From: Beijerinckiaceae bacterium
GTDB lineage: Bacteria > Pseudomonadota > Alphaproteobacteria > Rhizobiales > Beijerinckiaceae
Direction of reading: 5' to 3'
Assembly: GCA_004564215.1 (NCBI GenBank)
Contig: CP024846.1
Coordinates: 310,001 to 374,000 of the forward strand
DNA length: 64,000 bases
Shown in pieces: positions 1 to 64,000 of the stretch (within the stretch, counting starts at the first letter, position 1; every line of letters starts with the position of its first letter). The notes beneath the pieces are model-generated. The model had not been told where the DNA came from. It worked only from the letters and a program-made list of their open reading frames with translations, and ran no database searches. Both the position numbers and the translations under genes were made by a program.

Positions 1-240
1 TCGGCGAGCGGCTATCAGATTGCGATCGTCAAATGGTTCAATCGCACGCGCGGATTTGGTTTTTTGACCCAAGGCGAGGGTACACAGGACATCTTCGTTC
101 ATATGGAAACTTTGCGCCGTTATGGGATCGCCGAATTGCATCCGGGAGAAAGCCTCCTCGTGCGATACGGCGATGGTCCAAAGGGATTGATGGCCGCTGA
201 GGTGCGGCCCCTCGATGCGGTTCTGCCCACGCCACATTGA
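1..240 (+). CDS. Cold-shock domain protein, C-terminal part (5' end outside the window)
   Basis: The reading frame is open from the first base and ends at a TGA at 238-240, giving 79 residues. They form one complete cold-shock domain with the RNP1-like core RGFGFL and the RNP2-like core DIFVHM, which bind single-stranded RNA or DNA. The domain is preceded by open sequence, so the protein probably carries another domain upstream, as in the two-domain cold-shock proteins of alphaproteobacteria; a complete example of that type lies at 9865-10524. Its role is probably RNA chaperoning, inferred from the family. The start and promoter cannot be seen. Confidence 0.85.
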   Translation, partial: SASGYQIAIVKWFNRTRGFGFLTQGEGTQDIFVHMETLRRYGIAELHPGESLLVRYGDGPKGLMAAEVRPLDAVLPTPH

Positions 241-356
241 ATTTAGATACTGCCTGATTTGGGCTTTGAGTCGGGGCTTTGCTGGCCTAAAATAATTATC
301 GCGGCCGCAAGAGTTGAGCGCCGCGCATCAGCAATAAAGTATGGAGTCAATGGCGC

Positions 357-854
357 ATGGACCTTCTCGAGTCGGTGCGCCAGTTTTTTTTAAATATCGC
401 AATTTGCGTTGCGGCGCTTCTTCTGGGCGCGACTTCAACGGCATTTTCCCAAACCGGGAAGGCGGCGCCGCAAGGCGGCCTCGAAAAGCTTGAGATTGTC
501 ACGACGAGTGGACCTCACAGCTTTTCCGTCGAAGTCATGCGCACGGATCGACAACGTGAACGCGGCCTCATGTATCGCCGCTTCCTCCCGCCGGATCGCG
601 GGATGCTGTTCGATTTCGGAACCGAGCGGCCGATCATGATGTGGATGAAAAACACCTTCCTTTCGCTCGACATGATTTTCATTGGACGCACCGGCAAGGT
701 CGTCGGGCTTGCCGAAAACGCTGAACCATTGTCGGAAAAAATCATCCCCTCGGGCGCGCCCGCCTACGGCGTTCTAGAAGTCAATGCTGGGACAATTGCC
801 AATATTGGCGTCAAATTAGGCGACAGCATACGCCACCCGCTTTTCAACCCGTAA
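357..854 (+). CDS. DUF192 family exported protein
   Basis: This 165-residue protein belongs to the DUF192 family, whose biochemical role is unknown. It has a hydrophobic N-terminal segment (about residues 10-30) ending in a plausible signal-peptidase site near AFS-Q, so it is probably periplasmic. The family core is clear: R-GLM near residue 70, MWMKNT near 95-100, LDMIFI near 104-109 and VLEVNAG near 139-145. The ATG at 357 is the first in-frame ATG; two ATGs just upstream (341 and 350) are in another frame. The gene directly follows the cold-shock gene on the same strand, separated by 116 bp, and precedes tRNA-Pro. Confidence 0.9.
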   Translation: MDLLESVRQFFLNIAICVAALLLGATSTAFSQTGKAAPQGGLEKLEIVTTSGPHSFSVEVMRTDRQRERGLMYRRFLPPDRGMLFDFGTERPIMMWMKNTFLSLDMIFIGRTGKVVGLAENAEPLSEKIIPSGAPAYGVLEVNAGTIANIGVKLGDSIRHPLFNP

Positions 855-996
855 ACATCCCGCTTTCCAAGACAGCCAAGGCGGAGCAACCTAAGTCTCA
901 GCGGAAAAGCGATGAGTTGAGGTCGGGGGCCTTGTTCATGGCCGAGCCGCATGATAGCGAAGGCGCGGTTGAGAGGGCAGGGGCAACGTCTCCATG

Positions 997-1073
997 CGGG
1001 GTATAGCGCAGTCTGGTAGCGCGGAAGTTTTGGGTACTTCAGGTCGCAGGTTCGAATCCTGCTGCCCCGACCA
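997..1073 (+). tRNA. tRNA-Pro (anticodon TGG)
   Basis: The 77-nt cloverleaf can be folded by eye. The acceptor stem CGGGGTA pairs with TGCCCCG, the anticodon stem GAAGT/ACTTC encloses the loop TTTGGGT with anticodon TGG, and the T arm is CGCAGGTTCGAATCCTGCT. The CCA end is encoded (1071-1073). It stands alone between the DUF192 gene and the complex I accessory gene. Confidence 0.97.
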
Positions 1074-1177
1074 ATGACCCGCCGGTCCGCCCCTCGAAAA
1101 CCCCTTAGGCTGACTGGCCAAGTCAAACGAACGAGGTGGCGCCGGCTAGCCGTTTTCATTCAAATCGGATTGTTCAC

Positions 1178-1483
1178 ATGACTGCACGCATATACCGTCC
1201 GTCCCGGACTGCGACCCAATCAGGTTTTGCCCGCACCAAACATTGGGTTTTGGAATTCGAACCCGCCGAACCTCGCCAGATTGACCCGTTGATGGGCTGG
1301 ACCAGTTCAGGCGACATGGATAGCCAGATTCGGCTGAGTTTCGCCACCAAGGAAGAAGCGATCGCCTACGCCGAGCGCAAAGGTCTCAGCTACCGTGTCG
1401 AGGAACCCCAATCGCCCACGCGACAGCTCCTTTCCTATTCCGACAATTTCAGAACGACCCGTCTGGATCAATGGACCCACTGA
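1178..1483 (+). CDS. NDUFS4-like accessory subunit of NADH dehydrogenase (complex I)
   Basis: The 101-residue product matches the ETC complex I conserved-region family, homologous to mitochondrial NDUFS4 (18 kDa). The features are the start MTARIYRPSRTATQSG, the segment WVLEFEPAEPRQIDPLMGWTSS (residues about 28-50), and the C-terminal part with a conserved YAERKGLSYRV stretch and the ending DNFRTTRLDQWTH. In alphaproteobacteria this protein binds the peripheral arm of complex I at the cytoplasmic side of the membrane. An upstream in-frame ATG at 1136 exists, but ATG 1178 gives the normal length and N-terminus. It stands alone between two tRNA genes, away from any nuo operon. Confidence 0.92.
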   Translation: MTARIYRPSRTATQSGFARTKHWVLEFEPAEPRQIDPLMGWTSSGDMDSQIRLSFATKEEAIAYAERKGLSYRVEEPQSPTRQLLSYSDNFRTTRLDQWTH

Positions 1484-1554
1484 CGCCGCAGCTCCCTCAG
1501 ACAATATAAAGACTGAAAGTTAGCTGGTTTCGTCGGTTCGAGACGAAGGACATT

Positions 1555-1631
1555 GGCTCCGTAGCTCAGCTGGATAGAGCAGCCGCCTTCTAAGCGGCAG
1601 GTCGCAGGTTCGAGCCCTGCCGGAGTCGCCA
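1555..1631 (+). tRNA. tRNA-Arg (anticodon TCT)
   Basis: The 77-nt cloverleaf has the acceptor stem GGCTCCG/CGGAGTC with one G-T pair. The D arm is GCTCAGCTGGATAGAGC. The anticodon stem GCCGC/GCGGC has the loop CTTCTAA with anticodon TCT, and the T arm is CGCAGGTTCGAGCCCTGCC. CCA is encoded at 1629-1631. This tRNA reads AGA/AGG, which are rare codons in the GC-rich genes around it. Confidence 0.97.
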
Positions 1632-1670
1632 TCCCACGACTCAATTGAAATGCGTTTTCCCCTAGGTTGT

Positions 1671-1778
1671 GATGAGGAAAAGTGGAAACCGGTTTTCCAC
1701 CCGCATCCCGCTCTAAGCTTTTGGAATCGATCACGTTCATGATTTTGGATTGAGTCAATCCAAAATCATCGTGATCTA
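1671..1778. repeat. 108-bp structured intergenic repeat, family A, copy 1
   Basis: This copy differs from 40019-40126 at only three positions. It contains two dyads. The first is the GGAAACCGGTTTTCC region. The second is a long hairpin (1729-1776) made of GATCACG/CGTGATC, a 3-nt bulge and a perfect 15-bp stem (1739-1753 with 1755-1769) closed around a single base. It lies between tRNA-Arg and rlpA. Neither copy has a convincing reading frame. It resembles the palindromic intergenic elements common in Rhizobiales. Confidence 0.9.
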
Positions 1779-2086
1779 GGGGGTTTAACTTCTGTGGCGC
1801 AAGCACAACGAACCACCGTGTCGAGATCCCGCGCGCCATTTCACAGCGACTGTTGCAAAAATGCATAACATCTTGATATTATTTATATTAATGTTTCATT
1901 TACCTCGATTTTGAAGGCAATTGCGGGGCGTCGGTGCCCGAATTCAGCCTGATTTGGCCTCTCTCCTATCCTTCGGCTTTGCCATAGTTTTAAGTCCTCG
2001 GTAACCCCAGGGTGCAAAACTGCTGGTTTGCCTGCGTCGAAATCGGCAAGGGTCCGCCCCGCGGTCCTAAGTCGTCAGCGAAGGGG
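1779..2086. other. Noncoding stretch upstream of rlpA
   Basis: About 300 bases follow the repeat without a supported gene. The first part (1850-1910) is clearly more AT-rich than the surroundings and may hold the rlpA promoter, but no convincing -35/-10 pair could be assigned. The frame of rlpA is open from a GTG at 2012, so part of this stretch could be coding if that start is used. Confidence 0.5.
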
Positions 2087-2950
2087 ATGCGAGTGAGGGC
2101 GAGGCAACTCTTGGGTGTTTCGACACAAATATGCGCCAAATCCCTGCGGCTTATGCCCTTGGTCCGCGCGTCGCGCGGTCTGGCGATCGCCGGCGTGGCT
2201 GGGATCGTTGGCTTGAGCCTTGGGGGATGCGCCCAGCAACCCCAACGTTTGGCTTCAGGGTCAAATTCCAAAGAGTATTTTCCGAGCTCCGTCTATGGGC
2301 GGGCGAGCCCCCGCGTCGTGGCCGAAGGCGAACCCGTCCCACGTGGCGGCGGAGTTTATATGGTCGGAAAGCCCTATTCGGTTGCGGGCCACACCTATTA
2401 TCCGAGCGAAAAGCACTATGCGCAGATTGGCCTCGCCTCCTGGTACGGCACTGCGTTTCATGGCCGCCGCACGGCCAACGGCGAAGTTTATGATTGCGAC
2501 TCGATTTCCGCGGCGCATCCGACCATGCCGCTCCCAAGCTATGCGCGGGTCACAAATCTCCGCAATAATCATTCTCTCATCGTGCGCGTGAACGATCGCG
2601 GTCCTTTCAGTCCCGATCGCATCATGGATGTCTCGCGCAAGGCCGCCGAGGCGCTGGATTTCCGCCATTCCGGTACATCGCGCGTCAAGGTTGAATATAT
2701 TGGCGCAGCGGGCCTTGCCGGTTCAAACGACGAGAAACTGCTCGCAACCTTGCGAACCGACGGCCCCGCCACCCTGGTTGCGGGCGATAGCCGCGAGCGG
2801 AGCAAAGTGGCTGACTATGCCGCCTCGATCCCCGCGTCAGAGCCTGAGGCAATTGGGCGCCGTTTCGCTCAGGGTACACCTTTGCCGCCGGCCCGCCCGT
2901 TCGATCTCGGCACCATTCCAGGTGCGGGCGTCCCCATCGCAATGCGCTAG
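2087..2950 (+). CDS. rlpA: RlpA-like lipoprotein, septal ring lytic transglycosylase family
   Basis: The protein has a lipoprotein signal ending in the lipobox LGGC and, around residues 110-210, the double-psi beta-barrel core of RlpA: ASWYGTAFHGRRTANGEVYD, then PLPSYARVTN, then VRVNDRGPFSPDRIMDVSRKAAEALDF. RlpA cleaves naked (denuded) glycan strands at the division septum or cell poles and is anchored in the outer membrane. The C-terminal SPOR domain found in many RlpA proteins is absent; the tail is proline/alanine-rich. The start is uncertain. GTG 2012 and ATG 2087 give a long basic leader, while ATG 2153 gives an ideal 26-residue lipoprotein signal. ATG 2087 has GGGG directly in front with too little spacing. 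Confidence 0.85.
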   Translation: MRVRARQLLGVSTQICAKSLRLMPLVRASRGLAIAGVAGIVGLSLGGCAQQPQRLASGSNSKEYFPSSVYGRASPRVVAEGEPVPRGGGVYMVGKPYSVAGHTYYPSEKHYAQIGLASWYGTAFHGRRTANGEVYDCDSISAAHPTMPLPSYARVTNLRNNHSLIVRVNDRGPFSPDRIMDVSRKAAEALDFRHSGTSRVKVEYIGAAGLAGSNDEKLLATLRTDGPATLVAGDSRERSKVADYAASIPASEPEAIGRRFAQGTPLPPARPFDLGTIPGAGVPIAMR

Positions 2951-3227
2951 TTATTTTAAAAATTAGGCAAATATTGATCTGCCGCAACGACACTGAAACG
3001 GCAAACTGGATTGGTGCTTGGCGAGGATTCAAGTATTTGCTGCGCCGCAGGTCATTTTAAGCATCAGATTGGCATCGGGCATTGATCGCCTCTGCGCCGC
3101 AAGGTACGACGATCAAGCGAGAGGAAGGTGGAACTGGCCGCTGACCTGCTCAATTTGACGTGGTTCCTGTGGATTTCCAAACCCGGGCGCGCTGAGCCGG
3201 AACGGAAGTCCTGCTTGGCGGTGCGCA

Positions 3228-4460
3228 ATGGAAATTAATGGTTTGAACGCTCGTTTTTTATTTATCAGATTTGGCTTCGGCTTCCGCCCCATCCTTGCGG
3301 CACTGCTGGCAACCGTCCTTCTGATCCTCGCGGGTCGCTTTGAGCCGGCCCTCGCCCAAACCATTCAAACCAGTGTCCCACACGCGATTTTGCTCGACTC
3401 GGCGACGCATAGCGTCCTGTTCGAGAAGGATGCCGATGGTCTCGTCACCCCGGCCTCCACAGCAAAGGTCATGACCGCCGAAATCGTATTTCACGAACTG
3501 AGCCTTGGTCACCTAAAGCTCGACGATCAATTCCTGATCAGTGAAAACGCCTGGCGCTTCGGCGGGGCGCCGTCGCGGGGGTCCAGCATGTTTGCTGCCC
3601 TCAACAGCCAGGTCAGAGTGGAGGATTTGATCCGGGGCCTCGTGATTGTCTCAGGCAATGATGCCGCGATCGCGCTTGCCGAGGGCATCGCCGGGTCAGA
3701 AGGCGCCTTCGCCACGCTGATGACGAAGCGCGCGCGCGAGCTTGGATTGGAACATTCGACCTATACAAATTCATGGGGCAGGGGGGATCCCGAACAAAAA
3801 GTAACTCCCCGGGACATGACCATGCTCGCCAACCACGTCATTGAAACCTACCCGGAACTTTACAAATATTTCGGTGAAAAAGAGTTCACTTGGAACAAGA
3901 TCAGGCAGACAAACCGCAACCCATTGTTGACGATGGATCTCGGTGCTGATGGGCTCAAGACCGGCAACATCGACGAAAGCGGCTACGGCCTCGTCGGCTC
4001 TGCGGTGCAAAATGGCCAACGCTTGATTCTGGCGCTTTACGGCGCGTCGAGTGCCAAGGAGCGTGCCGACGAAGCGCGAAAGATTTTTCTTTGGGGATTT
4101 CGTTCGTTTGACTCCAAACCGATTTTTCAAGCCGGCGAAGTCATCGGCGGCGCCAAGGTCTACGGCGGCGACATTTCCTCCGTGCCGCTCGTCGCCGATC
4201 GAGACGTCAAGATTCTCGTACCCCGAAACGCAACCGAAAAACTCACCGGGCGGATCGTTTACACTGGCCCTCTCATCGCGCCGGTCGAAGAGGGCAAGGA
4301 AGTTGCGCGCTTGAAGATATTTCGAGGAACGGCGCAGGTCCTCGACATGCCGCTGAAAACAGCGGCCGCCGTCGCGCAGGGTTCATTGCCGCGCCGGGCG
4401 ATGGATGCGGGGATGGAATATGCGACCGTGGTCATCCGTAAATATGTCGCCAAAAAATGA
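3228..4460 (+). CDS. D-alanyl-D-alanine carboxypeptidase, PBP5/6 (S11) family
   Basis: This 410-residue penicillin-binding protein trims the terminal D-alanine of peptidoglycan pentapeptides in the periplasm. A signal peptide covers about residues 1-43, ending ALA-QT. The three active-site motifs are visible: S77-T-A-K80, S142-G-N144 and K244-T-G246. The C-terminal third (from about 300) corresponds to the beta-rich domain of PBP5, and the last residues form a basic helix likely to touch the membrane. Its TGA overlaps the ATG of tmk, so the two are translationally coupled. It heads the operon with tmk, holB, metG, tatD and a metallo-hydrolase. Confidence 0.95.
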   Translation: MEINGLNARFLFIRFGFGFRPILAALLATVLLILAGRFEPALAQTIQTSVPHAILLDSATHSVLFEKDADGLVTPASTAKVMTAEIVFHELSLGHLKLDDQFLISENAWRFGGAPSRGSSMFAALNSQVRVEDLIRGLVIVSGNDAAIALAEGIAGSEGAFATLMTKRARELGLEHSTYTNSWGRGDPEQKVTPRDMTMLANHVIETYPELYKYFGEKEFTWNKIRQTNRNPLLTMDLGADGLKTGNIDESGYGLVGSAVQNGQRLILALYGASSAKERADEARKIFLWGFRSFDSKPIFQAGEVIGGAKVYGGDISSVPLVADRDVKILVPRNATEKLTGRIVYTGPLIAPVEEGKEVARLKIFRGTAQVLDMPLKTAAAVAQGSLPRRAMDAGMEYATVVIRKYVAKK

Positions 4461-5158
4461 GTGAATTGTCCGCCCAAGCCCATGCTCTCAAGGAACGTGG
4501 CGGTTTCATAACCCTCGAAGGTGGCGAAGGCGTGGGCAAATCCACCCAGGTCAACCATCTCTTGAACAGTTTGCGGCGGGCGGGCGTCGGCGCCATCGGA
4601 ACGCGGGAACCGGGCGGATCTCCGGGCGCGGAAATTTTGCGCAAGGTGCTGTTGTCTGGCCGCGTCGAGCCACTGGGACCGGCAGCCGAAGCGATCCTTT
4701 TTTCGGCCGCGAGAATCGATCATATCGACAAAACGATTGAACCCGCTCTGGCGGCGGGAACCTGGGTGGTTTGCGACCGGTTCGCGGATTCGACAACGGT
4801 CTATCAAGGCGCGCGCGGGCAGGTCGACCCTCGTTTCCTGCGGGCGTTGGAACGGATTACCTTGGGCGACATACGGCCCGATTTGACCTTGATTCTCGAC
4901 CTTCCGGCCGCCGAAGGACTAGCCCGCGCGCGGCAGAGGCGACTCGATGGTGAAGATACCGATCGGTTCGAAAACGAGGATTTGCAGTTTCATGAAGGTC
5001 TGCGTGCTGGCTATCTGTCCATTGCCGCGGCGGATCCGGTGCGCTGTATGGTGATCGACGCGGCCGGATCCGAGGATGATGTCGCCCGGTCGATCTTCGA
5101 TGCGGTTTCCAGCCGTTTGCTGCCGCCGGCGGCGCTGAAACAGGCCAGCGGTGGCTAG
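4457..5158 (+). CDS. tmk: Thymidylate kinase
   Basis: The 233-residue enzyme phosphorylates dTMP to dTDP with ATP in the cytoplasm. The P-loop GGEGVGKST sits at residues 22-30, TREPGGSPGAE follows near 50, the DR motif CDRFADSTTVYQG is near 108, and the arginine-rich LID region is near 155-165. The length is normal. The ATG overlaps the stop of the upstream carboxypeptidase gene by four bases (ATGA), and the end overlaps holB by eight. The order tmk-holB-metG-tatD is common in alphaproteobacteria. thyA, which makes dTMP, is at 45914. Confidence 0.97.
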   Translation: MSELSAQAHALKERGGFITLEGGEGVGKSTQVNHLLNSLRRAGVGAIGTREPGGSPGAEILRKVLLSGRVEPLGPAAEAILFSAARIDHIDKTIEPALAAGTWVVCDRFADSTTVYQGARGQVDPRFLRALERITLGDIRPDLTLILDLPAAEGLARARQRRLDGEDTDRFENEDLQFHEGLRAGYLSIAAADPVRCMVIDAAGSEDDVARSIFDAVSSRLLPPAALKQASGG

Positions 5159-6254
5159 GGTAACGGCCCAAAAAGCAATCGAGGCGAGTCCGGAAACGGA
5201 CCGTTTTGAAGACACCCCACACCCCCGCGAAAACTACGCCTTTTTCGGGCATGACGCCTTCGAGCAGGAGGTGTTCCAGTCCTATCTGTCCGGACATTTG
5301 CCGCAGGCCCTCATCATTGGCGGGCCGGTCGGCATTGGTAAAGCTACCGCCGCCTGGCGGCTCGCCCGTTTCGTCTTGGCGAACCCGGACCCGGCACGCT
5401 TGGACACTGGACAGGAGCCGGGGCTCTTTGTACCGGGCGATCATCCCGTTTCCCGCCAAATCGCGGCTCTCTCCCACCCTGATCTCATTGTTCTGCGGCG
5501 GGAATGGAATGCCGAAACGAAAAAGCCTTTCACGCAAATTTCGGTTGAAGACGTCCGCCGCGCCATCCACCTGTTTCAGCAGGCGGCGGGACGAGGCGGC
5601 TACCGGGTCTGCATCATTGACTGCGCCGAGGACCTCAATCTTTCCAGCGCCAATGCGCTTTTGAAGCTGATCGAGGAACCGCCGCCGCGTTCGCTGTTCC
5701 TCATTGTCGCGCATCGGCCCGGTCGGATGCTTGCAACGCTGCGCTCCCGCTGCCGCAGGATGAGTCTGAAGCCGCTGGGCGGGGCCGACGTCGAGCGCGT
5801 CGTGGCGGCGCTCGGCTCCCCCTGGGCGGAGGCCGAATCGGCGCGACTTCAGGCTGCGATCGCACGCGGCCATGGTTCGATGCATGACGTGCTGAGGCTC
5901 CTCGACGAGCGGGGACTGGAACTCGACACAAATCTGCGCCGGATGCTGGCGGATCTTCCCCTGATCGATTGGGGCGGGGTCCATGCGTTGGCGGATCGGA
6001 TCAGCCTGCGCACCAACAGCAAAGATTACGAGACCATGCTCTCCGTGATCGAGGATTGGCTCGATACACAGGTTCGCGGCGGCGCCGAGACCATTCAGGT
6101 CAATCCTGCGCGCCGGCTTGCACCCTATGCGCTTGTATGGGAAAAACTGGCCGAGACAGCGCGTGAGACCGAGACGTTCAATCTCGACAGGCGGCCGCTT
6201 GTTCTCTCCCTTTTCGCCGATTTGGCGGCGGCCACGCGAGCTTTCCTATCCTGA
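5151..6254 (+). CDS. holB: DNA polymerase III delta prime subunit
   Basis: The 367-residue AAA+ protein is the delta prime subunit of the clamp loader, which loads the beta clamp at replication forks. It shows a degenerate Walker A (GPVGIGKAT, residues 58-66), the stretch SANALLKLIEEPP and the sensor motif LRSRCRRMSL near residue 198. The GTG start at 5151 overlaps the last eight bases of tmk, indicating coupled translation. No four-cysteine zinc module is visible in the N-terminal domain, unlike the E. coli protein. Confidence 0.93.
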   Translation: MARVTAQKAIEASPETDRFEDTPHPRENYAFFGHDAFEQEVFQSYLSGHLPQALIIGGPVGIGKATAAWRLARFVLANPDPARLDTGQEPGLFVPGDHPVSRQIAALSHPDLIVLRREWNAETKKPFTQISVEDVRRAIHLFQQAAGRGGYRVCIIDCAEDLNLSSANALLKLIEEPPPRSLFLIVAHRPGRMLATLRSRCRRMSLKPLGGADVERVVAALGSPWAEAESARLQAAIARGHGSMHDVLRLLDERGLELDTNLRRMLADLPLIDWGGVHALADRISLRTNSKDYETMLSVIEDWLDTQVRGGAETIQVNPARRLAPYALVWEKLAETARETETFNLDRRPLVLSLFADLAAATRAFLS

Positions 6255-6311
6255 ACAAGACAGGAGCGGGGCCGTTTTCGGCGGCCACGCGAAGCTTGAG
6301 ATAGCCAGTTC

Positions 6312-7868
6312 ATGAGTGACCGTCCCAAATTCTATATTACGACCGCGATCCCTTACGCCAATGGCGCACCGCATATTGGGCACGCCTATGAGCGGATCGC
6401 GACGGACGCCATCGCACGATTCAAAAAATTGGACGGTTATGAAGTTCTCTTCGTGACGGGAATGGACGAGCACGGCCAGAAAATGCAGCAGACGGCGGCC
6501 AAGGAAGGCCTGACACCGCAAGAGCTTGCCGACCGCACCGCGGCGCAATTTGAGAACATGGGCGCCGTCCTCGAAGCAAAAGCCGACGACATTGTGCGCA
6601 CCACCCAGCCACGCCACCACGCCGCCTCCAGCGAACTCTGGAACCGGATGGTCGCGCGGGGAGATATTTATCTGTCCAAATATCCGGGCTGGTATTCGGT
6701 TCGCGACGAAGCTTTCTTTGACGAATCCGAGCTGACCGAAGGGCCGGGCGGCGCCCGTCTTGCGCCGACGGGGGCGCCGGTCGAATGGGTCGAGGAAGAA
6801 AGCTACTACTTCAAGCTTTCCGCCTACCAGGACCGTCTGTTGCGACTCTACCGGGAGCGCCCCGATTTTGTGATCCCGGAAAAATATCGCAATGAAATTA
6901 TCGCTTTCGTCGAACGCGGGTTGACCGATCTTTCGATCAGCCGATCGACATTCGCCTGGGGCATTCCCGTGCCCAACGATCCTCGGCACGTCATGTATGT
7001 CTGGGTCGATGCTTTAACCAATTACATCACCGGCACGGGCTTTCCCGATCCAGCGGCGCCGCGCGCAAAATTCTGGCCGGCCGACGCGCATGTGATCGGC
7101 AAGGACATTACCCGGTTTCATGCCATCTATTGGCCGGCCTTCCTGATGTCGGCCGGCGTTACCTTGCCAAAGCAGATCGTCGTCCATGGGTTTTTGTTCA
7201 ACCGCGGCGAGAAAATGTCGAAATCGGTGGGCAATGTGATCGACCCGCTGGCGCTTGCCGGCCACTATGGGGTCGACCAGTTCCGCTATTTCTTGCTCCG
7301 CGAAGTGCCTTTTGGTCAGGACGGCAATTATTCGCATGAAGCCATCGTGAGCCGAATCAATGCCGATCTCGCCAATGACCTCGGCAATCTCGCTCAGCGC
7401 TCCCTGTCCATGCTGGCCAAGAATTGTGACGGGAAACTGCCCACGCCCGGTGCATTTAGCGAGGCCGACCGTTCCTTGCTCGCGCAGGCAGCCGCCCTGC
7501 CGGCCAAGTCCCGCACGGCAATCCAGGACTATTCCTTGCATATGATCTTGACCGAGATCTGGCGCGTTGTCGGTGAGGCAAATCGCTATTTTGCCAGTGA
7601 AGAACCTTGGACCAAACGCAAGAGCGACCCAGCACGGATGGAAACAATTCTCTTTGTGACCGCGGAGGTCCTGCGGATCGTGGCGATCGTGACGCAGCCC
7701 TTTATGCCCGCTTCGATGGAAAAACTTCTCGACCTTTTGAGCGTTTCAAAACATGCACGAAATTTCGCCGACGCCGAAGTGACTCCAGGTCTTACGGCGG
7801 GAGCGGCTTTACCCGCCCCGTCACCCATTTTCCCGCGCTATATCGAACCGGAACCAGCCGAAGCATAA
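6312..7868 (+). CDS. metG: Methionyl-tRNA synthetase
   Basis: This class I aminoacyl-tRNA synthetase charges tRNA-Met. It has the HIGH motif at residues 21-24 within [14 protein letters not shown], and KMSKS at 301-305. At 518 residues it is the short form. It lacks the C-terminal tRNA-binding (EMAP-like) domain, and the connective region around residues 125-160 lacks zinc-binding cysteines. The C-terminal half (about 375-500) is the helical anticodon-binding domain. ATG 6312 is 57 bp after holB, in the same operon. Confidence 0.97.
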
Positions 7869-7888
7869 TCAATTTTCGGAAACCAGCC

Positions 7889-8689
7889 ATGTTGATCGAC
7901 AGTCACTGTCATCTCGATTTCCCTGATTTTGCGGCCGAGCGTGACGCAGTGATCGCGCGCGCACGCGCCGCCGGATTGAGGAGAATGATCACGATCTCGA
8001 CGCGCACAGACGCGTTTGCGAGCATTAGTCAAATCGCGGAGACCTATCCGGAGGTGTTTTGCACCGTCGGCACGCATCCGCACCATGCGCATGAAGAAGC
8101 CGAAGTCAGCGCCGACCGTTTGGTCGAGTTGGCGCGTCATCCAAAATGCGTCGGCATCGGTGAAACCGGGCTCGACTATCATTATGACAAGCCGCCCCGC
8201 GACATTGCGGAACGCGTGTTTCGCACCCATATCGCGGCGGCCCGTCAAACCGGTTTGCCGATTGTCATTCATGCCCGTGACGCCGACGCCGATATTGCCG
8301 CGATCCTGCGGGAGGAAATGGGGAAGGGGCCGTTCAAAGGCCTCCTTCATTGCTTCACCTCGTCGCCCATGCTGGCCGAAACCGGATTGTCGCTGGGGCT
8401 CTGCATTTCATTTTCGGGGATTTTGACGTTCAAGAATTCTCAATCCTTGCGCGAAATCGCCCACACCGTCCCGATGGATCGCTTGCTGGTGGAGACGGAT
8501 GCGCCCTATCTGGCGCCGGTGCCTCATCGCGGAAAGCGCAATGAACCGGCGTTTGTCGCGGCAACCGCACAGGTGCTTGCCGACGTTAAGGGCGTCTCCT
8601 TGGAGACCCTTGCCGCCACGACCAGCGCCAATGCGCTGCGCCTGTTCGACAAAATGACGCCGCCGGCTGTGGACGCGGAGGCCGCGTGA
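7889..8689 (+). CDS. tatD: TatD family metal-dependent hydrolase
   Basis: The 266-residue TIM-barrel protein carries all family motifs in order: DSHCHLDF at the N-terminus (metal ligands H6 and H8), TVGTHPHHA, GIGETGLDYHYD, IHARDADAD, HCFTSS and ETDAPYLAPVPHRGKRNEP. Family members are Mg-dependent DNases (3'-5' exonuclease activity) or related hydrolases. The frame is open far upstream (from 7607, inside metG), but ATG 7889, preceded by GGAAA and giving MLIDSHCH, is the family start. Only 20 bp separate it from metG. Its stop overlaps the next gene by four bases. Confidence 0.94.
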   Translation: MLIDSHCHLDFPDFAAERDAVIARARAAGLRRMITISTRTDAFASISQIAETYPEVFCTVGTHPHHAHEEAEVSADRLVELARHPKCVGIGETGLDYHYDKPPRDIAERVFRTHIAAARQTGLPIVIHARDADADIAAILREEMGKGPFKGLLHCFTSSPMLAETGLSLGLCISFSGILTFKNSQSLREIAHTVPMDRLLVETDAPYLAPVPHRGKRNEPAFVAATAQVLADVKGVSLETLAATTSANALRLFDKMTPPAVDAEAA

Positions 8690-9483
8690 GCCTGTCCTTC
8701 ACGATCCTCGGCTGCGGTTCCTCCGGCGGGGTTCCCCGAATCGGCCAAGGTTGGGGCGCGTGCGACCCTGACAATCCGAAAAACCGGCGCCGCCGCTGCT
8801 CGATTCTCGTGGAACGCGCCGGGCAAGATGGCGCCAAGACGCAACTGCTCGTCGATATGTCGCCGGATCTTCGGGAACAATTATTGGGGCTAGGGGTCTC
8901 CCGACTGGATGCCATTTTGCTCACCCATTCGCATGCGGACCATATTCACGGGATCGACGATATACGGCCCCTCGTCATCATGAACCGCCGAAAAATCGAT
9001 CTCTATATGGATGCGGCGACCTCCGGAATCGTCCGGACCGCCTTTGGCTACATCTTCGAAACCCCGCCAGGCAGCCAATATCCTGCTCTATTAAATGAGA
9101 ATCGCATTATAAGCTCCTATAATATCTCGATAGATGGCCCTGGCGGAAGCGTAGACGCCCTGCCGTTCCAATTGCGTCATGGTGAGATCGATGCGCTCGG
9201 TTTTCGCTTTGGGAACGTCGCCTATTCACCTGATCTGAACGGTATTCCTTCAGAAAGCATCGGCTTTCTCGAAGATCTCGACCTGTGGATTGTCGACGCG
9301 TTGCGCTACACGCCTCATCCCAGCCATTTCTCGCTGCCTGAGACCCTCGATTGGATCGCCAAGCTCAGGCCCAGGCGGGCAATCCTCACCAATCTTCATA
9401 CCGACCTGGATTTCACGCGGCTCCGGGCCGAGCTGCCGCCGAATGTCGAACCGGCCTATGACGGGATGCAGATTTGGGGCTGA
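8686..9483 (+). CDS. Metallo-beta-lactamase-fold hydrolase, PhnP-like
   Basis: The 265-residue protein has the metal-binding motif HSHADH (residues 81-86), the start FTILGCGSSGGVPRIG and the pattern LRHGEIDALGFRFGNVAYSPDLNG typical of the PhnP branch. PhnP itself cleaves cyclic ribose phosphates in phosphonate use. Here there are no phn genes nearby, so this is the housekeeping member found after tatD in many alphaproteobacteria and its substrate is not known. The GTG start overlaps the TGA of tatD (GTGA). This is the last gene of the operon. Confidence 0.92.
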   Translation: MSLSFTILGCGSSGGVPRIGQGWGACDPDNPKNRRRRCSILVERAGQDGAKTQLLVDMSPDLREQLLGLGVSRLDAILLTHSHADHIHGIDDIRPLVIMNRRKIDLYMDAATSGIVRTAFGYIFETPPGSQYPALLNENRIISSYNISIDGPGGSVDALPFQLRHGEIDALGFRFGNVAYSPDLNGIPSESIGFLEDLDLWIVDALRYTPHPSHFSLPETLDWIAKLRPRRAILTNLHTDLDFTRLRAELPPNVEPAYDGMQIWG

Positions 9484-9864
9484 CGCGGGGGCTCGTTTTA
9501 GGTTCCATAATATAGATTATGCGAATCACGCCGACGCACAGGTTTTTATCGGCCGCCTGCCAAACCGCAGCGATTGGTGTAGCCAAGACGCATAACAGTT
9601 GCTATATTTTTTTCTCACGGGATTTTCGGCATTTTGACTATTGACCATCGGCGGGGTTTTCGGCTGGCACCTGGCGGCGCTGGCCTTTTGGCTTGCGCGC
9701 AGCTGTAATTGCGCGACTTTCGGCGTGTGGGCATTTTTTAAAATTGCCGAGATGACTGCAAGGCCGTCTTTGCTTCGATGAGCCCGTGTGGGCAAGGAAG
9801 GCGCGGCAATGTCCGCGCCATGGCAAAGTTTGATACGCTAAAGGTTGAGACGAGCAGGCACATC
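9484..9864 (+). other. Leader region before the cold-shock gene, with a GC-rich hairpin
   Basis: No gene is supported in these 381 bases. A perfect 7-bp GC hairpin (GGCGCGG/CCGCGCC, 9800-9819, six-base loop) lies 45 bp before the chosen start of the double cold-shock gene. The stretch 9600-9615 is T-rich and could end the upstream operon. Long leaders are usual for cold-shock genes, so this may be transcribed, but no clear promoter was found. An in-frame ATG at 9820 would put part of it in the coding sequence. Confidence 0.45.
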
Positions 9865-10524
9865 ATGAGCAAAGGTAGAGATTTTCGGGGACCCAAGAAA
9901 CGCGGTTTCGATGACGATGGGCCCTCGCCCTATGATTCACCGCGGCCGAGCAGAACCCCTCGCTCGAGTTTTGGGGCAAGTAGTGGCGGCGGAGCCCCCG
10001 AGCTCGCGCCGGCCAGCGGTCCAAGCATTGATGCAGTGGTCAAATGGTTCAAGGGTGACAAGGGCTTTGGGTTTGTGGAGCTCGGCAACGGATCCGGCGA
10101 TGCTTTTTTGCACATCGGTGCATTGCAGGCTGCCGGTTACGAGTCGGTTCCGCCAGGTGCAAAATTAAAGGTGAATGTCAGCAATGGCATGAAGGGCGCA
10201 CAAGTCACTCGCGTTCTCGAAGTCGACACGGCCGGGGCGGCGGAGCGTGCGCCTCCTTCCCGCGGCTTTGGCGATTCGCCCCGCCCCCAACGCCGTGCCC
10301 CGGACCCCTCGACGGCGGTCTCCGTGACCGGAACCGTTAAATGGTTCGATGACCACAAGGGCTTCGGTTTCGTCCAATCCAACGATGGCGGCAAGGACGT
10401 CTTCGTGCATATTTCGATTCTCGGTCCATCCGGAATCCAAAATCTCGCCGAGGGGCAGCCGGTGACGATGCGGGTTGTGGATACACCGAAGGGCCGCGAG
10501 GCCTTGTCGATTTCGCTCGATTGA
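9865..10524 (+). CDS. Two-domain cold-shock protein
   Basis: The 219-residue protein has two cold-shock domains joined by a low-complexity linker. The first spans about residues 56-120 (VVKWFKGDKGFGFVEL and DAFLHIG). The second spans about 154-219 (GTVKWFDDHKGFGFVQ and DVFVHIS). The N-terminal 50 residues are charged and then Ser/Pro/Gly-rich, probably disordered. Such proteins bind single-stranded RNA and melt structure. ATG 9865 (MSKGRDFRGPKKRG) has GAGCAGG a few bases upstream; ATG 9820 would add 15 residues. Confidence 0.93.
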   Translation: MSKGRDFRGPKKRGFDDDGPSPYDSPRPSRTPRSSFGASSGGGAPELAPASGPSIDAVVKWFKGDKGFGFVELGNGSGDAFLHIGALQAAGYESVPPGAKLKVNVSNGMKGAQVTRVLEVDTAGAAERAPPSRGFGDSPRPQRRAPDPSTAVSVTGTVKWFDDHKGFGFVQSNDGGKDVFVHISILGPSGIQNLAEGQPVTMRVVDTPKGREALSISLD

Positions 10525-10613
10525 TCAGGCGCCGAATCTCGGCCTTGTGCCATGGTCAAGCAGGCGGTGGAAAGGGTGGATCCCTCGGTCCCTCTCGCTT
10601 GTGATTTTGGCTG

Positions 10614-11432
10614 ATGGAATCATCGCGCGACATCAGTCGACTTGTTGAGATCATGGCAGCCCTGCGCAGCCCGGAAACGGGCTGCGCATGGGACTTGGAA
10701 CAAACCTTCGAAACGATTGTCCCCTATACAATTGAAGAATCCTACGAGATCGCCGACGCCGTCGCGCGCGGCGATATGGAGGATCTGAAAGAGGAATTGG
10801 GCGACCTCCTCCTCCAAGTCGTTTTTCAGTCCCGCATCGCCGAAGAGCAGGGCCTCTTTGATTTTGGCGGCGTGGTCGAAGCAATCACCCAAAAAATGAT
10901 TCGACGCCATCCGCATGTGTTTGGCGGCCTGCGGGATTTGTCGCCGGATCAGGTGAAAGCCCAATGGGCGAACATTAAGCGGCAGGAAAAATCCGAACGG
11001 CAAAATGCCAGCGGCACATTAGGGGCGGGAGTCCTGTCAGATGTTCCCGTGGCCCTGCCCGGCTTGACCCGAGCGGTCAAACTGCAGGCGAAAGCGTCCA
11101 CCGTAGGCTTCGACTGGGACGATGCCCGTTTGGTAATCGAAAAAATTCGAGAGGAAACCAGCGAGATCGAAGCCGCGATGGACGGCCTGGAAACCGAAGC
11201 GATCTCCGAGGAGATCGGCGATCTTTTGTTTAGCGTTGCCAATCTCGCGCGCCATGTAAAGGCCGATCCCGAAGCTGCGGTGCGCGGCGCCAATGCTAAA
11301 TTTGAGCGGCGTTTCCGTTTCATCGAGGAGGCACTCGCTCAAAGCGGCACAGCCTTAGGCTCGGCGACCCTCAACGAGATGGAAGCGCTCTGGGTAAAGG
11401 CCAAGTCCTTGGAGAAACAAGCGGGGCGCTGA
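10614..11432 (+). CDS. mazG: Nucleoside triphosphate pyrophosphohydrolase MazG
   Basis: This 272-residue house-cleaning enzyme hydrolyses (d)NTPs to the monophosphates and pyrophosphate. It contains two MazG domains. The N-terminal one has the metal-binding EESYEIADA and EELGDLLLQV motifs near residues 40-70, and the C-terminal one has EETSEIEAAM and EEIGDLLFSVANLARH near 180-210. It runs convergent to hflX with only seven bases between the stops, so no separate terminator is visible. Confidence 0.95.
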   Translation: MESSRDISRLVEIMAALRSPETGCAWDLEQTFETIVPYTIEESYEIADAVARGDMEDLKEELGDLLLQVVFQSRIAEEQGLFDFGGVVEAITQKMIRRHPHVFGGLRDLSPDQVKAQWANIKRQEKSERQNASGTLGAGVLSDVPVALPGLTRAVKLQAKASTVGFDWDDARLVIEKIREETSEIEAAMDGLETEAISEEIGDLLFSVANLARHVKADPEAAVRGANAKFERRFRFIEEALAQSGTALGSATLNEMEALWVKAKSLEKQAGR

Positions 11433-11439
11433 GCCTTGC

Positions 11440-12816
11440 TTAGCTGTTGGCGAAAAATTTTCGCCGGACCGGCTCTGCCCGATCGGGCGCGACCCGAACC
11501 CGGACATGCAGCGCGCCATCCGCGCCCGTGCTTTTACGCATCACTTCAGTATGTTCATGTAACCAATTGAGACCAGCACCGTTTTCAGGCGCCAGTGCGA
11601 TGTCAAAGACGATGCGGCCACGGGCCAGAAGAGCCTCGATCGCCGCCCGTAGATCGTCCATTCCCTGCCCCGTCAAAGCTGAAACAATGACCGGTTTGGC
11701 GCGCGATGATTCCCGCCGGGCGCGCTGTTGCGCCGCCGCCAGCGCGGCGTCGTCGAGCAGATCGCATTTGTTCCAAGCCTCGACAAACCGGCGATCATCG
11801 GCGGTATCGACGCCAAGATCCTTGAGAATGGTTTCGACGTCGTGCAGCTGGGCCTCGGTATCTCCATGCGATATGTCGCGGACATGGATAATGATGTCAG
11901 CTTCGAGAACTTCCTCAAGCGTCGCGCGGAAGGCCGAAACAAGCATCGTCGGCAGTTCCGAAATGAAGCCGACCGTATCTGACAGGATAATTCTGCCGCC
12001 GTGTGGGAGGGTAACACCGCGAAGGGTCGGATCGAGCGTCGCAAACAGCATGTCCTCAGCGACGACCTCGGCCTCGGTCAGCCGATTGAACAGGGTAGAC
12101 TTTCCGGCATTCGTATAGCCGACGAGGGCAACGATCGGATAAGGCACGATGCGGCGCTTCTTGCGATGCAGACTGCGGGTCCGCTTGACACCTTCGAGGT
12201 CACGCTTGATGCGGGTCATCCGCTCCTCGAGGAGACGCCGGTCGGCCTCGATCTGGGTTTCGCCGGGTCCGCCGAGAAAACCGAAACCACCACGCTGACG
12301 TTCAAGGTGAGTCCAGGATCTGACCAGCCGCGACTTTTGATAGGCGAGATGCGCAAGTTCGACCTGGAGCGCCCCTTCCCGGGTTCGCGCCCGCTGGCCA
12401 AAAATTTCGAGAATAAGCCCAGTTCGGTCGATAACCTTGGCCGAGAACGCCTTTTCGAGATTGCGTTGCTGCACGGGGGACAATGCGCAATCCATCACCA
12501 CGAGATCAATCTGTTCAGCTTGCACGAGGCTCGCGAACTCGTCGACTTTACCCTTGCCAAGAAAGCTGGCAGGCCGGATTTGCGCGAGTGGAACGATTTT
12601 TCCCGCGACGATTTGGAGTTTGATCGCTTCGGCAAGGCCGAGGGCTTCCAAAAAACGCGCTTCGTTCGAGCGGCCCTGCGACAGGGAGGCGGATGTGCCA
12701 GGCTCCCTCTTACGTCGCGCCTCGAGATAAGGAGCGATGACAAGAGCCCGAGTCCGAGCCTCACCGGCCCTGGTCAGGCCAGAAATGAGCGCTGATTTTG
12801 CGCCGTTCTCAGGAAT
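11440..12816 (-). CDS. hflX: GTPase HflX (ribosome-associated), unusual start codon
   Basis: HflX is a GTPase that binds and splits stalled ribosomes. The N-terminal domain reads from TRALVIAPYLEARRKREPG through GKGKVDEFASL. The middle shows LVRSWTHLERQRGGFGFLGG and GPGETQIEADRRL, the P-loop GYTNAGKS, DPTLR, DTVGF and NKCD. The only ATG/GTG/TTG start that keeps the GTPase (TTG 12651) would cut off about 55 residues that match the family. Upstream the frame is open to TAA at 12853-12855, with no standard start after it. AGGAGG (12829-12834) lies 6 bases before ATC (12820-12822) and 12 before ATT (12814-12816). I chose ATT, giving 458 residues. It follows hfq. Confidence 0.85.
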   Translation of the reverse strand: MPENGAKSALISGLTRAGEARTRALVIAPYLEARRKREPGTSASLSQGRSNEARFLEALGLAEAIKLQIVAGKIVPLAQIRPASFLGKGKVDEFASLVQAEQIDLVVMDCALSPVQQRNLEKAFSAKVIDRTGLILEIFGQRARTREGALQVELAHLAYQKSRLVRSWTHLERQRGGFGFLGGPGETQIEADRRLLEERMTRIKRDLEGVKRTRSLHRKKRRIVPYPIVALVGYTNAGKSTLFNRLTEAEVVAEDMLFATLDPTLRGVTLPHGGRIILSDTVGFISELPTMLVSAFRATLEEVLEADIIIHVRDISHGDTEAQLHDVETILKDLGVDTADDRRFVEAWNKCDLLDDAALAAAQQRARRESSRAKPVIVSALTGQGMDDLRAAIEALLARGRIVFDIALAPENGAGLNWLHEHTEVMRKSTGADGALHVRVRVAPDRAEPVRRKFFANS

Positions 12817-12902
12817 TCCGATGCCCGACCTCCTGGTAGTTCTGGAAGCTCGTTAGCAAGGGCAGAATAAAATGATCGAGAATCGGTTCCTCACTCTGTC
12901 TA

Positions 12903-13160
12903 TTATGGCCCCGGATGCCCAGCTTCGTCTCCTGCTTCGAACATTTGGATAGGCTGACCCGGCATGATTGTCGATATGGCATGCTTATAGACGAGCTGGG
13001 AATGTCCGTCACGGCGAAGAAGCACGCAGAAATTGTCGAACCAGGTCACGACACCCTGCAGCTTAACCCCGTTGACCAGGAAGATTGTGAGCGGAACCTT
13101 GTTCTTGCGGACAAAATTGAGAAAAGTGTCCTGCAGATTTTGTGGCCTCTCTGCTCCCAT
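12903..13160 (-). CDS. hfq: RNA chaperone Hfq
   Basis: The 85-residue protein has Sm1 ([24 protein letters not shown] followed by [19 protein letters not shown]) and Sm2 ([12 protein letters not shown]) of Hfq, which forms a hexamer that pairs small RNAs with mRNAs. An in-frame upstream ATG at 13175 exists, but ATG 13160 gives [12 protein letters not shown], the usual N-terminus. The C-terminal tail is short, as usual in alphaproteobacteria. It lies directly upstream of hflX, and the dat-hfq-hflX-mazG grouping is conserved in Rhizobiales. Confidence 0.96.
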
Positions 13161-13570
13161 TTTTAAGAATCCCATTTTGTTCTTGGCGCCGTCGCCCGAC
13201 GCAAATTGCTCATCAAATCCAACGGCGCCCTTTGGTTCGGGTCCGGTCCTTCAACCCCTGACACGATTTTTAGATCCCTCGGCAAAACCAAGGCTGTTCT
13301 CTGACACCTTCTCGTTTCTGAGTTTTGCCGCCAATTACTAAAAACTTCCACTTCTATTATATTCATTTACAAAGCAATGTCGGCGTCTTCTATTTGAAAC
13401 TATAAGTACCAAAAGCAAAGATGTTAAAGTGACGCGATCTGATCCCAGAGGATGCAACTAATGCAATTATATTGGAGCATTAGAGCGCGCTGCAAGCTCT
13501 AGTTTGATAATTGTCATCAGAACACCGAATTTTTTTCAAAAAACGCAGTCTCGGCCGAGTTCACCTTCAT
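13161..13570. other. AT-rich region between dat and hfq, likely hfq promoter region
   Basis: This 410-bp stretch has no supported gene and is visibly more AT-rich than the flanking genes, especially 13330-13500. On the minus strand a TATAAT hexamer occurs at 13356-13361, about 195 bases before hfq, but no good -35 lies at the right distance, so a promoter is possible but not shown. A leader RNA for hfq would fit. Confidence 0.4.
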
Positions 13571-14425
13571 TTACGATCGCGCCGCGGCCTCGTGGAAGAT
13601 CGCGCGCAGTCTTGTCGCGACCGGACCCGGAACCCCTGTCCCTATCTGCCGGCCGTCGATGCGGACCACGGGCATGACGAGGGTCGTCGCGCCCGTAACA
13701 AAAGCTTCCTGGGCGGCAAAAGCTTCCTCCAAACTAAATTTTCTTTCCTCGAACTTCAGACCTTCGGCTGCGATGATTTCCAGCAGCGTGGTCCGGGTGA
13801 TCCCCCGCAAAATGGCGTGGTCGACCTGGTGGGTGATGACTATGCCGCCCTGCCCGACGATCCACGCGTTCGAGGCCGATCCCTCGGTTACCATCCCGTC
13901 CGGCTCGACAAACCAGGCCTCATAGGCCCCGCCCTCTTTGGCGATCTGGCGCGCCAACACGTTGGGGAGCAGAGAAATCGACTTTATGTCGACCCGCTTC
14001 CAGCGAATCTCGGGGCATGTGACGACGCTTATGCCCTTGCGTGCGACGCTTTCGCTTTTTCCTGGGTCGACATGACGCGCCGTGACGACGAGGCTTGGAT
14101 GGGCATTTGTTGGAAAGACATGATCGCGCGGCGCGACCCCGCGGGTAATCTGAAGGTAGACGAATCCATTTTGAACCTTATTCCGCCGTACCACCTCGCG
14201 CAGGATGATGGCGAGCGCCTCGGGCTTCAAGGGCGCATCGATCCGCAATTCAGCGAGCGAATAGGCAAGCCGCCCCAAATGGCGTTTTTCGTCGATTAAG
14301 GCGCCCTGAAAAACTTCGCAGACTTCATAAACGCCATCGGCGAATTGATAGCCGCGATCCTCGATATGGACTAAGGCGTCACGGCGCCAGACATATCGGC
14401 CATTGACATAAGCAACCCGACTCAC
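13571..14425 (-). CDS. dat: D-amino acid aminotransferase, class IV
   Basis: This 284-residue PLP enzyme of the branched-chain/D-alanine aminotransferase fold probably interconverts D-amino acids and 2-oxo acids, supplying D-glutamate or D-alanine. The N-terminus YVNGRYVWRRDALVHIEDRGYQFADGVYE is typical. The PLP lysine is in KRVDIKSISLLPN, and the cofactor phosphate region is near VTEGSASNAWIV and GITRTTLLEI. GTG 14425 is chosen because GGAG stands a few bases upstream and the product starts MSRVAYVNGRY; a TTG at 14437 is also in frame. It is the first gene of the minus-strand group that continues to hfq and hflX. Confidence 0.92.
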   Translation of the reverse strand: MSRVAYVNGRYVWRRDALVHIEDRGYQFADGVYEVCEVFQGALIDEKRHLGRLAYSLAELRIDAPLKPEALAIILREVVRRNKVQNGFVYLQITRGVAPRDHVFPTNAHPSLVVTARHVDPGKSESVARKGISVVTCPEIRWKRVDIKSISLLPNVLARQIAKEGGAYEAWFVEPDGMVTEGSASNAWIVGQGGIVITHQVDHAILRGITRTTLLEIIAAEGLKFEERKFSLEEAFAAQEAFVTGATTLVMPVVRIDGRQIGTGVPGPVATRLRAIFHEAAARS

Positions 14426-14725
14426 GCGCGCTCCCAAGACTTAAAAAAATGAACGCTGGGCCCGCAGGGAAACCCAGAGTGTAGATGCCATAAACCACAG
14501 GGACACAAGCCGAGCAAATTTATACGAACGTCATCAAGCTGTGGGAAGCGTCATATCGGCCACGCTGGCGGCGGCTTTTGCACTCATAAAGTCACGACAG
14601 TTTGATAAACCAACTTGCAATTTTCGGAGTTTGCGCTGGCTATTTTTCCGGCTATGCTGCTGTGAAGAAAAACGTCTCCGCCCGCATGTTGCGGCGGCGC
14701 GGTATAATCATTGGGGGAAGCTACG
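14426..14725. other. Divergent intergenic region between dat and the diheme peroxidase gene
   Basis: This is 300 bases with no supported gene, carrying promoters in both directions. For the plus strand a weak pair is visible: TTGCGC (14631-14636) and TATGCT (14653-14658) with a 16-bp spacer, about 70 bases before the peroxidase start. No operator-like dyad was evident. Confidence 0.35.
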
Positions 14726-16075
14726 ATGCAAACGTCGCGCGGGAAATTGATCGCCGGCTTTGCGGCCGCAGGCGCACTCGTCACCCTCGTTCTTATTGCG
14801 ATTGTTTTCGGTTCCCACGATGAACGCGCAGCGCCCGTCGTGAGTCAGTCCGGTTTAACCGGCCAAGGGCTGAAGGCAGTCGAGAAGCAAGAACCCCTCA
14901 AACCCTCCCTGCCGCTTGGCGTTTCGCCGCAACTCTATGCCATGGCTGTGGCACGCGGACGAGAGCCCACACTGAGCTTGGTCTCCCTTGGCGAAAAACT
15001 GTTCAAGGACAAACGGCTTTCCGTCGACGATTCGATTGCCTGCGAGACCTGTCACGATCCCGCCAAGGGCTTTACCGACCATCGCGGCGGCCCAACATCC
15101 ACCGGCGTTCAAAACCTGCAGGGCCAACGCAATGCGCCCAGCGTGTTGAACGCAATGTTCCAGGCCTTACAGTTCTGGGACGGCCGCGCGCCAACCCTCG
15201 AGGATCAGTCCAAGCTCCCCATTCTGAACCCCGTTGAAATGGGCCAGAAGACGCCGGAGGACGTGGTCGCCAAATTGGCAAAAATTCCGGAATATTCCGA
15301 TTCTTTCAAATCGGTTTTCGGTCGGGATGTCACTTACGACGATATGGCCGCAGCGATCGCGGCATTCGAGCGGACGCAATATTCAGGAAACGCACCATTC
15401 GATCACTTCCTGGGCGGCGACAATAGTGCCCTCAGCGATTCAGCCAAACGCGGATGGGCGTTGTTTCAAGGCAAGGGACGCTGCAGCTCCTGCCACGCAT
15501 TCAATAGCGTATCGCCTCTTTTCTCGGATCAGAAATTCCACAACATCGGGATCGCTGCGCATAAGCAAAATTTCGCCGAACTGGCAAAGAAAGCGCTTGG
15601 CATCCTGAAGACCGGCGATGAGAAACAGATCGACGAATTGGCGCTGCAGACCTCCTATTCCGAACTTGGCCGGTTTCTTGTCACCAAGAACCAGGCCGAT
15701 ATCGGCGCCTTCAAAAGCGAGACGCTGCGCAATATCGGAATCACCGGCCCCTATATGCATGATGGCTCTCTCACCACTTTGTGGGACGTGATGGACCATT
15801 ACAATAAGGGTGGGGTTCCAAATCCCTATCTGGATGGCGGCATGCAGCGGCTCGCGTTAAGCGAAGCGGAGATCGACGACCTCGTGACGTTCCTTTTCGC
15901 CCTCACCGACGATCGCTTCGCGGAGTTCAACAAGGCCGAGCTGGCGCGCCAAACTGCGCTCAAGACCAACCGGCCGCAGCGCGAAACCGAAATCGCCGAA
16001 GGCCGGAAAGGCGACCTTGGCGATATCGGGACCAACCCGGATCTGCGTAATCCCGCCACGCTCGGAGCCTTTTAA
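14726..16075 (+). CDS. Diheme cytochrome c peroxidase / MauG family protein
   Basis: The 449-residue protein starts with one membrane segment or uncleaved signal (about residues 8-29) and lies in the periplasm. Two c-type heme sites are present: CETCH at 106-110 and CSSCH at 253-257. The family stretches LFKDKRLSVDDSIACETCHDP, FHNIGI and LRNIGITGPYMHDGSLTTLWDV are clear. Relatives reduce hydrogen peroxide or, like MauG, modify proteins by long-range oxidation; which applies here cannot be told. The start is ATG 14726 with GGGGGAAG upstream. It is the first of three same-strand genes with the metallophosphoesterase and cytochrome c. Confidence 0.93.
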   Translation: MQTSRGKLIAGFAAAGALVTLVLIAIVFGSHDERAAPVVSQSGLTGQGLKAVEKQEPLKPSLPLGVSPQLYAMAVARGREPTLSLVSLGEKLFKDKRLSVDDSIACETCHDPAKGFTDHRGGPTSTGVQNLQGQRNAPSVLNAMFQALQFWDGRAPTLEDQSKLPILNPVEMGQKTPEDVVAKLAKIPEYSDSFKSVFGRDVTYDDMAAAIAAFERTQYSGNAPFDHFLGGDNSALSDSAKRGWALFQGKGRCSSCHAFNSVSPLFSDQKFHNIGIAAHKQNFAELAKKALGILKTGDEKQIDELALQTSYSELGRFLVTKNQADIGAFKSETLRNIGITGPYMHDGSLTTLWDVMDHYNKGGVPNPYLDGGMQRLALSEAEIDDLVTFLFALTDDRFAEFNKAELARQTALKTNRPQRETEIAEGRKGDLGDIGTNPDLRNPATLGAF

Positions 16076-16181
16076 TGCAGGATCTTCGACCAGCAGCGTT
16101 TGTCGGCTAAGATCATGCGGATAAAACAAGAAGATTGAGCAGAGTGTTTTACACAAAGCATTTTGCTCGGGAGGACAGCAA

Positions 16182-17306
16182 ATGGCGCATAAGAGCATCG
16201 AGACCAAACATTATGAGGAACGCACCTCCTTCTTTGAGGATCTCGCACGCCTGGGCGCTGTTTCACGGCGCGGCTTCATGCATGTCGCCGGCGTTTCAGC
16301 CGGAATCGCCGCCGCCAAAGGGCTGATCACGCCGCAAAGCTTTCAACTGGTCGAGGTTGCGCAAGCCGCCGAAACAGGAACGCCGGCCTTCACCTTTGCC
16401 TATGTCTCCGACACCCATCTTTACACGCGCAATGTGAACGACCGTTTCATCAGATCCGCATTGCAGGCGGTTGCCGATGTCAACGCGCTCGACCCGCAGC
16501 CGGATTTTGTTTTGTTCGGGGGTGATTTAGCCCAGCTCGGGCGCAGGGACGAACTTGATCTCGGCGCCGAGATTTTGAAGGAAATTAAGGCGCCGGTAAA
16601 AATGATGGTCGGCGAACATGACTGGTTTCTCGACATGGGTGAGCATTGGCGAACCTTGTTCGGTCCCCCGCAATATTCGTTCGACCATAAGGGCATTCAT
16701 TTCGTGACGCTGATGAGCGTTCAGGAAAAAGATTTCTGGACCCAGCGTGGCATGACGCCCGCCGAGCGGATGCAGACGGTGGCCGGCCTCGACAACGGTG
16801 TTCAATCTCGCTTCGAAGTCGGAGCGGAAGGGCGCCAGTGGCTGCAGAACGATCTGGCCCCGCTCGACAAGAAAACACCGATCGTCATTTTTTCGCATTC
16901 ACCGCTTTACAAATATTATCGCAACTGGAATTTCTGGACAGACGACGCCGACGAAGTTCAGGCCATTCTCTCTAAGTTCGATACGGTGACCGTCATTCAC
17001 GGCCACACCCATCAGATGCTGCTCAACCACATTGGAAACATCAATTTCTATGGACTGTTGTCAACCGCATGGCCATGGCCCTATGCGCCCGAAGGTCTGC
17101 CCAAACTCACAGTTCAAATGAACCGGGCCGACCCCTTCAATGCATTCGACGGATGCGGCAACGGTCATTTCGATGTCCTGACCGCCGGCATGGTCGACAA
17201 GGTCCATAATCTCTGGAACCGCAATCCGGTCACCGTGCGGGCACGGTATTTATCGTCGAACGGCGCGCAGGATCGCCCGCCGGCGGCGACGCTGACCAGT
17301 TACTGA
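16182..17306 (+). CDS. Tat-exported metallophosphoesterase
   Basis: The 374-residue protein belongs to the calcineurin-like phosphoesterases. The motifs are VSDTHL (D77, H79), GGDLAQ (D115), GEHDW (residues 144-148, in place of GNHD), FSHSPLY and HGHTHQ (273-278). The leader has a twin arginine (SRRGFMHVAGVSAG, R29-R30), implying folded export by the Tat system. A strong GGGAGGA ribosome site precedes ATG 16182. It lies between a diheme peroxidase and a cytochrome c, so the three probably act together in the periplasm. The substrate is unknown; the Asn of the GNHD motif being Glu is a point to note. Confidence 0.9.
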   Translation: MAHKSIETKHYEERTSFFEDLARLGAVSRRGFMHVAGVSAGIAAAKGLITPQSFQLVEVAQAAETGTPAFTFAYVSDTHLYTRNVNDRFIRSALQAVADVNALDPQPDFVLFGGDLAQLGRRDELDLGAEILKEIKAPVKMMVGEHDWFLDMGEHWRTLFGPPQYSFDHKGIHFVTLMSVQEKDFWTQRGMTPAERMQTVAGLDNGVQSRFEVGAEGRQWLQNDLAPLDKKTPIVIFSHSPLYKYYRNWNFWTDDADEVQAILSKFDTVTVIHGHTHQMLLNHIGNINFYGLLSTAWPWPYAPEGLPKLTVQMNRADPFNAFDGCGNGHFDVLTAGMVDKVHNLWNRNPVTVRARYLSSNGAQDRPPAATLTSY

Positions 17307-17314
17307 GGGAGACG

Positions 17315-17998
17315 ATGATGCGCCTAACCCATGGTCTCGCCCTCGCTCTCGCTCTGGTCGCCGGACCCACCTTCGCCGGTGAACATCCGGCACAACACAA
17401 TCTGCCCCCCTCGCCGGATGGAAATTTGGTTGTCGGACTCTGCGACGGCGAGACGTCCATCGAGGTCAAGGGGGTGAAGCCCGGCGATCCGGTCACGCGT
17501 GAGCAGGGCCAGCAAATTGCTGACACGCTCATGCAGCAATGGCGGGCGAAGCATCCAGATGCCGAATGGGTGGTGGCGGCCGCCGATATACAACCGCAGC
17601 CGAAGCCGCTGAGTGAATCCGGTCCATCAGGCAACAAGGATCAGTTTCAGACTTATGGTTCCTTCACCGATCGCGACAAGCAGATCTGGCAGGATTCGAC
17701 CGAACGTTTGGTGGCGGAAGGCAAACGTATTTTTCACGACGCCAAGGCGCTCGGCGGCACCAATTCCGTCTCCTGCGACATGTGCCATCCGGATGGCTCC
17801 AATACTCACCCCGAGACCTATCCCAAGTATCAGGTGCAATTGGGTCGCGTCGTCTTGCTACGCGACATGATCAATTGGTGCATCGAGAATCCGGTACGCG
17901 GCAAACCCTTCCCTGACGATGATCCTCGGCTCAAGGCGCTTGAGGCCTATATTCTTGCGCAGAGAAAAGGTGTCGCGCTCGACTACGGCAAGCATTGA
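17315..17998 (+). CDS. Periplasmic monoheme cytochrome c, TsdA/SoxA-like region
   Basis: The 227-residue protein has a cleavable signal (LALALALVAGPTFA-GE) and one heme-binding site, CDMCH at 154-158. The following part (YPKYQVQLGRVVLLRDMINWCIENPVRGKPF) resembles the cytochrome domains of thiosulfate-oxidising proteins such as TsdA, which also have a tail with an extra Cys near WCIE. The N-terminal 100 residues are not recognised. It follows the metallophosphoesterase by eight bases with a GAGGGAG ribosome site, so it is the third gene of that operon. An electron-carrier role for the peroxidase is inferred. Confidence 0.88.
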   Translation: MMRLTHGLALALALVAGPTFAGEHPAQHNLPPSPDGNLVVGLCDGETSIEVKGVKPGDPVTREQGQQIADTLMQQWRAKHPDAEWVVAAADIQPQPKPLSESGPSGNKDQFQTYGSFTDRDKQIWQDSTERLVAEGKRIFHDAKALGGTNSVSCDMCHPDGSNTHPETYPKYQVQLGRVVLLRDMINWCIENPVRGKPFPDDDPRLKALEAYILAQRKGVALDYGKH

Positions 17999-18078
17999 GC
18001 CCTATGGCTTAGGCGATCGAAAAAACTTCTGTCGAAGTGCGAGAGATCAGCCTGAGGCTTGGACCGGCGGGTCGCCGG

Positions 18079-18609
18079 TTAGACTTTGCCGGCACGGAGG
18101 CGCAGCCGTATCCAAGTCAGAAAGGCGCGCGCCTCCCGCTTGAGCCTGACGGAAAACGCCCAAATTTTTGTCGAGCGTGCGAAGGCAAGAAGTCGATCGC
18201 GAATATCAAAAAGCCAATCCAGGAGCTTTGTGAACCAGCTGATCGTTCTGAGTTTCGCCTGTCCCGCCATATAAATTCGCTCAACGACGACAAGGCTTAC
18301 AATATAAGCCAAGGCCATCATGATCAGACCCATCGTGATCTGCCCCGCGCCCATCAGATAAAGGGCGTAAACCTTTGCCGGTTCGGCGATTGCGAAGGGA
18401 ATAGCGAGCAAGACCAGAATGGCATAGGGCGGCAGGGCGGCGACGGCGTCCTGCAGGCGGATGACAAACTGGAGTTTTGCCACCCAACGCAGCAGCGGCA
18501 AGAACAGCGGTGTGAAGATGGCGTCGAGAACGACGTAAAGGATGACAACGGCTTTTGCCACCCAGATGAAGATGCGGCGCAATCCGGACTCTTGGTTCAA
18601 TGCTGGCAA
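18079..18609 (-). CDS. Conserved inner-membrane protein of unknown function
   Basis: The 176-residue protein has three hydrophobic segments (about residues 12-40, 61-80 and 86-112) followed by a basic, probably cytoplasmic, amphipathic C-terminal half (many Arg/Lys from residue 118). I do not recognise a named family; similar proteins occur next to der in Rhizobiales as far as I remember. The start is TTG 18609, supported by GAGAGGA about eight bases upstream. It lies 88 bp downstream of der on the same strand and converges with the cytochrome gene. Confidence 0.75.
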   Translation of the reverse strand: MPALNQESGLRRIFIWVAKAVVILYVVLDAIFTPLFLPLLRWVAKLQFVIRLQDAVAALPPYAILVLLAIPFAIAEPAKVYALYLMGAGQITMGLIMMALAYIVSLVVVERIYMAGQAKLRTISWFTKLLDWLFDIRDRLLAFARSTKIWAFSVRLKREARAFLTWIRLRLRAGKV

Positions 18610-18697
18610 AATAAGATCCTCTCAAAAGGTTTGCCACGACCTGCACAGGCCAAAACCGACGCGACGAACGACGACATTGCGGCCATCCAGCTCGGCC

Positions 18698-20101
18698 CTA
18701 TCTTTGCCGGGATCGCTTCCCCGCATAGGGATTGTCGCTGGTCTTTTTTGAAATGCGAATGGGTACGCCCGGCAGATCGAAGGCCTGCCGGAGGCCGTTG
18801 ACCAGAAATCGTTCATAGCTCGCGGGCAGAGCCTCCAACTGATTGCCGAAGAGAATGAAATAGGGCGGTCGCGCGCGGAGTTGGGTGATGTAGCGAATTT
18901 TAATGCGTCGGCCGGCCACCGCCGGCGGCGGCGTTTGTTCAAGCGCCCCTTCGAGCCAACGGTTGAGTCGGCCGGTGGAAATCCGTTTGTTCCAGACCTC
19001 ATGGACGCGGAAAATCGCCTCCATTAATTTTTCGATCCCCTCGCCCGTCGCTCCCGAAACCGGCATGACCGGAGCACCCTTGACCTGCGGCAATAATCTG
19101 GCGGCCTCCTCGCGGAGCTCGGAAAGCTTGCTCCCCTTGGCCTCGATCAAATCCCATTTGTTGACGCCGATAACAAGCGCCCTCCCCTCGCGCTCGGCCA
19201 GATCGGCGAGGGTCAAATCCTGTTTTTCGAAGGGAATCGTTGCATCGAGGAGCAGCACGACAACCTCGGCAAACTTGGCCGCGCGCAAGGCGTCGGCGCC
19301 CGCCAGCTTTTCAAGGCCGTCCTCCACCCGCGCGCGTTTGCGCAATCCCGCCGTATCGAACATTTTGATGTGTCGATTGTGCCACTCGAAATCAATGCCG
19401 ATCGTATCGCGGGTCAATCCCGGCTCGGGTCCGGTCAGCAGCCGGTCCTGGCCGAGAATTCGATTGAGCAGGGTCGATTTGCCGGCATTGGGACGGCCGA
19501 TGATCGCGATCCGCAGCGGTTTCGTGACATCGAGTTCGGAGCCATCCTCGTCGTCGCCCAGCCGCAGGCGGGCGCTACCCTCCTCCGCTTCCGCCGGCAA
19601 TTCGGTTGCGTCTGGAAGCGCTTCACGCACAGCGACATAAAGATCCGCCAGGCCATCGCCATGCTCGGCCGAAAGGGGCACCGGGACCCCAAGCCCCAGA
19701 TCATACCCTTCCAGCGCGCCCGAGGCGCCGACCCGACCCTCGGCCTTGTTGGCGATCAGAATTAGGGGCTTCCCGGCGCGCCGCACCAGATTTGCGAAGA
19801 AACGATCGGCCGGCGTCAAACCGGTGCGCGAATCGAAAACGAAAAAAATCGCATCGGCGAGCTCTAGAGCGGCTTCCGTTTGCGCCCGCATCCGGCCCGG
19901 CAGGGACGCGCTATCGCCCTCCTCCAGCCCAGCCGTATCGATGATCTTGAAGGAGAGATCGCCGAGCTTGGCATCGCCCTCGCGCCGGTCCCTTGTTACC
20001 CCGGGACGATCGTCCACAAGCGCGAGCTTTTTGCCCGCGAGCCGATTGAACAGGGTCGATTTGCCGACGTTCGGGCGGCCGATGATCGCGATGGTGAACA
20101 T
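18698..20101 (-). CDS. der: Ribosome-biogenesis GTPase Der
   Basis: The 467-residue protein has two tandem GTPase domains and a KH-like C-terminal domain. This layout is unique to Der (EngA), which acts in 50S subunit assembly. Domain 1 starts [12 protein letters not shown] (P-loop 8-15) with DTAGLEEG and NKAEG. Domain 2 starts [12 protein letters not shown] (about 205-212) with [11 protein letters not shown] and NKWDL. The KH-like part (from about 380) ends basic. It lies 9 bp downstream of the YfgM-like gene, the same pairing as the E. coli yfgM-bamB-der locus but without bamB between them. Confidence 0.97.
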
Positions 20102-20110
20102 CGTCTCAAT

Positions 20111-20854
20111 TTACTTGGCCGGGGCGTTTCCGGGCTCGGGAGTTTTCGGCGGTTGATCTGCGAGCTGTGGCGCGTTTGAGGGGGACGCCTCACCCGCGGT
20201 CGGTGGCGCCGCAGCAGCTTGAACCAAGCCAAGCAGCGCTTCAGCGCGCATCCGCACACCCTGGGGCGCCTGATGGTCCGAAACGATGGCGTCGAGCCAG
20301 CGGCCGGCAGCGTCCAGAGAATTGCGTTTCATCGCGGCAAGACCGAGCAGTTCCCGAATTTGATTGCGATAGGGAAATGTATCCGCCGCAAGCGGTGCGT
20401 ATTTCTGTTCGAATTCCGTGGGATCGTCCCGATCGACGCGCAGCGTCGCCGCCCGAACCTGCGCAACATCCTTGAAGATCTGATCATAGCCTGGATCAGC
20501 GATCAAAGCGGCATAGGCCTTGATCGCGGCCTCCGGGTCGTGCGGGGCCAGCTCGTCGGCGGCGCGAAGACGCGCCAGTGTGGCGAACCCCTTTGGAGCG
20601 GTCTTGGCGAGGTCTTCGAACGCTGCTTCGGCTTCGGCGGATTTACCCTCGCGGGACAACTGCAGCGCGGCTTCATATTTGGCGCCGGCAGCCTCGGCCG
20701 CCTGGTCCCGGTAATGCTGGTAGAGCCGATAGGCCCCCGTCCCGGCCACGATCAGAACGGCCAGGGCGATGAGAACATATTGATATTTGGTCCACAGCCG
20801 AACGATACGGTCCCGGCGGACTTCTTCGTCGACTTCGCGGAAAAATTCGGTCAT
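20111..20854 (-). CDS. YfgM-like membrane-anchored TPR protein
   Basis: The 247-residue protein starts with the typical cytoplasmic end TEFFREVDEEVRRDRIVRLWTKY. One membrane segment follows (about residues 26-45), then a periplasmic helical TPR-like domain rich in Ala/Glu and a Pro-rich tail. E. coli YfgM has the same layout and works with the SecYEG translocon and periplasmic chaperones. ATG 20854 was chosen (GGGA upstream); an earlier in-frame start at 20872 lacks a good site. It is directly upstream of der. Confidence 0.9.
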   Translation of the reverse strand: MTEFFREVDEEVRRDRIVRLWTKYQYVLIALAVLIVAGTGAYRLYQHYRDQAAEAAGAKYEAALQLSREGKSAEAEAAFEDLAKTAPKGFATLARLRAADELAPHDPEAAIKAYAALIADPGYDQIFKDVAQVRAATLRVDRDDPTEFEQKYAPLAADTFPYRNQIRELLGLAAMKRNSLDAAGRWLDAIVSDHQAPQGVRMRAEALLGLVQAAAAPPTAGEASPSNAPQLADQPPKTPEPGNAPAK

Positions 20855-21026
20855 CGCAGTCCCAGGGAACAATACAGCGGGAAAAAGGGCATCGCACGAA
20901 CCGCGCGCCGAGGGAAGCCCCCCTGCGCATACTGGCCGCCGCGCCTGCGAGCTTCAGCTTCGATCGCGGTGCAGCCAGGCTTTAAGCGAGGGCTTAGCAA
21001 TTAGTCAAAACTTTCGACAGGGGCAA

Positions 21027-21338
21027 CTACTGCACAAATTCATAAGCGAAGGTAACGGAAACAACGGACATCACCACGAGTCCAACGATGAAGAATACAT
21101 CGGCAATCTGCTCAAGTCTGTTTCGTCCCTTTTGCGCGTAATTGTTACGCCTGATGGATGAATAGGAGCAGAGGCAGCTGATTAAAAAGCACAGGCTGTT
21201 CAAAGCAAGATATTCATCGACATGGCTGGGACCGATGTGAGCCTCGGCAATCTTAACGAGCCCTATTCCGGTCAGACATACGCCTAGCATTGTCGACGCA
21301 CTGGGAAGAATATGATGCGAAAGTTGGTCTGAGTTCAT
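21027..21338 (-). CDS. Small membrane protein of unknown function
   Basis: The 103-residue product has about three hydrophobic segments (residues 13-30, 43-57 and 80-100) and a short basic loop (RRNNYAQKGRNR). No family is recognised. Its base composition is more AT-rich than the neighbours. It is 108 bp downstream of the patatin gene on the same strand, so the two could be cotranscribed. The start ATG 21338 has only a weak ribosome site. Confidence 0.6.
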   Translation of the reverse strand: MNSDQLSHHILPSASTMLGVCLTGIGLVKIAEAHIGPSHVDEYLALNSLCFLISCLCSYSSIRRNNYAQKGRNRLEQIADVFFIVGLVVMSVVSVTFAYEFVQ

Positions 21339-21446
21339 ATTTGGCTTTGCCTACCCCAGCTCGAAATCGGACGACAAGCGACACTTGCCTCAAGCCGCGA
21401 TCCCGCTCAAGGAGGCGATCAGTCAAATCATCGAGAAAATTCGGCT

Positions 21447-23894
21447 TCAAGGAGCGCCGTTGTCCGGCGGCGACAGGCGTTGCATCAAATCAACCAAGGT
21501 CTGGCGGTTGGTTTTGTCGCAGCGCTGCACATCGATTGCGGCCTGTACCGCCGCCGCCAACCACCAGCTCAAGGAGAGTTGGCCTGTGTCGACGCTCTCC
21601 TCGGTCCAGACGTCTTTGCACTCCCGCAGGTCGCGCGGATCGGCGGAGCTTTCATACCGAAGGTCCGGCTGTGCCGCGACACTCAATTTGAAGAAATTCG
21701 AGGTGGTCCCTTCGGGGCATGAGGGATCCGCCGCCGGGTCGCAATGGACCGCGAGGGTGCGATCAGCCAGATCTTTGGCCTCGGCGCCATGGCCGTCTCT
21801 TGTGTGAAGGAGCGTTTCGAAGGGTGCCTTCAGCACTCCGAAAACGCGCGCCGCGAAATCATTGGTTGAGAGTTCGAGATAGGGTGTAACCGCCGGCCTT
21901 CGCGGAATCACGACATCCTTGATCGGTTTTTCGGGATCGTTCGCAATCGTGAGAAGGACGGGCTGAATGGAATGGGCCATCAAGGCTTGGGCGACGTCAA
22001 GCGCGGTCGAATCTCCGGAGTTTTCGAAATATCCGCCATCGACCAGGCGATCACCGAATTTCGGCTGGTCCATGACATCAAAAGCCCCAGCCGGCGAAAT
22101 GATTGGAAAGCGCGCGCTGGTCAATGCTGCTGTCGACAATAGTATGTCCGGCGCATCGAGTTCGGCTTGCGGCCCGCCCGCTTGAGTGTTGCGGTTGGGG
22201 CATGCCTGCTTCTTGACGTCGGGAGCGGCGCAGCTCGAGGACATCACCTCGAACAGATCGTAAGCTTGCGAGTAGAGTCCAAAGGGCTTGCCGGTTTTAT
22301 CCAGATAGGTCGAAGGAACGTCGGCGGCGATAATCCGGCGCCCTGTTTGAACGGATGTGGCGTTGAGAAACAGCAGCGGTAGCCAGCTCTTGTCGTCCCC
22401 GGTCGCGGCATAGAGCAACGGCAAATACCCGAATCGACGGCAAAGGCCTGTGTCTCGATCTTTCCCACAGGTCCGTCCAGTGTCCCGCCAGCGTGGATTT
22501 TCAGTAACGACATAATCATAATGCCGCTCGAAGGCCTGTTCGAGAAGAACGGCGCGGTCATCGATCACAGACGGTCCGCGGATCACCTCCCGCGCCAATG
22601 AGAAATTGTCGCGAAAACCAAGTCCGATGAAAACCGGCGAAAGATAATCGCCCGTCACGAGCGCCTGGAGGCATTCCCGCCAAGTGAAATTCCGTTGCTT
22701 GCCTTGTGCCTCATCGGCCCTGAACCAAGTCGAATGGGCGGTATGGCAAGGCGGCGTCCCTTTGGGATCCTGCATGGCATCTGCCAACGCCGCGCGGATC
22801 ACGGCGGCGCCGAGCGCCCCACCCGAAACTCCGGAAATCGCAAAGATCCGCCGTGCGGGATCCAAACGTCCCCGGCCGTGGGCAGCGGGCATACGATCAA
22901 GAATCTCGCCAACGAAGGTGGCAGCGGCAAAAGCGGCGCGGCTGGCGCCTCCGTCGATTGCGATGATCAGGGCGGGCGGACAGTCGGTCTTGTCGGCGCA
23001 ATCATTCGCGGCCTTCCATCGGTCAACAGCGCTCTTGAAATCGATTTGCCGGTTGGACAAATTCTGCGGTACCGCCGCAACAGTGCGCAGATCATTGAAA
23101 TGCTTGTTCAGGCCCGTCAAAATCAACGCGGCACCCAACGCCAACGCAAGCAGAGGAACGCCCCAGGAATTGGCGCGTCGCTGAATAAAACTTAAGATGA
23201 GGACGAGACTTCCGAACAGAAATGGAATCATAAGCGCGCGGGGAACCCACGCGACTGCGAGAACCGGATCGGCATAAGCCACGACAAAAATCAAAAAGGT
23301 TGCGACGAGCGAGCCCCAGACGAAGAGGGATTCCCATAAAGGCCCCATATTCGCTGTCATCTTCCCACGTCGGACAACGAAAATCCAAAACAGCAGCGCG
23401 ACGAAAATGTCGGTCGCCAGAAGGATTACAAGCTGCTCCAGGGTTTTCTCGCCGATCGGCAGGCCGCGCCCGATCCATTGGGTCCGCAGAGCAAAGCCAA
23501 TTCCAACAGCAAACGCCATGAAGGGAATGAGGCCGAGAACCCGGGGAACATATTTGATGAGGCCGGCATGCTCATAACGCAATTTTGTCGTGAGCGCCTC
23601 TCGTTGCTCCGCGGGGATTTCGCGACGCAGCCGCCAATTGATCAGCCACGCGTCCTTTTCCAGAGTTCGGCGCGCACCATAATGGACCGGGAAGGCCCAA
23701 AAAAAGAAGAGCGCGGCGAAAACCAGAAACCAGTAGCCGATCGCCAGCGGAAGATTTGCGTTCAGACTCACATCAGCGAAAAGGTTTTGAGCCGGAAGGG
23801 CTACATAAAAAAGCGCAAGTCCGCCAAAGGCGCTGGCGACACTGACCCGGCACGCCCAAAGCGTCCGTGCCAGCCAAACCACATGAGCCCACAT
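21447..23894 (-). CDS. Patatin-like phospholipase with seven N-terminal membrane helices
   Basis: The 815-residue protein joins a membrane half to a patatin domain. Hydrophobic segments lie at about residues 17-36, 47-70, 115-136, 151-174, 187-208, 213-237 and 243-262. The patatin domain has the oxyanion-hole sequence DGGASR (314-319), the nucleophile elbow GVSGG with Ser357, and the DGG dyad with Asp619. Patatins are Ser/Asp acyl hydrolases acting on lipids. Two insertions rich in Cys (around 470-490 and 555-570) are not usual. No CD-NTase or other defence partner is next to it, so a housekeeping lipid role is as likely. The start ATG 23894 gives MWAHVVWLAR. Confidence 0.87.
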   Translation of the reverse strand: MWAHVVWLARTLWACRVSVASAFGGLALFYVALPAQNLFADVSLNANLPLAIGYWFLVFAALFFFWAFPVHYGARRTLEKDAWLINWRLRREIPAEQREALTTKLRYEHAGLIKYVPRVLGLIPFMAFAVGIGFALRTQWIGRGLPIGEKTLEQLVILLATDIFVALLFWIFVVRRGKMTANMGPLWESLFVWGSLVATFLIFVVAYADPVLAVAWVPRALMIPFLFGSLVLILSFIQRRANSWGVPLLALALGAALILTGLNKHFNDLRTVAAVPQNLSNRQIDFKSAVDRWKAANDCADKTDCPPALIIAIDGGASRAAFAAATFVGEILDRMPAAHGRGRLDPARRIFAISGVSGGALGAAVIRAALADAMQDPKGTPPCHTAHSTWFRADEAQGKQRNFTWRECLQALVTGDYLSPVFIGLGFRDNFSLAREVIRGPSVIDDRAVLLEQAFERHYDYVVTENPRWRDTGRTCGKDRDTGLCRRFGYLPLLYAATGDDKSWLPLLFLNATSVQTGRRIIAADVPSTYLDKTGKPFGLYSQAYDLFEVMSSSCAAPDVKKQACPNRNTQAGGPQAELDAPDILLSTAALTSARFPIISPAGAFDVMDQPKFGDRLVDGGYFENSGDSTALDVAQALMAHSIQPVLLTIANDPEKPIKDVVIPRRPAVTPYLELSTNDFAARVFGVLKAPFETLLHTRDGHGAEAKDLADRTLAVHCDPAADPSCPEGTTSNFFKLSVAAQPDLRYESSADPRDLRECKDVWTEESVDTGQLSLSWWLAAAVQAAIDVQRCDKTNRQTLVDLMQRLSPPDNGAP

Positions 23895-24487
23895 GTTTCC
23901 CCCACCTGTTTCATCGACGATGCGATGTGCTCGAAATCGATGTCCCGAACCGATGTGCGCTTGGACGCAATTTACAAGGAATAAGGGTTGGCGCGTTGTT
24001 GAAATCTGGTAGGCGATGTTTGAACTATTTTCGGATGAATTTCCGCTTTTTGAAAGCTGAAACTGGTTGCTACTTCCATTCTGTTGTTCATCTCATGATA
24101 AGCGTTTGATACAATATGCGTTTGACCAAATGCCTACACGACAGCCGAGCACGCGATTGGCAGAGGGACAACGGTCAACTCCAGCTTGTGGGACAAAATG
24201 CTGATTTTTGTGAGAGGCCATTCACTCTTTCACTCCTACTCGATCGTTCCGAGCGATGATAACGCATTGATTTAAGGGGAAAACCTTTTCCGCGCATGAC
24301 GAAGAACCGCCCTCTCGATCCGTCAGAAATTTGTGCTCTTGAATTCAAAGGAAAATTTCGCCGATTCGGGATATGCTCAGTTTCAGCGACTATCGACATC
24401 GATCGGTCGATTTCGACATCTCCCGCAAAAAAGCTGTGCGATTGAATGGCTAGAAAAATACCGTCAGCCGCTCATCCCCGCCCCCTG
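23895..24487. other. AT-rich noncoding region containing a guaA 3'-end relic
   Basis: No convincing gene is seen in these 593 bases; the only long frame (24175-24399, minus) has no recognisable content and no ribosome site. The region is clearly lower in GC than its flanks. At 24230-24250 it holds a near copy of the last bases of guaA, listed separately as a likely attachment-site relic. The rest up to 24487 would be inside the inserted block. Confidence 0.55.
24230..24250. repeat. Probable att relic: direct repeat of the guaA 3' end (distal copy)
   Basis: The 21 bases match the plus strand of the guaA 3' end (29387-29407) at 19 positions; the first 18 differ at one (TCACTCCTACTCGATCGT against TCACTCCCACTCGATCGT). 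Read on the minus strand it ends in TGA like guaA, but the Trp codon TGG has become TAG. The repeat has the same orientation as guaA, as expected for attL/attR. The 3' end of guaA is a known integration site for islands. No integrase remains in between. Confidence 0.65.
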
Positions 24488-25261
24488 CTACGCGGGTTGT
24501 CCGGCAGCTTCCAGGATTAGCCGGGTGATCTCGTTGGGATGGGAGATCAGCGAAAGATGGCTTGATTTCACTTCGATGGTCTTGGCGCCCATGCGCTTGG
24601 CCATGAAGCGTTCGAGGTCCGGATTGATAGTGCGATCTTCCGTCGAAACGGCATAGAAGCTCGGTTTCGACCGCCAGGCCGCGTACGTTGTTTTGCCGGT
24701 CAGCAGGGCCTTTTGAAACGGCTCCTGGACAGCATAGAGAACCTTCGCCTTCGCTTCCGGCAGGTCGCCCGCGAAATCGCGCAGGAAGGCTACCTCGGTG
24801 AGGCGTCCTTCATCGCCGTCGAAGATGATACCGGCGGATGCCGGCGGCGTGGGATAGGTCTTGGCCAGAGCGGTGTAATCCTCGCCCGCGTCCGGCGCCC
24901 GCGCCGCCACATAAACCAGGGACGAGACCTTGGGATGCACGCCTGCCTCCGTAACGATCATGCCAGAGAAGGAATGCCCGACCAAGACTGTCGGGCCATC
25001 CTGCCGATCAAGCACGCGCTGGGCGGAGGCGACGGCTTCCGGCAGCGTCGTCAGAGGGTTCTGTACGGCGGTGGCGTTGAGCCCTGCCACCTGCAGGCGC
25101 GCGATCACCTCGGACCAGCATGATCCGTCGGCGAACAGCCCATGCACGAGGACGACGTTGCGTGCTCTGGTCGGGGCGGCAGCCATGCCGCGGGTGGAGA
25201 TCAGCGAAGCGGCGGCGCCTGCAACGAGCGCGGTCGAGATAGTACGCCTGTTCATCGTCAT
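24488..25261 (-). CDS. Exported alpha/beta hydrolase (esterase-like)
   Basis: The 257-residue protein begins MTMNRRTIST and carries a twin-arginine-like leader to about residue 28 (GMAAAP), so export is likely. The core shows VVLVHGLFADGSCW, the nucleophile elbow GHSFSG (Ser97), and SSHLSLIS with the probable catalytic His near residue 235. It resembles small esterases of the hydroxynitrile lyase/EstC type. ATG 25261 is preceded by GGAAGA; the frame is open further upstream to 25375 without a ribosome site. It is the distal gene of the accessory block bounded by the guaA repeats. The substrate is unknown. Confidence 0.88.
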   Translation of the reverse strand: MTMNRRTISTALVAGAAASLISTRGMAAAPTRARNVVLVHGLFADGSCWSEVIARLQVAGLNATAVQNPLTTLPEAVASAQRVLDRQDGPTVLVGHSFSGMIVTEAGVHPKVSSLVYVAARAPDAGEDYTALAKTYPTPPASAGIIFDGDEGRLTEVAFLRDFAGDLPEAKAKVLYAVQEPFQKALLTGKTTYAAWRSKPSFYAVSTEDRTINPDLERFMAKRMGAKTIEVKSSHLSLISHPNEITRLILEAAGQPA

Positions 25262-25495
25262 GATATGTCTTCCGTTGATTGTGAGAGGTTGTGGCGAAAT
25301 CTGTCCGCACACAGCGGCGGCGCGCCGAATGTCGACATGCTGGCGTCGCTTCGCCGTTGAATCCTCGTCCGTCATGCCGATGCAACCAGATCGCGCAGCG
25401 AATCTAAGACCGCGCTAGGATGCGGGCCGCTGTTCCCGAGGTTGACCTTTTGAAGAAAGGTCACCCCGCGATCGGGCACCATTTTTACTTCACGG

Positions 25496-27124
25496 TCAAA
25501 GCTGACGTTCGCGGGTGATTGCCCTGCTCGCCTGCTCGCCGATAATGACGCTAGGGGCCATGGTGTTAGCTAATGGAACCCGCGGCATCACGGAGGCGTC
25601 GGCGATACGGAGGCGGTCGACGCCGTAGACCTTGAGGCGGCTATCCACGACAGACATGTCGTCGTGCCCCATCTTGGCAGTGCAGCTCTGGTGCCAAATG
25701 GTCGTCACGCCGTCGCGGATAAAATTGTCCATGGCGGCAGCGTCGAGCACCGTCGGCATGACCTCTCGCTTCACGAAGCCCTGAAGCGCCTGAGCATTGC
25801 CAACCTCCCGCGCAAGCTCCACGCACCGCCGCAATGCGGTTAGATCGGCCGGATCGGAAAGGATTTGCGAATCGATCTGGATCGGATCTTCGGGTTTGGC
25901 ACCAGTCAGGCGCAGACGGCCCACGCTGTGCGGACGTAGCAGTGCCGGAAATATCCCCCAGGATCCTGCCGGAATGGTGTAGCGCCCAGCGAGTTCGGCG
26001 GTTGCGACGGGAAACTGGACCTGAAGCAACTGGATATCAGGACTGTCCAACTCCGGCGCGCTCTTCGCGAAGATGGTGGCTTCGCCTCCATTGCCATGGG
26101 GAGGCAGCGGCGCCGGATATTCCCAGACGCAGCTTGAGACCATGATGTGGTCCTGGAAGTTGGCGCCCACTCCCGGGAGACGTTGGACCAGTGGGATATC
26201 CAGGGATGCCAGCGTTTCGGCATCGCCAACGCCGGACTGCATCAGTACCTTGGGGGTCTGGATGGCACCCAGGGACAGGATCACTTCCTGCGAGGCGAGG
26301 AAGCGGTGGCTCCGACCGTCGAGGATGCACTCCAGGCCGATCGCCGCTCCCCGTTCGATGATCACGCGCGTGACCAGGGTGCCAGGCAGTACCGTCAGGT
26401 TCGGCTGGTTCATCAGCGGGAAGGTGTAGGATCGGAAGATCGACTGTCGCCGGCCGTCGCGAATGCGCAGGTTGAAGTAGGAAGCGCCCCCGGGGCCTTC
26501 CATCATGGAGCCGTTCGCATCGTCGAAGACAGGGATGCCAAGTTCGATGGCGGCGTCGAGCATCGCGGTTGCGACGGGGTGCGGTTCGATCGGAGGCGTG
26601 ATGTAAAGGAGACCATTCTGCCCGCGTCGGGCCGGATCGGGCGTACCCTGCCAGTTTTCGATCTCGCGGTAGATACCCAGAACGGAGTCATAGCTCCAGG
26701 CGGGATCGCCGGCCTGGGCGGCAAAATAATCCCAGTCGCTCTTGTGGCCGCGAGCCCAGAGCATGACGTTGATGCTCGATCCTCCCCCCAGCACCTTGCC
26801 CATGCTCATCGGGATGGCACGCCCGTTGAGGTGCGGATTGGGTAAGGCCGTGAAACCCCAGTCGCGCGCGCTGCCCAGATTCAGCGGCCACGCCGCCGCC
26901 ATTTCCACCTCGGGTGCGCTGTCGCTCCCACCGGCCTCGATCAGCAGCACCGAGACGTCCGGATTCTCAGCCAGCCGCCGCGCCACAACCGCGCCGGACG
27001 AGCCGGATCCGCATACGATAAAGTCGTAGGCGGTCCGCAAAGAGCCGCGAAGTCGAAGCTGGTTTTCTTCCACCTCGCGGGCGAATTCCGCGTCAAGACG
27101 CTCAAGAGCCGATGGTTCGCTCAT
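25496..27124 (-). CDS. GMC family oxidoreductase (choline/alcohol dehydrogenase-like)
   Basis: The 542-residue flavoenzyme has the FAD-binding start FIVCGSGSSGAVVARRL (glycines at 39-44). The first GMC signature lies around GKVLGGGSSINVMLWARGH and the second around LSLGAIQTPKVLMQSG. The C-terminal catalytic region has WHQSCTAKMG (His near 473) and MPRVPLANTMAPSVIIGEQ (Asn near 516). Such enzymes oxidise alcohols, choline or sugars with oxygen or quinone as acceptor; the substrate cannot be named here. No signal peptide is seen. The start ATG 27124 has GGAG upstream. It lies between two alpha/beta hydrolases. Confidence 0.93.
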   Translation of the reverse strand: MSEPSALERLDAEFAREVEENQLRLRGSLRTAYDFIVCGSGSSGAVVARRLAENPDVSVLLIEAGGSDSAPEVEMAAAWPLNLGSARDWGFTALPNPHLNGRAIPMSMGKVLGGGSSINVMLWARGHKSDWDYFAAQAGDPAWSYDSVLGIYREIENWQGTPDPARRGQNGLLYITPPIEPHPVATAMLDAAIELGIPVFDDANGSMMEGPGGASYFNLRIRDGRRQSIFRSYTFPLMNQPNLTVLPGTLVTRVIIERGAAIGLECILDGRSHRFLASQEVILSLGAIQTPKVLMQSGVGDAETLASLDIPLVQRLPGVGANFQDHIMVSSCVWEYPAPLPPHGNGGEATIFAKSAPELDSPDIQLLQVQFPVATAELAGRYTIPAGSWGIFPALLRPHSVGRLRLTGAKPEDPIQIDSQILSDPADLTALRRCVELAREVGNAQALQGFVKREVMPTVLDAAAMDNFIRDGVTTIWHQSCTAKMGHDDMSVVDSRLKVYGVDRLRIADASVMPRVPLANTMAPSVIIGEQASRAITRERQL

Positions 27125-27210
27125 TTGTCACTCCAAAAATGGGAGTTCCGCCTCAACCCTGACCGCCCGGCCCGGTCGCGTGGACCGGGCCGGAGTGGTG
27201 GCACTTTCGG

Positions 27211-28071
27211 CTACGCGTCGAGGAAGGTCCGGACATGGCTGACGAACACTTCATGGTGTTGGAAGGGGGCGCCGTGGCCGGAGTCGGGATAGAGGAGCAG
27301 CTGAGCGTTGCTCATAGCCTTGAACATCGCATAGGCGTTGCCCGCCGGCAGCATGGTGTCGTGGCTGCCGCTGACCACGAGGGCGGGCTGCTTGATAGCG
27401 CGCAGGATGGCGTGCTCGGGGTCAGGCGTCGCGCACCAGGTGATTAGGGCCTTGGCCTGCGGATCGGTCACGGCACTTCCGTTATCGGTGTCCCGGTCTT
27501 CCTTGCGGGCATAGACCCGGTTCAGGAACGCCTTGCCGGCGGCCTGGCTGGCGGCCGATTGGGTGAAGAACAGCGGCAGCCGCGGATCCGGCGCTTCGGT
27601 GTGGGAGAAAGCCTCCTTGAGGACTGCCAGCAGGTGCTCTTCACCGCCCTGCGGCGCGGTGCCGACGAGGATCAGCTTGCGGACAAGCGGGCCGTGGTCG
27701 ACCGCCATCAGCTGGGCAACGCAGCCGCCGAGGGAATATCCCAGCAGGTCGACCTTGGAGAAGCCGAGCAGCTCAATGAAGGTGACTGCGTCGCGGGCCA
27801 TTGCCGCAACATTGTCAGGGGTTTGGCCGGTCGAACGGCCGACGCCGGCGTTGTCGAAGGCGATCACAGGACGATCGACCGCCAGGGCGTTCACGACGGC
27901 GGGGTCCCAAGCGTCGATGTTGCCCGAGAAGTGCTGCAGCAGAACCAGCGGCGTTCCGGTCGACGGGCCGAGCTGGCGATAGGCGAAGCGGATGCCGCTG
28001 CCCTCAACGTAGCGGGTGGGCGCTGTTTCCAGCGTGGCACCCTCACGGTTCGCGGTAATGAGTTCGTTCAT
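27211..28071 (-). CDS. Alpha/beta hydrolase (haloperoxidase/lactone-hydrolase-like)
   Basis: The 286-residue cytoplasmic hydrolase has LVLLQHFSGNIDAWD (oxyanion region), DNAGVGRS, the elbow GYSLGG (Ser113), SGSHDTMLP with the acid residue, and DSGHGAPFQHHE with His. It resembles pimeloyl/chloroperoxidase-type hydrolases. ATG 28071 has an ideal AGGAGG and starts MNELITANREG; an upstream ATG at 28104 is rejected for this reason. It is 86 bp upstream of the GMC gene and 161 bp downstream of the DUF302 gene, all on one strand, so an operon is likely. Confidence 0.92.
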   Translation of the reverse strand: MNELITANREGATLETAPTRYVEGSGIRFAYRQLGPSTGTPLVLLQHFSGNIDAWDPAVVNALAVDRPVIAFDNAGVGRSTGQTPDNVAAMARDAVTFIELLGFSKVDLLGYSLGGCVAQLMAVDHGPLVRKLILVGTAPQGGEEHLLAVLKEAFSHTEAPDPRLPLFFTQSAASQAAGKAFLNRVYARKEDRDTDNGSAVTDPQAKALITWCATPDPEHAILRAIKQPALVVSGSHDTMLPAGNAYAMFKAMSNAQLLLYPDSGHGAPFQHHEVFVSHVRTFLDA

Positions 28072-28232
28072 GTCATCCTCCTGATCGCTTGGCCGCACAA
28101 TCATTGGTATCGAGGTCGACTCCTCTTTCCTCCATGCCTCCTCCTGTTCCGAAACTGTTGGCGACGTTCGTCATGAGAATCTCCGTTCGAACTATCCCTG
28201 CGTTCGCGACCCGTAGGGCGTTGCTTCCGCTG

Positions 28233-28766
28233 TCAGGCGACCGCCCCGGTTGCGAGTTCCGCCAAGGCACGGAGCTTGGCATCGAGTTTGAGAGCTGCGG
28301 CGGATACGTCTTCTTTATGCAGCCGGCTCATCAGAGACGAGGGCAGATCATAGGCCAGACAAGCCTCACCAGATGCCGTTTGGTAGATCACGACCCTTAT
28401 CGGAACGTTGAGGCCGACGGCGGGGTCGTGGGTGATCATAGTCTGAGCGATCAGCGGGTTGCCTATGATGTATGACCGTGTCTTGGCTTGCACACCCACC
28501 CTAGACATCCAGGCGCCATGGTCGTTCGTCAGAAAGCGCATGAAACCGCTTCGGCCCTCGTAGGCTCTGATGCGAGCCTCGAAATCGGTTTGGCTGGTAG
28601 CCGCGGCGACCTCACGCGGGATGATGGCGGGGTCCTCGACGCTACCCTGTTCGGCTTCAAAGGCAGCGACAACGTCCTCAAAGGAACGCTGGCTGACATG
28701 CTCACAGTGCTGAACGGTAAAGCTATCTATCATGGCTGCCTGCTCTTTGTAGGCTGGTAAGTCCAT
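28233..28766 (-). CDS. DUF302 domain protein
   Basis: The 177-residue protein matches DUF302 in its C-terminal two thirds. The core is YIIGNPLIAQTMITHDPAVGLNVPIRVVIY (about residues 98-127), followed by LAYDLPSSL. The function of DUF302 proteins is unknown; some occur with stress and redox genes. No signal peptide is present. The ATG at 28766 has GGTGAG upstream; an internal ATG at 28733 (MIDSFTVQHCEH) is an alternative. It is the first gene of the block transcribed away from the MarR regulator, so it is a likely target of that regulator. Confidence 0.88.
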   Translation of the reverse strand: MDLPAYKEQAAMIDSFTVQHCEHVSQRSFEDVVAAFEAEQGSVEDPAIIPREVAAATSQTDFEARIRAYEGRSGFMRFLTNDHGAWMSRVGVQAKTRSYIIGNPLIAQTMITHDPAVGLNVPIRVVIYQTASGEACLAYDLPSSLMSRLHKEDVSAAALKLDAKLRALAELATGAVA

Positions 28767-28806
28767 CTCACCACCCAGCGAGTCATCAGCGTCGGGCGGC
28801 GATCAG

Positions 28807-28844
28807 TTGACATAGGTGTAGATACGCTCTTATATGCGCATATA
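28807..28844 (+). promoter_or_regulatory. marR promoter with overlapping palindromic operator
   Basis: TTGACA at 28807-28812 and TATATG at 28831-28836 (18-bp spacer) form a consensus-like promoter reading into the MarR gene at 28860. The perfect 14-bp palindrome TATATGCGCATATA (28831-28844) covers the -10 box and lies 16 bp before the start codon. MarR proteins bind such dyads as dimers, so autorepression is expected. The palindrome also lies upstream of the divergent DUF302 gene. Confidence 0.7.
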
Positions 28845-28859
28845 CGCCTTCAATCGAGG

Positions 28860-29306
28860 ATGTCAAGATTGGATGATGCCGCCTTACCCGAGTTCTGCAC
28901 CTGCTTGGCGATTCGCCAGGCAGCCCGGCACGTAAGCCAGTTCTACGACCAGCATCTGGCCCGCTCGGGGCTGCGGGTAACGCAGTTCTCGATCCTCGCT
29001 AAGCTAAAGGAAGAAGGCCCGTTGACCATCAATCGTCTCGCCGAGGCGATGGTGATGGACAGGACGACCCTTGGCCGGAATATTCTGCCTCTGCAGCGAG
29101 ATGGCCTCATCGCCGTCGCTCGAAGGGTAGGCGACCGCCGGAGCAAGGAACTTCACCTTACGGACGCCGGGCTAAAGCGCCTTAGCGAGGCGTGGACCTA
29201 TTGGGCAAACGCCCAGGCTGGGTTCGACGCCGCCTTCGGCAGCCGCCAGGATTCGGAATTGCGAACGCTGATGCGAGCCGTTACGTCAACCGAGCTTGTG
29301 GTCTGA
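28860..29306 (+). CDS. MarR family transcriptional regulator
   Basis: The 148-residue protein is a MarR-type dimeric repressor. N-terminal dimer helices lead into the winged helix GLRVTQFSILAKLKEEGPLTINRLAEAM (residues about 38-66), the recognition helix DRTTLGRNILPLQRDGLI and the wing VGDRRSKELHLTDAG. Three cysteines lie near the N-terminus or in it (two in FCTCL), which could sense oxidants, though this is speculative. It is divergent from the DUF302-hydrolase-GMC-hydrolase set and separated from it by 93 bp containing a palindromic operator. It ends 80 bp before the guaA stop. Confidence 0.93.
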   Translation: MSRLDDAALPEFCTCLAIRQAARHVSQFYDQHLARSGLRVTQFSILAKLKEEGPLTINRLAEAMVMDRTTLGRNILPLQRDGLIAVARRVGDRRSKELHLTDAGLKRLSEAWTYWANAQAGFDAAFGSRQDSELRTLMRAVTSTELVV

Positions 29307-29386
29307 TGACTATCGAGAACTTTCGCACAGCGACACTTGCCGACTCTACGCGGCAATATCCTAACCCTACCCTGCAGTACACCCCC

Positions 29387-29407
29387 TCACTCCCACTCGA
29401 TCGTGCC
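29387..29407. repeat. Probable att site within the guaA 3' end (proximal copy)
   Basis: These 21 bases include the last codons and stop of guaA and recur, with two mismatches, in the same orientation at 24230-24250. The 5.1 kb between the copies contains only accessory genes. This is the arrangement left when an element integrates at the guaA 3' end and restores the gene. Confidence 0.65.
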
Positions 29408-30985
29408 CGGAGGCTTTGAAGTTACGTCATAAACAACGCGATTGATGCCCTTGACTTCATTGATGATCCGCGTCGCGGCGCGGCCGAGAAATGCCATGTC
29501 GAAAGGAAAGAAATCCGCCGTCATACCATCGACCGACGTCACGGCGCGGAGCGCACAGACAAATTCATAAGTGCGGCTATCGCCCATGACACCCACGGTT
29601 TGCACCGGCAACAAAACCGCGAAGGCCTGCCATATTTTGTCATAGAGGCCGGCCTTTCGAATCTCTTCAAGGTAGATGGCATCGGCCCGCCGCAAGATTT
29701 CAAGCTTCTCCGGCGTCACCCCACCGGGGCAGCGAATGGCCAGTCCCGGCCCCGGAAACGGATGCCGGTTGACGAAATTTTCGGGCAAGCCCAATTCCCG
29801 GCCGAGGTCGCGCACCTCGTCCTTGAACAATTCCCGCAACGGTTCAACCAGCTTCATCTTCATCCGCTCGGGAAGGCCGCCGACATTATGATGCGATTTG
29901 ATGGTGACCGAAGGTCCACCGCTCGCCGAGACGCTCTCGATCACATCCGGATAAAGCGTGCCCTGCCCCAAGAACTCCGGCAGTCCACGCCCATCGGCGG
30001 CGATCTTCTTGGCCTCGGCTTCGAAGGTCGCAATGAACAGCCGTCCGATAATCTTGCGCTTTTCTTCGGGGTCCCTGATCCCCGTCAGAGCCCCGAGAAA
30101 CAGGGCTTCGGCTTCGACATGGACGAGCGGAATATTATAATGATCGCGAAACAGCCGGACGACCTCTTGGCCCTCCCCGAGGCGCAGCAGACCATGGTCG
30201 ACGAAGACGCAGGTCAGGCGCTCGCCGATCGCTTCATGGATCAGGACCGCGGCCACGGCGGAATCGACGCCGCCAGAGAGACCGCACAAGACCCGGCCCG
30301 TGCCGACTTGCGCGCGGATCGCCGCCACAGCCTCCCGCCGAAACGCGCCCATGGTCCAGTCGGCACGCAGCCCGGCAACCTTGTGAACGAAATTCGAAAG
30401 CAGCCTCGCGCCGTCCGGAGTGTGCGCGACTTCGAGATGAAACTGCACGCCATAGAGGCCGCGCGTCTCATCGGCGACCGCCGCCATCGGCGCGTTTTCA
30501 GAAGCCGCAATGCGGGAAAATCCAGGCGGCAATTCGGTCACCGCATCGCCGTGGCTCATCCAGACGGGATAGCGCTGGCCTTTTTCCCACACCCCGTCAA
30601 ACAGCGCGCTTGGTTGCAGCACCGCCACCTCGGCGCGGCCGAATTCGCGTTTGTGTCCGGCCGCGACGGTGCCGCCCAATTGCGTGGCCATCACTTGCTG
30701 GCCATAGCAAATTCCCAGCACCGGCACACCGGCGCTGAAGAGGGCATCGACGGCGCGGGGTGCACCCTGGTCGTGCACGGAGGCCGGGCCGCCGGATAAG
30801 ATCACCGCTTTTGGCGCGAGCTCCGCAAAAGCCTTGGCGGCATTCTGGAAAGGTGTGATTTCGCAATAGACACCGGCCTCGCGGACCCTTCGGGCAATCA
30901 GTTGCGTCAGCTGCGAGCCGAAATCGACAATCAAAACCTTGTCGTGATGCGAGGTCACGACGCTATGCAGAATATCCTCCGCCAC
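29387..30985 (-). CDS. guaA: GMP synthase (glutamine-hydrolysing)
   Basis: The 532-residue enzyme converts XMP to GMP. The glutaminase domain has the nucleophile Cys93 (GICYGQQ) and the His183/Glu185 pair. That pair stands in FHLEV where FHPEV is usual. The ATP-pyrophosphatase domain has the PP-loop SGGVDS (237-242), and the C-terminal dimerisation domain ends [18 protein letters not shown]. The start is GTG 30985; GAGGATGGG stands upstream. The 3' end is repeated at 24230 and seems to have served as an integration site. Confidence 0.97.
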
Positions 30986-31070
30986 CTAAGCCCATCCTCG
31001 TCGCTAAAGTGCCCGATTAGGCGATCGTCAGCCAGGACGCAAGCCGTCGCCGGGAATTGACCAGCTGCGG

Positions 31071-31844
31071 CTACCGCCGCGCCCGGCGTCCCGCCCGCCG
31101 CATAGCTGGGAAATAAAGGGAATAGGGTAACAGGCAAAGCAACTTGAACGTATAAGCGAGGCGGCGCGGAAAGGTGATTTCGAAGCCGCTACGCTCGAAG
31201 CCGTCGCAAATAATCTTCGCCGCCCGATCCGCATCCATGAGAAAAGGCATTTCGAAAAAATCATTTTGCGCCGTCATGGCCGAGCGGACAAAGCCGGGAT
31301 TTACAACCTGGACCGTGAGGCCCGCTTGCCGATAGGTGAGATTCAAGGCTTCCGCCATGTAGATCAGGGCCGCCTTGGTCGAACCATAAGCGCAGGACCC
31401 CTCAATGCCACCATAGCCGGCCAAGGAGGAGGTGATCGCGATCTGGCCTTTACCACGCCGTTCCATCGCCACGATGATCGGATCGAGGCAATTGACGGTC
31501 CCGTCGAGATTGATCTCAAAGGTACGCCGGATGAGATCGGCCGAAAACCGGTCGCGCTCGGCGACGAAATAAACGCCCGCGTTGAGAAAAGCGAGGGCGA
31601 TGGGTCCGTGCGCCGCCTCGATTTCAGCCACGATCCCAGCGATTGCAGCGCGATCCGTCGTATCTCCGGGAAAGGCAAAGATATTTGGGGACTGGGCCGC
31701 CAGGGCTTGCAGTTCGTCCACCCGGCGGGCCGTCACCGCCACCGTGTAACCGCGCCGGGCAAGTTCAAGCGCCACCTCACGCCCGATGCCGGAACTTGCG
31801 CCCGTAACCCAGGCAATGCCGTCTGTCGGATGTGCGCGATACAT
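31071..31844 (-). CDS. Short-chain dehydrogenase/reductase
   Basis: The 257-residue Rossmann-fold enzyme has the cofactor motif TGASSGIG (14-21), NAG in the middle, a catalytic Ser (ITSSLAGYGG) and YGSTK for the Tyr/Lys pair. The Arg-rich VTARR after beta-2 points to NADPH. The C-terminus has a hydrophobic stretch followed by a basic tail (LLCLLPYSLYFPAMRRAGRRARR), so it may touch the membrane. It lies 15 bp downstream of the ChbG-like gene on the same strand, which suggests one operon. The substrate is unknown. Confidence 0.92.
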   Translation of the reverse strand: MYRAHPTDGIAWVTGASSGIGREVALELARRGYTVAVTARRVDELQALAAQSPNIFAFPGDTTDRAAIAGIVAEIEAAHGPIALAFLNAGVYFVAERDRFSADLIRRTFEINLDGTVNCLDPIIVAMERRGKGQIAITSSLAGYGGIEGSCAYGSTKAALIYMAEALNLTYRQAGLTVQVVNPGFVRSAMTAQNDFFEMPFLMDADRAAKIICDGFERSGFEITFPRRLAYTFKLLCLLPYSLYFPAMRRAGRRARR

Positions 31845-31859
31845 CAGCTGAGCCTCGGG

Positions 31860-32741
31860 TTAGGGGCGTGAAGCAAGAAGATGTTCAAATCGAACGAGCC
31901 GCGCGCCTTTGCGATCGAGCAATTGCGGAAACGCAGGAGATAGAAGAAAGCTGAGTTCACGTTCGCGGGGCTGCGTCACCGGATCGACTGCGACGAGTTC
32001 TTCGTCGCAATAGCCCGGATGGCACATGATCAGATGCCGCTGCCCGGGCGCGCGAAGATAGCGGGCGAAGTCGGCGGCGTAGTCGCGCGCTGGGTCAAAT
32101 GCGGAAAAACCGGAAAAGCCGTCGTTGGTGATAAATCCGCGCGCGGCGGCCTCCTTGGCAAAACCTCTCGCGAGCCAGGCAATTCCGAGAGCTTTTTTCA
32201 ATTCCACGCCGCGCGTCAAAATTCGAAACGGCCGATCGGCGCTCGACCGCAACCAAATCTTGCCGGAAAGCCCCTTGGCTTCGAGACACTTAAACAGGCA
32301 CGCGCGGATTTGGGGCAAAATCTGGACGTGCTGGTGACCGTCAACAAAATCGGGCGGAGCCCCAAAGTGATCGCAAAAACTGTCGAGCTGGCGGGTTATT
32401 TCCTGGCTTATTTCTGCTTCCGGCAACTGTCCGCGGCGAGAGGCTGCCAGAACATGACCGATTTCCGGAAGGCGCCCGCCGGACACAGCAAAGTGCGGCA
32501 TGGCCCCCAGCGGCAGTCCAAGTGTCAAATTGAGGTGAAGGCCGATATCGGCGTTGCCCTTGAATGGGCGCAGTTCCTTTGCACCCTTCGGCCAGAATGG
32601 GCGCGTCGTCATCACACTCGTTGCACTCAGACGGCCCGCGCCAAGCGCCTCAAGGATGCCACGACTTACGCCAGGCGACAGGGCGAAATCGTCAGCACAG
32701 AGACTGAATGAAAAAGATGCTTCCGTACTCCCCAAAGACAA
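31860..32741 (-). CDS. ChbG/HpnK (YdjC-like) carbohydrate deacetylase
   Basis: The 293-residue protein has the metal-binding ADDFALSPGVSRGI near the N-terminus, the aspartate-histidine stretch NADIGLHLNLTLG, VDGHQHVQILPQIR and IMCHPGYCD of the YdjC family, which removes acetyl groups from N-acetylated sugars. In hopanoid loci the homologue is called HpnK, but no hopanoid genes are seen here. The neighbours (a polyprenyl-phosphate glycosyltransferase on the other strand and murJ) suggest cell-envelope glycan or lipid-linked sugar processing. The start is uncertain: TTG 32741 and TTG 32735 are the options. Confidence 0.88.
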   Translation of the reverse strand: MSLGSTEASFSFSLCADDFALSPGVSRGILEALGAGRLSATSVMTTRPFWPKGAKELRPFKGNADIGLHLNLTLGLPLGAMPHFAVSGGRLPEIGHVLAASRRGQLPEAEISQEITRQLDSFCDHFGAPPDFVDGHQHVQILPQIRACLFKCLEAKGLSGKIWLRSSADRPFRILTRGVELKKALGIAWLARGFAKEAAARGFITNDGFSGFSAFDPARDYAADFARYLRAPGQRHLIMCHPGYCDEELVAVDPVTQPRERELSFLLSPAFPQLLDRKGARLVRFEHLLASRP

Positions 32742-32895
32742 AACCTTCGCTGCAAGCCAGATGTCTCGAACTTATTCCTGAAATGAATAGTCCTGCTTCC
32801 GGCACATGTGCAAGCTTCTTGCTCAACCGGCCGCAAAAGCCTAAGCGGAAAATGGTTTGCTCCCATGTCGCGGCAGTTTTGATTCTTGAGGCCAT

Positions 32896-33897
32896 ATGAT
32901 TATGACTGAATCCGCAGCCGGGCCGGGAGCCAGGAAGGCCGCCGAGCTTTCGGTCGTTGCACCGGTCTACAACGAGGCGCGAAGCATTGAAGCTCTGCTG
33001 AAGCGGCTCGTGCCGGTCCTTGAGCAATGTGCGACCTCGTTCGAAATCATCTTTGTCGACGATGGCTCCACCGATCCGACGCTGCAAGTCGTTCGCGCCG
33101 CTAACCAGACGGACGGGCGAATCCGCGCGCTTTCGCTCAGCCGCAACTTTGGCAAGGAGGTCGCGATCGCGGCCGGCCTGGATTACGCAAGCGGGGCGGC
33201 GACCATCATCATGGATGCCGATCTGCAGCATCCGCCCGAACTGATCGAGAGCTTTGTCGCGCACTGGCGCAAAGGATACAAGAATGTCTTCGCCCAGCGC
33301 GTCGACCCCGTCTACCATCCGATTCGGCGGCTCTTGACGCAGCGCTTCTACAAGCTGTTCGGCTCGGTCGGCGATATCCGGCTTCCCGAAGGCGCTGGCG
33401 ATTTTCGCCTCCTCGATGCGCAAGCCGTCGCTGCCCTCCGCGTCATGCGCGAGCACGCGCGGTTCTCGAAAGGACTTTACGCCTGGATTGGTTTCAAATC
33501 GATCGGCGTACCTTTCGAGGTCGAGGCACGCGCCCACGGCGTATCCAAATTCAGCTATCGCAAATTGACAAATCTTGCCCTCGACGGGCTGATGTCCTTT
33601 TCAACAATTCCTCTTAAAGTTTGGAGCTATATCGGACTGGCCACATCGCTACTGGCGCTGACTCTTGCGAGCTTTTTCTTGATCCGTACCCTCATTTTAG
33701 GGGTCGACGTTCCCGGTTATGCCTCGTTGATCGTTTCGATTACATTTTTTGCCGGAATCCAATTGCTGTCGCTGGGTATCATCGGGGAATATATTGGGCG
33801 TATCTTTGCCGAAGTGAAGCGGCGGCCGCTCTATTTGATCGAGGAGCGCATCGGGATCGCGCCCCTCCTGCCGGATGATCCGGTTCGTCCTGACTGA
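32896..33897 (+). CDS. Glycosyltransferase family 2, dolichol/undecaprenyl-phosphate type
   Basis: The 333-residue protein has a GT-A domain with VVAPVYNEARSIEALL, FVDDGSTD, LSRNFGKEVAIAAGLDYA and DADLQHPPE (the DxD region near residue 104). The QxxRW region seems replaced. Two C-terminal membrane helices (about 245-266 and 277-298) follow. Members (DPM1, GtrB, ArnC) move a sugar from a nucleotide to a polyprenyl phosphate at the inner membrane. GAGG stands before ATG 32896; ATG 32902 is an alternative. It is divergent from the ChbG-like deacetylase and directly upstream of murJ. Confidence 0.94.
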   Translation: MIMTESAAGPGARKAAELSVVAPVYNEARSIEALLKRLVPVLEQCATSFEIIFVDDGSTDPTLQVVRAANQTDGRIRALSLSRNFGKEVAIAAGLDYASGAATIIMDADLQHPPELIESFVAHWRKGYKNVFAQRVDPVYHPIRRLLTQRFYKLFGSVGDIRLPEGAGDFRLLDAQAVAALRVMREHARFSKGLYAWIGFKSIGVPFEVEARAHGVSKFSYRKLTNLALDGLMSFSTIPLKVWSYIGLATSLLALTLASFFLIRTLILGVDVPGYASLIVSITFFAGIQLLSLGIIGEYIGRIFAEVKRRPLYLIEERIGIAPLLPDDPVRPD

Positions 33898-33910
33898 CTC
33901 GAAAGTCTGC

Positions 33911-35461
33911 ATGTACAAAAGCTTGGTTTCTGTCGGCGCCCTCACCCTGCTCTCGCGCGCTGCCGGCTTTTTTCGCGACGTGCTGCTCGGCGCGGTCCTC
34001 GGGGCCGGGATGCTCGCAGACGCTTTCGTCGTGGCTCAGCGTCTCCCCAATCATTTTCGTACCATTTTTGGCGAAGGCGCTTTCAATTCCGCCTATGTTC
34101 CAAGTTACGCGCGGGTGCTTCAATCGGAGGGCCTTGCCGCCGCGCGAATCTTTTCCGGCCAGATATTTTTGGGGCTGCTTGCATCCCAAATCGTCCTGCT
34201 GGCGCTCGCCTGGATTTTTACGCCCTATCTGATCGATCTTCTCGCGCCCGGCTTTCGAGACGATCCGGAGAAATTCGCGCTCACTGTCACGCTGACCCGC
34301 ATCACCTTTCCCTATCTCCTGTTCATCACCCTCGTTACCTTGCAATCGGGTACTTTGAATGCGCATAGGCGTTTCACCGCCGCGGCCATGACACCCGTCG
34401 TCATGAATCTTTCAATGATCGTCTTCCTCAGCGTGGCCTTCCTCTTCTCCAATCCCGGATTGGCGGCGAGCTGGGGACTGACGGTCTCTGGCGTGCTGCA
34501 GCTCGCCCTGACGGCGGGGGCCGCTCATCACGCCGGCATTTTCGAGCGCTTCACGCGGCCCTCAATGACCAAGCACATCAAGCACTTTTTGACGACCCTG
34601 GGACCGGCCGTGATCGGCTCGGCGGGCGCGCAGATCGCGCTCTTCGCCGACACGATCATCGGTTCGCTGCTGCCCACCGGAGGCCCATCGTCGATCTATT
34701 ATGCCGACCGGATCTATCAACTGCCGCTTGGGGTCATCGGAATTGCAGCCGGCACGGTGCTGCTGCCGGAGATGAGCCGTTTGCTGGCGGCCGGCAATCC
34801 CGGTGCCGCCTTGCATGCGCAGAACCGGACGATGGCGCTCACCCTTGCGGTATCAGCGCCATTCTTCATCGCCTTCATCATGATCTCGGATTCGATTATG
34901 CGCGGCGTTTTCCTGCGCGGCGCCTTCACGGCGTACGCAGCCCAAGAGTCGGCCGCCGTGCTCACAGCCTATGGATTTGGGCTTATCGCGATCGTGCTTC
35001 TGCGCTCGGCAGTACCAAGCTTCCAGGCCCGCGGCGATACAACGACGCCGATGCAGATCGCGCTGACAGCGGTCGCGATCAATGTCGCCCTAAAGATCGT
35101 CCTGTTCAAGCCATTTGGAGCGCCGGGGCTCGCCGCCGCCACGGCGGCGGGCGCCTGGATCAATCTCATGCTTTTGTGTTTTTTCGCGATCCGGCGTGGC
35201 TTGATGCGGATCGATTTATTTTTTTGGAAGGCAACCACTACGGTCACGGTGGCGTCCTTCGTTCTAGCGGTCTTCGCTCTCTTTGCACCGGCCCCCGCTC
35301 GCCAACTGACCGCGAGCCTGGGACGGTTCGCCAATGTCCTTGAGCTTCTGCTTCTCGGCGCTACTGGGGCTCTGGTTTATGGGATCGTTCTCTTCGCCGC
35401 TCTGCGCATCGCCGGGGTACGACTACGGCGGCGCCCGGCCGTCGCAGCAAGCGAGCCCTAA
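33911..35461 (+). CDS. murJ: Lipid II flippase MurJ
   Basis: The 516-residue, roughly fourteen-helix protein of the MOP superfamily flips lipid II across the inner membrane for peptidoglycan synthesis. The N-terminus SLVSVGALTLLSRAAGFFRDVLLGAVLGAG is the family hallmark. VAQRLPNHFRTIFGEGAFNSAYVPSY and GGPSSIYYADRIYQLPLGVIGIA follow. ATG 33911 is preferred over the in-frame ATG 33875, which lies inside the glycosyltransferase gene. Its last four bases overlap the convergent AhpD-like gene. Confidence 0.95.
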   Translation: MYKSLVSVGALTLLSRAAGFFRDVLLGAVLGAGMLADAFVVAQRLPNHFRTIFGEGAFNSAYVPSYARVLQSEGLAAARIFSGQIFLGLLASQIVLLALAWIFTPYLIDLLAPGFRDDPEKFALTVTLTRITFPYLLFITLVTLQSGTLNAHRRFTAAAMTPVVMNLSMIVFLSVAFLFSNPGLAASWGLTVSGVLQLALTAGAAHHAGIFERFTRPSMTKHIKHFLTTLGPAVIGSAGAQIALFADTIIGSLLPTGGPSSIYYADRIYQLPLGVIGIAAGTVLLPEMSRLLAAGNPGAALHAQNRTMALTLAVSAPFFIAFIMISDSIMRGVFLRGAFTAYAAQESAAVLTAYGFGLIAIVLLRSAVPSFQARGDTTTPMQIALTAVAINVALKIVLFKPFGAPGLAAATAAGAWINLMLLCFFAIRRGLMRIDLFFWKATTTVTVASFVLAVFALFAPAPARQLTASLGRFANVLELLLLGATGALVYGIVLFAALRIAGVRLRRRPAVAASEP

Positions 35462-35835
35462 GTCTCGCAACAGCCCGGCGCGGCATCAAGATTTAAGCCT
35501 GGCGCCGTGCAGTTTTTATATTCTTGGTAGGCTTTCAGCGCCCACATCTCGCCGACACAGCCGCCCATCGCCGAGGCCACAGCCAAGATTTCCCCAAGCT
35601 CGGCCTCGGTCGCGCCAAGTTTCACCGCCTGTTGGACGTAAAATTTCGCACAGGGCTCGCACCGGGCCGAGATGGCCCAGAGCATTGCGGCCAGCGCCTT
35701 GAAACGCGCCGGCAATACGCCATCGGTGAAGATCGCCTCCTGCCGCATCGCGTGAATATGGCGCGTCGTCGACTTGGTGAGCTTGCCGAATTCGGCGATC
35801 AAGCCGAGGGATGGGTCGATGTCTACCATTTGCAT
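35458..35835 (-). CDS. AhpD-like (carboxymuconolactone decarboxylase family) protein next to merTP
   Basis: The 125-residue protein has the redox motif CEPC (Cys59 and Cys62) in the helix RCEPCAKFYVQQAVKLGATEAEL, typical of AhpD-like proteins that use a cysteine pair. It also ends in a vicinal CC (122-123), which would suit binding of a thiophilic metal such as Hg(II). It is the third gene after merT and merP, with AGGAG before ATG 35835. A role in mercury handling or thiol repair is inferred from context only. Confidence 0.88.
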   Translation of the reverse strand: MQMVDIDPSLGLIAEFGKLTKSTTRHIHAMRQEAIFTDGVLPARFKALAAMLWAISARCEPCAKFYVQQAVKLGATEAELGEILAVASAMGGCVGEMWALKAYQEYKNCTAPGLNLDAAPGCCET

Positions 35836-35848
35836 GAGCGCTCCTGCC

Positions 35849-36124
35849 TCACGGTTTCACGGTGGAAGGATAGCCGGCCTCGGTGGTCGCCTTGATGAGC
35901 GCCGCCGATCCCGCCTGGTCCGGATCATAAGTGACAGTGGCAGTCTTGTTGCCGAAATCCACCTTGACCTCGCTGACGCCCGTCACCTTCTCCAGCGCTT
36001 TCCTCACGGTCAGCGGGCAGACCAGACAGGTCATTTTCTGCACGTCGAGCGTTACCGTCATCGGTGCTCCGGCTAAAGCCACCATGGGCATCGCGACAAG
36101 CGAGAGAATTAGAAAACTGCGCAA
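35849..36124 (-). CDS. merP: Periplasmic mercuric ion-binding protein
   Basis: The 91-residue protein has a signal peptide (about residues 1-19, ending ALA-GA) and a heavy-metal-associated fold with MTCLVC (Cys33 and Cys36) that binds Hg(II) in the periplasm and passes it to MerT. It lies between merT (15 bp upstream) and the AhpD-like gene. The standard MerP motif is GMTCAAC; here it is KMTCLVC, a normal variation. Confidence 0.94.
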   Translation of the reverse strand: MRSFLILSLVAMPMVALAGAPMTVTLDVQKMTCLVCPLTVRKALEKVTGVSEVKVDFGNKTATVTYDPDQAGSAALIKATTEAGYPSTVKP

Positions 36125-36139
36125 GGGAAGTCTCCTCGG

Positions 36140-36487
36140 CTAATAGAACAACGGGGCCGAAAAGGGCACGGCCAGCAAGCCAAAAAGCAATATCGTCACG
36201 ATCCAGAACGTGAGCCTTTGCCGCTTAAGCGCATCCGTTCCAGCACAGGACGCACCAGGGTTGCATGACCGCGGCACCAGATAGAGCTTGCGGAAGGCAA
36301 GACCAAGGAACATCAACGTCAAGCCGCTGAAAATGGAGCGGTAAGGCTCCAGCTCGGTGAGGTTTCCGATCCAGGCGCCGCTTATGCCAAACCCGAGCAA
36401 TACGAGCGGCCCGACACAGCAGACCGACGCGGCCACGGCGGCCATGGCGCCAGCGATCAAGCTTCGATTTGCAGTCGATTCGGCCAT
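36140..36487 (-). CDS. merT: Mercuric ion transport protein
   Basis: The 115-residue inner-membrane protein has three hydrophobic segments. The vicinal CC pair (Cys23-Cys24, in SVCCVGPL) sits in the first helix. A second Cys pair (Cys75 and Cys81) lies in the cytoplasmic loop SCNPGASC. MerT carries Hg(II) inward, normally to MerA. It is the first gene transcribed from the mer promoter at 36519-36549, divergent from merR. Confidence 0.95.
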   Translation of the reverse strand: MAESTANRSLIAGAMAAVAASVCCVGPLVLLGFGISGAWIGNLTELEPYRSIFSGLTLMFLGLAFRKLYLVPRSCNPGASCAGTDALKRQRLTFWIVTILLFGLLAVPFSAPLFY

Positions 36488-36518
36488 GCGATTATTTTGA
36501 ACTCACCAGTCGATCGCA

Positions 36519-36549
36519 GTGTAAACTCTGTACGCAGGTACGGAATCAA
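36519..36549 (-). promoter_or_regulatory. mer promoter/operator (PmerT)
   Basis: On the minus strand TTGATT (36544-36549) and TTACAC (36519-36524) form a promoter with a 19-bp spacer, the overlong spacing that MerR-type activators correct by twisting DNA. Between them lies the dyad TCCGTAC-CTGC-GTACAGA (36527-36544), one mismatch from a perfect inverted repeat and very close to the known mer operator. It serves merT and probably also represses the divergent merR. Confidence 0.88.
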
Positions 36550-36560
36550 GAGGAATTTGC

Positions 36561-36989
36561 ATGGCCCAAGAAGTCACGATTGGCGGCCTAGCCAAACGGG
36601 CCGGCGTGAATGTCGAGACGATCCGCTATTACCAGCGGCGTGGTTTGCTCGCCCTCCCCGACCGGCCGCAAGGCGCCTACCGACGCTACGCTGTCGACTT
36701 GGCGCAACGGATCCATTTCATCAAACGAGCCCAGGCGCTGGGCTTCACACTGGCTGAAATCGCCGGACTCCCGCGGCGAGACGCAACGCAGGCCTGCGTC
36801 ACAACGCGCGAACTGGCACTGCATAAGATTGCCCTTATCGATGCCAAATTGGCGGATTTGGCTGCGCGACGCGAGACGCTATCGGCGCTGACGGCGCAAT
36901 GCTGCACCGAGCTCCAAGGAAACGACTGCCCCATCATCCAGAGCTTGGCGCAAGATGAGAAGATGATCCACGAACCAGTTTCGCGATAA
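36561..36989 (+). CDS. merR: Mercury-responsive regulator MerR
   Basis: The 142-residue regulator has the MerR winged helix (TIGGLAKRAGVNVETIRYYQRRGLL) and the three Hg-binding cysteines at 79, 114 and 123. These correspond to Cys82, Cys117 and Cys126 of Tn501 MerR with a constant offset of three. A neighbouring Cys115 makes a CC pair, as in other Hg-type MerR. AGAGGAA precedes ATG 36561. It is divergent from merT over a 73-bp region containing the operator. Confidence 0.95.
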   Translation: MAQEVTIGGLAKRAGVNVETIRYYQRRGLLALPDRPQGAYRRYAVDLAQRIHFIKRAQALGFTLAEIAGLPRRDATQACVTTRELALHKIALIDAKLADLAARRETLSALTAQCCTELQGNDCPIIQSLAQDEKMIHEPVSR

Positions 36990-37009
36990 AATCGTGCGAA
37001 ATGGGCAGC

Positions 37010-38392
37010 TTAGAGCGAAAGTGCGTTCAAGACACGCGCCCAGCTTCGGGTTCCTTTTTGGAAAGAGGAAAGCTCATATTTCTCGTTCGGCGAGTGAATG
37101 CGATCATCTTCGAGACCGAATCCGATCATCAAACTGTCCATCCCCAGATCTTTTTTGAAGGCACCAACGATCGGAATCGATGCGCCGCATCCGGCGAGCA
37201 CAGGATCGCGGCCCCATTCGGCTTCAAGCGCCCTGCGCGCTCGCGACAAGGATTCCGAACTGAACGGCAAATGCACCGCACCCGAGGCTCCGTGCGAGAT
37301 AAATTCGGCGCTGCAATCAGCTGGAAGCCGCGCTTTGACGAAGGTTCGGAAGGTTTCCGCGATCTTGTCCGGGTTCTGAGTTCCAACCAGGCGAAACGAG
37401 AATTTGGCACTGGCCTCGGCCGGCAGAACGGTTTTCGATCCCTTGCCGGTATAACCGCCAATGATGCCGTTCACGTCGCAGCTTGGGCGCGCCCAGACCA
37501 TTTCAAGGACGCTTCGGCCCTTTTCCCCGGCGGGCACCGAAAGCCCGACCTCGCCCAAAAATGTTTCTGCGCGAAAGCTCAATTCCTGCCATTGCTGAGC
37601 AATCTCCTCCGGCAATTCGGCGACACCGTCGTAAAAGCCCGGAAGGGTAATCTTTCCATTTTCGTCGTGCAGATCGGCGATAATGCGCGCCAAGACATGG
37701 ATCGGATTGATCGCCGCGCCCCCAAAAATCCCCGAGTGAAGATCGCGGTCGGCGGCACGAATGACGACTTCCTCAAGCACCAGGCCGCGCAGCATGGTGG
37801 TAATCGCCGGCGTCGCGCGATCCCACATCCCGGTATCGCAGACGATCGCTAGATCGGCTTGCAGCTCAGCTTTGTTCGCGGCAAGAAAGCCGGGGAGCGA
37901 AGGCGAACCGGTTTCCTCCTCGCCTTCCAGCAGGAAGGTGATGTGGCAGGGCAAGTCGCCGGTTTGCTTGTAGGCACGACAGGCCTCGATGAAGGTCATC
38001 AACTGGCCTTTGTCGTCCGCGACTCCCCTCCCGACAATGCGTTTACCCGTTTCTGCCTCGACAAGGCGGGGTTCGAAGGGCGGGGTCTCCCAAAGATCGA
38101 GGGGATCGGGCGGCTGCACATCGTAATGGCCGTAAAAAAGTACATGCGGGACGTCCGGACGTGCGGCCTTCGCGTGTCCGACGATCATCGGATGGCCAGG
38201 CGTCGGGCGTACCGACGCCTCGAAGCCAATGTCTTTCAGTTCCGCCACAAGCCAGTCAGCGGCCTTTGCACATTCACCCGCATAAGCGGGGTCGGTCGAA
38301 ACGGACGGGATTTCAATCAATTTGAAAAGCCGCCCCAAGGCAAAATCAAGATTTGCGTCTATCTTCGCCAACACCGTTTCGAGCGCCGCCAT
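37010..38392 (-). CDS. M20 family metallopeptidase (dipeptidase-like)
   Basis: The 460-residue enzyme has the two-metal site of M20 peptidases: FYGHYDVQPPD (His and Asp), VADDKGQ, LEGEEETGSPS (general base Glu and ligand Glu) and the DTGMWDRATPAI region. The lid domain lies at about residues 200-330. The family hydrolyses dipeptides or N-acyl amino acids in the cytoplasm. ATG 38392 is chosen because TTAGGAGAATCT stands directly upstream; the frame is open to 38524 without a ribosome site. It is divergent from the FAD-linked dehydrogenase gene. Confidence 0.94.
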   Translation of the reverse strand: MAALETVLAKIDANLDFALGRLFKLIEIPSVSTDPAYAGECAKAADWLVAELKDIGFEASVRPTPGHPMIVGHAKAARPDVPHVLFYGHYDVQPPDPLDLWETPPFEPRLVEAETGKRIVGRGVADDKGQLMTFIEACRAYKQTGDLPCHITFLLEGEEETGSPSLPGFLAANKAELQADLAIVCDTGMWDRATPAITTMLRGLVLEEVVIRAADRDLHSGIFGGAAINPIHVLARIIADLHDENGKITLPGFYDGVAELPEEIAQQWQELSFRAETFLGEVGLSVPAGEKGRSVLEMVWARPSCDVNGIIGGYTGKGSKTVLPAEASAKFSFRLVGTQNPDKIAETFRTFVKARLPADCSAEFISHGASGAVHLPFSSESLSRARRALEAEWGRDPVLAGCGASIPIVGAFKKDLGMDSLMIGFGLEDDRIHSPNEKYELSSFQKGTRSWARVLNALSL

Positions 38393-38537
38393 AGATTCTC
38401 CTAACCAATTGTCCCGCAAAGCGGCGGGAGGCCGAATATGGAACATACCCGGTTTACGCCCGGCCTCAACTGCCCGCGCAGCAATATTGCGATCGCGCCG
38501 GGATTGCGCCACATAAGGAGGCATTCAAGAAACCACG

Positions 38538-40013
38538 GTGGTCTCTTTTCAATTGGCTGGCACAGATGAGACGTCCGACGTGACCGATGCAGCCGCTCGA
38601 CAGGCAGCCTCCGCCGGAGTCCTTGCGCGCCTCGAATCGATCGTCGGCAATAAAAATGTCATCACCGACGAGGCCGCGATGGACGGGTTTCTGCGCGAAC
38701 CCCGCGATCTCTTTCGCGGCAAAGCGCTGTGCGTCGTGCAGCCCGGTTCGACGCTAGAAGTCGCGGCCGTACTAAAACTTTGCCATGACACCGATACCCC
38801 GGTCGTCCCGCAGGGAGGAAATACCGGGCTCGTCGGCGGCCAAAGTCCGAACCTGCGCGGCAATGAAATCGTGCTGTGGCTGGGCCGCATGCAAGCGCTC
38901 CGCGAAATCGATCTTGCCTCGAATACCATGACGGTCGAAGCCGGCATGATCTTGGCGCGGGTCAGAACGGAAGCCGAGCACGCCGGGCGGCTGTTTCCGC
39001 TTTCGCTTGCTTCCGAAGGTTCCTGCACGATCGGCGGCAATCTTTCCACGAATGCCGGTGGCACACATGTGATCGCCTATGGCAATGCGCGCGATCTCGT
39101 CCTCGGACTCGAAGTCGTGCTCGCCGATGGGCGAATTCTTTCCGATCTCTCGAAACTCAAAAAGAACAACACCGGCTATGACCTGAAAAACCTCTTCATG
39201 GGCTCGGAAGGGACACTCGGGGTCATCACGGCGGCGGTCTTGAAACTCTTCCCGAAACCCCGCGCCATCGAGACCGCCTTTATCGGTCTCGATTCACCCC
39301 GCGCCGCACTCGCCTTGCTTGATCTTGCGCGTGAAGCGGCTGGCGGTGAAATCACAGGTTTCGAACTCATTCCGCGGATCGGCGTCGAATTCGTTCTGGC
39401 GCATAGCGAAGGCGTGCGGGATGTGCTGCCCACCAAGCACGCTTGGTATGTGCTGCTCGAACTTAGCTCGCAAAATGAAGCAGGGCTGAACGCCCGGTTG
39501 CTCGCCCTCCTCAATGCAGCAAGCCAGAAGCATATCATCGGAGACGCCGTGATCGCCGCCTCCCTCGGTCAACGCGAGAGCTTCTGGAAGCTGCGCGAAT
39601 TCATGTCCGAGGTTCAGCGCCGCGAGGGCGGATCGATCAAACATGACGTCAGCGTCCCGATTGCGGATATTCCCGCGTTTTTGGAAGAGGTCGAGCACGC
39701 CGTCGTTTCCGCCATTCCGGGGGCACGGCTGGTCGCCTTCGGCCATATGGGCGACGGCAACATTCATTGCAATGTCTCGCAGCCGGTCGGCGCCAATAAG
39801 GAAGCGTTTTTGGCCCGCTGGGATGAGATCAACGCGCTCGTTTACGAAATCGTCATCGCCCATAAGGGGTCGATTTCCGCCGAACATGGGATAGGGCAAT
39901 TAAAGCGCGATCTTTTGCCGAAAGTGAAGGATAAGACTTCGATGGAACTGATGCACACGATCAAGCGTGCGCTCGATCCAAAGGGTATTTTGAATCCCGG
40001 AAAAGTCCTCTAA
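38538..40013 (+). CDS. FAD-binding D-2-hydroxyacid dehydrogenase (D-2-hydroxyglutarate/glycolate oxidase type)
   Basis: The 491-residue flavoprotein has the PCMH FAD domain (PQGGNTGLVGGQSPN near residue 92; PLSLASEGSCTIGGNLSTNAGG near 155) and the C-terminal metal/FAD-linked oxidase cap with GHMGDGNIHCNV, EHGIGQLKRD and ALDPKGILNPGKVL. It belongs with D2HGDH, DLD and GlcD. The start is unclear. GTG 38538 lies 16 bases after AGGAGG (38516-38521), too far, while an in-frame ATT at 38523 lies too close. A family-A repeat follows the stop directly. Confidence 0.93.
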   Translation: MVSFQLAGTDETSDVTDAAARQAASAGVLARLESIVGNKNVITDEAAMDGFLREPRDLFRGKALCVVQPGSTLEVAAVLKLCHDTDTPVVPQGGNTGLVGGQSPNLRGNEIVLWLGRMQALREIDLASNTMTVEAGMILARVRTEAEHAGRLFPLSLASEGSCTIGGNLSTNAGGTHVIAYGNARDLVLGLEVVLADGRILSDLSKLKKNNTGYDLKNLFMGSEGTLGVITAAVLKLFPKPRAIETAFIGLDSPRAALALLDLAREAAGGEITGFELIPRIGVEFVLAHSEGVRDVLPTKHAWYVLLELSSQNEAGLNARLLALLNAASQKHIIGDAVIAASLGQRESFWKLREFMSEVQRREGGSIKHDVSVPIADIPAFLEEVEHAVVSAIPGARLVAFGHMGDGNIHCNVSQPVGANKEAFLARWDEINALVYEIVIAHKGSISAEHGIGQLKRDLLPKVKDKTSMELMHTIKRALDPKGILNPGKVL

Positions 40014-40126
40014 AGCGGGATGAGGAAAAGTGGAACCCGGTTTTCCGCCCGCATCCCGCTCTAAGCTTTTGGAATCGATCACGTTCATGATTTTGGATTG
40101 AGTCGATCCAAAATCATCGTGATCTA
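40014..40126. repeat. Structured intergenic repeat, family A, copy 2
   Basis: This is the second copy of the 108-bp element (40019-40126 against 1671-1778, three differences), here with an intact left arm: AGCGGGATG right after the upstream stop codon pairs with CATCCCGCT at 40053-40061. The long hairpin is at 40077-40124. It lies between two genes of one strand, immediately after the TAA of the flavoprotein gene and 36 bp before the tautomerase gene. Confidence 0.9.
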
Positions 40127-40162
40127 AGGACCTCCGCAGATGCGACAAGAAAGGTTTTTGTG

Positions 40163-40543
40163 ATGCCCCTGACCCGCATATCCCTCTTGAAAGGCAAGCC
40201 GCCGGAATATCGTCGCGCCATCACGGAGGGTCTCTATCAGGCGATGCGAGATGTATTCGACGTGCCCGAAAACGATCGGTTCATGACCATCGACGAATAT
40301 GACAAGAGCAATTTTGTCTTTGGCGAAAACTATCTGGACATCGCCCGCGATGACAATCTGGTGATCATTCAGATCACCGCCAACAATACCCGTGGCCCGG
40401 ACAAGAAGAAGGCGCTTTACGCCCGCATCGCGGAGCTGTTGGCCAAGAACCCGGGGATCCGGCCGGAGAATATTTTTGTGAATATTCTGGAAGTTCCGAA
40501 GGAGAATTGGTCTTTTGGAAACGGCATTGGGCAATATGCCTAA
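40163..40543 (+). CDS. Tautomerase family protein
   Basis: The 126-residue protein starts with Met-Pro (MPLTRISLLKGKPPEYRRAITEGLYQAM). Pro2, exposed by methionine removal, is the catalytic base of the 4-oxalocrotonate tautomerase superfamily. The length and the ending ILEVPKENWSFGNG fit the Tautomerase_2 (MSAD/cis-CaaD-like) subgroup. ATG 40163 rather than GTG 40160 is chosen because of the Pro2 requirement. AAGAAAGG lies upstream. Its physiological substrate is not known. Confidence 0.93.
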   Translation: MPLTRISLLKGKPPEYRRAITEGLYQAMRDVFDVPENDRFMTIDEYDKSNFVFGENYLDIARDDNLVIIQITANNTRGPDKKKALYARIAELLAKNPGIRPENIFVNILEVPKENWSFGNGIGQYA

Positions 40544-40567
40544 ATCTTTCGCCGGTATCGCTGCATG

Positions 40568-41197
40568 TTATCGCCGGGTATTTTTTATGTAGGCGTCAGG
40601 TACACAGGGTAAAACCTTGTCCCTGCCGGCGGCTGCATCTTTTTGGGTTTCGAAGGGACCCAGGAAAGACGATACAAATCCTGGCGTGAAACCTTCAATT
40701 TCAGCCGACAACTCCGTGCGTGCGGAGACGTTGCATTTTTGAGCTGCCTGGTTTTTCACGCGCTCTGCCGAACTGAAGGCTAGGTCCCCGTTGCTGGCAG
40801 CGAAGGATCCAAGCATCACATACCAGCCGCCGGTCACCGACGTCGGTTGAGTGGGAGAGATCACGGGGGATAGTGTTGGAGGTGGCGATGGGGCGGTAGC
40901 TGGAGCTGGCGTCGGAGATATGAGCGGAGCTGGGGCGGGCGGCGAAGAGGGCGAAGGCCATGCGGCTTGATTTTTTCCTGACGGATTTTGAGCCTCGGTC
41001 TTAAAATCCGTAAAGATCGTCGGCCAAAAAATGCATAAGGCCAGTATCGCAATACCGGTCAAAAAACTGAGCACGCGAGGAAACGGACCAAGCGCTGGAA
41101 TTTTTATTTCCTTAACTTCGATTCCACCCCCCAGTATGGCAATGACTACAAGTGCTAGCCCCACCAGGAATGTGATGGACCCGATTGAAAAAAGCAT
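40568..41197 (-). CDS. Two-helix membrane protein with SPOR-like C-terminal domain
   Basis: The 209-residue protein has two hydrophobic segments (about residues 5-25 and 43-61) and a long Pro/Ala/Ser linker (75-125). The C-terminal region begins GGWYVMLGSFAASNGD and ends FVSSFLGPFETQKDAAAG, a weak match to SPOR domains, which bind denuded peptidoglycan at division sites. ATG 41197 has GGGGTGG upstream; a GTG three codons earlier is possible. It lies 26 bp downstream of the helicase gene on the same strand. Confidence 0.75.
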   Translation of the reverse strand: MLFSIGSITFLVGLALVVIAILGGGIEVKEIKIPALGPFPRVLSFLTGIAILALCIFWPTIFTDFKTEAQNPSGKNQAAWPSPSSPPAPAPLISPTPAPATAPSPPPTLSPVISPTQPTSVTGGWYVMLGSFAASNGDLAFSSAERVKNQAAQKCNVSARTELSAEIEGFTPGFVSSFLGPFETQKDAAAGRDKVLPCVPDAYIKNTRR

Positions 41198-41223
41198 GCA
41201 GTCCACCCCGTTGATAGCTAAGC

Positions 41224-43581
41224 CTAGCCGGCCTGAACAAAACTCTCCAAAACCATTTTGCGGCCGGCCTTATCGAAATCGACGGTGAGCTTGTTGCCGT
41301 CGACGGCCGACACTGTTCCATTGCCGAATTTGGTATGAAAAACCCGCGCGCCTTTTGCAAAGGAAGACCGGGCGCCGGAACTGGCGACGAGTTCGCCCTC
41401 GATCTGCATCGGACCGCGCCGCGCCCGGCTTTCCTGAAAAGTTTCGGCTCGTCCCTGTGCCTGCCTTGCCTCCTCACCACGACGCTTTGCGCGCTGCCAG
41501 CCCGGGGTTGCATAGGATGACCCGTAAGTGTCCATATTGGCAAACCGGGACTGGGCGTAGCCGCCATAAGCGGAACCCGTCGAAGCCTCGACCACTTCGA
41601 CATGCGGTTCCGGCAATTCATCCAAGAACCGCGAGGGAATGGTCGTCTGCCAAAGACCATGAATCCGCCGGTTGGTAGCGAAATAGATCTTTGCCCTGCG
41701 CTTGGCGCGGGTCAGGCCGACATAGGCGAGGCGGCGCTCCTCCTCGAGTCCAGCACGTCCCGATTCATCCAGCGAACGCTGATGCGGAAAAAGACCCTCC
41801 TCCCATCCGGGCAGAAACACGGTCTCGAACTCAAGGCCTTTCGCGGCATGCAAGGTCATGATCGAGACGCGCGCGCCGGCATCCGCATTCGTGACCTCCA
41901 TCACGAGTGAAATATGTTCAAGGAAGCTGCCAAGATCGGGAAACTCCTCCATCGAGCGGACGAGCTCCTTTAGATTTTCAAGACGTCCGGCGGCGTCGGC
42001 GGTGCGGTCCTTGCGCCACATATCCGTGTAGCCGGATTCCTCCAGGATGATTTCGGCGAGTTCGCCCTGCGGCTTCGTTTCGATCAAGCTGGCCCAGCGT
42101 GAGAAATCAGTCAGGAGACCTCGTAAGGTCTGGCGCTGCTTCGGTTTTAATTCCTCGGTCTCGACGAGCGCCGTTGCCGCTTGAATCAGGGGGATGCGGG
42201 CGCGTCGCGCATGATCGTGCAGGATCTGCAGAGTGGCGTCGCCGAGGCCGCGCTTCGGCTGATTGAAGATACGCTCAAAAGCCAGATCGTCGGCGGGCTG
42301 CGCCACACAACGCAGATAGGCGAGCGCATCACGAATCTCGGCGCGCTCGTAAAAGCGCGGACCGCCGATCACTCTGTAAGGCAAGCCAAGGGTAATGAAC
42401 CGTTCCTCGAATTCGCGCATCTGAAAGGAGGCGCGCACGAGAATCGACACTTCGTCCAGGGCATGGCCCTTACGCTGCAACTGCTCGATCTCTTCGCCGA
42501 CGACACGGGCCTCTTCTTCGGAATCCCAGACCCCGGTCACGGTTGGCTTCTCGCCTAATTCGCCATCGGTGAAGAGCGTTTTGCCAAGCCGACCCTCATT
42601 ATGCGCGATGAGACCGGCCGCGACCGCCAGAATGTGACCGGTCGAGCGATAATTGCGTTCCAGCCGAACGATTTTAGCGCCCGGAAAATCGGTCTCGAAA
42701 CGCAGAATGTTATCGACCTCGGCGCCGCGCCAGCCATAGATCGATTGGTCGTCGTCGCCGACGCAGCAAAGATTCTGGCGCCCTTGGCCGAGCAATCTCA
42801 GCCACAAATATTGAACAATATTGGTGTCCTGATACTCATCGACGAGCATATAGCGGAAGCGGTCCTGATAAAGTTTCAAGACATCAGGATTTTCGCGAAA
42901 AAGTCTCAGGCTTTCAAGAAGCAGATCACCGAAATCGGCAGCATTGAGAATCTTGAGCCTTTCCTGATAGAGAGCATAGAGAATTCCGCCCTTGCCGTTG
43001 CCGAATGCCGCCGCCTCACCAGCGGGAACGTGCGGAGGATCGAGGCCACGATTTTTCCAGGCATCGATTTGATACGCGAGCGCACGGGCGGGCCAGCGCT
43101 TGTCGTCGATATTCTCGGCTTTCAACACCTGTTTCAATAAACGAATCTGATCGTCCGTATCGAGGATGGTGAATCCCGATTTCAAGCCGACGAGTTCGGC
43201 ATGACGGCGCAAAATCTTGGTCGAAATCGCGTGGAATGTGCCAAGCCAAGGCATGCCTTCGGCCACTGGACCCGCGAGCATTTCGACGCGCTCTTTCATT
43301 TCCCGCGCCGCCTTGTTGGTGAAGGTGACGGCAAGAATTTCATGCGCGCGCGCGCGACCCTGAGCGAGAATATGGGCAATTCTTGTGGTTAGAACGCGGG
43401 TCTTCCCGGTGCCCGCGCCCGCCAACACCAAAAGCGGACCCTCGACGGCCTCGATCGCCTCGAGCTGTTCGGCGTTCAATCCGTCAAGATAGCGGCGAGG
43501 CCCGGCGGCCGCTCGGGCACGAGCGGCAATTCCCCCAGGCGCAGGTGCATCGAGAGCGGCAAGGGAAAGTTCGTCGGTCAA
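41224..43581 (-). CDS. uvrD: UvrD/PcrA family DNA helicase
   Basis: The 785-residue SF1 helicase unwinds DNA 3'-5' in repair and in removing stalled complexes. The motifs are Walker A AGAGTGKT (54-61), FTNKAAREMKERV, GTFHAIS, VDEYQDTN, GDDDQSIYGWRGA, RLERNYRS, VSIMTLHAAKGLEFETVF, and YVGLTRAKRRAKIY. The C-terminal tail ends with a Tudor-like KGARVFHTKFGNGTVSAVDGNKLTVDF, which in PcrA binds RNA polymerase. The start is TTG 43581 with GAGGAG upstream. Confidence 0.96.
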   Translation of the reverse strand: MTDELSLAALDAPAPGGIAARARAAAGPRRYLDGLNAEQLEAIEAVEGPLLVLAGAGTGKTRVLTTRIAHILAQGRARAHEILAVTFTNKAAREMKERVEMLAGPVAEGMPWLGTFHAISTKILRRHAELVGLKSGFTILDTDDQIRLLKQVLKAENIDDKRWPARALAYQIDAWKNRGLDPPHVPAGEAAAFGNGKGGILYALYQERLKILNAADFGDLLLESLRLFRENPDVLKLYQDRFRYMLVDEYQDTNIVQYLWLRLLGQGRQNLCCVGDDDQSIYGWRGAEVDNILRFETDFPGAKIVRLERNYRSTGHILAVAAGLIAHNEGRLGKTLFTDGELGEKPTVTGVWDSEEEARVVGEEIEQLQRKGHALDEVSILVRASFQMREFEERFITLGLPYRVIGGPRFYERAEIRDALAYLRCVAQPADDLAFERIFNQPKRGLGDATLQILHDHARRARIPLIQAATALVETEELKPKQRQTLRGLLTDFSRWASLIETKPQGELAEIILEESGYTDMWRKDRTADAAGRLENLKELVRSMEEFPDLGSFLEHISLVMEVTNADAGARVSIMTLHAAKGLEFETVFLPGWEEGLFPHQRSLDESGRAGLEEERRLAYVGLTRAKRRAKIYFATNRRIHGLWQTTIPSRFLDELPEPHVEVVEASTGSAYGGYAQSRFANMDTYGSSYATPGWQRAKRRGEEARQAQGRAETFQESRARRGPMQIEGELVASSGARSSFAKGARVFHTKFGNGTVSAVDGNKLTVDFDKAGRKMVLESFVQAG

Positions 43582-43663
43582 CCGGGCTCGGGCTCCTCAA
43601 AGCATGTCAGAAACGAATCACCACGTTGTTGCGCATTATGCGTCAAATCAGCGGGCGCCGAAC

Positions 43664-43906
43664 CTACCGCTTGAGTTGGGTCGCTTCCCGCAAAACGAAC
43701 ACCCGGATCGCCGAGGAAAGATTGGCGCCGCCACGCCCCGCGTCGATCGAGGCGATTATCGAGGCGACCGATTCTCCGCGGGTGTTCGCTATGCCCTTAA
43801 GCTCTTCCCAAAACGCAGCTTCGAGAGAAACGCTGGTGCGATGTCCCGCAATTGCGAGGGAATGTTTGACAACAGCGTTCGAGGCCTCCTGCTTTGCCTC
43901 ATTCAT
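43664..43906 (-). CDS. Ribbon-helix-helix domain protein
   Basis: The 80-residue protein contains a ribbon-helix-helix fold: the beta strand HRTSVSLEAAFWEELKGIA and the helix pair ESVASIIASID (about residues 22-55). It belongs to the RHH_4-type proteins of Rhizobiales and probably binds DNA as a dimer; its targets are unknown. Its start overlaps the end of the DUF4169 gene by eight bases, and both follow sspB, a conserved grouping in this order. Confidence 0.88.
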   Translation of the reverse strand: MNEAKQEASNAVVKHSLAIAGHRTSVSLEAAFWEELKGIANTRGESVASIIASIDAGRGGANLSSAIRVFVLREATQLKR

Positions 43907-44096
43907 GATCTTCGCTTCCGCGCCCCTCTCGCCGATGCGCTTCGAGGCGGCTCAATTCCAACGCCCTCGCCTCGCTCTCCGCAACGCGGGCTCGCGGGCT
44001 TCGGCCGAATTCAATCCGCTTTGCGGTGGCGTCATTGGCGGCCGCTACGCGGGCCTTTTGCTTCCGCGCGCGGCGCAGATTGACGATGTCGCCCAT
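43899..44096 (-). CDS. DUF4169 family protein
   Basis: The 65-residue, highly charged protein (MGDIVNLRRARKQKARV... ) matches DUF4169: the invariant NLRxARK start and an Arg/Glu/Ala-rich helix. The function is unknown. It overlaps sspB by one base at its start and the ribbon-helix-helix gene by eight bases at its end, so the three are translated from one message. Confidence 0.9.
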   Translation of the reverse strand: MGDIVNLRRARKQKARVAAANDATAKRIEFGRSPRARVAESEARALELSRLEAHRREGRGSEDHE

Positions 44097-44683
44097 CAGC
44101 TCTTCTTGCGAAAAGCTTCGATGGAAACAACTTTTGCTTCACCCTGCGCGGCGGTTTCGGCACCGTCCCCGGCCTCCTCCAGCCCCGCTGAAAGCGCGGC
44201 GTCGTTTTCTTGCCCTAGGGGGGGAAGGAGCGGCGCCTGCTCGGGCGGCGACGTTTCGAAAACAAGCGGAGAGGCGCTCTGCGGGTGCGGAAAACCCTTA
44301 TCATTGGCGCCCGTCTCGACCAGTTCATCGGCGAGTGTAAATTTCAAGTCGAACTCGGCCGACGGATCCGAAAAACGGGTGATGGCGTCGAACGGTATGA
44401 GCAGCATTTCCGGAATATTCTTGAACGACAGCCCGACTTCAAACGCCTGGTCGGTGACGTTGAGATCCCAGAATTGATGCTGCAGAACAATCGTCATTTC
44501 GTCCGGATACGCTTCGCGCATCCGTGACGATAGCCGCACGCCGCGCGCATGGGTCCGGAAGCTGATGTAGAAATGATGATCGCCGGCAAGGCCGTCGCGC
44601 GCCGCATCGGAAAGAACTTTTCGAACGACCCCCCGCAAGGCGTCCTGAACAAGCAGATCGTAACGGATCAGGTCAGCCGCCAT
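44096..44683 (-). CDS. sspB: SspB-like ClpXP adaptor
   Basis: The 195-residue protein has the alphaproteobacterial SspB fold (FYISFRTHARGVRLSSRM, YPDEMTIVLQHQFWDL, FEVGLSFKNIPEMLLIPFDAITRFSDPS). A long acidic Pro-rich linker follows, ending in a short conserved peptide (KVVSIEAFRKKS) that in SspB proteins docks on ClpX. SspB tethers ssrA-tagged proteins to ClpXP. The tmRNA that writes this tag is encoded 73 bp upstream on the same strand. It is followed by the overlapping DUF4169 gene. Confidence 0.94.
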   Translation of the reverse strand: MAADLIRYDLLVQDALRGVVRKVLSDAARDGLAGDHHFYISFRTHARGVRLSSRMREAYPDEMTIVLQHQFWDLNVTDQAFEVGLSFKNIPEMLLIPFDAITRFSDPSAEFDLKFTLADELVETGANDKGFPHPQSASPLVFETSPPEQAPLLPPLGQENDAALSAGLEEAGDGAETAAQGEAKVVSIEAFRKKS

Positions 44684-44756
44684 TCAGCGCCATCCAAAAG
44701 AGAGCTTCCACCCAAAAAAGCCTAATGCTTCGACGCCCAAAAATCCAAGCATAAAG

Positions 44757-45080
44757 TGGAGGCTTCTGTTGCCAGGTGCCTCCGAACCCCGCCTTAAAGT
44801 GCAACCTCCAAGGGCTTTATTTCGGTACCATTACCGCATTACGCAGCAACAGCCACCGGAGCATAGTTGTCGTTGGCAACTATAAGTTCGGCCCGATGAC
44901 GGCGGAACCATGCCGGGCAAAAGGACATCCTTTACACTCCCCGTCGAACCTATTTCGCCCCCGCCAAAACCCGCCTCCCGCAGAATTGCGGGACAGGCTT
45001 TGGTGGAGGCGCCGGGTACCGCCCCCGGGTCCGAAGAGCTTATTTCGACGCCGTTTATCGCCATAGCCGCCGAGGCGGCA
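44757..45080 (-). ncRNA. ssrA: Circularly permuted two-piece tmRNA (ssrA), tag ANDNYAPVAVAA
   Basis: The gene is read on the minus strand in permuted order. The acceptor piece (about 45080-45001) ends GCGCCTCCACCA. A 38-nt internal spacer with the hairpin CCCGCA/TGCGGG follows. The coding piece (44962 to about 44758) starts GGGGGCGAAATAGGTTCGACGG. GGGGGCG (44956-44962) pairs with CGCCTCC in seven pairs including the G3-U70 identity pair for alanine. The tag frame runs GCC (44875-44877) to TAA (44839-44841) and encodes ANDNYAPVAVAA. A GGAGGC/GCCTCC hairpin (44758-44783) marks the 3' end. The 5' end is inferred from the promoter. Its product is rescued by tagging stalled ribosomes. Confidence 0.93.
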
Positions 45081-45085
45081 AAATG

Positions 45086-45113
45086 AATATAAGCATTACC
45101 GCGCCATTTTCAA
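45086..45113 (-). promoter_or_regulatory. ssrA promoter
   Basis: On the minus strand TTGAAA (45108-45113) and TATATT (45086-45091) are separated by 16 bp, a near-consensus sigma-70-type promoter. A start about seven bases on, near 45079, agrees with the expected 5' end of the acceptor piece. Confidence 0.7.
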
Positions 45114-45359
45114 AGTTGAATGGCAAACCGCCAAATCCCTTAGCTGAAGACCGGTGGATAACAAGCGTCGCAAGCAGCGGGCATTCCCCCGCCCGTGCTT
45201 GGCTGGAAACGGCAGGTGCTGTAGCCTCAGGGCCGCCTCCAAAATTCGCCTCGCTTAAATCCCAGGTCATGAAAGGCAGTTAGACGGTAGTCCGGCACGA
45301 TTCGCTGTTTCATGTTGTTACCTGTACCTGCGAATGCTCGCTCAAAGAGGAGAAAACCG

Positions 45360-45860
45360 ATGGCCAGCAAATCAGATTTCACCCCCGCCGAATGGACGAC
45401 CTTGCTCGAAAGCGTGATGATGGCGGGGATTGCGGTGACCGCGGCCGATCCGAGCGGACTTTGGGGTACATTGAAAGAAAGCATTGCCAGCGCCCAGGCG
45501 GTCATGAGCGCGGCGCATGACGCGAGAGCCAACGAACTCATCAAGGCTGTTGCCGGCGAATTCGAGACCGGAGATGGGCGCGCAACCACGCGCGAAGCCC
45601 TTCGGGCTCAACTGTCCGGGAAGAAACCGGCCGAGATTACCGTGGCGGCGCTGGAGGTCCTCAGACAGGCTGCCGCGATCTTGGATGCCAAATCGCCGTC
45701 GAATGCCAATGCTTTTAAAAGCTGGTTGCGCCATATCGCCCAGGCGGTGGCGGAAGCATCGACCGAGGGCGGATTTCTTGGCTTTGGCGGTGTCCCGGTC
45801 AGTGAAGCCGAAAAAGCAACGCTCGCCCAAATCTCGGCCAATCTCGGCGTCGCCGCCTAA
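45360..45860 (+). CDS. Conserved alpha-helical protein of unknown function
   Basis: The 166-residue, Ala-rich cytoplasmic protein starts [41 protein letters not shown] and ends [18 protein letters not shown]. No motif of a named family is recognised; it looks fully helical and is of a type I remember as conserved in Rhizobiales. AGAGGAGAAAACC before ATG 45360 decides the start against an upstream GTG/ATG at 45312. It is 53 bp upstream of thyA on the same strand and could be cotranscribed with it. Confidence 0.85.
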
Positions 45861-45913
45861 GCCCAGCTGAACATCAGCCGGTCTATCGCGGCCAGAAGTT
45901 TTTAGAAGGTTTG

Positions 45914-46723
45914 ATGCAAGCCTATCTCGATCTCCTCGCCAAAATCCTCAGCGAGGGCGAAGCCAAGGCCGACCGCACCGGGACCGGAACTCGCTCGATT
46001 TTCGGATATCAGATGCGGTTCGCCCTCAGCGAGGGCTTTCCGCTCGTCACGACCAAAAAGCTGCATTGGACGTCGATCGTCCATGAGCTTTTATGGTTTT
46101 TGCGCGGCGATACCAATATCGCCTACCTCAATGAGCATGGAGTCCGCATTTGGGATGAATGGGCTGACAGCCAGGGCAATCTGGGGCCGGTTTATGGCAA
46201 GCAATGGCGTGCTTGGCAGGCGCCGAGCGGGCAGGTGATCGACCAGATTTCCGACGTTGTCACCGAAATCAAGCGCAATCCATTTTCGCGCCGCCTCATC
46301 GTCTCTGCCTGGAACCCGGCCGATCTGCCAGCGATGGCGCTCGCCCCCTGCCATTGCCTCTTCCAATTTTACGTGAGCGAAGCGACCGACGGCGCGAAAA
46401 AGCTGTCCTGCCAACTTTATCAGCGCTCGGCCGATGTGTTTCTCGGAGTGCCTTTCAATATCGCGAGCTATGCGCTGTTGACCAGCCTGGTCGCGCAGGT
46501 CACCGGCCTCGCGGTCGGCGATTTCGTGCACAGTTTCGGCGATGCGCATCTCTACCAAAACCATCTGGAACAGGCGCGCTTGCAGCTCAGCCGGAGTCCG
46601 CGGTCCCTGCCCCGGTTGAAAGTCAACCCCAATGTTCGGTCGATCTTCGATTTTCGTCCCGAAGACATTGTGATCGAGGCTTACGACCCCTATCCGACGA
46701 TCGCGGCGCCGATCGCAGTCTAG
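45914..46723 (+). CDS. thyA: Thymidylate synthase (folate-dependent)
   Basis: The 269-residue enzyme methylates dUMP to dTMP using methylene-tetrahydrofolate. The conserved [45 protein letters not shown] with the catalytic cysteine at residue 146 (the E. coli number, which supports ATG 45914 over TTG 45911), and [17 protein letters not shown] are present. The product dihydrofolate is recycled by the dihydrofolate reductase at 51832. The stop codon TAG shares bases with the 113-bp repeat that follows. Confidence 0.97.
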
Positions 46724-46834
46724 AGCCTGTTCCGAAAAAGTTGACCGACTTTTTCGATCAGAACATGCTCCAACTCGTTGAACTTGAGCGATTCCTTTTC
46801 GATCAGATGCTTCCGTCCGATCGGGAAGCGCTCT
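46722..46834. repeat. 113-bp structured repeat, family B, copy 1
   Basis: This element is a close inverted copy of 55858-55970 (opposite orientation). It contains the dyad GAAAAAGTTGACCGACTTTTTC and, at its other end, CGATCAGATGC...GGGAAGCGCTCT. It starts in the second base of the thyA stop codon (TAG 46721-46723), so it abuts the gene end exactly. Frames read from it in both directions are not supported as genes. Confidence 0.9.
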
Positions 46835-46884
46835 AAGCCGGCACTTAAGGGAATGGCGAGCAGCCGAGGGTGCCTTTGCCGCGC

Positions 46885-47199
46885 CTAACCGAAGCGCTCG
46901 CCCCACCGATGCAACGCTTTCAGCACCGGACCTAAAGCTTGACCTTTTTCGGTCAAATAATATTCAAACCGTGGCGGATGTTTTTCATAAAGCCGCGAGG
47001 CGATGAGCCCATGTTTTTCGAGGGTCTTGAGACGCGCTGACAGCGTGTTCGGTGCAATTCCCAAAAGCCCCGCTTCGAGATCCTGAAACCGCAAAGCGCC
47101 GTTGCGAAAAAGATCCCGCAAAACCAGCAAGGACCATTTTTCGCCGACGACGTCGAGGGCCTGGGCGATGGGGCAATTTTGCTCATATCCGCTTGGCAT
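46885..47199 (-). CDS. HxlR family transcriptional regulator
   Basis: The 104-residue protein is a short winged-helix regulator of the HxlR type: YEQNCPIAQALDVVGEKWSLLVLRDLFRNGALRFQDLEAGLLGIAPNTLSARLKTLEKHGLI followed by the wing RLYEKHPPRFEYYLTEKG. Cys9 stands at the usual N-terminal position of redox- or aldehyde-sensing members. It is divergent from the membrane protein at 47325; the region between holds paired direct repeats. Confidence 0.94.
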   Translation of the reverse strand: MPSGYEQNCPIAQALDVVGEKWSLLVLRDLFRNGALRFQDLEAGLLGIAPNTLSARLKTLEKHGLIASRLYEKHPPRFEYYLTEKGQALGPVLKALHRWGERFG

Positions 47200-47231
47200 A
47201 TAGCTAAAATAGCAGCCTGGCTTGAATTTTA

Positions 47232-47274
47232 CAAGTAACTATATATTGACAAGTCACTATAACTTATTTAGTTA
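47232..47274. promoter_or_regulatory. Candidate HxlR operator: paired direct repeats over a promoter
   Basis: CAAGTAACTATA (47232-47243) and CAAGTCACTATA (47250-47261) are 12-bp direct repeats, one mismatch, 18 bp apart. The second overlaps TTGACA (47246-47251), the -35 of a promoter reading toward 47325 with a possible -10 TAGTTA at 47269-47274 (17-bp spacer). The region is AT-rich and separates the regulator from its divergent neighbour. Confidence 0.65.
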
Positions 47275-47324
47275 TTAATGAAGGAGGCCTTACCGCGTTT
47301 CCATCCACCCAAAGGAGGCACGCT

Positions 47325-48083
47325 ATGACGATTCCTTCCTATCTTCCCTATTTCATCCTCACCGGCACGCTCGTCATGCTGGGAGCCATCCTGTTTGGCT
47401 TACACCTGGCCTTGCAAAGAGCCGGCTGGAAGCCGGGCGAACGCAAGGCGAGTGTCGGCTGGGCGGCTGCAATTCTCTTCGGATGGTTTGCGGCGGCGAT
47501 CGCCCTCGCATTGCTGAACGTCTATGCCGCTGGCTCGAATGACGTACCGACGATTCAATTCGGAATTTTCTTGCCGATCCTGATCGGCGCGGTGCTATTT
47601 TGGCGATCGGCCGGGCTGGCGCGAATCCTTCATGCCGTGCCTCAACAATGGCTCGTCGGCGTGCAGCTCTATCGGGCCGAAGGCGGAGTTTTCCTGGTTC
47701 TCTATGCAACGGGCTGGTTGCCGGCGCTCTTTGCCTGGCCGGCGGGTTTAGGCGACCTACTGGTCGGCGTTCTCGCACCGGTCATTGCCATCGCCTATGC
47801 GCGCGCACCGGGTCAAAATGCAGATCTCGTCAGGGCATGGAACCTCTTCGGCCTCGCCGACCTCTTGGTCGCGGTCACGACAGGATTTCTCACCTCCCCC
47901 TCAACACTCCAGTTATTCGCCTTCGATACACCAAATGAACTCGTCAGCAGGTTTCCCTTGGTGCTGATCCCGACATTTCTGGTGCCCCTGTCGGTGCTGC
48001 TGCATTTGGCATCCTTGGCGAAGCTCCGCCAGGAGCGCCCCCTGCAGCAAACGCCATCGGTCCATGCCGGGATGTGCGCGTGA
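47325..48083 (+). CDS. Integral membrane protein, likely HxlR-controlled
   Basis: The 252-residue protein has about seven hydrophobic segments (residues 8-28, 45-67, 76-94, 118-135, 137-158, 172-190 and 206-228) with basic loops. I do not recognise a named family. A perfect ribosome site (AAAGGAGG, seven bases) precedes ATG 47325. It is divergent from the HxlR gene and followed by a strong terminator, so it forms a single-gene unit that the regulator probably controls. Confidence 0.88.
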   Translation: MTIPSYLPYFILTGTLVMLGAILFGLHLALQRAGWKPGERKASVGWAAAILFGWFAAAIALALLNVYAAGSNDVPTIQFGIFLPILIGAVLFWRSAGLARILHAVPQQWLVGVQLYRAEGGVFLVLYATGWLPALFAWPAGLGDLLVGVLAPVIAIAYARAPGQNADLVRAWNLFGLADLLVAVTTGFLTSPSTLQLFAFDTPNELVSRFPLVLIPTFLVPLSVLLHLASLAKLRQERPLQQTPSVHAGMCA

Positions 48084-48093
48084 GGGCTAAGTT

Positions 48094-48129
48094 ATGGTCT
48101 GGGCATAAAGCCCAGACCATTTTCTATTT
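48094..48129 (+). terminator. Rho-independent terminator
   Basis: A perfect 11-bp stem (ATGGTCTGGGC with GCCCAGACCAT) closed by a five-base loop is followed by TTTCTATTT. It lies ten bases after the stop of the membrane protein gene and 36 bases beyond the end of the convergent operon, which it may also serve. Confidence 0.9.
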
Positions 48130-48165
48130 AGATCATCTCATGCAGCTCGCGCGGAACACGCCCGC

Positions 48166-48627
48166 TTACGGCGCCGGCGCGAGTCGCCGCACCATCAAAG
48201 GAATGGCGGTGCCCTTTAATTCGGGGATCGCGATTTCGCCGGCATAGAAAATGCCCGGCGTCAATGTGTCTGGGATCACGACAGAAAACTGTGCCAGCAG
48301 CTGGTCCCGGGGTTTTAGGGCGGCAAGCGGTGGCACGAATATAAAGGGAAGCTCCACCTCTTCAGCGGCACAGCCTTTCAGTTTCGACGCAACAATCTGG
48401 CCCTGAACCGGATTTGGTAAAAAATTTTCGACGAGAAACATCCCCCGCGCCGTTTGGCCCGCCGCCGCCTCGAGCACGATCTTGATCGGCTCCAGGACCG
48501 GCTTTTGTTGCGAAGGCCGCTCTGGGACCGAGCCGACCGCCGCGGGGGAAGAGCCCGGCTGCAGCGGAGGCACATGGCCTCGAAGCGAACCAAGAATGCG
48601 CCGAAAAAGGCGTCGGGGCATGGACAT
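48166..48627 (-). CDS. Beta-rich protein of unknown function (fourth gene of the four-gene operon)
   Basis: The 153-residue protein starts with a basic amphipathic stretch (MSMPRRLFRRILGSLRG) and a Pro-rich linker. From residue 47 it continues as one immunoglobulin-like beta sandwich (KIVLEAAAGQTARGMFLVENFLPNPVQGQIVAS ... GIFYAGEIAIPELKGTAIPLMVRRL). No signal peptide is visible. Three bases separate it from the preceding gene. The family is not recognised. Confidence 0.82.
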   Translation of the reverse strand: MSMPRRLFRRILGSLRGHVPPLQPGSSPAAVGSVPERPSQQKPVLEPIKIVLEAAAGQTARGMFLVENFLPNPVQGQIVASKLKGCAAEEVELPFIFVPPLAALKPRDQLLAQFSVVIPDTLTPGIFYAGEIAIPELKGTAIPLMVRRLAPAP

Positions 48628-48630
48628 CGG

Positions 48631-49215
48631 TCAATGTCCAGGGCCGCCGCCAGGCAGGGAATGGTTGCAGTAGAAATGATCGGACCAGCGGTGCACGAAA
48701 TCCGGCGCATCCTCCACCAGAAGCTCATGGCGGATATCCTTGCCGATCGGCTCGATTCCAATGATCCAGCGCGCATAATGATTCTGGGCGCCGCGAACCC
48801 ATACGAGCACCTCTCTGTTCGACCATTCCGCGGCATCGGCGGGCGCGGCAAAGGACACGGTCACCCATTCGCGCTCCATCGAGGTCAGGAGAACCGATGG
48901 GGGCGTGATTTGAATTTGCGCGACGTCTTCGGGTTTGCCCGCAACTTCGACCGTAATGTTTCGCGTGTTCATGCCACCGTTGGTAATCCGGAGCCGGATC
49001 GTCGCGGTCGCGCCGGGCCGAATATAGTTTGCCACCTGCTTAAGCAGACGCGGAGCCCAGCAGGGCGGCGGAAGATCGCAAGCCGATCTGTGAAAGACCT
49101 TATCGAGTTTCTCAACAAACTTGTCCTTGAGGACCCGCGCCTTGTCCATGAGGGCAGCCCAAAAGTCCCCTTTCTTCGCCGACAAATCATGCGGAGCAGG
49201 TCCTGACGGTGTCAT
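48631..49215 (-). CDS. Beta-sandwich protein of unknown function (third gene of the four-gene operon)
   Basis: The 194-residue protein has an N-terminal helical part (GDFWAALMDKARVLKDKFVEKLDKVFHR, residues 17-44) and a stretch with two Cys (ACDLPPPCW). A sandwich domain follows from residue 65 (GATATIRLRITNGGMNTRNITVEVAG ... REWVTVSFAAPADAAEWSNREVLVWVRG) of the type seen in NEW3/CARDB-like domains. No signal peptide is visible. ATG 49215 overlaps the upstream stop (ATGA) and has GGAGG upstream. Confidence 0.83.
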   Translation of the reverse strand: MTPSGPAPHDLSAKKGDFWAALMDKARVLKDKFVEKLDKVFHRSACDLPPPCWAPRLLKQVANYIRPGATATIRLRITNGGMNTRNITVEVAGKPEDVAQIQITPPSVLLTSMEREWVTVSFAAPADAAEWSNREVLVWVRGAQNHYARWIIGIEPIGKDIRHELLVEDAPDFVHRWSDHFYCNHSLPGGGPGH

Positions 49216-49982
49216 CTCAAAGCCTCCGTGGCGAATGATTTCGAAGTGTCCACCTCCAGGGGCAGAGCCAGATCGCCGAATTCCAATGCTCCGATATAAA
49301 GCTTCTCCATCCGCAGCTGCTCGGGCAGGCGAAGGTGCAGGCGAATCGCGCGCATTTCTCCGGGCCGGAGCGGCCCGGCGCCTTCGACCACGCGGATGTG
49401 AACAAGGCCGCCATGTTCTTCCGTGAGATTGGCGCCGAGTCGGTCGATCCAACGTTCGCCATCGCTATCGCGCGTGCGATAGGCTTTCCCCAGCGCCGCT
49501 TCGACGCCGCCATCGCTAAAGAGTCCAATCGCCGCGGCGGCGGGAATGTCATAATCGCCATTGCCGCCATTGACCAAAGTGAGCTCGACGGAAAGTTGGT
49601 CCCCTGCCCCGCCCCGCAGTGCCAGTGAATTTGGAGACGCGCTGAGTTTCGGCCACGGCTTCACGTCGGCCTCGAAGCGTTGACGCCTCCCGTCGAGCTC
49701 CAAACTGCCGAGGTAAACGCCGGCGGGGGTTGACGTTGGGAATTTCAGTTTCAGACGAAAAATGCCAGGCGCGAGCTGCCGGGCGAAGACAAGCGGCTGC
49801 GGTGGCGATTCGTGACCCTGGTAGGAGGACGACGCCTCCAACGTCGCATTCACGCAAAGAAAACGCCCAGCGTCTGGGATCGAGACGATCGCCTCAAGCT
49901 GCCTTGCGGGTCCGCTAAACTTGATCGGCTCCAAACTATCACTTTGCGCCAAAGCCGAACTCCCTTTTTGGACTTCGCCCAA
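49212..49982 (-). CDS. Two-domain beta-sandwich protein of unknown function (second gene of the four-gene operon)
   Basis: The 256-residue protein seems to hold two immunoglobulin-like sandwiches, one at about residues 28-108 (GRFLCVNATLEASSSYQGHE...PAGVYLGSLELDGRRQRFEADV) and one at about 125-245 (LSVELTLVNGGNGDYDIP...LRPGEMRAIRLHLRLPEQ...YIGALEFGDLALPLEV). No signal peptide is seen. The start may be TTG 49982 or TTG 49952, the latter with GGGAG seven bases upstream. Its TGA overlaps the next ATG. Confidence 0.8.
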   Translation of the reverse strand: MGEVQKGSSALAQSDSLEPIKFSGPARQLEAIVSIPDAGRFLCVNATLEASSSYQGHESPPQPLVFARQLAPGIFRLKLKFPTSTPAGVYLGSLELDGRRQRFEADVKPWPKLSASPNSLALRGGAGDQLSVELTLVNGGNGDYDIPAAAAIGLFSDGGVEAALGKAYRTRDSDGERWIDRLGANLTEEHGGLVHIRVVEGAGPLRPGEMRAIRLHLRLPEQLRMEKLYIGALEFGDLALPLEVDTSKSFATEALR

Positions 49983-50021
49983 GTTAGTTTTATCCTGCCG
50001 GCTTCACACCATAAGAGGAAT

Positions 50022-50450
50022 TCAAGGCGGCGGCGGTTCGCACCGTTCACAAGGGTTTGGGACATAGGGCTCGGTGATGATCTGGGCTTCGCCGCAAAGC
50101 CGAATCGAGAAGAGTTCAAACCCCAGAATGGAAAATCCGACTCTGAAATTCGCCGGTAAATGGGCCCTTACGCTTGGCAATTCCCGGATCGCCAAATTCA
50201 AGGTCAGCGGATTGACCGTTACCGGATTGATCGTCAGCGGATTAAGTGTGATCGGATCGAGCCCAATCTGAATCTTGGGCAGATGGGTCACGTCGATCTT
50301 GAAGGGATCCGGTATGCCCGCAAGCGTGATCGGGCCCACGGGTCCGAAACTCCCCGTCACGCCGGCATTGACAGTCACGGGGCCAACCGGCCCAACCGAC
50401 CCGGAAAAATCGGCATCGACGGCGAAGGGTTGAGGTATTTTTATGCTCAC
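50022..50450 (-). CDS. Repeat-rich beta protein of unknown function (first gene of the four-gene operon)
   Basis: The 142-residue protein starts MSIKIPQPFAVDADFSG. It then carries GSVGPVGPVTVNAG and GSFGPVGPITLAG repeats (about 18-46) and a run of DPITLNPLTINPVTVNPLTLN units (about 64-85), followed by a sandwich-like tail with two Cys (NPCERCEPPPP). The periodic NPxT units suggest a beta helix or fibre-like stack. GTG 50450 is preceded by GGGAGG with good spacing; an earlier GTG at 50486 lacks one. No signal peptide is visible. Confidence 0.8.
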   Translation of the reverse strand: MSIKIPQPFAVDADFSGSVGPVGPVTVNAGVTGSFGPVGPITLAGIPDPFKIDVTHLPKIQIGLDPITLNPLTINPVTVNPLTLNLAIRELPSVRAHLPANFRVGFSILGFELFSIRLCGEAQIITEPYVPNPCERCEPPPP

Positions 50451-50566
50451 GAGGGCCTCCCTCGACAAGGAAGGTGACACCGGCACTAGGCTTAGTCAAG
50501 CAAAGCTCTGGATTGTCACTCCCGCCGCCCAAAAAAGCGATCCGCCAGAATGTAATAACCTTAGAA

Positions 50567-50580
50567 TCTTAACATTAAGA
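50567..50580. promoter_or_regulatory. Short AT-rich dyad between divergent units
   Basis: TCTTAA-CA-TTAAGA is a perfect 14-bp dyad in the 192-bp AT-rich gap between the four-gene beta-protein operon and the EamA transporter gene. It could be an operator, but its partner is unknown and such AT-rich dyads arise by chance. Confidence 0.3.
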
Positions 50581-50678
50581 ATTTTACGGCGAAAAACTTG
50601 CTTTTGCCAAGCAGCCGGAAGCTCTATGGGCTACAGAGCGCCCGGGTATTGTTTCGAGCGTCAGGATAGACCCTTCGC

Positions 50679-51617
50679 ATGAATCGCTTTTCCGCAGCCA
50701 AAGGCGCGAGCGCGCTCCCCGCGCTCGGCCCGCCAGAGCGCTTGCAAGATTTGCCCGTCGAAACGCACAAGCCCTCGATTCGCGCAGGCATTTTGTGGAT
50801 GCTTGTGACGACCTGCCTGTTCGTCAGTCAGGATTCCACCGCGCGCATTCTGCTTGGTTCCTACCCGGCCACCGAGATCGCTTTCGTGCGATATTTGATC
50901 CACATGATTTTGGTCGGTGGATTCATCGCTTGGTACGATCCAAGATTGGTCGTTTCGCGTCGGCCCATCGTGCAGATGCTCCGATCGGGCTTTCTCCTTG
51001 GCGCCACCTTGTTTGGCATGTTGGCGCTGAAAATAATGCCCTTCGTCGACTTTTCCGCCATCGTCTGGGTGGCCCCGGTTCTTGTCACCGTCCTGTCGGT
51101 GTTTGTCCTTGGAGAAAGAGTAAAGCCAAGCGTGTGGGTTTGCGTGGCAGCGGGCATGCTGGGCGTTTGGGTGATCGTCGGCCGCGCCGGCGTCGATCTC
51201 TCGCTGTCCACGTTGTTTCCGTTTCTCGCTGCCCTTGCCAATGCGCTCTATCAGATCACAACCCGGCTGCTGCATCGCTCCGATCCGCCGACAACGACCC
51301 TGTTTTACACGGCGATTGCCGGAGTTTTGTTCTGCGGCGGATTTCTTCCTTTTGTCGCTGTTGCCCCCCACCTGGCTGATCTCGGCCTGATGACCCTCTT
51401 GGGAGTGCTTGGCGTTGCAAGCCATTTTTGTCTCATTCGCGCCTTCAACGCGGCGCCGGCCAATATTGTCGCGCCCTTTGGCTATACTGCGCTGGTTTGG
51501 TCGAGTTTATTCGGCTTTCTGATTTTCTCCGAAATTCCGGGACCGCGAACAATCATCGGGGCGAGCTTGATCGTCGGCGCGGGTTTGTTCATTTTTCTGA
51601 GGGGGCGAAAGGGCTAA
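50679..51617 (+). CDS. EamA/DMT family transporter
   Basis: The 312-residue protein has ten hydrophobic helices in two EamA repeats, the first starting GILWMLVTTCLFVSQDSTARILLG and the second near STLFPFLAALANALYQITTRLLHR. The first 33 residues are a hydrophilic cytoplasmic leader. Such transporters export or import small metabolites; the substrate cannot be predicted. It is divergent from the beta-protein operon. It is separated from folA by 214 bp. Confidence 0.92.
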   Translation: MNRFSAAKGASALPALGPPERLQDLPVETHKPSIRAGILWMLVTTCLFVSQDSTARILLGSYPATEIAFVRYLIHMILVGGFIAWYDPRLVVSRRPIVQMLRSGFLLGATLFGMLALKIMPFVDFSAIVWVAPVLVTVLSVFVLGERVKPSVWVCVAAGMLGVWVIVGRAGVDLSLSTLFPFLAALANALYQITTRLLHRSDPPTTTLFYTAIAGVLFCGGFLPFVAVAPHLADLGLMTLLGVLGVASHFCLIRAFNAAPANIVAPFGYTALVWSSLFGFLIFSEIPGPRTIIGASLIVGAGLFIFLRGRKG

Positions 51618-51831
51618 GCCCTGGCGGCGTTAAAGGTTCAGGAACGTCATGAGTTTTGTGTATTTGGCTTATTGCACCGTTGGCGCGACTTCCGGAGCTT
51701 GTCCGGAGGGCTGCGATCACGAAGTTGTTGCCGGACAGTTGTGACCGCGGCTCGACTGAAATGAAATGTCACCTACATTCAAAGAGCAATCGATTTCGCC
51801 AGAAGGCATTTGAGCTGGAGATGAGCGAGCA

Positions 51832-52443
51832 ATGGACAGCATGCCGCATAGCGAAGAAATCGCAGCGAAAGCTTTGCCGAGCATTTGGCCTTCGGTCATG
51901 AGTGCGCCGCTCGCCATTGTCGCCGCGATTGCCGAAAACGGGGTTATCGGCGATGGACGTGGATTGCCTTGGCGCCTGCCGAGCGATCTTAAGCATTTTC
52001 GCGCAATTACCCTCGGCAAACCGCTGCTTATGGGGCGCAAGACCTTCGAATCGATTGGACGCGTCCTGCCGGGACGCGAGACGATCGTGGTTACGCGGGA
52101 CCCGATGTTTGATCTTGCGCCAGGATCAGGACCCGCCCAGTCCATCCATGTCGCCCATGGGCTCGACGATGCACTCGCGCTAGCGCAAGCGCGGGCGGAT
52201 GCGATGGGCGCCGAGGAAGTGATTTTGGCTGGCGGCGGCGATCTCTACAAAAGTTTGATCGACCGGGCCGAGCGCATGCACCTCACCTTCGTCGACATTG
52301 CCCCCCAAGGCGATGTCGTTTTCCCCGCAATCGACTGGTCTAATTGGTTGGAAGTAAGTAGGGTTCGTCCGCGGCCAGCGGCCAAAGACGAGGCGACCTT
52401 CGCATTTGTGGATTTTGAGCGCCGCCGCTGCTCATCATTGTAG
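51832..52443 (+). CDS. folA: Dihydrofolate reductase
   Basis: The enzyme reduces dihydrofolate to tetrahydrofolate with NADPH. The motifs are IVAAIAENGVIGDGRGLPWRLPSDLKHF, LGKPLLMGRKTFESIGRVLPGR and EEVILAGGGDLYKSLI. The family N-terminus would begin at ATG 51898 (MSAPLAIVAAIAENG). ATG 51832, with GGAG upstream, adds 22 residues. I list the longer form but the shorter is quite possible. It precedes hflK-hflC and supplies folate for thyA (45914). Confidence 0.94.
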   Translation: MDSMPHSEEIAAKALPSIWPSVMSAPLAIVAAIAENGVIGDGRGLPWRLPSDLKHFRAITLGKPLLMGRKTFESIGRVLPGRETIVVTRDPMFDLAPGSGPAQSIHVAHGLDDALALAQARADAMGAEEVILAGGGDLYKSLIDRAERMHLTFVDIAPQGDVVFPAIDWSNWLEVSRVRPRPAAKDEATFAFVDFERRRCSSL

Positions 52444-52537
52444 TGCCGTTTGGGCTCCCATATAAGATCAACACCTCTGACTGGCTTGCAGAGCGATCGT
52501 TCCGCTCTCTAGGCCCTCATCTTCAAAAGGGAATTTC

Positions 52538-53659
52538 ATGCCGTGGAGTAGTGAAGGCGGGAATGGCGGTTCTTGGCAGCCCGGCAGCCCCGGGCCGTGG
52601 GGACAAAAGCCTGGTTCGTCACCCCCCGAATTCGAGGAATTCCTGAAACGTGGGCAGGAAAAGATCAAGCAATGGATGCCGGGGAGCGGCGGCATGGGGG
52701 GCCGCAGCCTCATCGGCCTGGCGCTGGTCGGCACTATCGTGTGGCTGCTTTCTGGATTTTACACCGTCGGTCCGAACGAAGTGGGCTTGAATAAGATTTT
52801 CGGCCGTTACACAGGCAAGACGCCGCCGGGTCTGAATTACAATTTACCCTTCCCGATCGGCGCGGTGGAAAAGCTCCAGGTCACCGACCGCAATGCCATT
52901 AATATTGGGTTTGGAATACGCCAGGATCCGCGCACGCCCACCGCGCAGCTTCAAGTCGATCTTCCGGAAGAAAGCCTGATGCTGACCGGCGATGAAAACA
53001 TTGCCGACGTCAAATTCGTCGTGATCTGGCAGATCGATCCGCTGCACCCCGAGGATTATGCGTTCAACATCGCCAATCAACGCGATACCGTGAAAGCCGT
53101 GGCCGAAAGCGCCATGCGAGAGGTCATCGGCCGGGGTCAGATCCAGCGCATTCTGACTGCCGAGCGCCAAACCATCGAGACGGCCGTACAGGAACTTATG
53201 CAAAAGGTCCTCAACGAATACAAAGCTGGCATTCTGGTGTTGCAGGTTCAATTGCAATCCGTCGATCCGCCGGAACAGGTCATTGCCGCTTTCAAGGACG
53301 TGACGGCGGCCCAGCAAGACCAGAACCGCTTGCGCAACGAGGCCGAGTCCTATGCCAATCGTGTCGTCCCCGAGGCGCGAGGCAAGGCTGCCGCAATCGT
53401 CCAGGAAGCCGAAGGCTATCGGCTGCAGACGGTCGCGGAAGCCACAGGTCAGGCTTCCCGCTTCAATCAAATCTACGAGCAATACAAAAGGGCGCCGGAA
53501 GTCACCCGTCAGCGACTCTATCTTGAAACCATGGAACGGGTGCTCGGCAGCATGGACAAGGTGATCCTCGACCAACCCTCCGGACAAGGCCAAGGAGTTG
53601 TTCCCTATTTGCCGCTGGGCGCGCTGACCCCGCAAGCCAATGACGGAGGCCGCAAATGA
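52538..53659 (+). CDS. hflK: FtsH protease modulator HflK
   Basis: The 373-residue membrane protein has a Gly/Pro/Ser-rich N-terminus (residues 1-55), one transmembrane helix (about 57-77) and a periplasmic SPFH domain with YTVGPNEVGLNKIFGRY and IADVKFVVIWQIDPL, then a coiled coil (about 270-330). HflK and HflC build the cage around the FtsH protease in the inner membrane. Its stop overlaps hflC by four bases, so the subunits are coupled in synthesis. ATG 52538 has AAAAGGGA upstream. Confidence 0.96.
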   Translation: MPWSSEGGNGGSWQPGSPGPWGQKPGSSPPEFEEFLKRGQEKIKQWMPGSGGMGGRSLIGLALVGTIVWLLSGFYTVGPNEVGLNKIFGRYTGKTPPGLNYNLPFPIGAVEKLQVTDRNAINIGFGIRQDPRTPTAQLQVDLPEESLMLTGDENIADVKFVVIWQIDPLHPEDYAFNIANQRDTVKAVAESAMREVIGRGQIQRILTAERQTIETAVQELMQKVLNEYKAGILVLQVQLQSVDPPEQVIAAFKDVTAAQQDQNRLRNEAESYANRVVPEARGKAAAIVQEAEGYRLQTVAEATGQASRFNQIYEQYKRAPEVTRQRLYLETMERVLGSMDKVILDQPSGQGQGVVPYLPLGALTPQANDGGRK

Positions 53660-54573
53660 AGGGGACATTTGCCATTGGCGTCATCGCCGTCATCGTCGTC
53701 GCTGTGATCACGGCGATTGCCTCGACTTTTACCGTTGAACAGACCGAACAGGCGCTCGTCCTGCGTTTCGGTGAGCCGGTGGCCGGGCGCGGCCTCATCA
53801 CCACGCCTGGACTTCACTTCAAATATCCCTTCATCGAAAATGTGGTTTTTCTCGACAATCGGATTCTTGTGGTCGAGGCGCCAAAACAGGAGGTGCTCGC
53901 CTCCGACAACAATCGGCTCGATGTGGATTCTTTCCTCCGCTACAGAATTGTCGATCCTTTGAAGTTCTATCAGACGGTGGGAACCACCGAACGGGCGAAC
54001 AGTCAGCTCGGCTTTATTTTGAACTCGGCCGTCCGCCGGGTTCTGGGTGAAGCCAATATGACCGAAATCGTGCGTGACAACCGCGCCAATCTCATGGTCA
54101 AGATCCGCGATCAGGTGAATCAGGAAGGCGGCCGCCTCGGCATCGCCGCCGTCGATGTGAAGATTCGGCGGGCCGACCTGCCTCGACAAATTTCCGAAAA
54201 GGTCTTTAGCCGGATGCAGAGCGAACGGGCGCGAGAAGCTGCCGAATATCGCGCTCAGGGCTCCGAACAAGCGCAGACCATCACCGCCAAGGCGGACCGG
54301 GATGTCGTGGTGCTTCGCGGCAATGCGCAGCGGCAGGCTGATCAGACGAGAGGCGAAGGCGACGCGGAAAGAAACCGCATCTTCGCCGAAGCCTTCGGCA
54401 AGGATCCCGATTTTTTTGTCTTCTACCGGTCCATGCAAGCCTATGAGGCGGGACTCAAGGGCAAGGATACGCGGATGGTCATCAGCCCCAAATCGGATTT
54501 CTTCCGCTTCTTTGGTTCGCCCAATGGGCAGCCGTCCACGTCCGTTACCGCTGCGCCGGTCCCTCCACGCTGA
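53656..54573 (+). CDS. hflC: FtsH protease modulator HflC
   Basis: The 305-residue partner of HflK has an N-terminal transmembrane segment (about residues 4-24), an SPFH domain (TVEQTEQALVLRFGEPVAGRGLITTPGLHFKYPFIENVVFLDNR) and a coiled coil (about 190-250). It starts with ATG overlapping the hflK stop (ATGA). The usual downstream periplasmic protease (DegP-like) is not here; a dehydrogenase gene follows 86 bp on. Confidence 0.96.
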   Translation: MKGTFAIGVIAVIVVAVITAIASTFTVEQTEQALVLRFGEPVAGRGLITTPGLHFKYPFIENVVFLDNRILVVEAPKQEVLASDNNRLDVDSFLRYRIVDPLKFYQTVGTTERANSQLGFILNSAVRRVLGEANMTEIVRDNRANLMVKIRDQVNQEGGRLGIAAVDVKIRRADLPRQISEKVFSRMQSERAREAAEYRAQGSEQAQTITAKADRDVVVLRGNAQRQADQTRGEGDAERNRIFAEAFGKDPDFFVFYRSMQAYEAGLKGKDTRMVISPKSDFFRFFGSPNGQPSTSVTAAPVPPR

Positions 54574-54659
54574 CCGGTCGTCCGCAGACAGTTTGAGGCT
54601 TTGACGGGGTGACACATTCTTCGCCAAAGCCCATTAATAATATCAGCGGGCGCTAGGCC

Positions 54660-55859
54660 ATGGCAGGGGAAGGCGAAATCACGCGGACGTTTGCCTGGAA
54701 CGACCCCTTCGATCTCAATGGCCAGTTGGCCGAAGATGAAAGATTGGTGCGCGACTCGGCCCGTGACTTTGCGCAAAAATATTTAGCTCCCCGCGTCACA
54801 AGCGATTATCTGGAAGAGCGGTCGGAGCGCGACATCATCCGGCAAATGGGCCGCCTCGGCCTCCTTGGCGCGACGATTCCGCAAGACTATGGCGGGGCCG
54901 GCCTCAATTATGTGGCCTATGGACTTGCCGCCCGCGAGGTGGAACGGATCGATAGCGGCTATCGGTCGATGATGAGCGTGCAATCCTCGCTCGTGATGTA
55001 TCCCATCTTCGCCTATGGCAGCGAGGCACAGCGGCGCAAATATTTGCCAAAGCTCGCGACCGGCGAATGGATTGGCTGTTTCGGACTCACCGAGCCGGAA
55101 GCCGGTTCGGACCCTCAGGGGATGCGCACGAAAGCCGAAAAGACAAAAGGTGGATACCAACTTTTCGGCACAAAAACCTGGATCACCAATAGTCCGATGG
55201 CCGATGTTTTCATCGTCTGGGCGAGATCGAGCGCGCATCAAAACGAAATCCGAGGCTTCATCTTGGAGCGCGGCATTCAAGGCCTTACGACGCCGCCGAT
55301 CACTCAAAAGCTTTCTCTGCGCGTCTCGCCAACCGGCGAGATCGTCATGGACGGCGTCGAAATTCCGGCAGAAAATCTTTTGCCCGATGCAATGGGGATC
55401 AAGGGACCGTTCGGCTGCTTGAACCGCGCGCGCTACGGAATCGGCTGGGGCACGATGGGCGCGGCCGAGGCCTGCTTTGAAGCGGCGCGAACTTACACGC
55501 TGGAACGCCAACAATTCGGCCGGCCGCTCGCCGCCAATCAGCTGATTCAGAAAAAGCTCGCCGATATGGAGACCGAGATTGCACTCGGACTTCAAGCCGC
55601 GCTGCGAACCGGCCGCTTATTTGACGAGGGCAAGCTCTCCGCCGAGGCGATCTCGCTGGTCAAGCGCAACAATGCAGGCAAAGCGCTGGAAATCGCCCGC
55701 ATGGCCCGCGACATGCTTGGCGCAAACGGGATTTCGGCGTCCTTCCCGGTCATGCGCCATCTCACCAATTTGGAAACCGTGAACACCTATGAGGGCACGC
55801 ACGACATTCATGCGCTCATTCTCGGGCGCGCGATCACGGGCCTGCAGGCTTTCTTCTAG
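54660..55859 (+). CDS. gcdH: Glutaryl-CoA dehydrogenase-type acyl-CoA dehydrogenase
   Basis: The 399-residue FAD enzyme oxidises and decarboxylates glutaryl-CoA to crotonyl-CoA in lysine and aromatic breakdown. The family signatures are [36 protein letters not shown] and the C-terminal [25 protein letters not shown]. The catalytic base is the Glu of YEGTHDIH. The arginine for substrate carboxylate in GcdH is not verified here. The gene ends TAG inside a 113-bp repeat. Confidence 0.93.
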
Positions 55860-55970
55860 AGCGCTTCCCGATCAGATAGAATCATCTGATCGAAAAGGAA
55901 TCGCTCAAGTTCAACGAGTTAGAGCATGTTCTGATCGAAAAAGTCGGTCAACTTTTTCGGAACATGCTCT
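55858..55970. repeat. 113-bp structured repeat, family B, copy 2
   Basis: This copy is inverted relative to 46722-46834. It contains CGATCAGAT/ATCTGATCG (eight-base spacing) and GAAAAAGTCGGTCAACTTTTTC, a 7-bp stem pair. It begins in the second base of the gcdH stop codon TAG (55857-55859), in the same way the first copy begins in the thyA stop, and ends GCTCT. It lies between convergent genes. Confidence 0.9.
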
Positions 55971-55991
55971 AAGTCGGCGCGGGCGACCCAA

Positions 55992-56522
55992 CTAATCGAG
56001 AGCCAAAAGCCCCTTGGCAAATCTCCGCGAATTGGCGACATAACTTGCGGCACTTTCCCGCAGGGCCTGAACCGAGTCCTCATTGAGCGTGCGCAGGAGT
56101 TTCGCCGGGCTGCCAACGATCAGGCTGTTGTCGGGAAATTCTTTGCCTTCGGTCACTAAGGCATTGGCGCCGACAAGGCTATTTCGGCCGATTTTGGCAC
56201 CGTTGAGGAGCGTAGCTCCCATCCCGATCAGGCTATTTTCGCCGATCGTGCAACCATGCAGAATGGCGTGATGACCGATGGTGCAATCGGGACCGATGGT
56301 CAGGGGAAAGCCCATATCCGTATGGAGCAGCGAGCCGTCTTGAATATTCGACCGAGCGCCGACATAGATCTCCTCATTGTCGCCACGCAGGACCGCGCAA
56401 AACCAAATCGAGACGTCGCTATCGAGACGCACCTTGCCAATGATCTGCGCGTCGGGCGCAATCCAAAACCGGCCATCCGACGGCAGAACGGGCTTGACGC
56501 CCTCGAGCGCGTAAAGCGGCAT
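55992..56522 (-). CDS. Gamma carbonic anhydrase-like protein
   Basis: The 176-residue left-handed beta-helix protein has the hexapeptide repeats (IGPDCTIGHHAILHG, IGENSLIGMGATLLNG, IGRNSLVGANALV) and the histidines of the gamma carbonic anhydrase zinc site (HHAILHGC). Such proteins also occur in complex I as accessory units and may hydrate CO2. ATG 56522 (MPLYALEGVKP) has GGAGG upstream; the frame is open to 56600. It lies 20 bp downstream of the DUF3126 gene on the same strand. Confidence 0.92.
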   Translation of the reverse strand: MPLYALEGVKPVLPSDGRFWIAPDAQIIGKVRLDSDVSIWFCAVLRGDNEEIYVGARSNIQDGSLLHTDMGFPLTIGPDCTIGHHAILHGCTIGENSLIGMGATLLNGAKIGRNSLVGANALVTEGKEFPDNSLIVGSPAKLLRTLNEDSVQALRESAASYVANSRRFAKGLLALD

Positions 56523-56542
56523 TGTGGTCAAACCTCCAGCGG

Positions 56543-56938
56543 CTACAGATCTTCGAGATCGAAATCGAGGATCGCCATTTGCAAAGTATAGCTCTTGCAA
56601 TTGGGGTCGTCCGCCGAGATCACGCCGAGGAAATCATCGCCATTGTTCAATTCGACCGAATCATTTTTCTTGCCCCGCGGGACAATCTTTAATTTGTCCG
56701 TTTCGAATAATCGCCGCAAATAATCCTGCAGAACCGGTCGCTCGACGGGAATTTTCATCGCAAAGGCGAAGGACCTGTCGCCATCCTCGTCGTCGACTGC
56801 AATTTCGCCGATCTGCCGTTCTCCGAGATGCACGTCGGCATCGTCGGGATTATGTTTGCCTGCCGTAACCTTGACGCCTTGATTGCCGAGGGCTTTGCGC
56901 AGGAACTCCTGCAATTTACGCAACTCCGCCTTATCCAC
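56543..56938 (-). CDS. Duplicated DUF3126-domain protein
   Basis: The 131-residue protein has two DUF3126-like halves in a row. The first spans residues about 8-65 (LQEFLRKALGNQGVKV ... GEIAVDDEDGDRSFAFAMKI) and the second about 70-127 (LQDYLRRLFETDKLKI ... GVISADDPNCKSYTLQMAILDFDL). They align by eye over about 57 residues. Usual DUF3126 proteins have one copy of about 70 residues. The function is unknown. GTG 56938 has GGAGGGG before it. Confidence 0.88.
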   Translation of the reverse strand: MDKAELRKLQEFLRKALGNQGVKVTAGKHNPDDADVHLGERQIGEIAVDDEDGDRSFAFAMKIPVERPVLQDYLRRLFETDKLKIVPRGKKNDSVELNNGDDFLGVISADDPNCKSYTLQMAILDFDLEDL

Positions 56939-57080
56939 CGCATCCCCTCCGAGATTTCAATTCTTTGTAACCGACTTTGCTGAGAGGCGAAGCCAGAGAC
57001 TGCTTTGTGCCCAACAGGCGGCACCAAAGGCCAAAGCCCAGGCTCGGCCAGCCGGCCCTTCTTGCGACTTCGAGTTTAAG

Positions 57081-57914
57081 CTATTCTGACAGAGGCGGGG
57101 GAGCAAGCATCTGGTCCATGACGCGCGACGGTTCAGCGCACCCCGCGTCGCCCACAATCCTTGCCGGCACGCCGGCCACAGTCTTGTGATCCGGCACCGG
57201 CTGCAACACCACGGAACCAGCGGCGATGCGTGAGCATCGGCCGACTTCGATATTGCCAAGAATTTTGGCTCCGGCGCCGATCAGCACGCCGGATTTGATC
57301 TTTGGGTGGCGATCCCCGCGCTCCTTGCCGGTCCCGCCCAATGTCACGTCTTGAAGCATGGACACATCGTCGCCGATCACCGCGGTGGCCCCGACGACGA
57401 GGCCTGTCGCATGGTCAAGAAAGATCCCCTTGCCGATCCGCGCCGCCGGATGAATATCGGTTTGAAAAACCTCGGACGAACGGCTCTGTAGATTCAGCGC
57501 GAAATCATGCCGGCCAACGATCCACAAAGCATGCGCCAGCCGATGCGTCTCGATAGCATGAAATCCCTTGAAATAGAGCACCGGCTCGATCACCCGCGTG
57601 CATGCCGGATCACGATCGACGACGGCCGCGATGTCGGCGCGGAACGCGTCCGAGATGGAAGGATCATTGGCGATAACATCAAAATACGTTTCTTCGATAA
57701 GCGCGCCTGGAAACGATGAATGACCAAGCCTGGCCGCGAGCCGATGAACAATCGCCGCCTCAAGGGACTTTTGGCCAAGGATCGCCGCATAAATGAATCC
57801 CGCAATATGCGGATCATTGTGAACCGCTTCCTCAGCCTCGACGCGGAGACGCGCGAACACGGCATCGGTTTTGGCTAAGCTGACGATTCTGGCTGCGGCT
57901 TGTGCGGAAATCAC
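57081..57914 (-). CDS. cysE: Serine O-acetyltransferase
   Basis: The 277-residue enzyme acetylates L-serine with acetyl-CoA, the first step of cysteine synthesis. The N-terminal helical domain (to about residue 140) has AHALWIVGRHDFALNLQSR. The left-handed beta helix follows with FQTDIHPAARIGKGIFLDHATGLVVGATAVIGDDVSMLQDVTLGGTG and ends GVPARIVG. The catalytic Asp/His pair lies in DIHPAA and DHATG. GTG 57914 has GGGAGG upstream. The C-terminal tail beyond GVPAR is unlike the E. coli form. Confidence 0.95.
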   Translation of the reverse strand: MISAQAAARIVSLAKTDAVFARLRVEAEEAVHNDPHIAGFIYAAILGQKSLEAAIVHRLAARLGHSSFPGALIEETYFDVIANDPSISDAFRADIAAVVDRDPACTRVIEPVLYFKGFHAIETHRLAHALWIVGRHDFALNLQSRSSEVFQTDIHPAARIGKGIFLDHATGLVVGATAVIGDDVSMLQDVTLGGTGKERGDRHPKIKSGVLIGAGAKILGNIEVGRCSRIAAGSVVLQPVPDHKTVAGVPARIVGDAGCAEPSRVMDQMLAPPPLSE

Positions 57915-58049
57915 CTAAAGCCTCCCAACGGGCCTTGCCTTCAAGATAGACCGACTGAGCTTCCGACGCTTCAGGAGCGTGTCATTTACCATGGTCCAGC
58001 CGCGGGCGCGAGGCCGCGGTCCAAGATATAAGGCGCCTTGACGCCACAA

Positions 58050-58817
58050 TCAGGGGCGCTGTTCAAGAAACCTAAGAACGCTGTCTTTATAGACTTTATC
58101 ACCTACCGCGCGATTATGATCGCGGCCCGGAATCTCGACCGCCTGGGCGGTTCGGAACAAGGCGGAGAGCCTATGCGGATCGCCGGCAACGTCGTCCTGC
58201 GTTCCGACTGCGACCAGGACTGGCAAAGTGATTGCGCCCACTTCTTCCTCGCTTAAAACTTGACGGGCTCCGCGCATGCAGGCGGCGAGCGCCTTGAGAT
58301 CGCTCTTTGTCGCCTCCGCGAAGCTACGAAAAACCCGCTGCATCGGGTTGGTAAGGTCAGCGAGCGAGGGGGCTTCCATGGCGTCGGCGATGCCAAGGGG
58401 AAGTCCGGCCTGATCGACGAGATGATGGCCGAGGCCGCCAAGGATCATCGAGCGCACGCGACCCTTGTGGGCCTTGGCGAGAAAGGCGGCGATCCGGGCA
58501 CCCATGGAATAGCCCATCACATCTGCGGCCTCGATCCGCAAATGGTCGAGGAGAGAACGGGCATCCTGCGCCATTTTGGGCATTGCATAGGCAGCCGGGT
58601 CGTAAAATTTCTGGCTGCGACCATGCCCCCGGTTATCGAAGGCAATCACCCGCCGTCCGGCCTCGGTTAAGGTCTTCACCCATTGCGGAAAGACCCAATT
58701 CACCGCATGTGTCGAAGCAAACCCGTGGATCAAAAGAATCGGCTCATTTCGATCCCCGTGCGTGGGTCTTTCGTCGATATAGGCCAAGCGGACGCCGTGG
58801 TCCAAGATTTCAAACAT
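58050..58817 (-). CDS. Alpha/beta hydrolase of unknown substrate
   Basis: The 255-residue cytoplasmic hydrolase has PILLIHGFASTHAVNW, AFDNRGHGRSQKFYD, the elbow GYSMGA (Ser near 104) and GRDHNRAV with the histidine near 235. It is conserved beside cysE in Rhizobiales as far as I recall. ATG 58817 gives MFEILDHGVRLAY; an upstream in-frame GTG at 58865 is less likely. Confidence 0.9.
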   Translation of the reverse strand: MFEILDHGVRLAYIDERPTHGDRNEPILLIHGFASTHAVNWVFPQWVKTLTEAGRRVIAFDNRGHGRSQKFYDPAAYAMPKMAQDARSLLDHLRIEAADVMGYSMGARIAAFLAKAHKGRVRSMILGGLGHHLVDQAGLPLGIADAMEAPSLADLTNPMQRVFRSFAEATKSDLKALAACMRGARQVLSEEEVGAITLPVLVAVGTQDDVAGDPHRLSALFRTAQAVEIPGRDHNRAVGDKVYKDSVLRFLEQRP

Positions 58818-58934
58818 GCCTAAGCCTTTTGCGCGGGCGGGAGAATTTGCCACCGTGAGTTTCACGCAGATGTTGGCAAATTTGGCGGAGCCGCGCTATG
58901 TTGTTGAAAATAGTTTCCAGTTGAGCCTTATTCC

Positions 58935-59156
58935 ATGAACCGTTATGAGCGCCGGCCAATTTCTTCCGGAGAAGCCGAGGTCGAGTATCTCGATGGCGAA
59001 TTCCGCATTTTGCGGGCTGGCACTTTCGTGCGCTGCGCGGTCACGGGCACGGCCATAAAGCTTGAGGATCTGCGCTATTGGAACGTCGATCTGCAGGAGC
59101 CTTATGTCAGCCCGCTGGCCAAGCTCCAGCGTTTGGGACTTAAGCCGGCGGGATGA
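58935..59156 (+). CDS. DUF2093 family protein
   Basis: The 73-residue protein matches DUF2093 throughout: EAEVEYLDGEFRILRAGTFVRCAVTGTAIKLEDLRYWNVDLQEPY. The two-residue spacing of Cys and aromatic residues is typical. The function is unknown. In many Rhizobiales genomes it stands next to lpxK; here lpxK is not seen. It is divergent from the alpha/beta hydrolase gene and converges with the HEPN-like gene. Confidence 0.92.
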   Translation: MNRYERRPISSGEAEVEYLDGEFRILRAGTFVRCAVTGTAIKLEDLRYWNVDLQEPYVSPLAKLQRLGLKPAG

Positions 59157-59217
59157 AATTGGACGACGGCGAAACGGCGTTTCTCGCCCAGCGTTGGCTA
59201 CGGCCCACTCGCCTAGC

Positions 59218-59976
59218 CTAGGAGTTCTGATCTGTAACTATAAGTTCCGCAACCTTCTTTGCCCCTGGGGGAAGAAGCGCCACACTATTTTTTTGCGTGT
59301 TAAATTCGATGAGGCGACCTTTATGCAATTTTCGTAAGGTTAGCAGGAAATAAGATTTGTTATTGTATTCAATCCATCGGAGAAGATCATCGCTATCCAC
59401 CGGCTCAGGGCACGATGCTGTAAGCATTAAGATCTTGTCCCGAAGCGAAAGCCTATCATTAAGCACCCGCTTTACGTTTTCACCTTCCCAAACGATGGGA
59501 ATCGTGCGCTCCGCCAGAGCATCCACCAACCTTTGGGCTTCCTTGACAGGCAGATTGTGAAATACGCGGACCAGTTCGGCCATGATCCAGTTGCAGGCGG
59601 ACACGACAAGGGTTGCGTCCATATGGTTCGGGTCAACATCTCCGCCCGCGTGTCCCACTCCCCGATTATTTCGAACCTCGTACAGTGCCGGAAGAGTACG
59701 AGGAATTAATATTTGGAAGCTGCGCGGGACACCACTTTTACTTTCAAGTTTTCTACATGCAAATACGAAGTCACGAGGTTTGCATGGCGTTGCCGCATAA
59801 GCGCCGGTCCCGTAACCCTCTAAAATTGAAAAAACTATCTCACAAAATTTTCCTCCGCTAAGTTCTGCCGGTGACCATCTATGCTCAAAATAATTCTGCA
59901 TAATAGAGCGATATTCATCTAATAAAGGGTCGCGAAGTCCGGGAGGAATTGAAGACAATGCATTAGACGGAGTCAT
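59218..59976 (-). CDS. HEPN-motif/winged-helix protein, possible defence effector
   Basis: The 252-residue protein begins with a helical domain that holds the run RNNRGVGH (Arg102 to His109, an R-x6-H signature like that of HEPN ribonucleases) inside PALYEVRNNRGVGHAGGDVDPNH. From about residue 185 a winged-helix-like C-terminus follows (SDDLLRWIEYNNKSYFLLTLRKLHKGRLIEF). No close named family is recognised. The AT content is clearly above the flanking genes. It overlaps the upstream gene by 14 bases, with GGGGA before ATG 59976, so both act together. Confidence 0.72.
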   Translation of the reverse strand: MTPSNALSSIPPGLRDPLLDEYRSIMQNYFEHRWSPAELSGGKFCEIVFSILEGYGTGAYAATPCKPRDFVFACRKLESKSGVPRSFQILIPRTLPALYEVRNNRGVGHAGGDVDPNHMDATLVVSACNWIMAELVRVFHNLPVKEAQRLVDALAERTIPIVWEGENVKRVLNDRLSLRDKILMLTASCPEPVDSDDLLRWIEYNNKSYFLLTLRKLHKGRLIEFNTQKNSVALLPPGAKKVAELIVTDQNS

Positions 59977-60436
59977 TAGATTCCCCAAGAACCTTCAATC
60001 CTTCTGGAGTGATAAAAAAGCCATGCTTTGATTTTTCACAGTATCCTTTTGCCGTGTTCTTATTCAGACAGTCAGATGGGTTTGCAAGTCGCTTTTGATG
60101 ATTTTCACTTAGCGCCTTGGCGACGCCGGAAGTGGTCAGATCCTTTGTTCCGCGATTGCGTAGCCATCCAGCCGTGGCTAAGAACCGCATTACCTGGTTC
60201 GTCTCCGCTTCCTTGGATTTGATGTACGATGCAAGCGATAACTTGAAGCTCTGTGAATCGACGAATGGGGACGCATCTGACTTAGGTGTCTCTACAGAGT
60301 CTTGGCAGCGCGCCGCGGCAGCTTCGATTACTTTCGTTAGCTGCTCACTGAGCCAATCTTGATCTCCTTCGGCCGAAAAACTCATAGCGCCAATCTTAAT
60401 TTCAATTTTTCCAGGCAATTTATCTTTCTCGGTCAT
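59963..60436 (-). CDS. Small partner protein with winged-helix C-terminus
   Basis: The 157-residue protein begins KIEIKIGAMSFSAEGDQDWLSEQLTKVIEAA, a short beta-beta-helix segment often found at the start of proteins of bacterial conflict systems. It ends in a winged-helix-like domain (RNRGTKDLTTSGVAKALSENHQKRLANPSDCLNKNTAKGYCEKSKHGFFITPEGLKVL). It is the first gene of the AT-rich pair and overlaps the HEPN-motif gene. GAGGCAG precedes ATG 60436. Its role may be regulator or antitoxin-like; this is inference from position. Confidence 0.68.
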   Translation of the reverse strand: MTEKDKLPGKIEIKIGAMSFSAEGDQDWLSEQLTKVIEAAAARCQDSVETPKSDASPFVDSQSFKLSLASYIKSKEAETNQVMRFLATAGWLRNRGTKDLTTSGVAKALSENHQKRLANPSDCLNKNTAKGYCEKSKHGFFITPEGLKVLGESNDSV

Positions 60437-60619
60437 TTTACTGCCTCGGTACTGGTTCAATTAAAAATGTAATTAATTTTAATATCATTGCCCTACTTAA
60501 CTTAACATGCGCTTCGGGCGTAGTTCCTCAAATTTGTAGAATTAGGTAAATAGATCGACCCAAAGCTAAAGAGCAAACGCAGCTGTAACTGCCACCAGCT
60601 GCGGATCACCCAATAAGGT

Positions 60620-61909
60620 TCAACTGATTGCGCGGTGTGTCGTGGGCGTTTCTGTAGTGACGTACTCGATCGCCCGTAGAATTCGGCCCGAGGCGCCGCC
60701 AAACGTCTCCGCGGTTTGAGCGGCGGCCCGCGCCATCGCCCGCAGCTTGGTATTATCGGACAGAAGCAGAGCCAATTGCGCTGCGAGAGAATCCGCATCC
60801 GAAATCATTGCTCCGCCCCCCACTCTATCGAGCGCGGCATAAATTTCTTCAAAATCTTCGACGTCGGGACCGTGCAGAACCGCGCAGCCAAGTTTTGCCG
60901 CCTCAACCGGGTTTCGCCCCCCGCCAAAGGCCAGGGATTTGCCGGCAAAGATCACACCCGCGATCCGGTAGAACAGACCCGCCTCGCCGCTCGTCGGAGC
61001 GATGAAGATTTCCGGCAAAGACCCACTATCGCGATCGCCAAGCCCCACGGCCAGCCCCATTTTTGCAGCGGCCTGGGTGATTTCAAAACCACGTTTGGGG
61101 CTGTGCGGAACGATCACGCTCAAGAGGTCCGGAAATTGCCGGACAAGGCGGCGATGCGCCACCAATGCAATCTCTTCCTCGCCGGGATAGACGCCATCGG
61201 CAACCCAAACCGGCCGGGTTCCAATTCGCGCCATCAGACGGGCTAACGAGGGCTGATCGGCGGGCAGCGGCACAAGATCATATTTGAGGCGGCCAACCAC
61301 CTGAACCTTTTGCGCGCCGAGTTTCGCAAACCACGTCGCGTCCGTCTCCGTTTGGGTGAGGCAAACATCGAAGCGCCGCATGAGCGGACCCACAAAGGCA
61401 GAAAATTTGCGCAAAAAGGCAAACGACCCCTCGGAGAGACGCGCATCGACAAGCACGAGTGGAATTCCGCGCCGACTCGCCTCGACGATCATATTGGGAA
61501 GAAGCGCGGCTTCCGCGATCAGGATGATATCGGGTTGCCAATGGTCGAGGAACCGCGACATGAATTGCGGTGTATCAAGCGGCGCGAATTGGTGCAGAGT
61601 GGTTGGCGGAGAGCGCGAGTCCCGTAGACGGCTTGGAACGCCGCGTCCGGTCGAAATGAGCGTACCGAAGCCAAGTGTTCCCAGCTTTTCAAGAAGCGGC
61701 GTCAGGCTCTGGGCCTCCACCGCGCTTGCCGCATGCACCAAGGCAAGCCCGCCTTTCGGTCGCGGCAAGCCTGGCCAGCCTAGCCGCTCGCGGCGCCTGG
61801 CAAAGTCCTCGTGCCCAAGCTTCGCCCGCCAGTAGACGACAAGCGGTCCGATCAACCCAAAGCCTGCGCTTGCCCATCGATACATAGCGAGCAGCGGCGA
61901 TGCCTTCAC
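60620..61909 (-). CDS. waaA: Kdo transferase-like protein (WaaA family), divergent
   Basis: The 429-residue glycosyltransferase matches 3-deoxy-D-manno-octulosonic acid transferase, which adds Kdo to lipid A precursor. The N-terminal membrane helix (about 8-26) and the RRRERLGWPGLP region fit. The active-site Glu region reads HAASAVEAQSL, where SVGE is usual, and the E-T-E-LWPN motif reads AEAALLPN. FGGGRNPVEAAKLG is near the C-terminus. The divergence from the family consensus at these sites leaves some doubt about activity. It lies downstream of DUF4170 and cysQ. Confidence 0.82.
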   Translation of the reverse strand: MKASPLLAMYRWASAGFGLIGPLVVYWRAKLGHEDFARRRERLGWPGLPRPKGGLALVHAASAVEAQSLTPLLEKLGTLGFGTLISTGRGVPSRLRDSRSPPTTLHQFAPLDTPQFMSRFLDHWQPDIILIAEAALLPNMIVEASRRGIPLVLVDARLSEGSFAFLRKFSAFVGPLMRRFDVCLTQTETDATWFAKLGAQKVQVVGRLKYDLVPLPADQPSLARLMARIGTRPVWVADGVYPGEEEIALVAHRRLVRQFPDLLSVIVPHSPKRGFEITQAAAKMGLAVGLGDRDSGSLPEIFIAPTSGEAGLFYRIAGVIFAGKSLAFGGGRNPVEAAKLGCAVLHGPDVEDFEEIYAALDRVGGGAMISDADSLAAQLALLLSDNTKLRAMARAAAQTAETFGGASGRILRAIEYVTTETPTTHRAIS

Positions 61910-61981
61910 GGCCGGCCCTTGGGGGTCACAAGGAAAGCCCCTTCACGCGCTCCTGGTTGAATGAAGAATGGGTCATTGCGC

Positions 61982-62218
61982 TCACGCATTTTCCTTGGAC
62001 GGATCGAGCAATCGATACAAATGCGCCACGAAATAACGCATATGGGCGTTGTCGACGGTCGCCTGCGCCTTGGCTTTCCAGGCTTGCGTCGCGGACTCAT
62101 AGTCCGGAAAAATGCCAACGATGTCGATCTTCGACAAATCGCGAAATTCAGTACCGCCCAAATCCTTAAGTTCGCCACCGAAAACAAAGTGGAGAAGCTG
62201 CTTATCGTTCGTGCTCAT
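61982..62218 (-). CDS. DUF4170 family protein
   Basis: The 78-residue protein is a DUF4170 member (LLHFVFGGELKDLGGTEFRDLSKIDIVGIFPDYESATQAWKAKAQATVDNAHMRYFVAHLYRLLDP). The function is unknown. It stands between cysQ and waaA on the same strand, as in many Rhizobiales, and is thus probably linked to envelope synthesis by location only. Confidence 0.92.
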   Translation of the reverse strand: MSTNDKQLLHFVFGGELKDLGGTEFRDLSKIDIVGIFPDYESATQAWKAKAQATVDNAHMRYFVAHLYRLLDPSKENA

Positions 62219-62322
62219 GAGCTTCCTATCCGAAACATTCCTGCGAAGGCTCGTGAAACTGTCCCGTATCCTTGGCCTTTGTCGTCCCTTACGCCAAATT
62301 CTGCCTCAACTTTTGCCAATTA

Positions 62323-63150
62323 TCACGGCCGGGCTCCGATCATCGCCTGGCGCGCCGCCGCGGTGACTTCGGCGTGGATTTGCGCCGGGGCTGCGGTGAG
62401 AAGGCCGTGGCGGGTATCACGGAGATTATAGACAATCGCGCATCCATCGAGGCTTGCCAACCGTCCTCCTGCTTCATGAAGAATGAGATCGGCCGCCGCA
62501 ATATCCCAATCATGCGAATTCGCCGACGCGAAACCGGCGTCCAGCGCACCTGAGGCGACATTGGCGATGCGCATCGCCAAGGATGGAATTTTAGGCTGCA
62601 AATCGAACTGAAGCCCAACCTGATGAAGCCGCTCAGCTAGAAAAACCGGCGCCGCCACTTTCGCACCAGCCCCCATGGCGTCAAGTTTGGAAACCGCGAT
62701 CGTTCTGCCATTGAGACGCGCGCCCTCGCCTTTGATCGCGACATAGGTTTCGCCCAGCGCCGGGGCGTGCACAATGCCGATGAGCGGACGACCGAGTTCC
62801 ACCAGGGCCACCGCGACGGCCCAGCTGCGGTGCCCGGTCATGAAACCGCGCGTGCCGTCGATCGGATCGACGATGAACACCAGATCTTTCGAAAGCCGCG
62901 CCGAGCTATCCTCGGTTTCCTCGGAAAGCCAGCCCGCCTCCGGGAGGAGAGCCGCCAGATGCTGCTTTAAATATTGATCGACGAGATAATCTGCTTGAGT
63001 AACAGGCGAGCCGCCTTTTTTGTGCGAAATCCCGGCGTTGGTAGCCTCGCCCGGCCGAAAATAGGCCAGCGCCAGCTCTCCGGCGCCCCGGGTAGCTTCC
63101 ACGAAGGAGGCGACAAGGCCCTCCCGATGCGAGATCGAAACCAAAGCCAT
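62323..63150 (-). CDS. cysQ: 3'(2'),5'-bisphosphate nucleotidase (inositol monophosphatase family)
   Basis: The 275-residue Mg/Li-type phosphatase has the metal motif of the family: GGSPVTQAD, WLSEETED, VDPIDGTRGF and NSHDWDIAAADLI. CysQ converts adenosine 3',5'-bisphosphate to AMP and keeps sulfate assimilation running; inositol monophosphatase is the closest alternative. It heads the cysQ-DUF4170-waaA group. ATG 63150 starts MALVSISHREGLVASF. Confidence 0.92.
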   Translation of the reverse strand: MALVSISHREGLVASFVEATRGAGELALAYFRPGEATNAGISHKKGGSPVTQADYLVDQYLKQHLAALLPEAGWLSEETEDSSARLSKDLVFIVDPIDGTRGFMTGHRSWAVAVALVELGRPLIGIVHAPALGETYVAIKGEGARLNGRTIAVSKLDAMGAGAKVAAPVFLAERLHQVGLQFDLQPKIPSLAMRIANVASGALDAGFASANSHDWDIAAADLILHEAGGRLASLDGCAIVYNLRDTRHGLLTAAPAQIHAEVTAAARQAMIGARP

Positions 63151-63375
63151 TTGCCAGAAATGAGGACAGGTTCTCCCGCTTATCCTGCTGCAGTGCGGGA
63201 AACAAGCATTTCCAAGGCGTGCCCTCTTTCGCCGTTCTTGAATTCTCGACCCGACAAGCGTTGCAAAAATATCGACGAAAACTGGTTTACTCTTGATTCA
63301 CCTAAGAATTTAGCGATTTGGATCCGCTCCCAACCCAAACTCGTCTTTTCATGAAGTCAGAGGTCAATCGCTCAA

Positions 63376-63858
63376 ATGCAAACGGCACAACTCCCCTTCG
63401 GCCAAGTCTTCGCGGCACAGCTTGCCGAGGATGCGCGCGCGGATGGCGGACGGCGCATGATTCTCCTTGGACCGCGCTACGTCACGATCAAGCGGCGCCT
63501 CCAAGGAGTGAAAATGCATCTCCGTGTGCCGGTCCAGAACTATCTGGGGGTTGTTCTCTCCTGCGAAAAACGGGGCGACCGGGCGTTCTTTCGCGTGCAT
63601 CTTTCGCATTGCGATCCCGAACTCTGCGTGACATTGCGCGAGTCGAGCGATCAAAGCGACAGCATCGAGGCATGGCACCATTGGGCGGCGTTCTTCACCA
63701 TGCCCGCCCTTGTCGAAAGCGGCCGCCGCCGGTGGGAAGTTTTGACATTCTGCCCCCGCGCCCCCGCCGGTTCCATGCCGGCCCTTCCGCCTGTCCGGCG
63801 CCCCGGCAGGACACGGCGGCGAACGCTGCTTCGAAACAGAGGACGGTGCCGGCGATAA
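63376..63858 (+). CDS. DUF6101-like protein
   Basis: The 160-residue protein resembles the Rhizobiales DUF6101 proteins: ITIKRRLQGVKMHLRVPVQNYLGVVLS-like strand pattern, FRVHLSHCDPELCVTL and AWHHWAAFFTMPALVE (about residues 35-120), then a basic, low-complexity tail (PVRRPGRTRRRTLLRNRGRCRR). The function is unknown. ATG 63376 follows a 225-bp gap after the divergent cysQ. The identification rests on remembered pattern and is moderate. Confidence 0.78.
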   Translation: MQTAQLPFGQVFAAQLAEDARADGGRRMILLGPRYVTIKRRLQGVKMHLRVPVQNYLGVVLSCEKRGDRAFFRVHLSHCDPELCVTLRESSDQSDSIEAWHHWAAFFTMPALVESGRRRWEVLTFCPRAPAGSMPALPPVRRPGRTRRRTLLRNRGRCRR

Positions 63859-64000
63859 GCCTAGACTAATCGGGGCGGCAGTACTGATGGCCACGAATGA
63901 TTCGACAGCAATGAATCAAAATGGGCCGGCAAATAAGACGGGTGCGTCTTCGTTGAAGTCACACTCCAGGTAGTTCAATTCCAAACGGCGGAAAGACTAT

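Follow-up and report, generated by a model that had tools for sequence, protein, structure and literature searches.

Integrative elements at the 3′ end of guaA and a probable remnant of one

Mesorhizobium, a member of the same bacterial order as the host of the locus studied here, carries ICEs whose guaA-specific integrase is IntG. Both guaA-integrated ICEs and tripartite ICEs have been described in Mesorhizobium with integrase and conjugation genes (PMC8627217). GIsul2 is a guaA-associated genomic island that inserts at the guaA 3′ end, with a core GAGTGGGA and att-type sites on both sides (PMC9376610), and cis-mobilizable elements (CIMEs) are those that have kept their att sites and lost their integration and transfer genes (PMC5704250).

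Within the 64,000-nucleotide stretch of DNA that was analysed (the window), a block next to guaA shares with GIsul2 and the guaA islands and ICEs both the guaA 3′-end site and the flanking att-type sites. It differs from them in having no integrase or transfer genes and in carrying a distal core of GAGTAGGA, a mutation that may have left this attachment site dead. The target gene is also that of the Mesorhizobium ICEs, although integrase and conjugation genes are described only for the latter. As far as its sequence tells, the block resembles a CIME in that both att-type sites and the cargo were retained while an integrase is absent, and we class it as an island remnant that is like this known kind of element.

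A guaA-end repeat pair encloses five accessory genes

The last 18 bases of guaA (29387–29404, minus strand; TCACTCCCACTCGATCGT) recur on the same strand with one mismatch at 24230–24247 (TCACTCCTACTCGATCGT). Read in the guaA sense, the distal and guaA-side core copies are GAGTAGGAGTGA and GAGTGGGAGTGA, respectively, the single mismatch falling within GAGTGGGA. Scanning the window at up to three mismatches returned only these two copies (shuffle expectation 0.03). The repeat had been pointed out in a sequence-only reading of this DNA, and a scan of the 3.33 Mb genome bore it out: at up to two mismatches, the sole other copy of the guaA end was the one at 24230–24247, which points the same way and lies 5.1 kb downstream; two further copies appeared at three mismatches. 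As in guaA genomic islands, the core repeat is thus present both at the end of guaA and distally and, as in CIMEs, an attL-type (guaA-side) and an attR-type (distal) site have both been kept.

Pfam confirmed the earlier assignment of the enclosed genes as two alpha/beta hydrolases, a GMC oxidoreductase, a DUF302 protein and a MarR protein. Specifically, a MarR-family regulator (28860–29306, plus strand; PF01047) is divergent to a minus-strand operon consisting of a DUF302 protein (28233–28766; PF03625), an alpha/beta hydrolase (27211–28104; PF00561), a GMC oxidoreductase (25496–27124; PF00732/PF05199) and, as last gene, another alpha/beta hydrolase (24488–25375; PF12697). These five genes fill the repeat-bounded stretch save for short gaps, the longest of about 240 bases. 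Pfam scans of the five genes and integrase searches of the window revealed no genes for integration or transfer between the two sites, as expected of a CIME, and the integrase that guaA islands carry beside guaA was not found among the five genes. A transposase was found in none of the eight proteins scanned by Pfam from the block and its neighbourhood.

A conserved arm lies inside the distal repeat

Inside the distal repeat, at 24248–24283 (minus strand), lies a conserved element arm, roughly ATTCAAnnnGTTA, which was spotted by eye before any testing and which recurs at equal spacing in other genomes, in the majority of the distal guaA repeats that were examined there. An arm-plus-core profile of 54 positions built without the window site (leaving out G047 after it had failed, and keeping G039 though its guaA and distal site are on different contigs) scored the window site at 46.6, the next site in the window at 15.4 and 40 shuffled windows at 14.1 at most. 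With the failing G047 site left in the profile, the window site still scored 44.6. G047 has a repeat pair that lacks the arm (p=0.107) and may represent chance or another element. When only the arm was tested, by leave-one-out, no 30-mer in a random set of 20,000 was as good; the null pools of this and the following test contain the arms themselves.

Further sites were fetched afterwards and sorted into six candidate ends and, as controls, 15 distant core copies before scoring. The arm was present at three of the six candidates (G014, G019 and G033), each scoring above all 20,000 random stretches, and at none of the 15 controls (lowest p = 0.029). The candidate end of G032 failed the arm test, as did one of the two C28 copies of G035, the other being marginal (p ~0.015).

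Relatives carry integrase-bearing guaA islands with the same repeats

Integrases of a guaA-linked clade were located at most 0.6 kb from guaA in 9 of 60 genomes. The genome of the window (G000) yielded no integrase of this clade at E<=1e-30, and searching the window for integrase fragments with the integrases of six relatives as queries returned only noise (best E 0.048). Looking for guaA-type integrases in relatives, as the sequence-only reading had proposed, did uncover integrase-bearing islands with the same repeats, but none of them was seen with this cargo. The guaA repeat pair occurs together with an integrase in G003 (where the integrase is partial), G009, G011 and G031; the distal arms of these four match, that of G009 weakly, and their guaA-side bases differ from those of the window. 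In G011, where the island was typed by Pfam, the order is guaA, integrase, relaxase, type I restriction-modification, repeat and tpr-der. Of 16 loci, only those of G001 and G011 had a site ahead of tpr that differed from the degenerate core at one position; matches with four mismatches were about as frequent there as chance predicts (74 in 3.79 million shuffled strand-bases).

On the guaA side, the spacer (29307–29386) was compared with 134 other loci, some genomes being counted twice in this set. Its first ~30 bases, directly after the guaA stop, are most like those of G035, with a score of 28 against a null maximum of 26 in 380 draws. After 134 comparisons this likeness is weak and suggestive only, and G035 has no integrase of the guaA-linked clade. 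Across the same loci, the bases after the guaA stop showed no likeness to those beside known integrases.

The arm at 24248–24283, the guaA-adjacent integrases and same-repeat islands of relatives, and the lack of a clade integrase in G000 support the earlier view of the block as an island scar that lost its integrase. We therefore regard 24230–29404 as very probably the integrase-less remnant of a guaA 3′-end integrative element with the MarR-linked operon as its cargo. Such an element would have inserted at the guaA 3′ end by tyrosine-recombinase crossover, with the guaA-side repeat as the attL-type site and 24230–24283 as the attR-type site, in which the inner arm, presumably a part of the element's recombination site, is still recognisable. 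The integrase and transfer genes would have been lost later, and the MarR-linked operon (DUF302, hydrolase, GMC oxidoreductase, hydrolase), which would have arrived together with the integrase, left behind.

The cargo also occurs away from guaA

In G009 and G084 the cargo operon was found elsewhere than at guaA, indicating that the cargo has also moved independently. The matches to its genes are as follows: MarR at 86% in G009 and 79% in G084; DUF302 at 89% in G009 with a partial match in G084; the first hydrolase at 85% in G009, 82% in G084 and 90% in G023; GMC oxidoreductase at 87–89% in G009, G023 and G084; and the last hydrolase at 86% in G084, with an 81% remnant of 27 residues in G023. 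In G023, two cargo genes are located inside the guaA-der interval, inverted relative to guaA. DNA identity between G000 and G023 amounts to 86% for the cargo versus 77% for guaA and 74% for der, and the likeness of the cargo between genera exceeds that of housekeeping genes. Carriage of the cargo on plasmids was rejected, since the GMC homologues on the 130 plasmid records retrieved at E<=1e-100 all had less than 60% identity. The sequence-only reading had held that the same block at another site would speak against its proposal; cargo away from guaA does exist in G009 and G084, but the repeat pair is not thereby accidental.

The non-guaA locations and the inversion in G023 make entry of the cargo by another route possible. 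The scar would then be that of a true guaA element whose original contents were later replaced by the present cargo, through homologous recombination or another mobile element. This variant of the preferred explanation, with which its probability overlaps, is in keeping with the lack of an integrase remnant in the window, but we consider it rather unlikely given the absence of a transposase among the eight scanned proteins and the near-complete occupation of the repeat-bounded stretch by the five genes.

It is conceivable, though somewhat short of probable, that the arm is the binding signature of the guaA-integrase clade in this bacterial order, by which integrase-less scars could be recognised, and that the DUF302-hydrolase-GMC oxidoreductase-hydrolase operon has repeatedly landed in such scars, and elsewhere, in different genera.

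The guaA-der interval and a patatin-like gene outside the repeats

Where it is kept, the guaA-der interval is about 0.8 kb long at its shortest, in G018, and about 30 kb at its longest, in G023. In the nearest relative, G007, the site is nearly empty, with guaA followed by orf21027-tpr-der in an interval of 1.4 kb. In the window, orf21027 (21027–21338, minus strand) has a counterpart directly after guaA in G007, where the match holds one stop, and one after a guaA-end relic in G001, which has tandem relics. The spacer between guaA and orf21027 in G007 showed no significant likeness to either spacer of G000 (p=0.96 and 0.18).

An accessory patatin-like gene (21447–23894, minus strand), whose Pfam match is below the curated cut-off, lies outside the repeat pair. 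It had no match in 12 of the 14 other genomes of the genus, G007 included; of the other two, G013 has a homologue at 59% and G010 has weak matches. Because G007 lacks this gene as well, the junction of guaA to about position 24200 that had been predicted for block-free relatives was not seen; no relative examined showed guaA abutting the bases directly below 24230. The patatin-like gene might have been acquired separately, be an older remnant or have been lost from G007. This gene outside the repeat and the arm motif within it were both absent from the sequence-only reading.

Two successive guaA elements, an older one with the patatin-like gene (21339–24229) pushed outward by a younger one (24230–29404), would accommodate the scarcity of this gene in the genus, the tandem relics in G001 and the stepwise accretion that has been described on decayed elements (PMC5704250). 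This scenario overlaps with the preferred one and appears doubtful to us, as no second distal site was found near 21340: a third, outer attachment site beside orf21027 was not supported, the best gapped match having p=0.215 and the profile finding none there. Only p values were used from this test, since its null windows came from loci including guaA ends and their maxima (44 and 48) are probably real guaA ends. That the repeat arose by chance, with no element at all, is scarcely credible: it is only 18 bases long with a mismatched distal core, but its genome-wide rarity, the shuffle expectation, the leave-one-out arm test and the arm profile all contradict this.

Implications

Read as the remnant of a guaA element, the block makes a lone 18-base repeat an attachment site that can be tested, and with the arm motif further guaA scars without an integrase can be located. 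The block illustrates how accessory metabolic operons can persist after the mobile machinery decays.

Repeats of the guaA 3′ end in the window and its genome

As the sequence-only reading had claimed, the last 18 bases of guaA (29387–29404; the core) recur at 24230–24247 (the distal repeat, an attR-type site) in the same orientation and with one mismatch, and the genes between the two copies are those it listed, namely a MarR regulator, a DUF302 gene, two alpha/beta hydrolases and a GMC oxidoreductase. These were the only matches to the core in the window at up to three mismatches, with 0.03 expected from shuffles. The source genome, a single contig of 3,326,434 bases of which the window is 310001–374000, contained one other core copy at up to two mismatches (again 24230–24247) and two more at three. 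Beyond the core, likeness between the guaA end and 24230 was weak (28 bases at 82%), and among the 20 direct-repeat families listed for the region others of equal or greater length exist that are less alike over the core. The guaA repeat stands out through its location at guaA and its identity, not its length.

A conserved arm at guaA-type element ends

Immediately inward of the distal repeat lies a conserved stretch, the arm (24248–24283). With the core as anchor, eleven distal repeats were aligned and compared over 30 bases on their inner side (positions –36 to –7), where the window's own genome (G000) shared 21 of 30 bases with the G001c site and 19 of 30 with that of G035; in 200,000 random draws, 19 or more shared bases occurred at a frequency of 5e-6. 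Under leave-one-out scoring, the G000 arm came top of the 11 with 20.4, a value that none of 20,000 random 30-mers attained. Eight other sites scored at p ≤ 0.00015, G009 was weak (p = 0.005), and the distal repeat of G047 failed (p = 0.107).

A 54-position profile of arm plus core, built on nine training sites with G000 and G047 left out, scored 46.6 at 24230, the next place in the window reaching 15.4 and the maximum in 40 shuffled windows 14.1; with G047 included in a rebuilt profile, G000 scored 44.6. In the loci from L037 on, scores above 21 were confined to training sites and the G000 site. An integrase adjoins guaA in the genomes of five of the nine training sites (G003, G009, G011, G031 and G039, the last having guaA and its distal site on different contigs).

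Arm-only scoring was also applied to 21 further core copies, of which six were candidate element ends and 15 were controls far from guaA. Scores unmatched by 20,000 random stretches were obtained at three candidates, located 83 kb downstream of guaA (G033), 94 kb away in opposite orientation (G014) and on a different contig (G019). One copy on contig C28 of G035 was marginal (p about 0.015), and the arm failed at the G032 copy and at a second C28 copy, both C28 copies appearing by eye to be displaced by a base or two. Since three of six candidate ends carried the arm and none of the 15 controls had p < 0.029, the arm tracks the ends of guaA-type elements rather than the mere presence of the core. 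The arm may be an integrase binding site.

Integrases and repeat pairs at guaA in relatives

In six relatives, an integrase-like gene was seen by eye immediately 3′ of guaA, the six being alike among themselves; that of G011, the sole one scanned, carries the Pfam domains Arm-DNA-bind_3 and Phage_integrase. When the G014 protein was searched against 60 genomes, the window's own among them, nine had a match at E ≤ 1.4e-60 (G002, G003, G009, G011, G014, G019, G031, G032 and G039; partial in G002 and G003), and each of the nine has a match no more than 0.6 kb from the 3′ end of guaA. The window's genome had no match to this integrase clade at E ≤ 1e-30. Weaker matches among those listed (E ≥ 5.8e-55) were all either more than 100 kb from guaA or on another contig.

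Positions of extra core copies and guaA were compared by hand in the 60 genomes (same contig, up to 100 kb). Ten same-orientation copies lay downstream of guaA in nine genomes (G000, G001 with two, G003, G009, G011, G031, G033, G035 and G047) and none upstream, a count that may be low because many genomes are in contigs. Four of these genomes (G003, G009, G011 and G031) combine the repeat pair with an integrase, and in the other five this clade does not adjoin guaA. The clearest intact comparator of those examined was G011, with the order guaA, integrase, MobA/MobL relaxase, type I restriction-modification genes, distal repeat, tpr and der.

Several loci deserve separate mention. The sole opposite-orientation copy within 100 kb of guaA was the arm-bearing one of G014 (L204; G014:C3:1367698–1367715), whose genome also has a second integrase copy, 98% identical to the guaA type, about 58 kb from guaA (L171:7329–8573); together they seem to reflect an inverted or tandem element. 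The G033 copy (L201; G033:C1:2479942–2479959) is a perfect core with arm, and the end of the G033 guaA itself is absent from the core matches. A guaA-end relic with arm in G001 (L169:2881–2898; G001:C1:188880–188897) stands 49 bases before a match to orf21027 (21027..21338, minus strand, in the window) and 156 kb from guaA, possibly marking a very large or composite guaA island. An FRG-domain ORF of G023 (L127:12553–14574) opens with an in-frame, degraded guaA C-terminus, 36 of whose 45 bases equal the guaA end (best of 30 shuffles, 26), so that an element scar there seems fused to a downstream gene.

When the bases 3′ of the guaA stop were compared with those at 134 other loci, G035 came closest, with a score of 28 against a null maximum of 26 in 380 draws. 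With so many loci compared, this likeness is only suggestive; no integrase-bearing locus was distinctly alike. Another type of conserved stretch 3′ of the stop, AAGGTCGTTTCAGACCATC..., is shared between G011 and a pair of guaA loci from other relatives (L123, L048 and L089).

The guaA–der interval and the patatin-like gene

The predicted empty junction, with guaA joined directly to about 24200, was not observed, because a patatin-like gene (21447..23894, minus strand) lies outside the repeat and is absent in G007. G007, whose guaA (88%) and der (91%) are the most similar among the relatives, has the order guaA, 137 bases, an orf21027 match with one internal stop, tpr and der. The patatin-like gene, whose Pfam match is under the curated cut-off, sits between the distal repeat and orf21027. 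Of the 14 other genomes in the genus, 12 had no match, G013 had a 59% homologue in a different place and G010 weak matches; within the family, 15 of 397 genomes, own included, matched at E ≤ 1e-120. The gene is accessory as well. An attachment site was sought on its outer side and not found.

When guaA and der positions were compared by hand, 14 of 60 genomes proved to have der on the strand of guaA and no more than 35 kb downstream of it (G000, G007, G011, G018, G022, G023, G024, G026, G031, G040, G050, G053, G054 and G055), with a tpr match in between in all except G040; in the remaining 46, der was elsewhere or on a different contig, or guaA or der was not found. The interval ranged from about 0.8 kb (G018) and 1.4 kb (G007) through 9.3 kb (G000) and 18 kb (G011) to 28 kb (G031) and 30 kb (G023), which points to repeated insertion between guaA and der.

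Distribution of the cargo

For the GMC gene, two of 397 genomes from the order gave a match at E ≤ 1e-220, and three of 36 relatives did so at E ≤ 1e-150 (own included in both); the G039 match and two additional G009 copies were only 49–57% alike. G009 keeps four of the five cargo genes in the same order; they lie about 110 kb from guaA, on the opposite side of it from the guaA island. In G084, all five have matches at a distance of 380 kb from guaA; the DUF302 gene is matched only in part, about 4 kb of other genes come after it, and an extra hydrolase-like match (36%) lies between. In G023, GMC and hydrolase genes lie inside the guaA–der interval in the opposite orientation to guaA, and a 27-residue remnant resembling the last hydrolase is closer to guaA; this GMC gene was found via the guaA neighbourhood and is not among the GMC matches listed. 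Shared block DNA was 83–86% identical, against 77–78% for guaA in the same pairs and 74% for der (G023 only), and this excess points to horizontal transfer of the cargo. Going by domain names, one might guess at a MarR-regulated oxidation and hydrolysis pathway.

Discussion

The island-scar reading is correct in substance: the block (24230–29404) is an integrase-less guaA island remnant, with its repeat pair and now a conserved element arm behind it. Two cautions apply: the cargo is mobile in its own right as well, and an accessory patatin-like gene lies just outside the block. Song et al. 2012 reportedly dealt with guaA islands. Published articles describe integration at the 3′ end of guaA with the core GAGTGGGA (PMC9376610), guaA ICEs in Mesorhizobium (PMC8627217), guaA-targeting mobilizable elements and the CIME (cis-mobilizable element) concept (PMC5704250) and, downstream of guaA, a catabolic island (PMC10386936).
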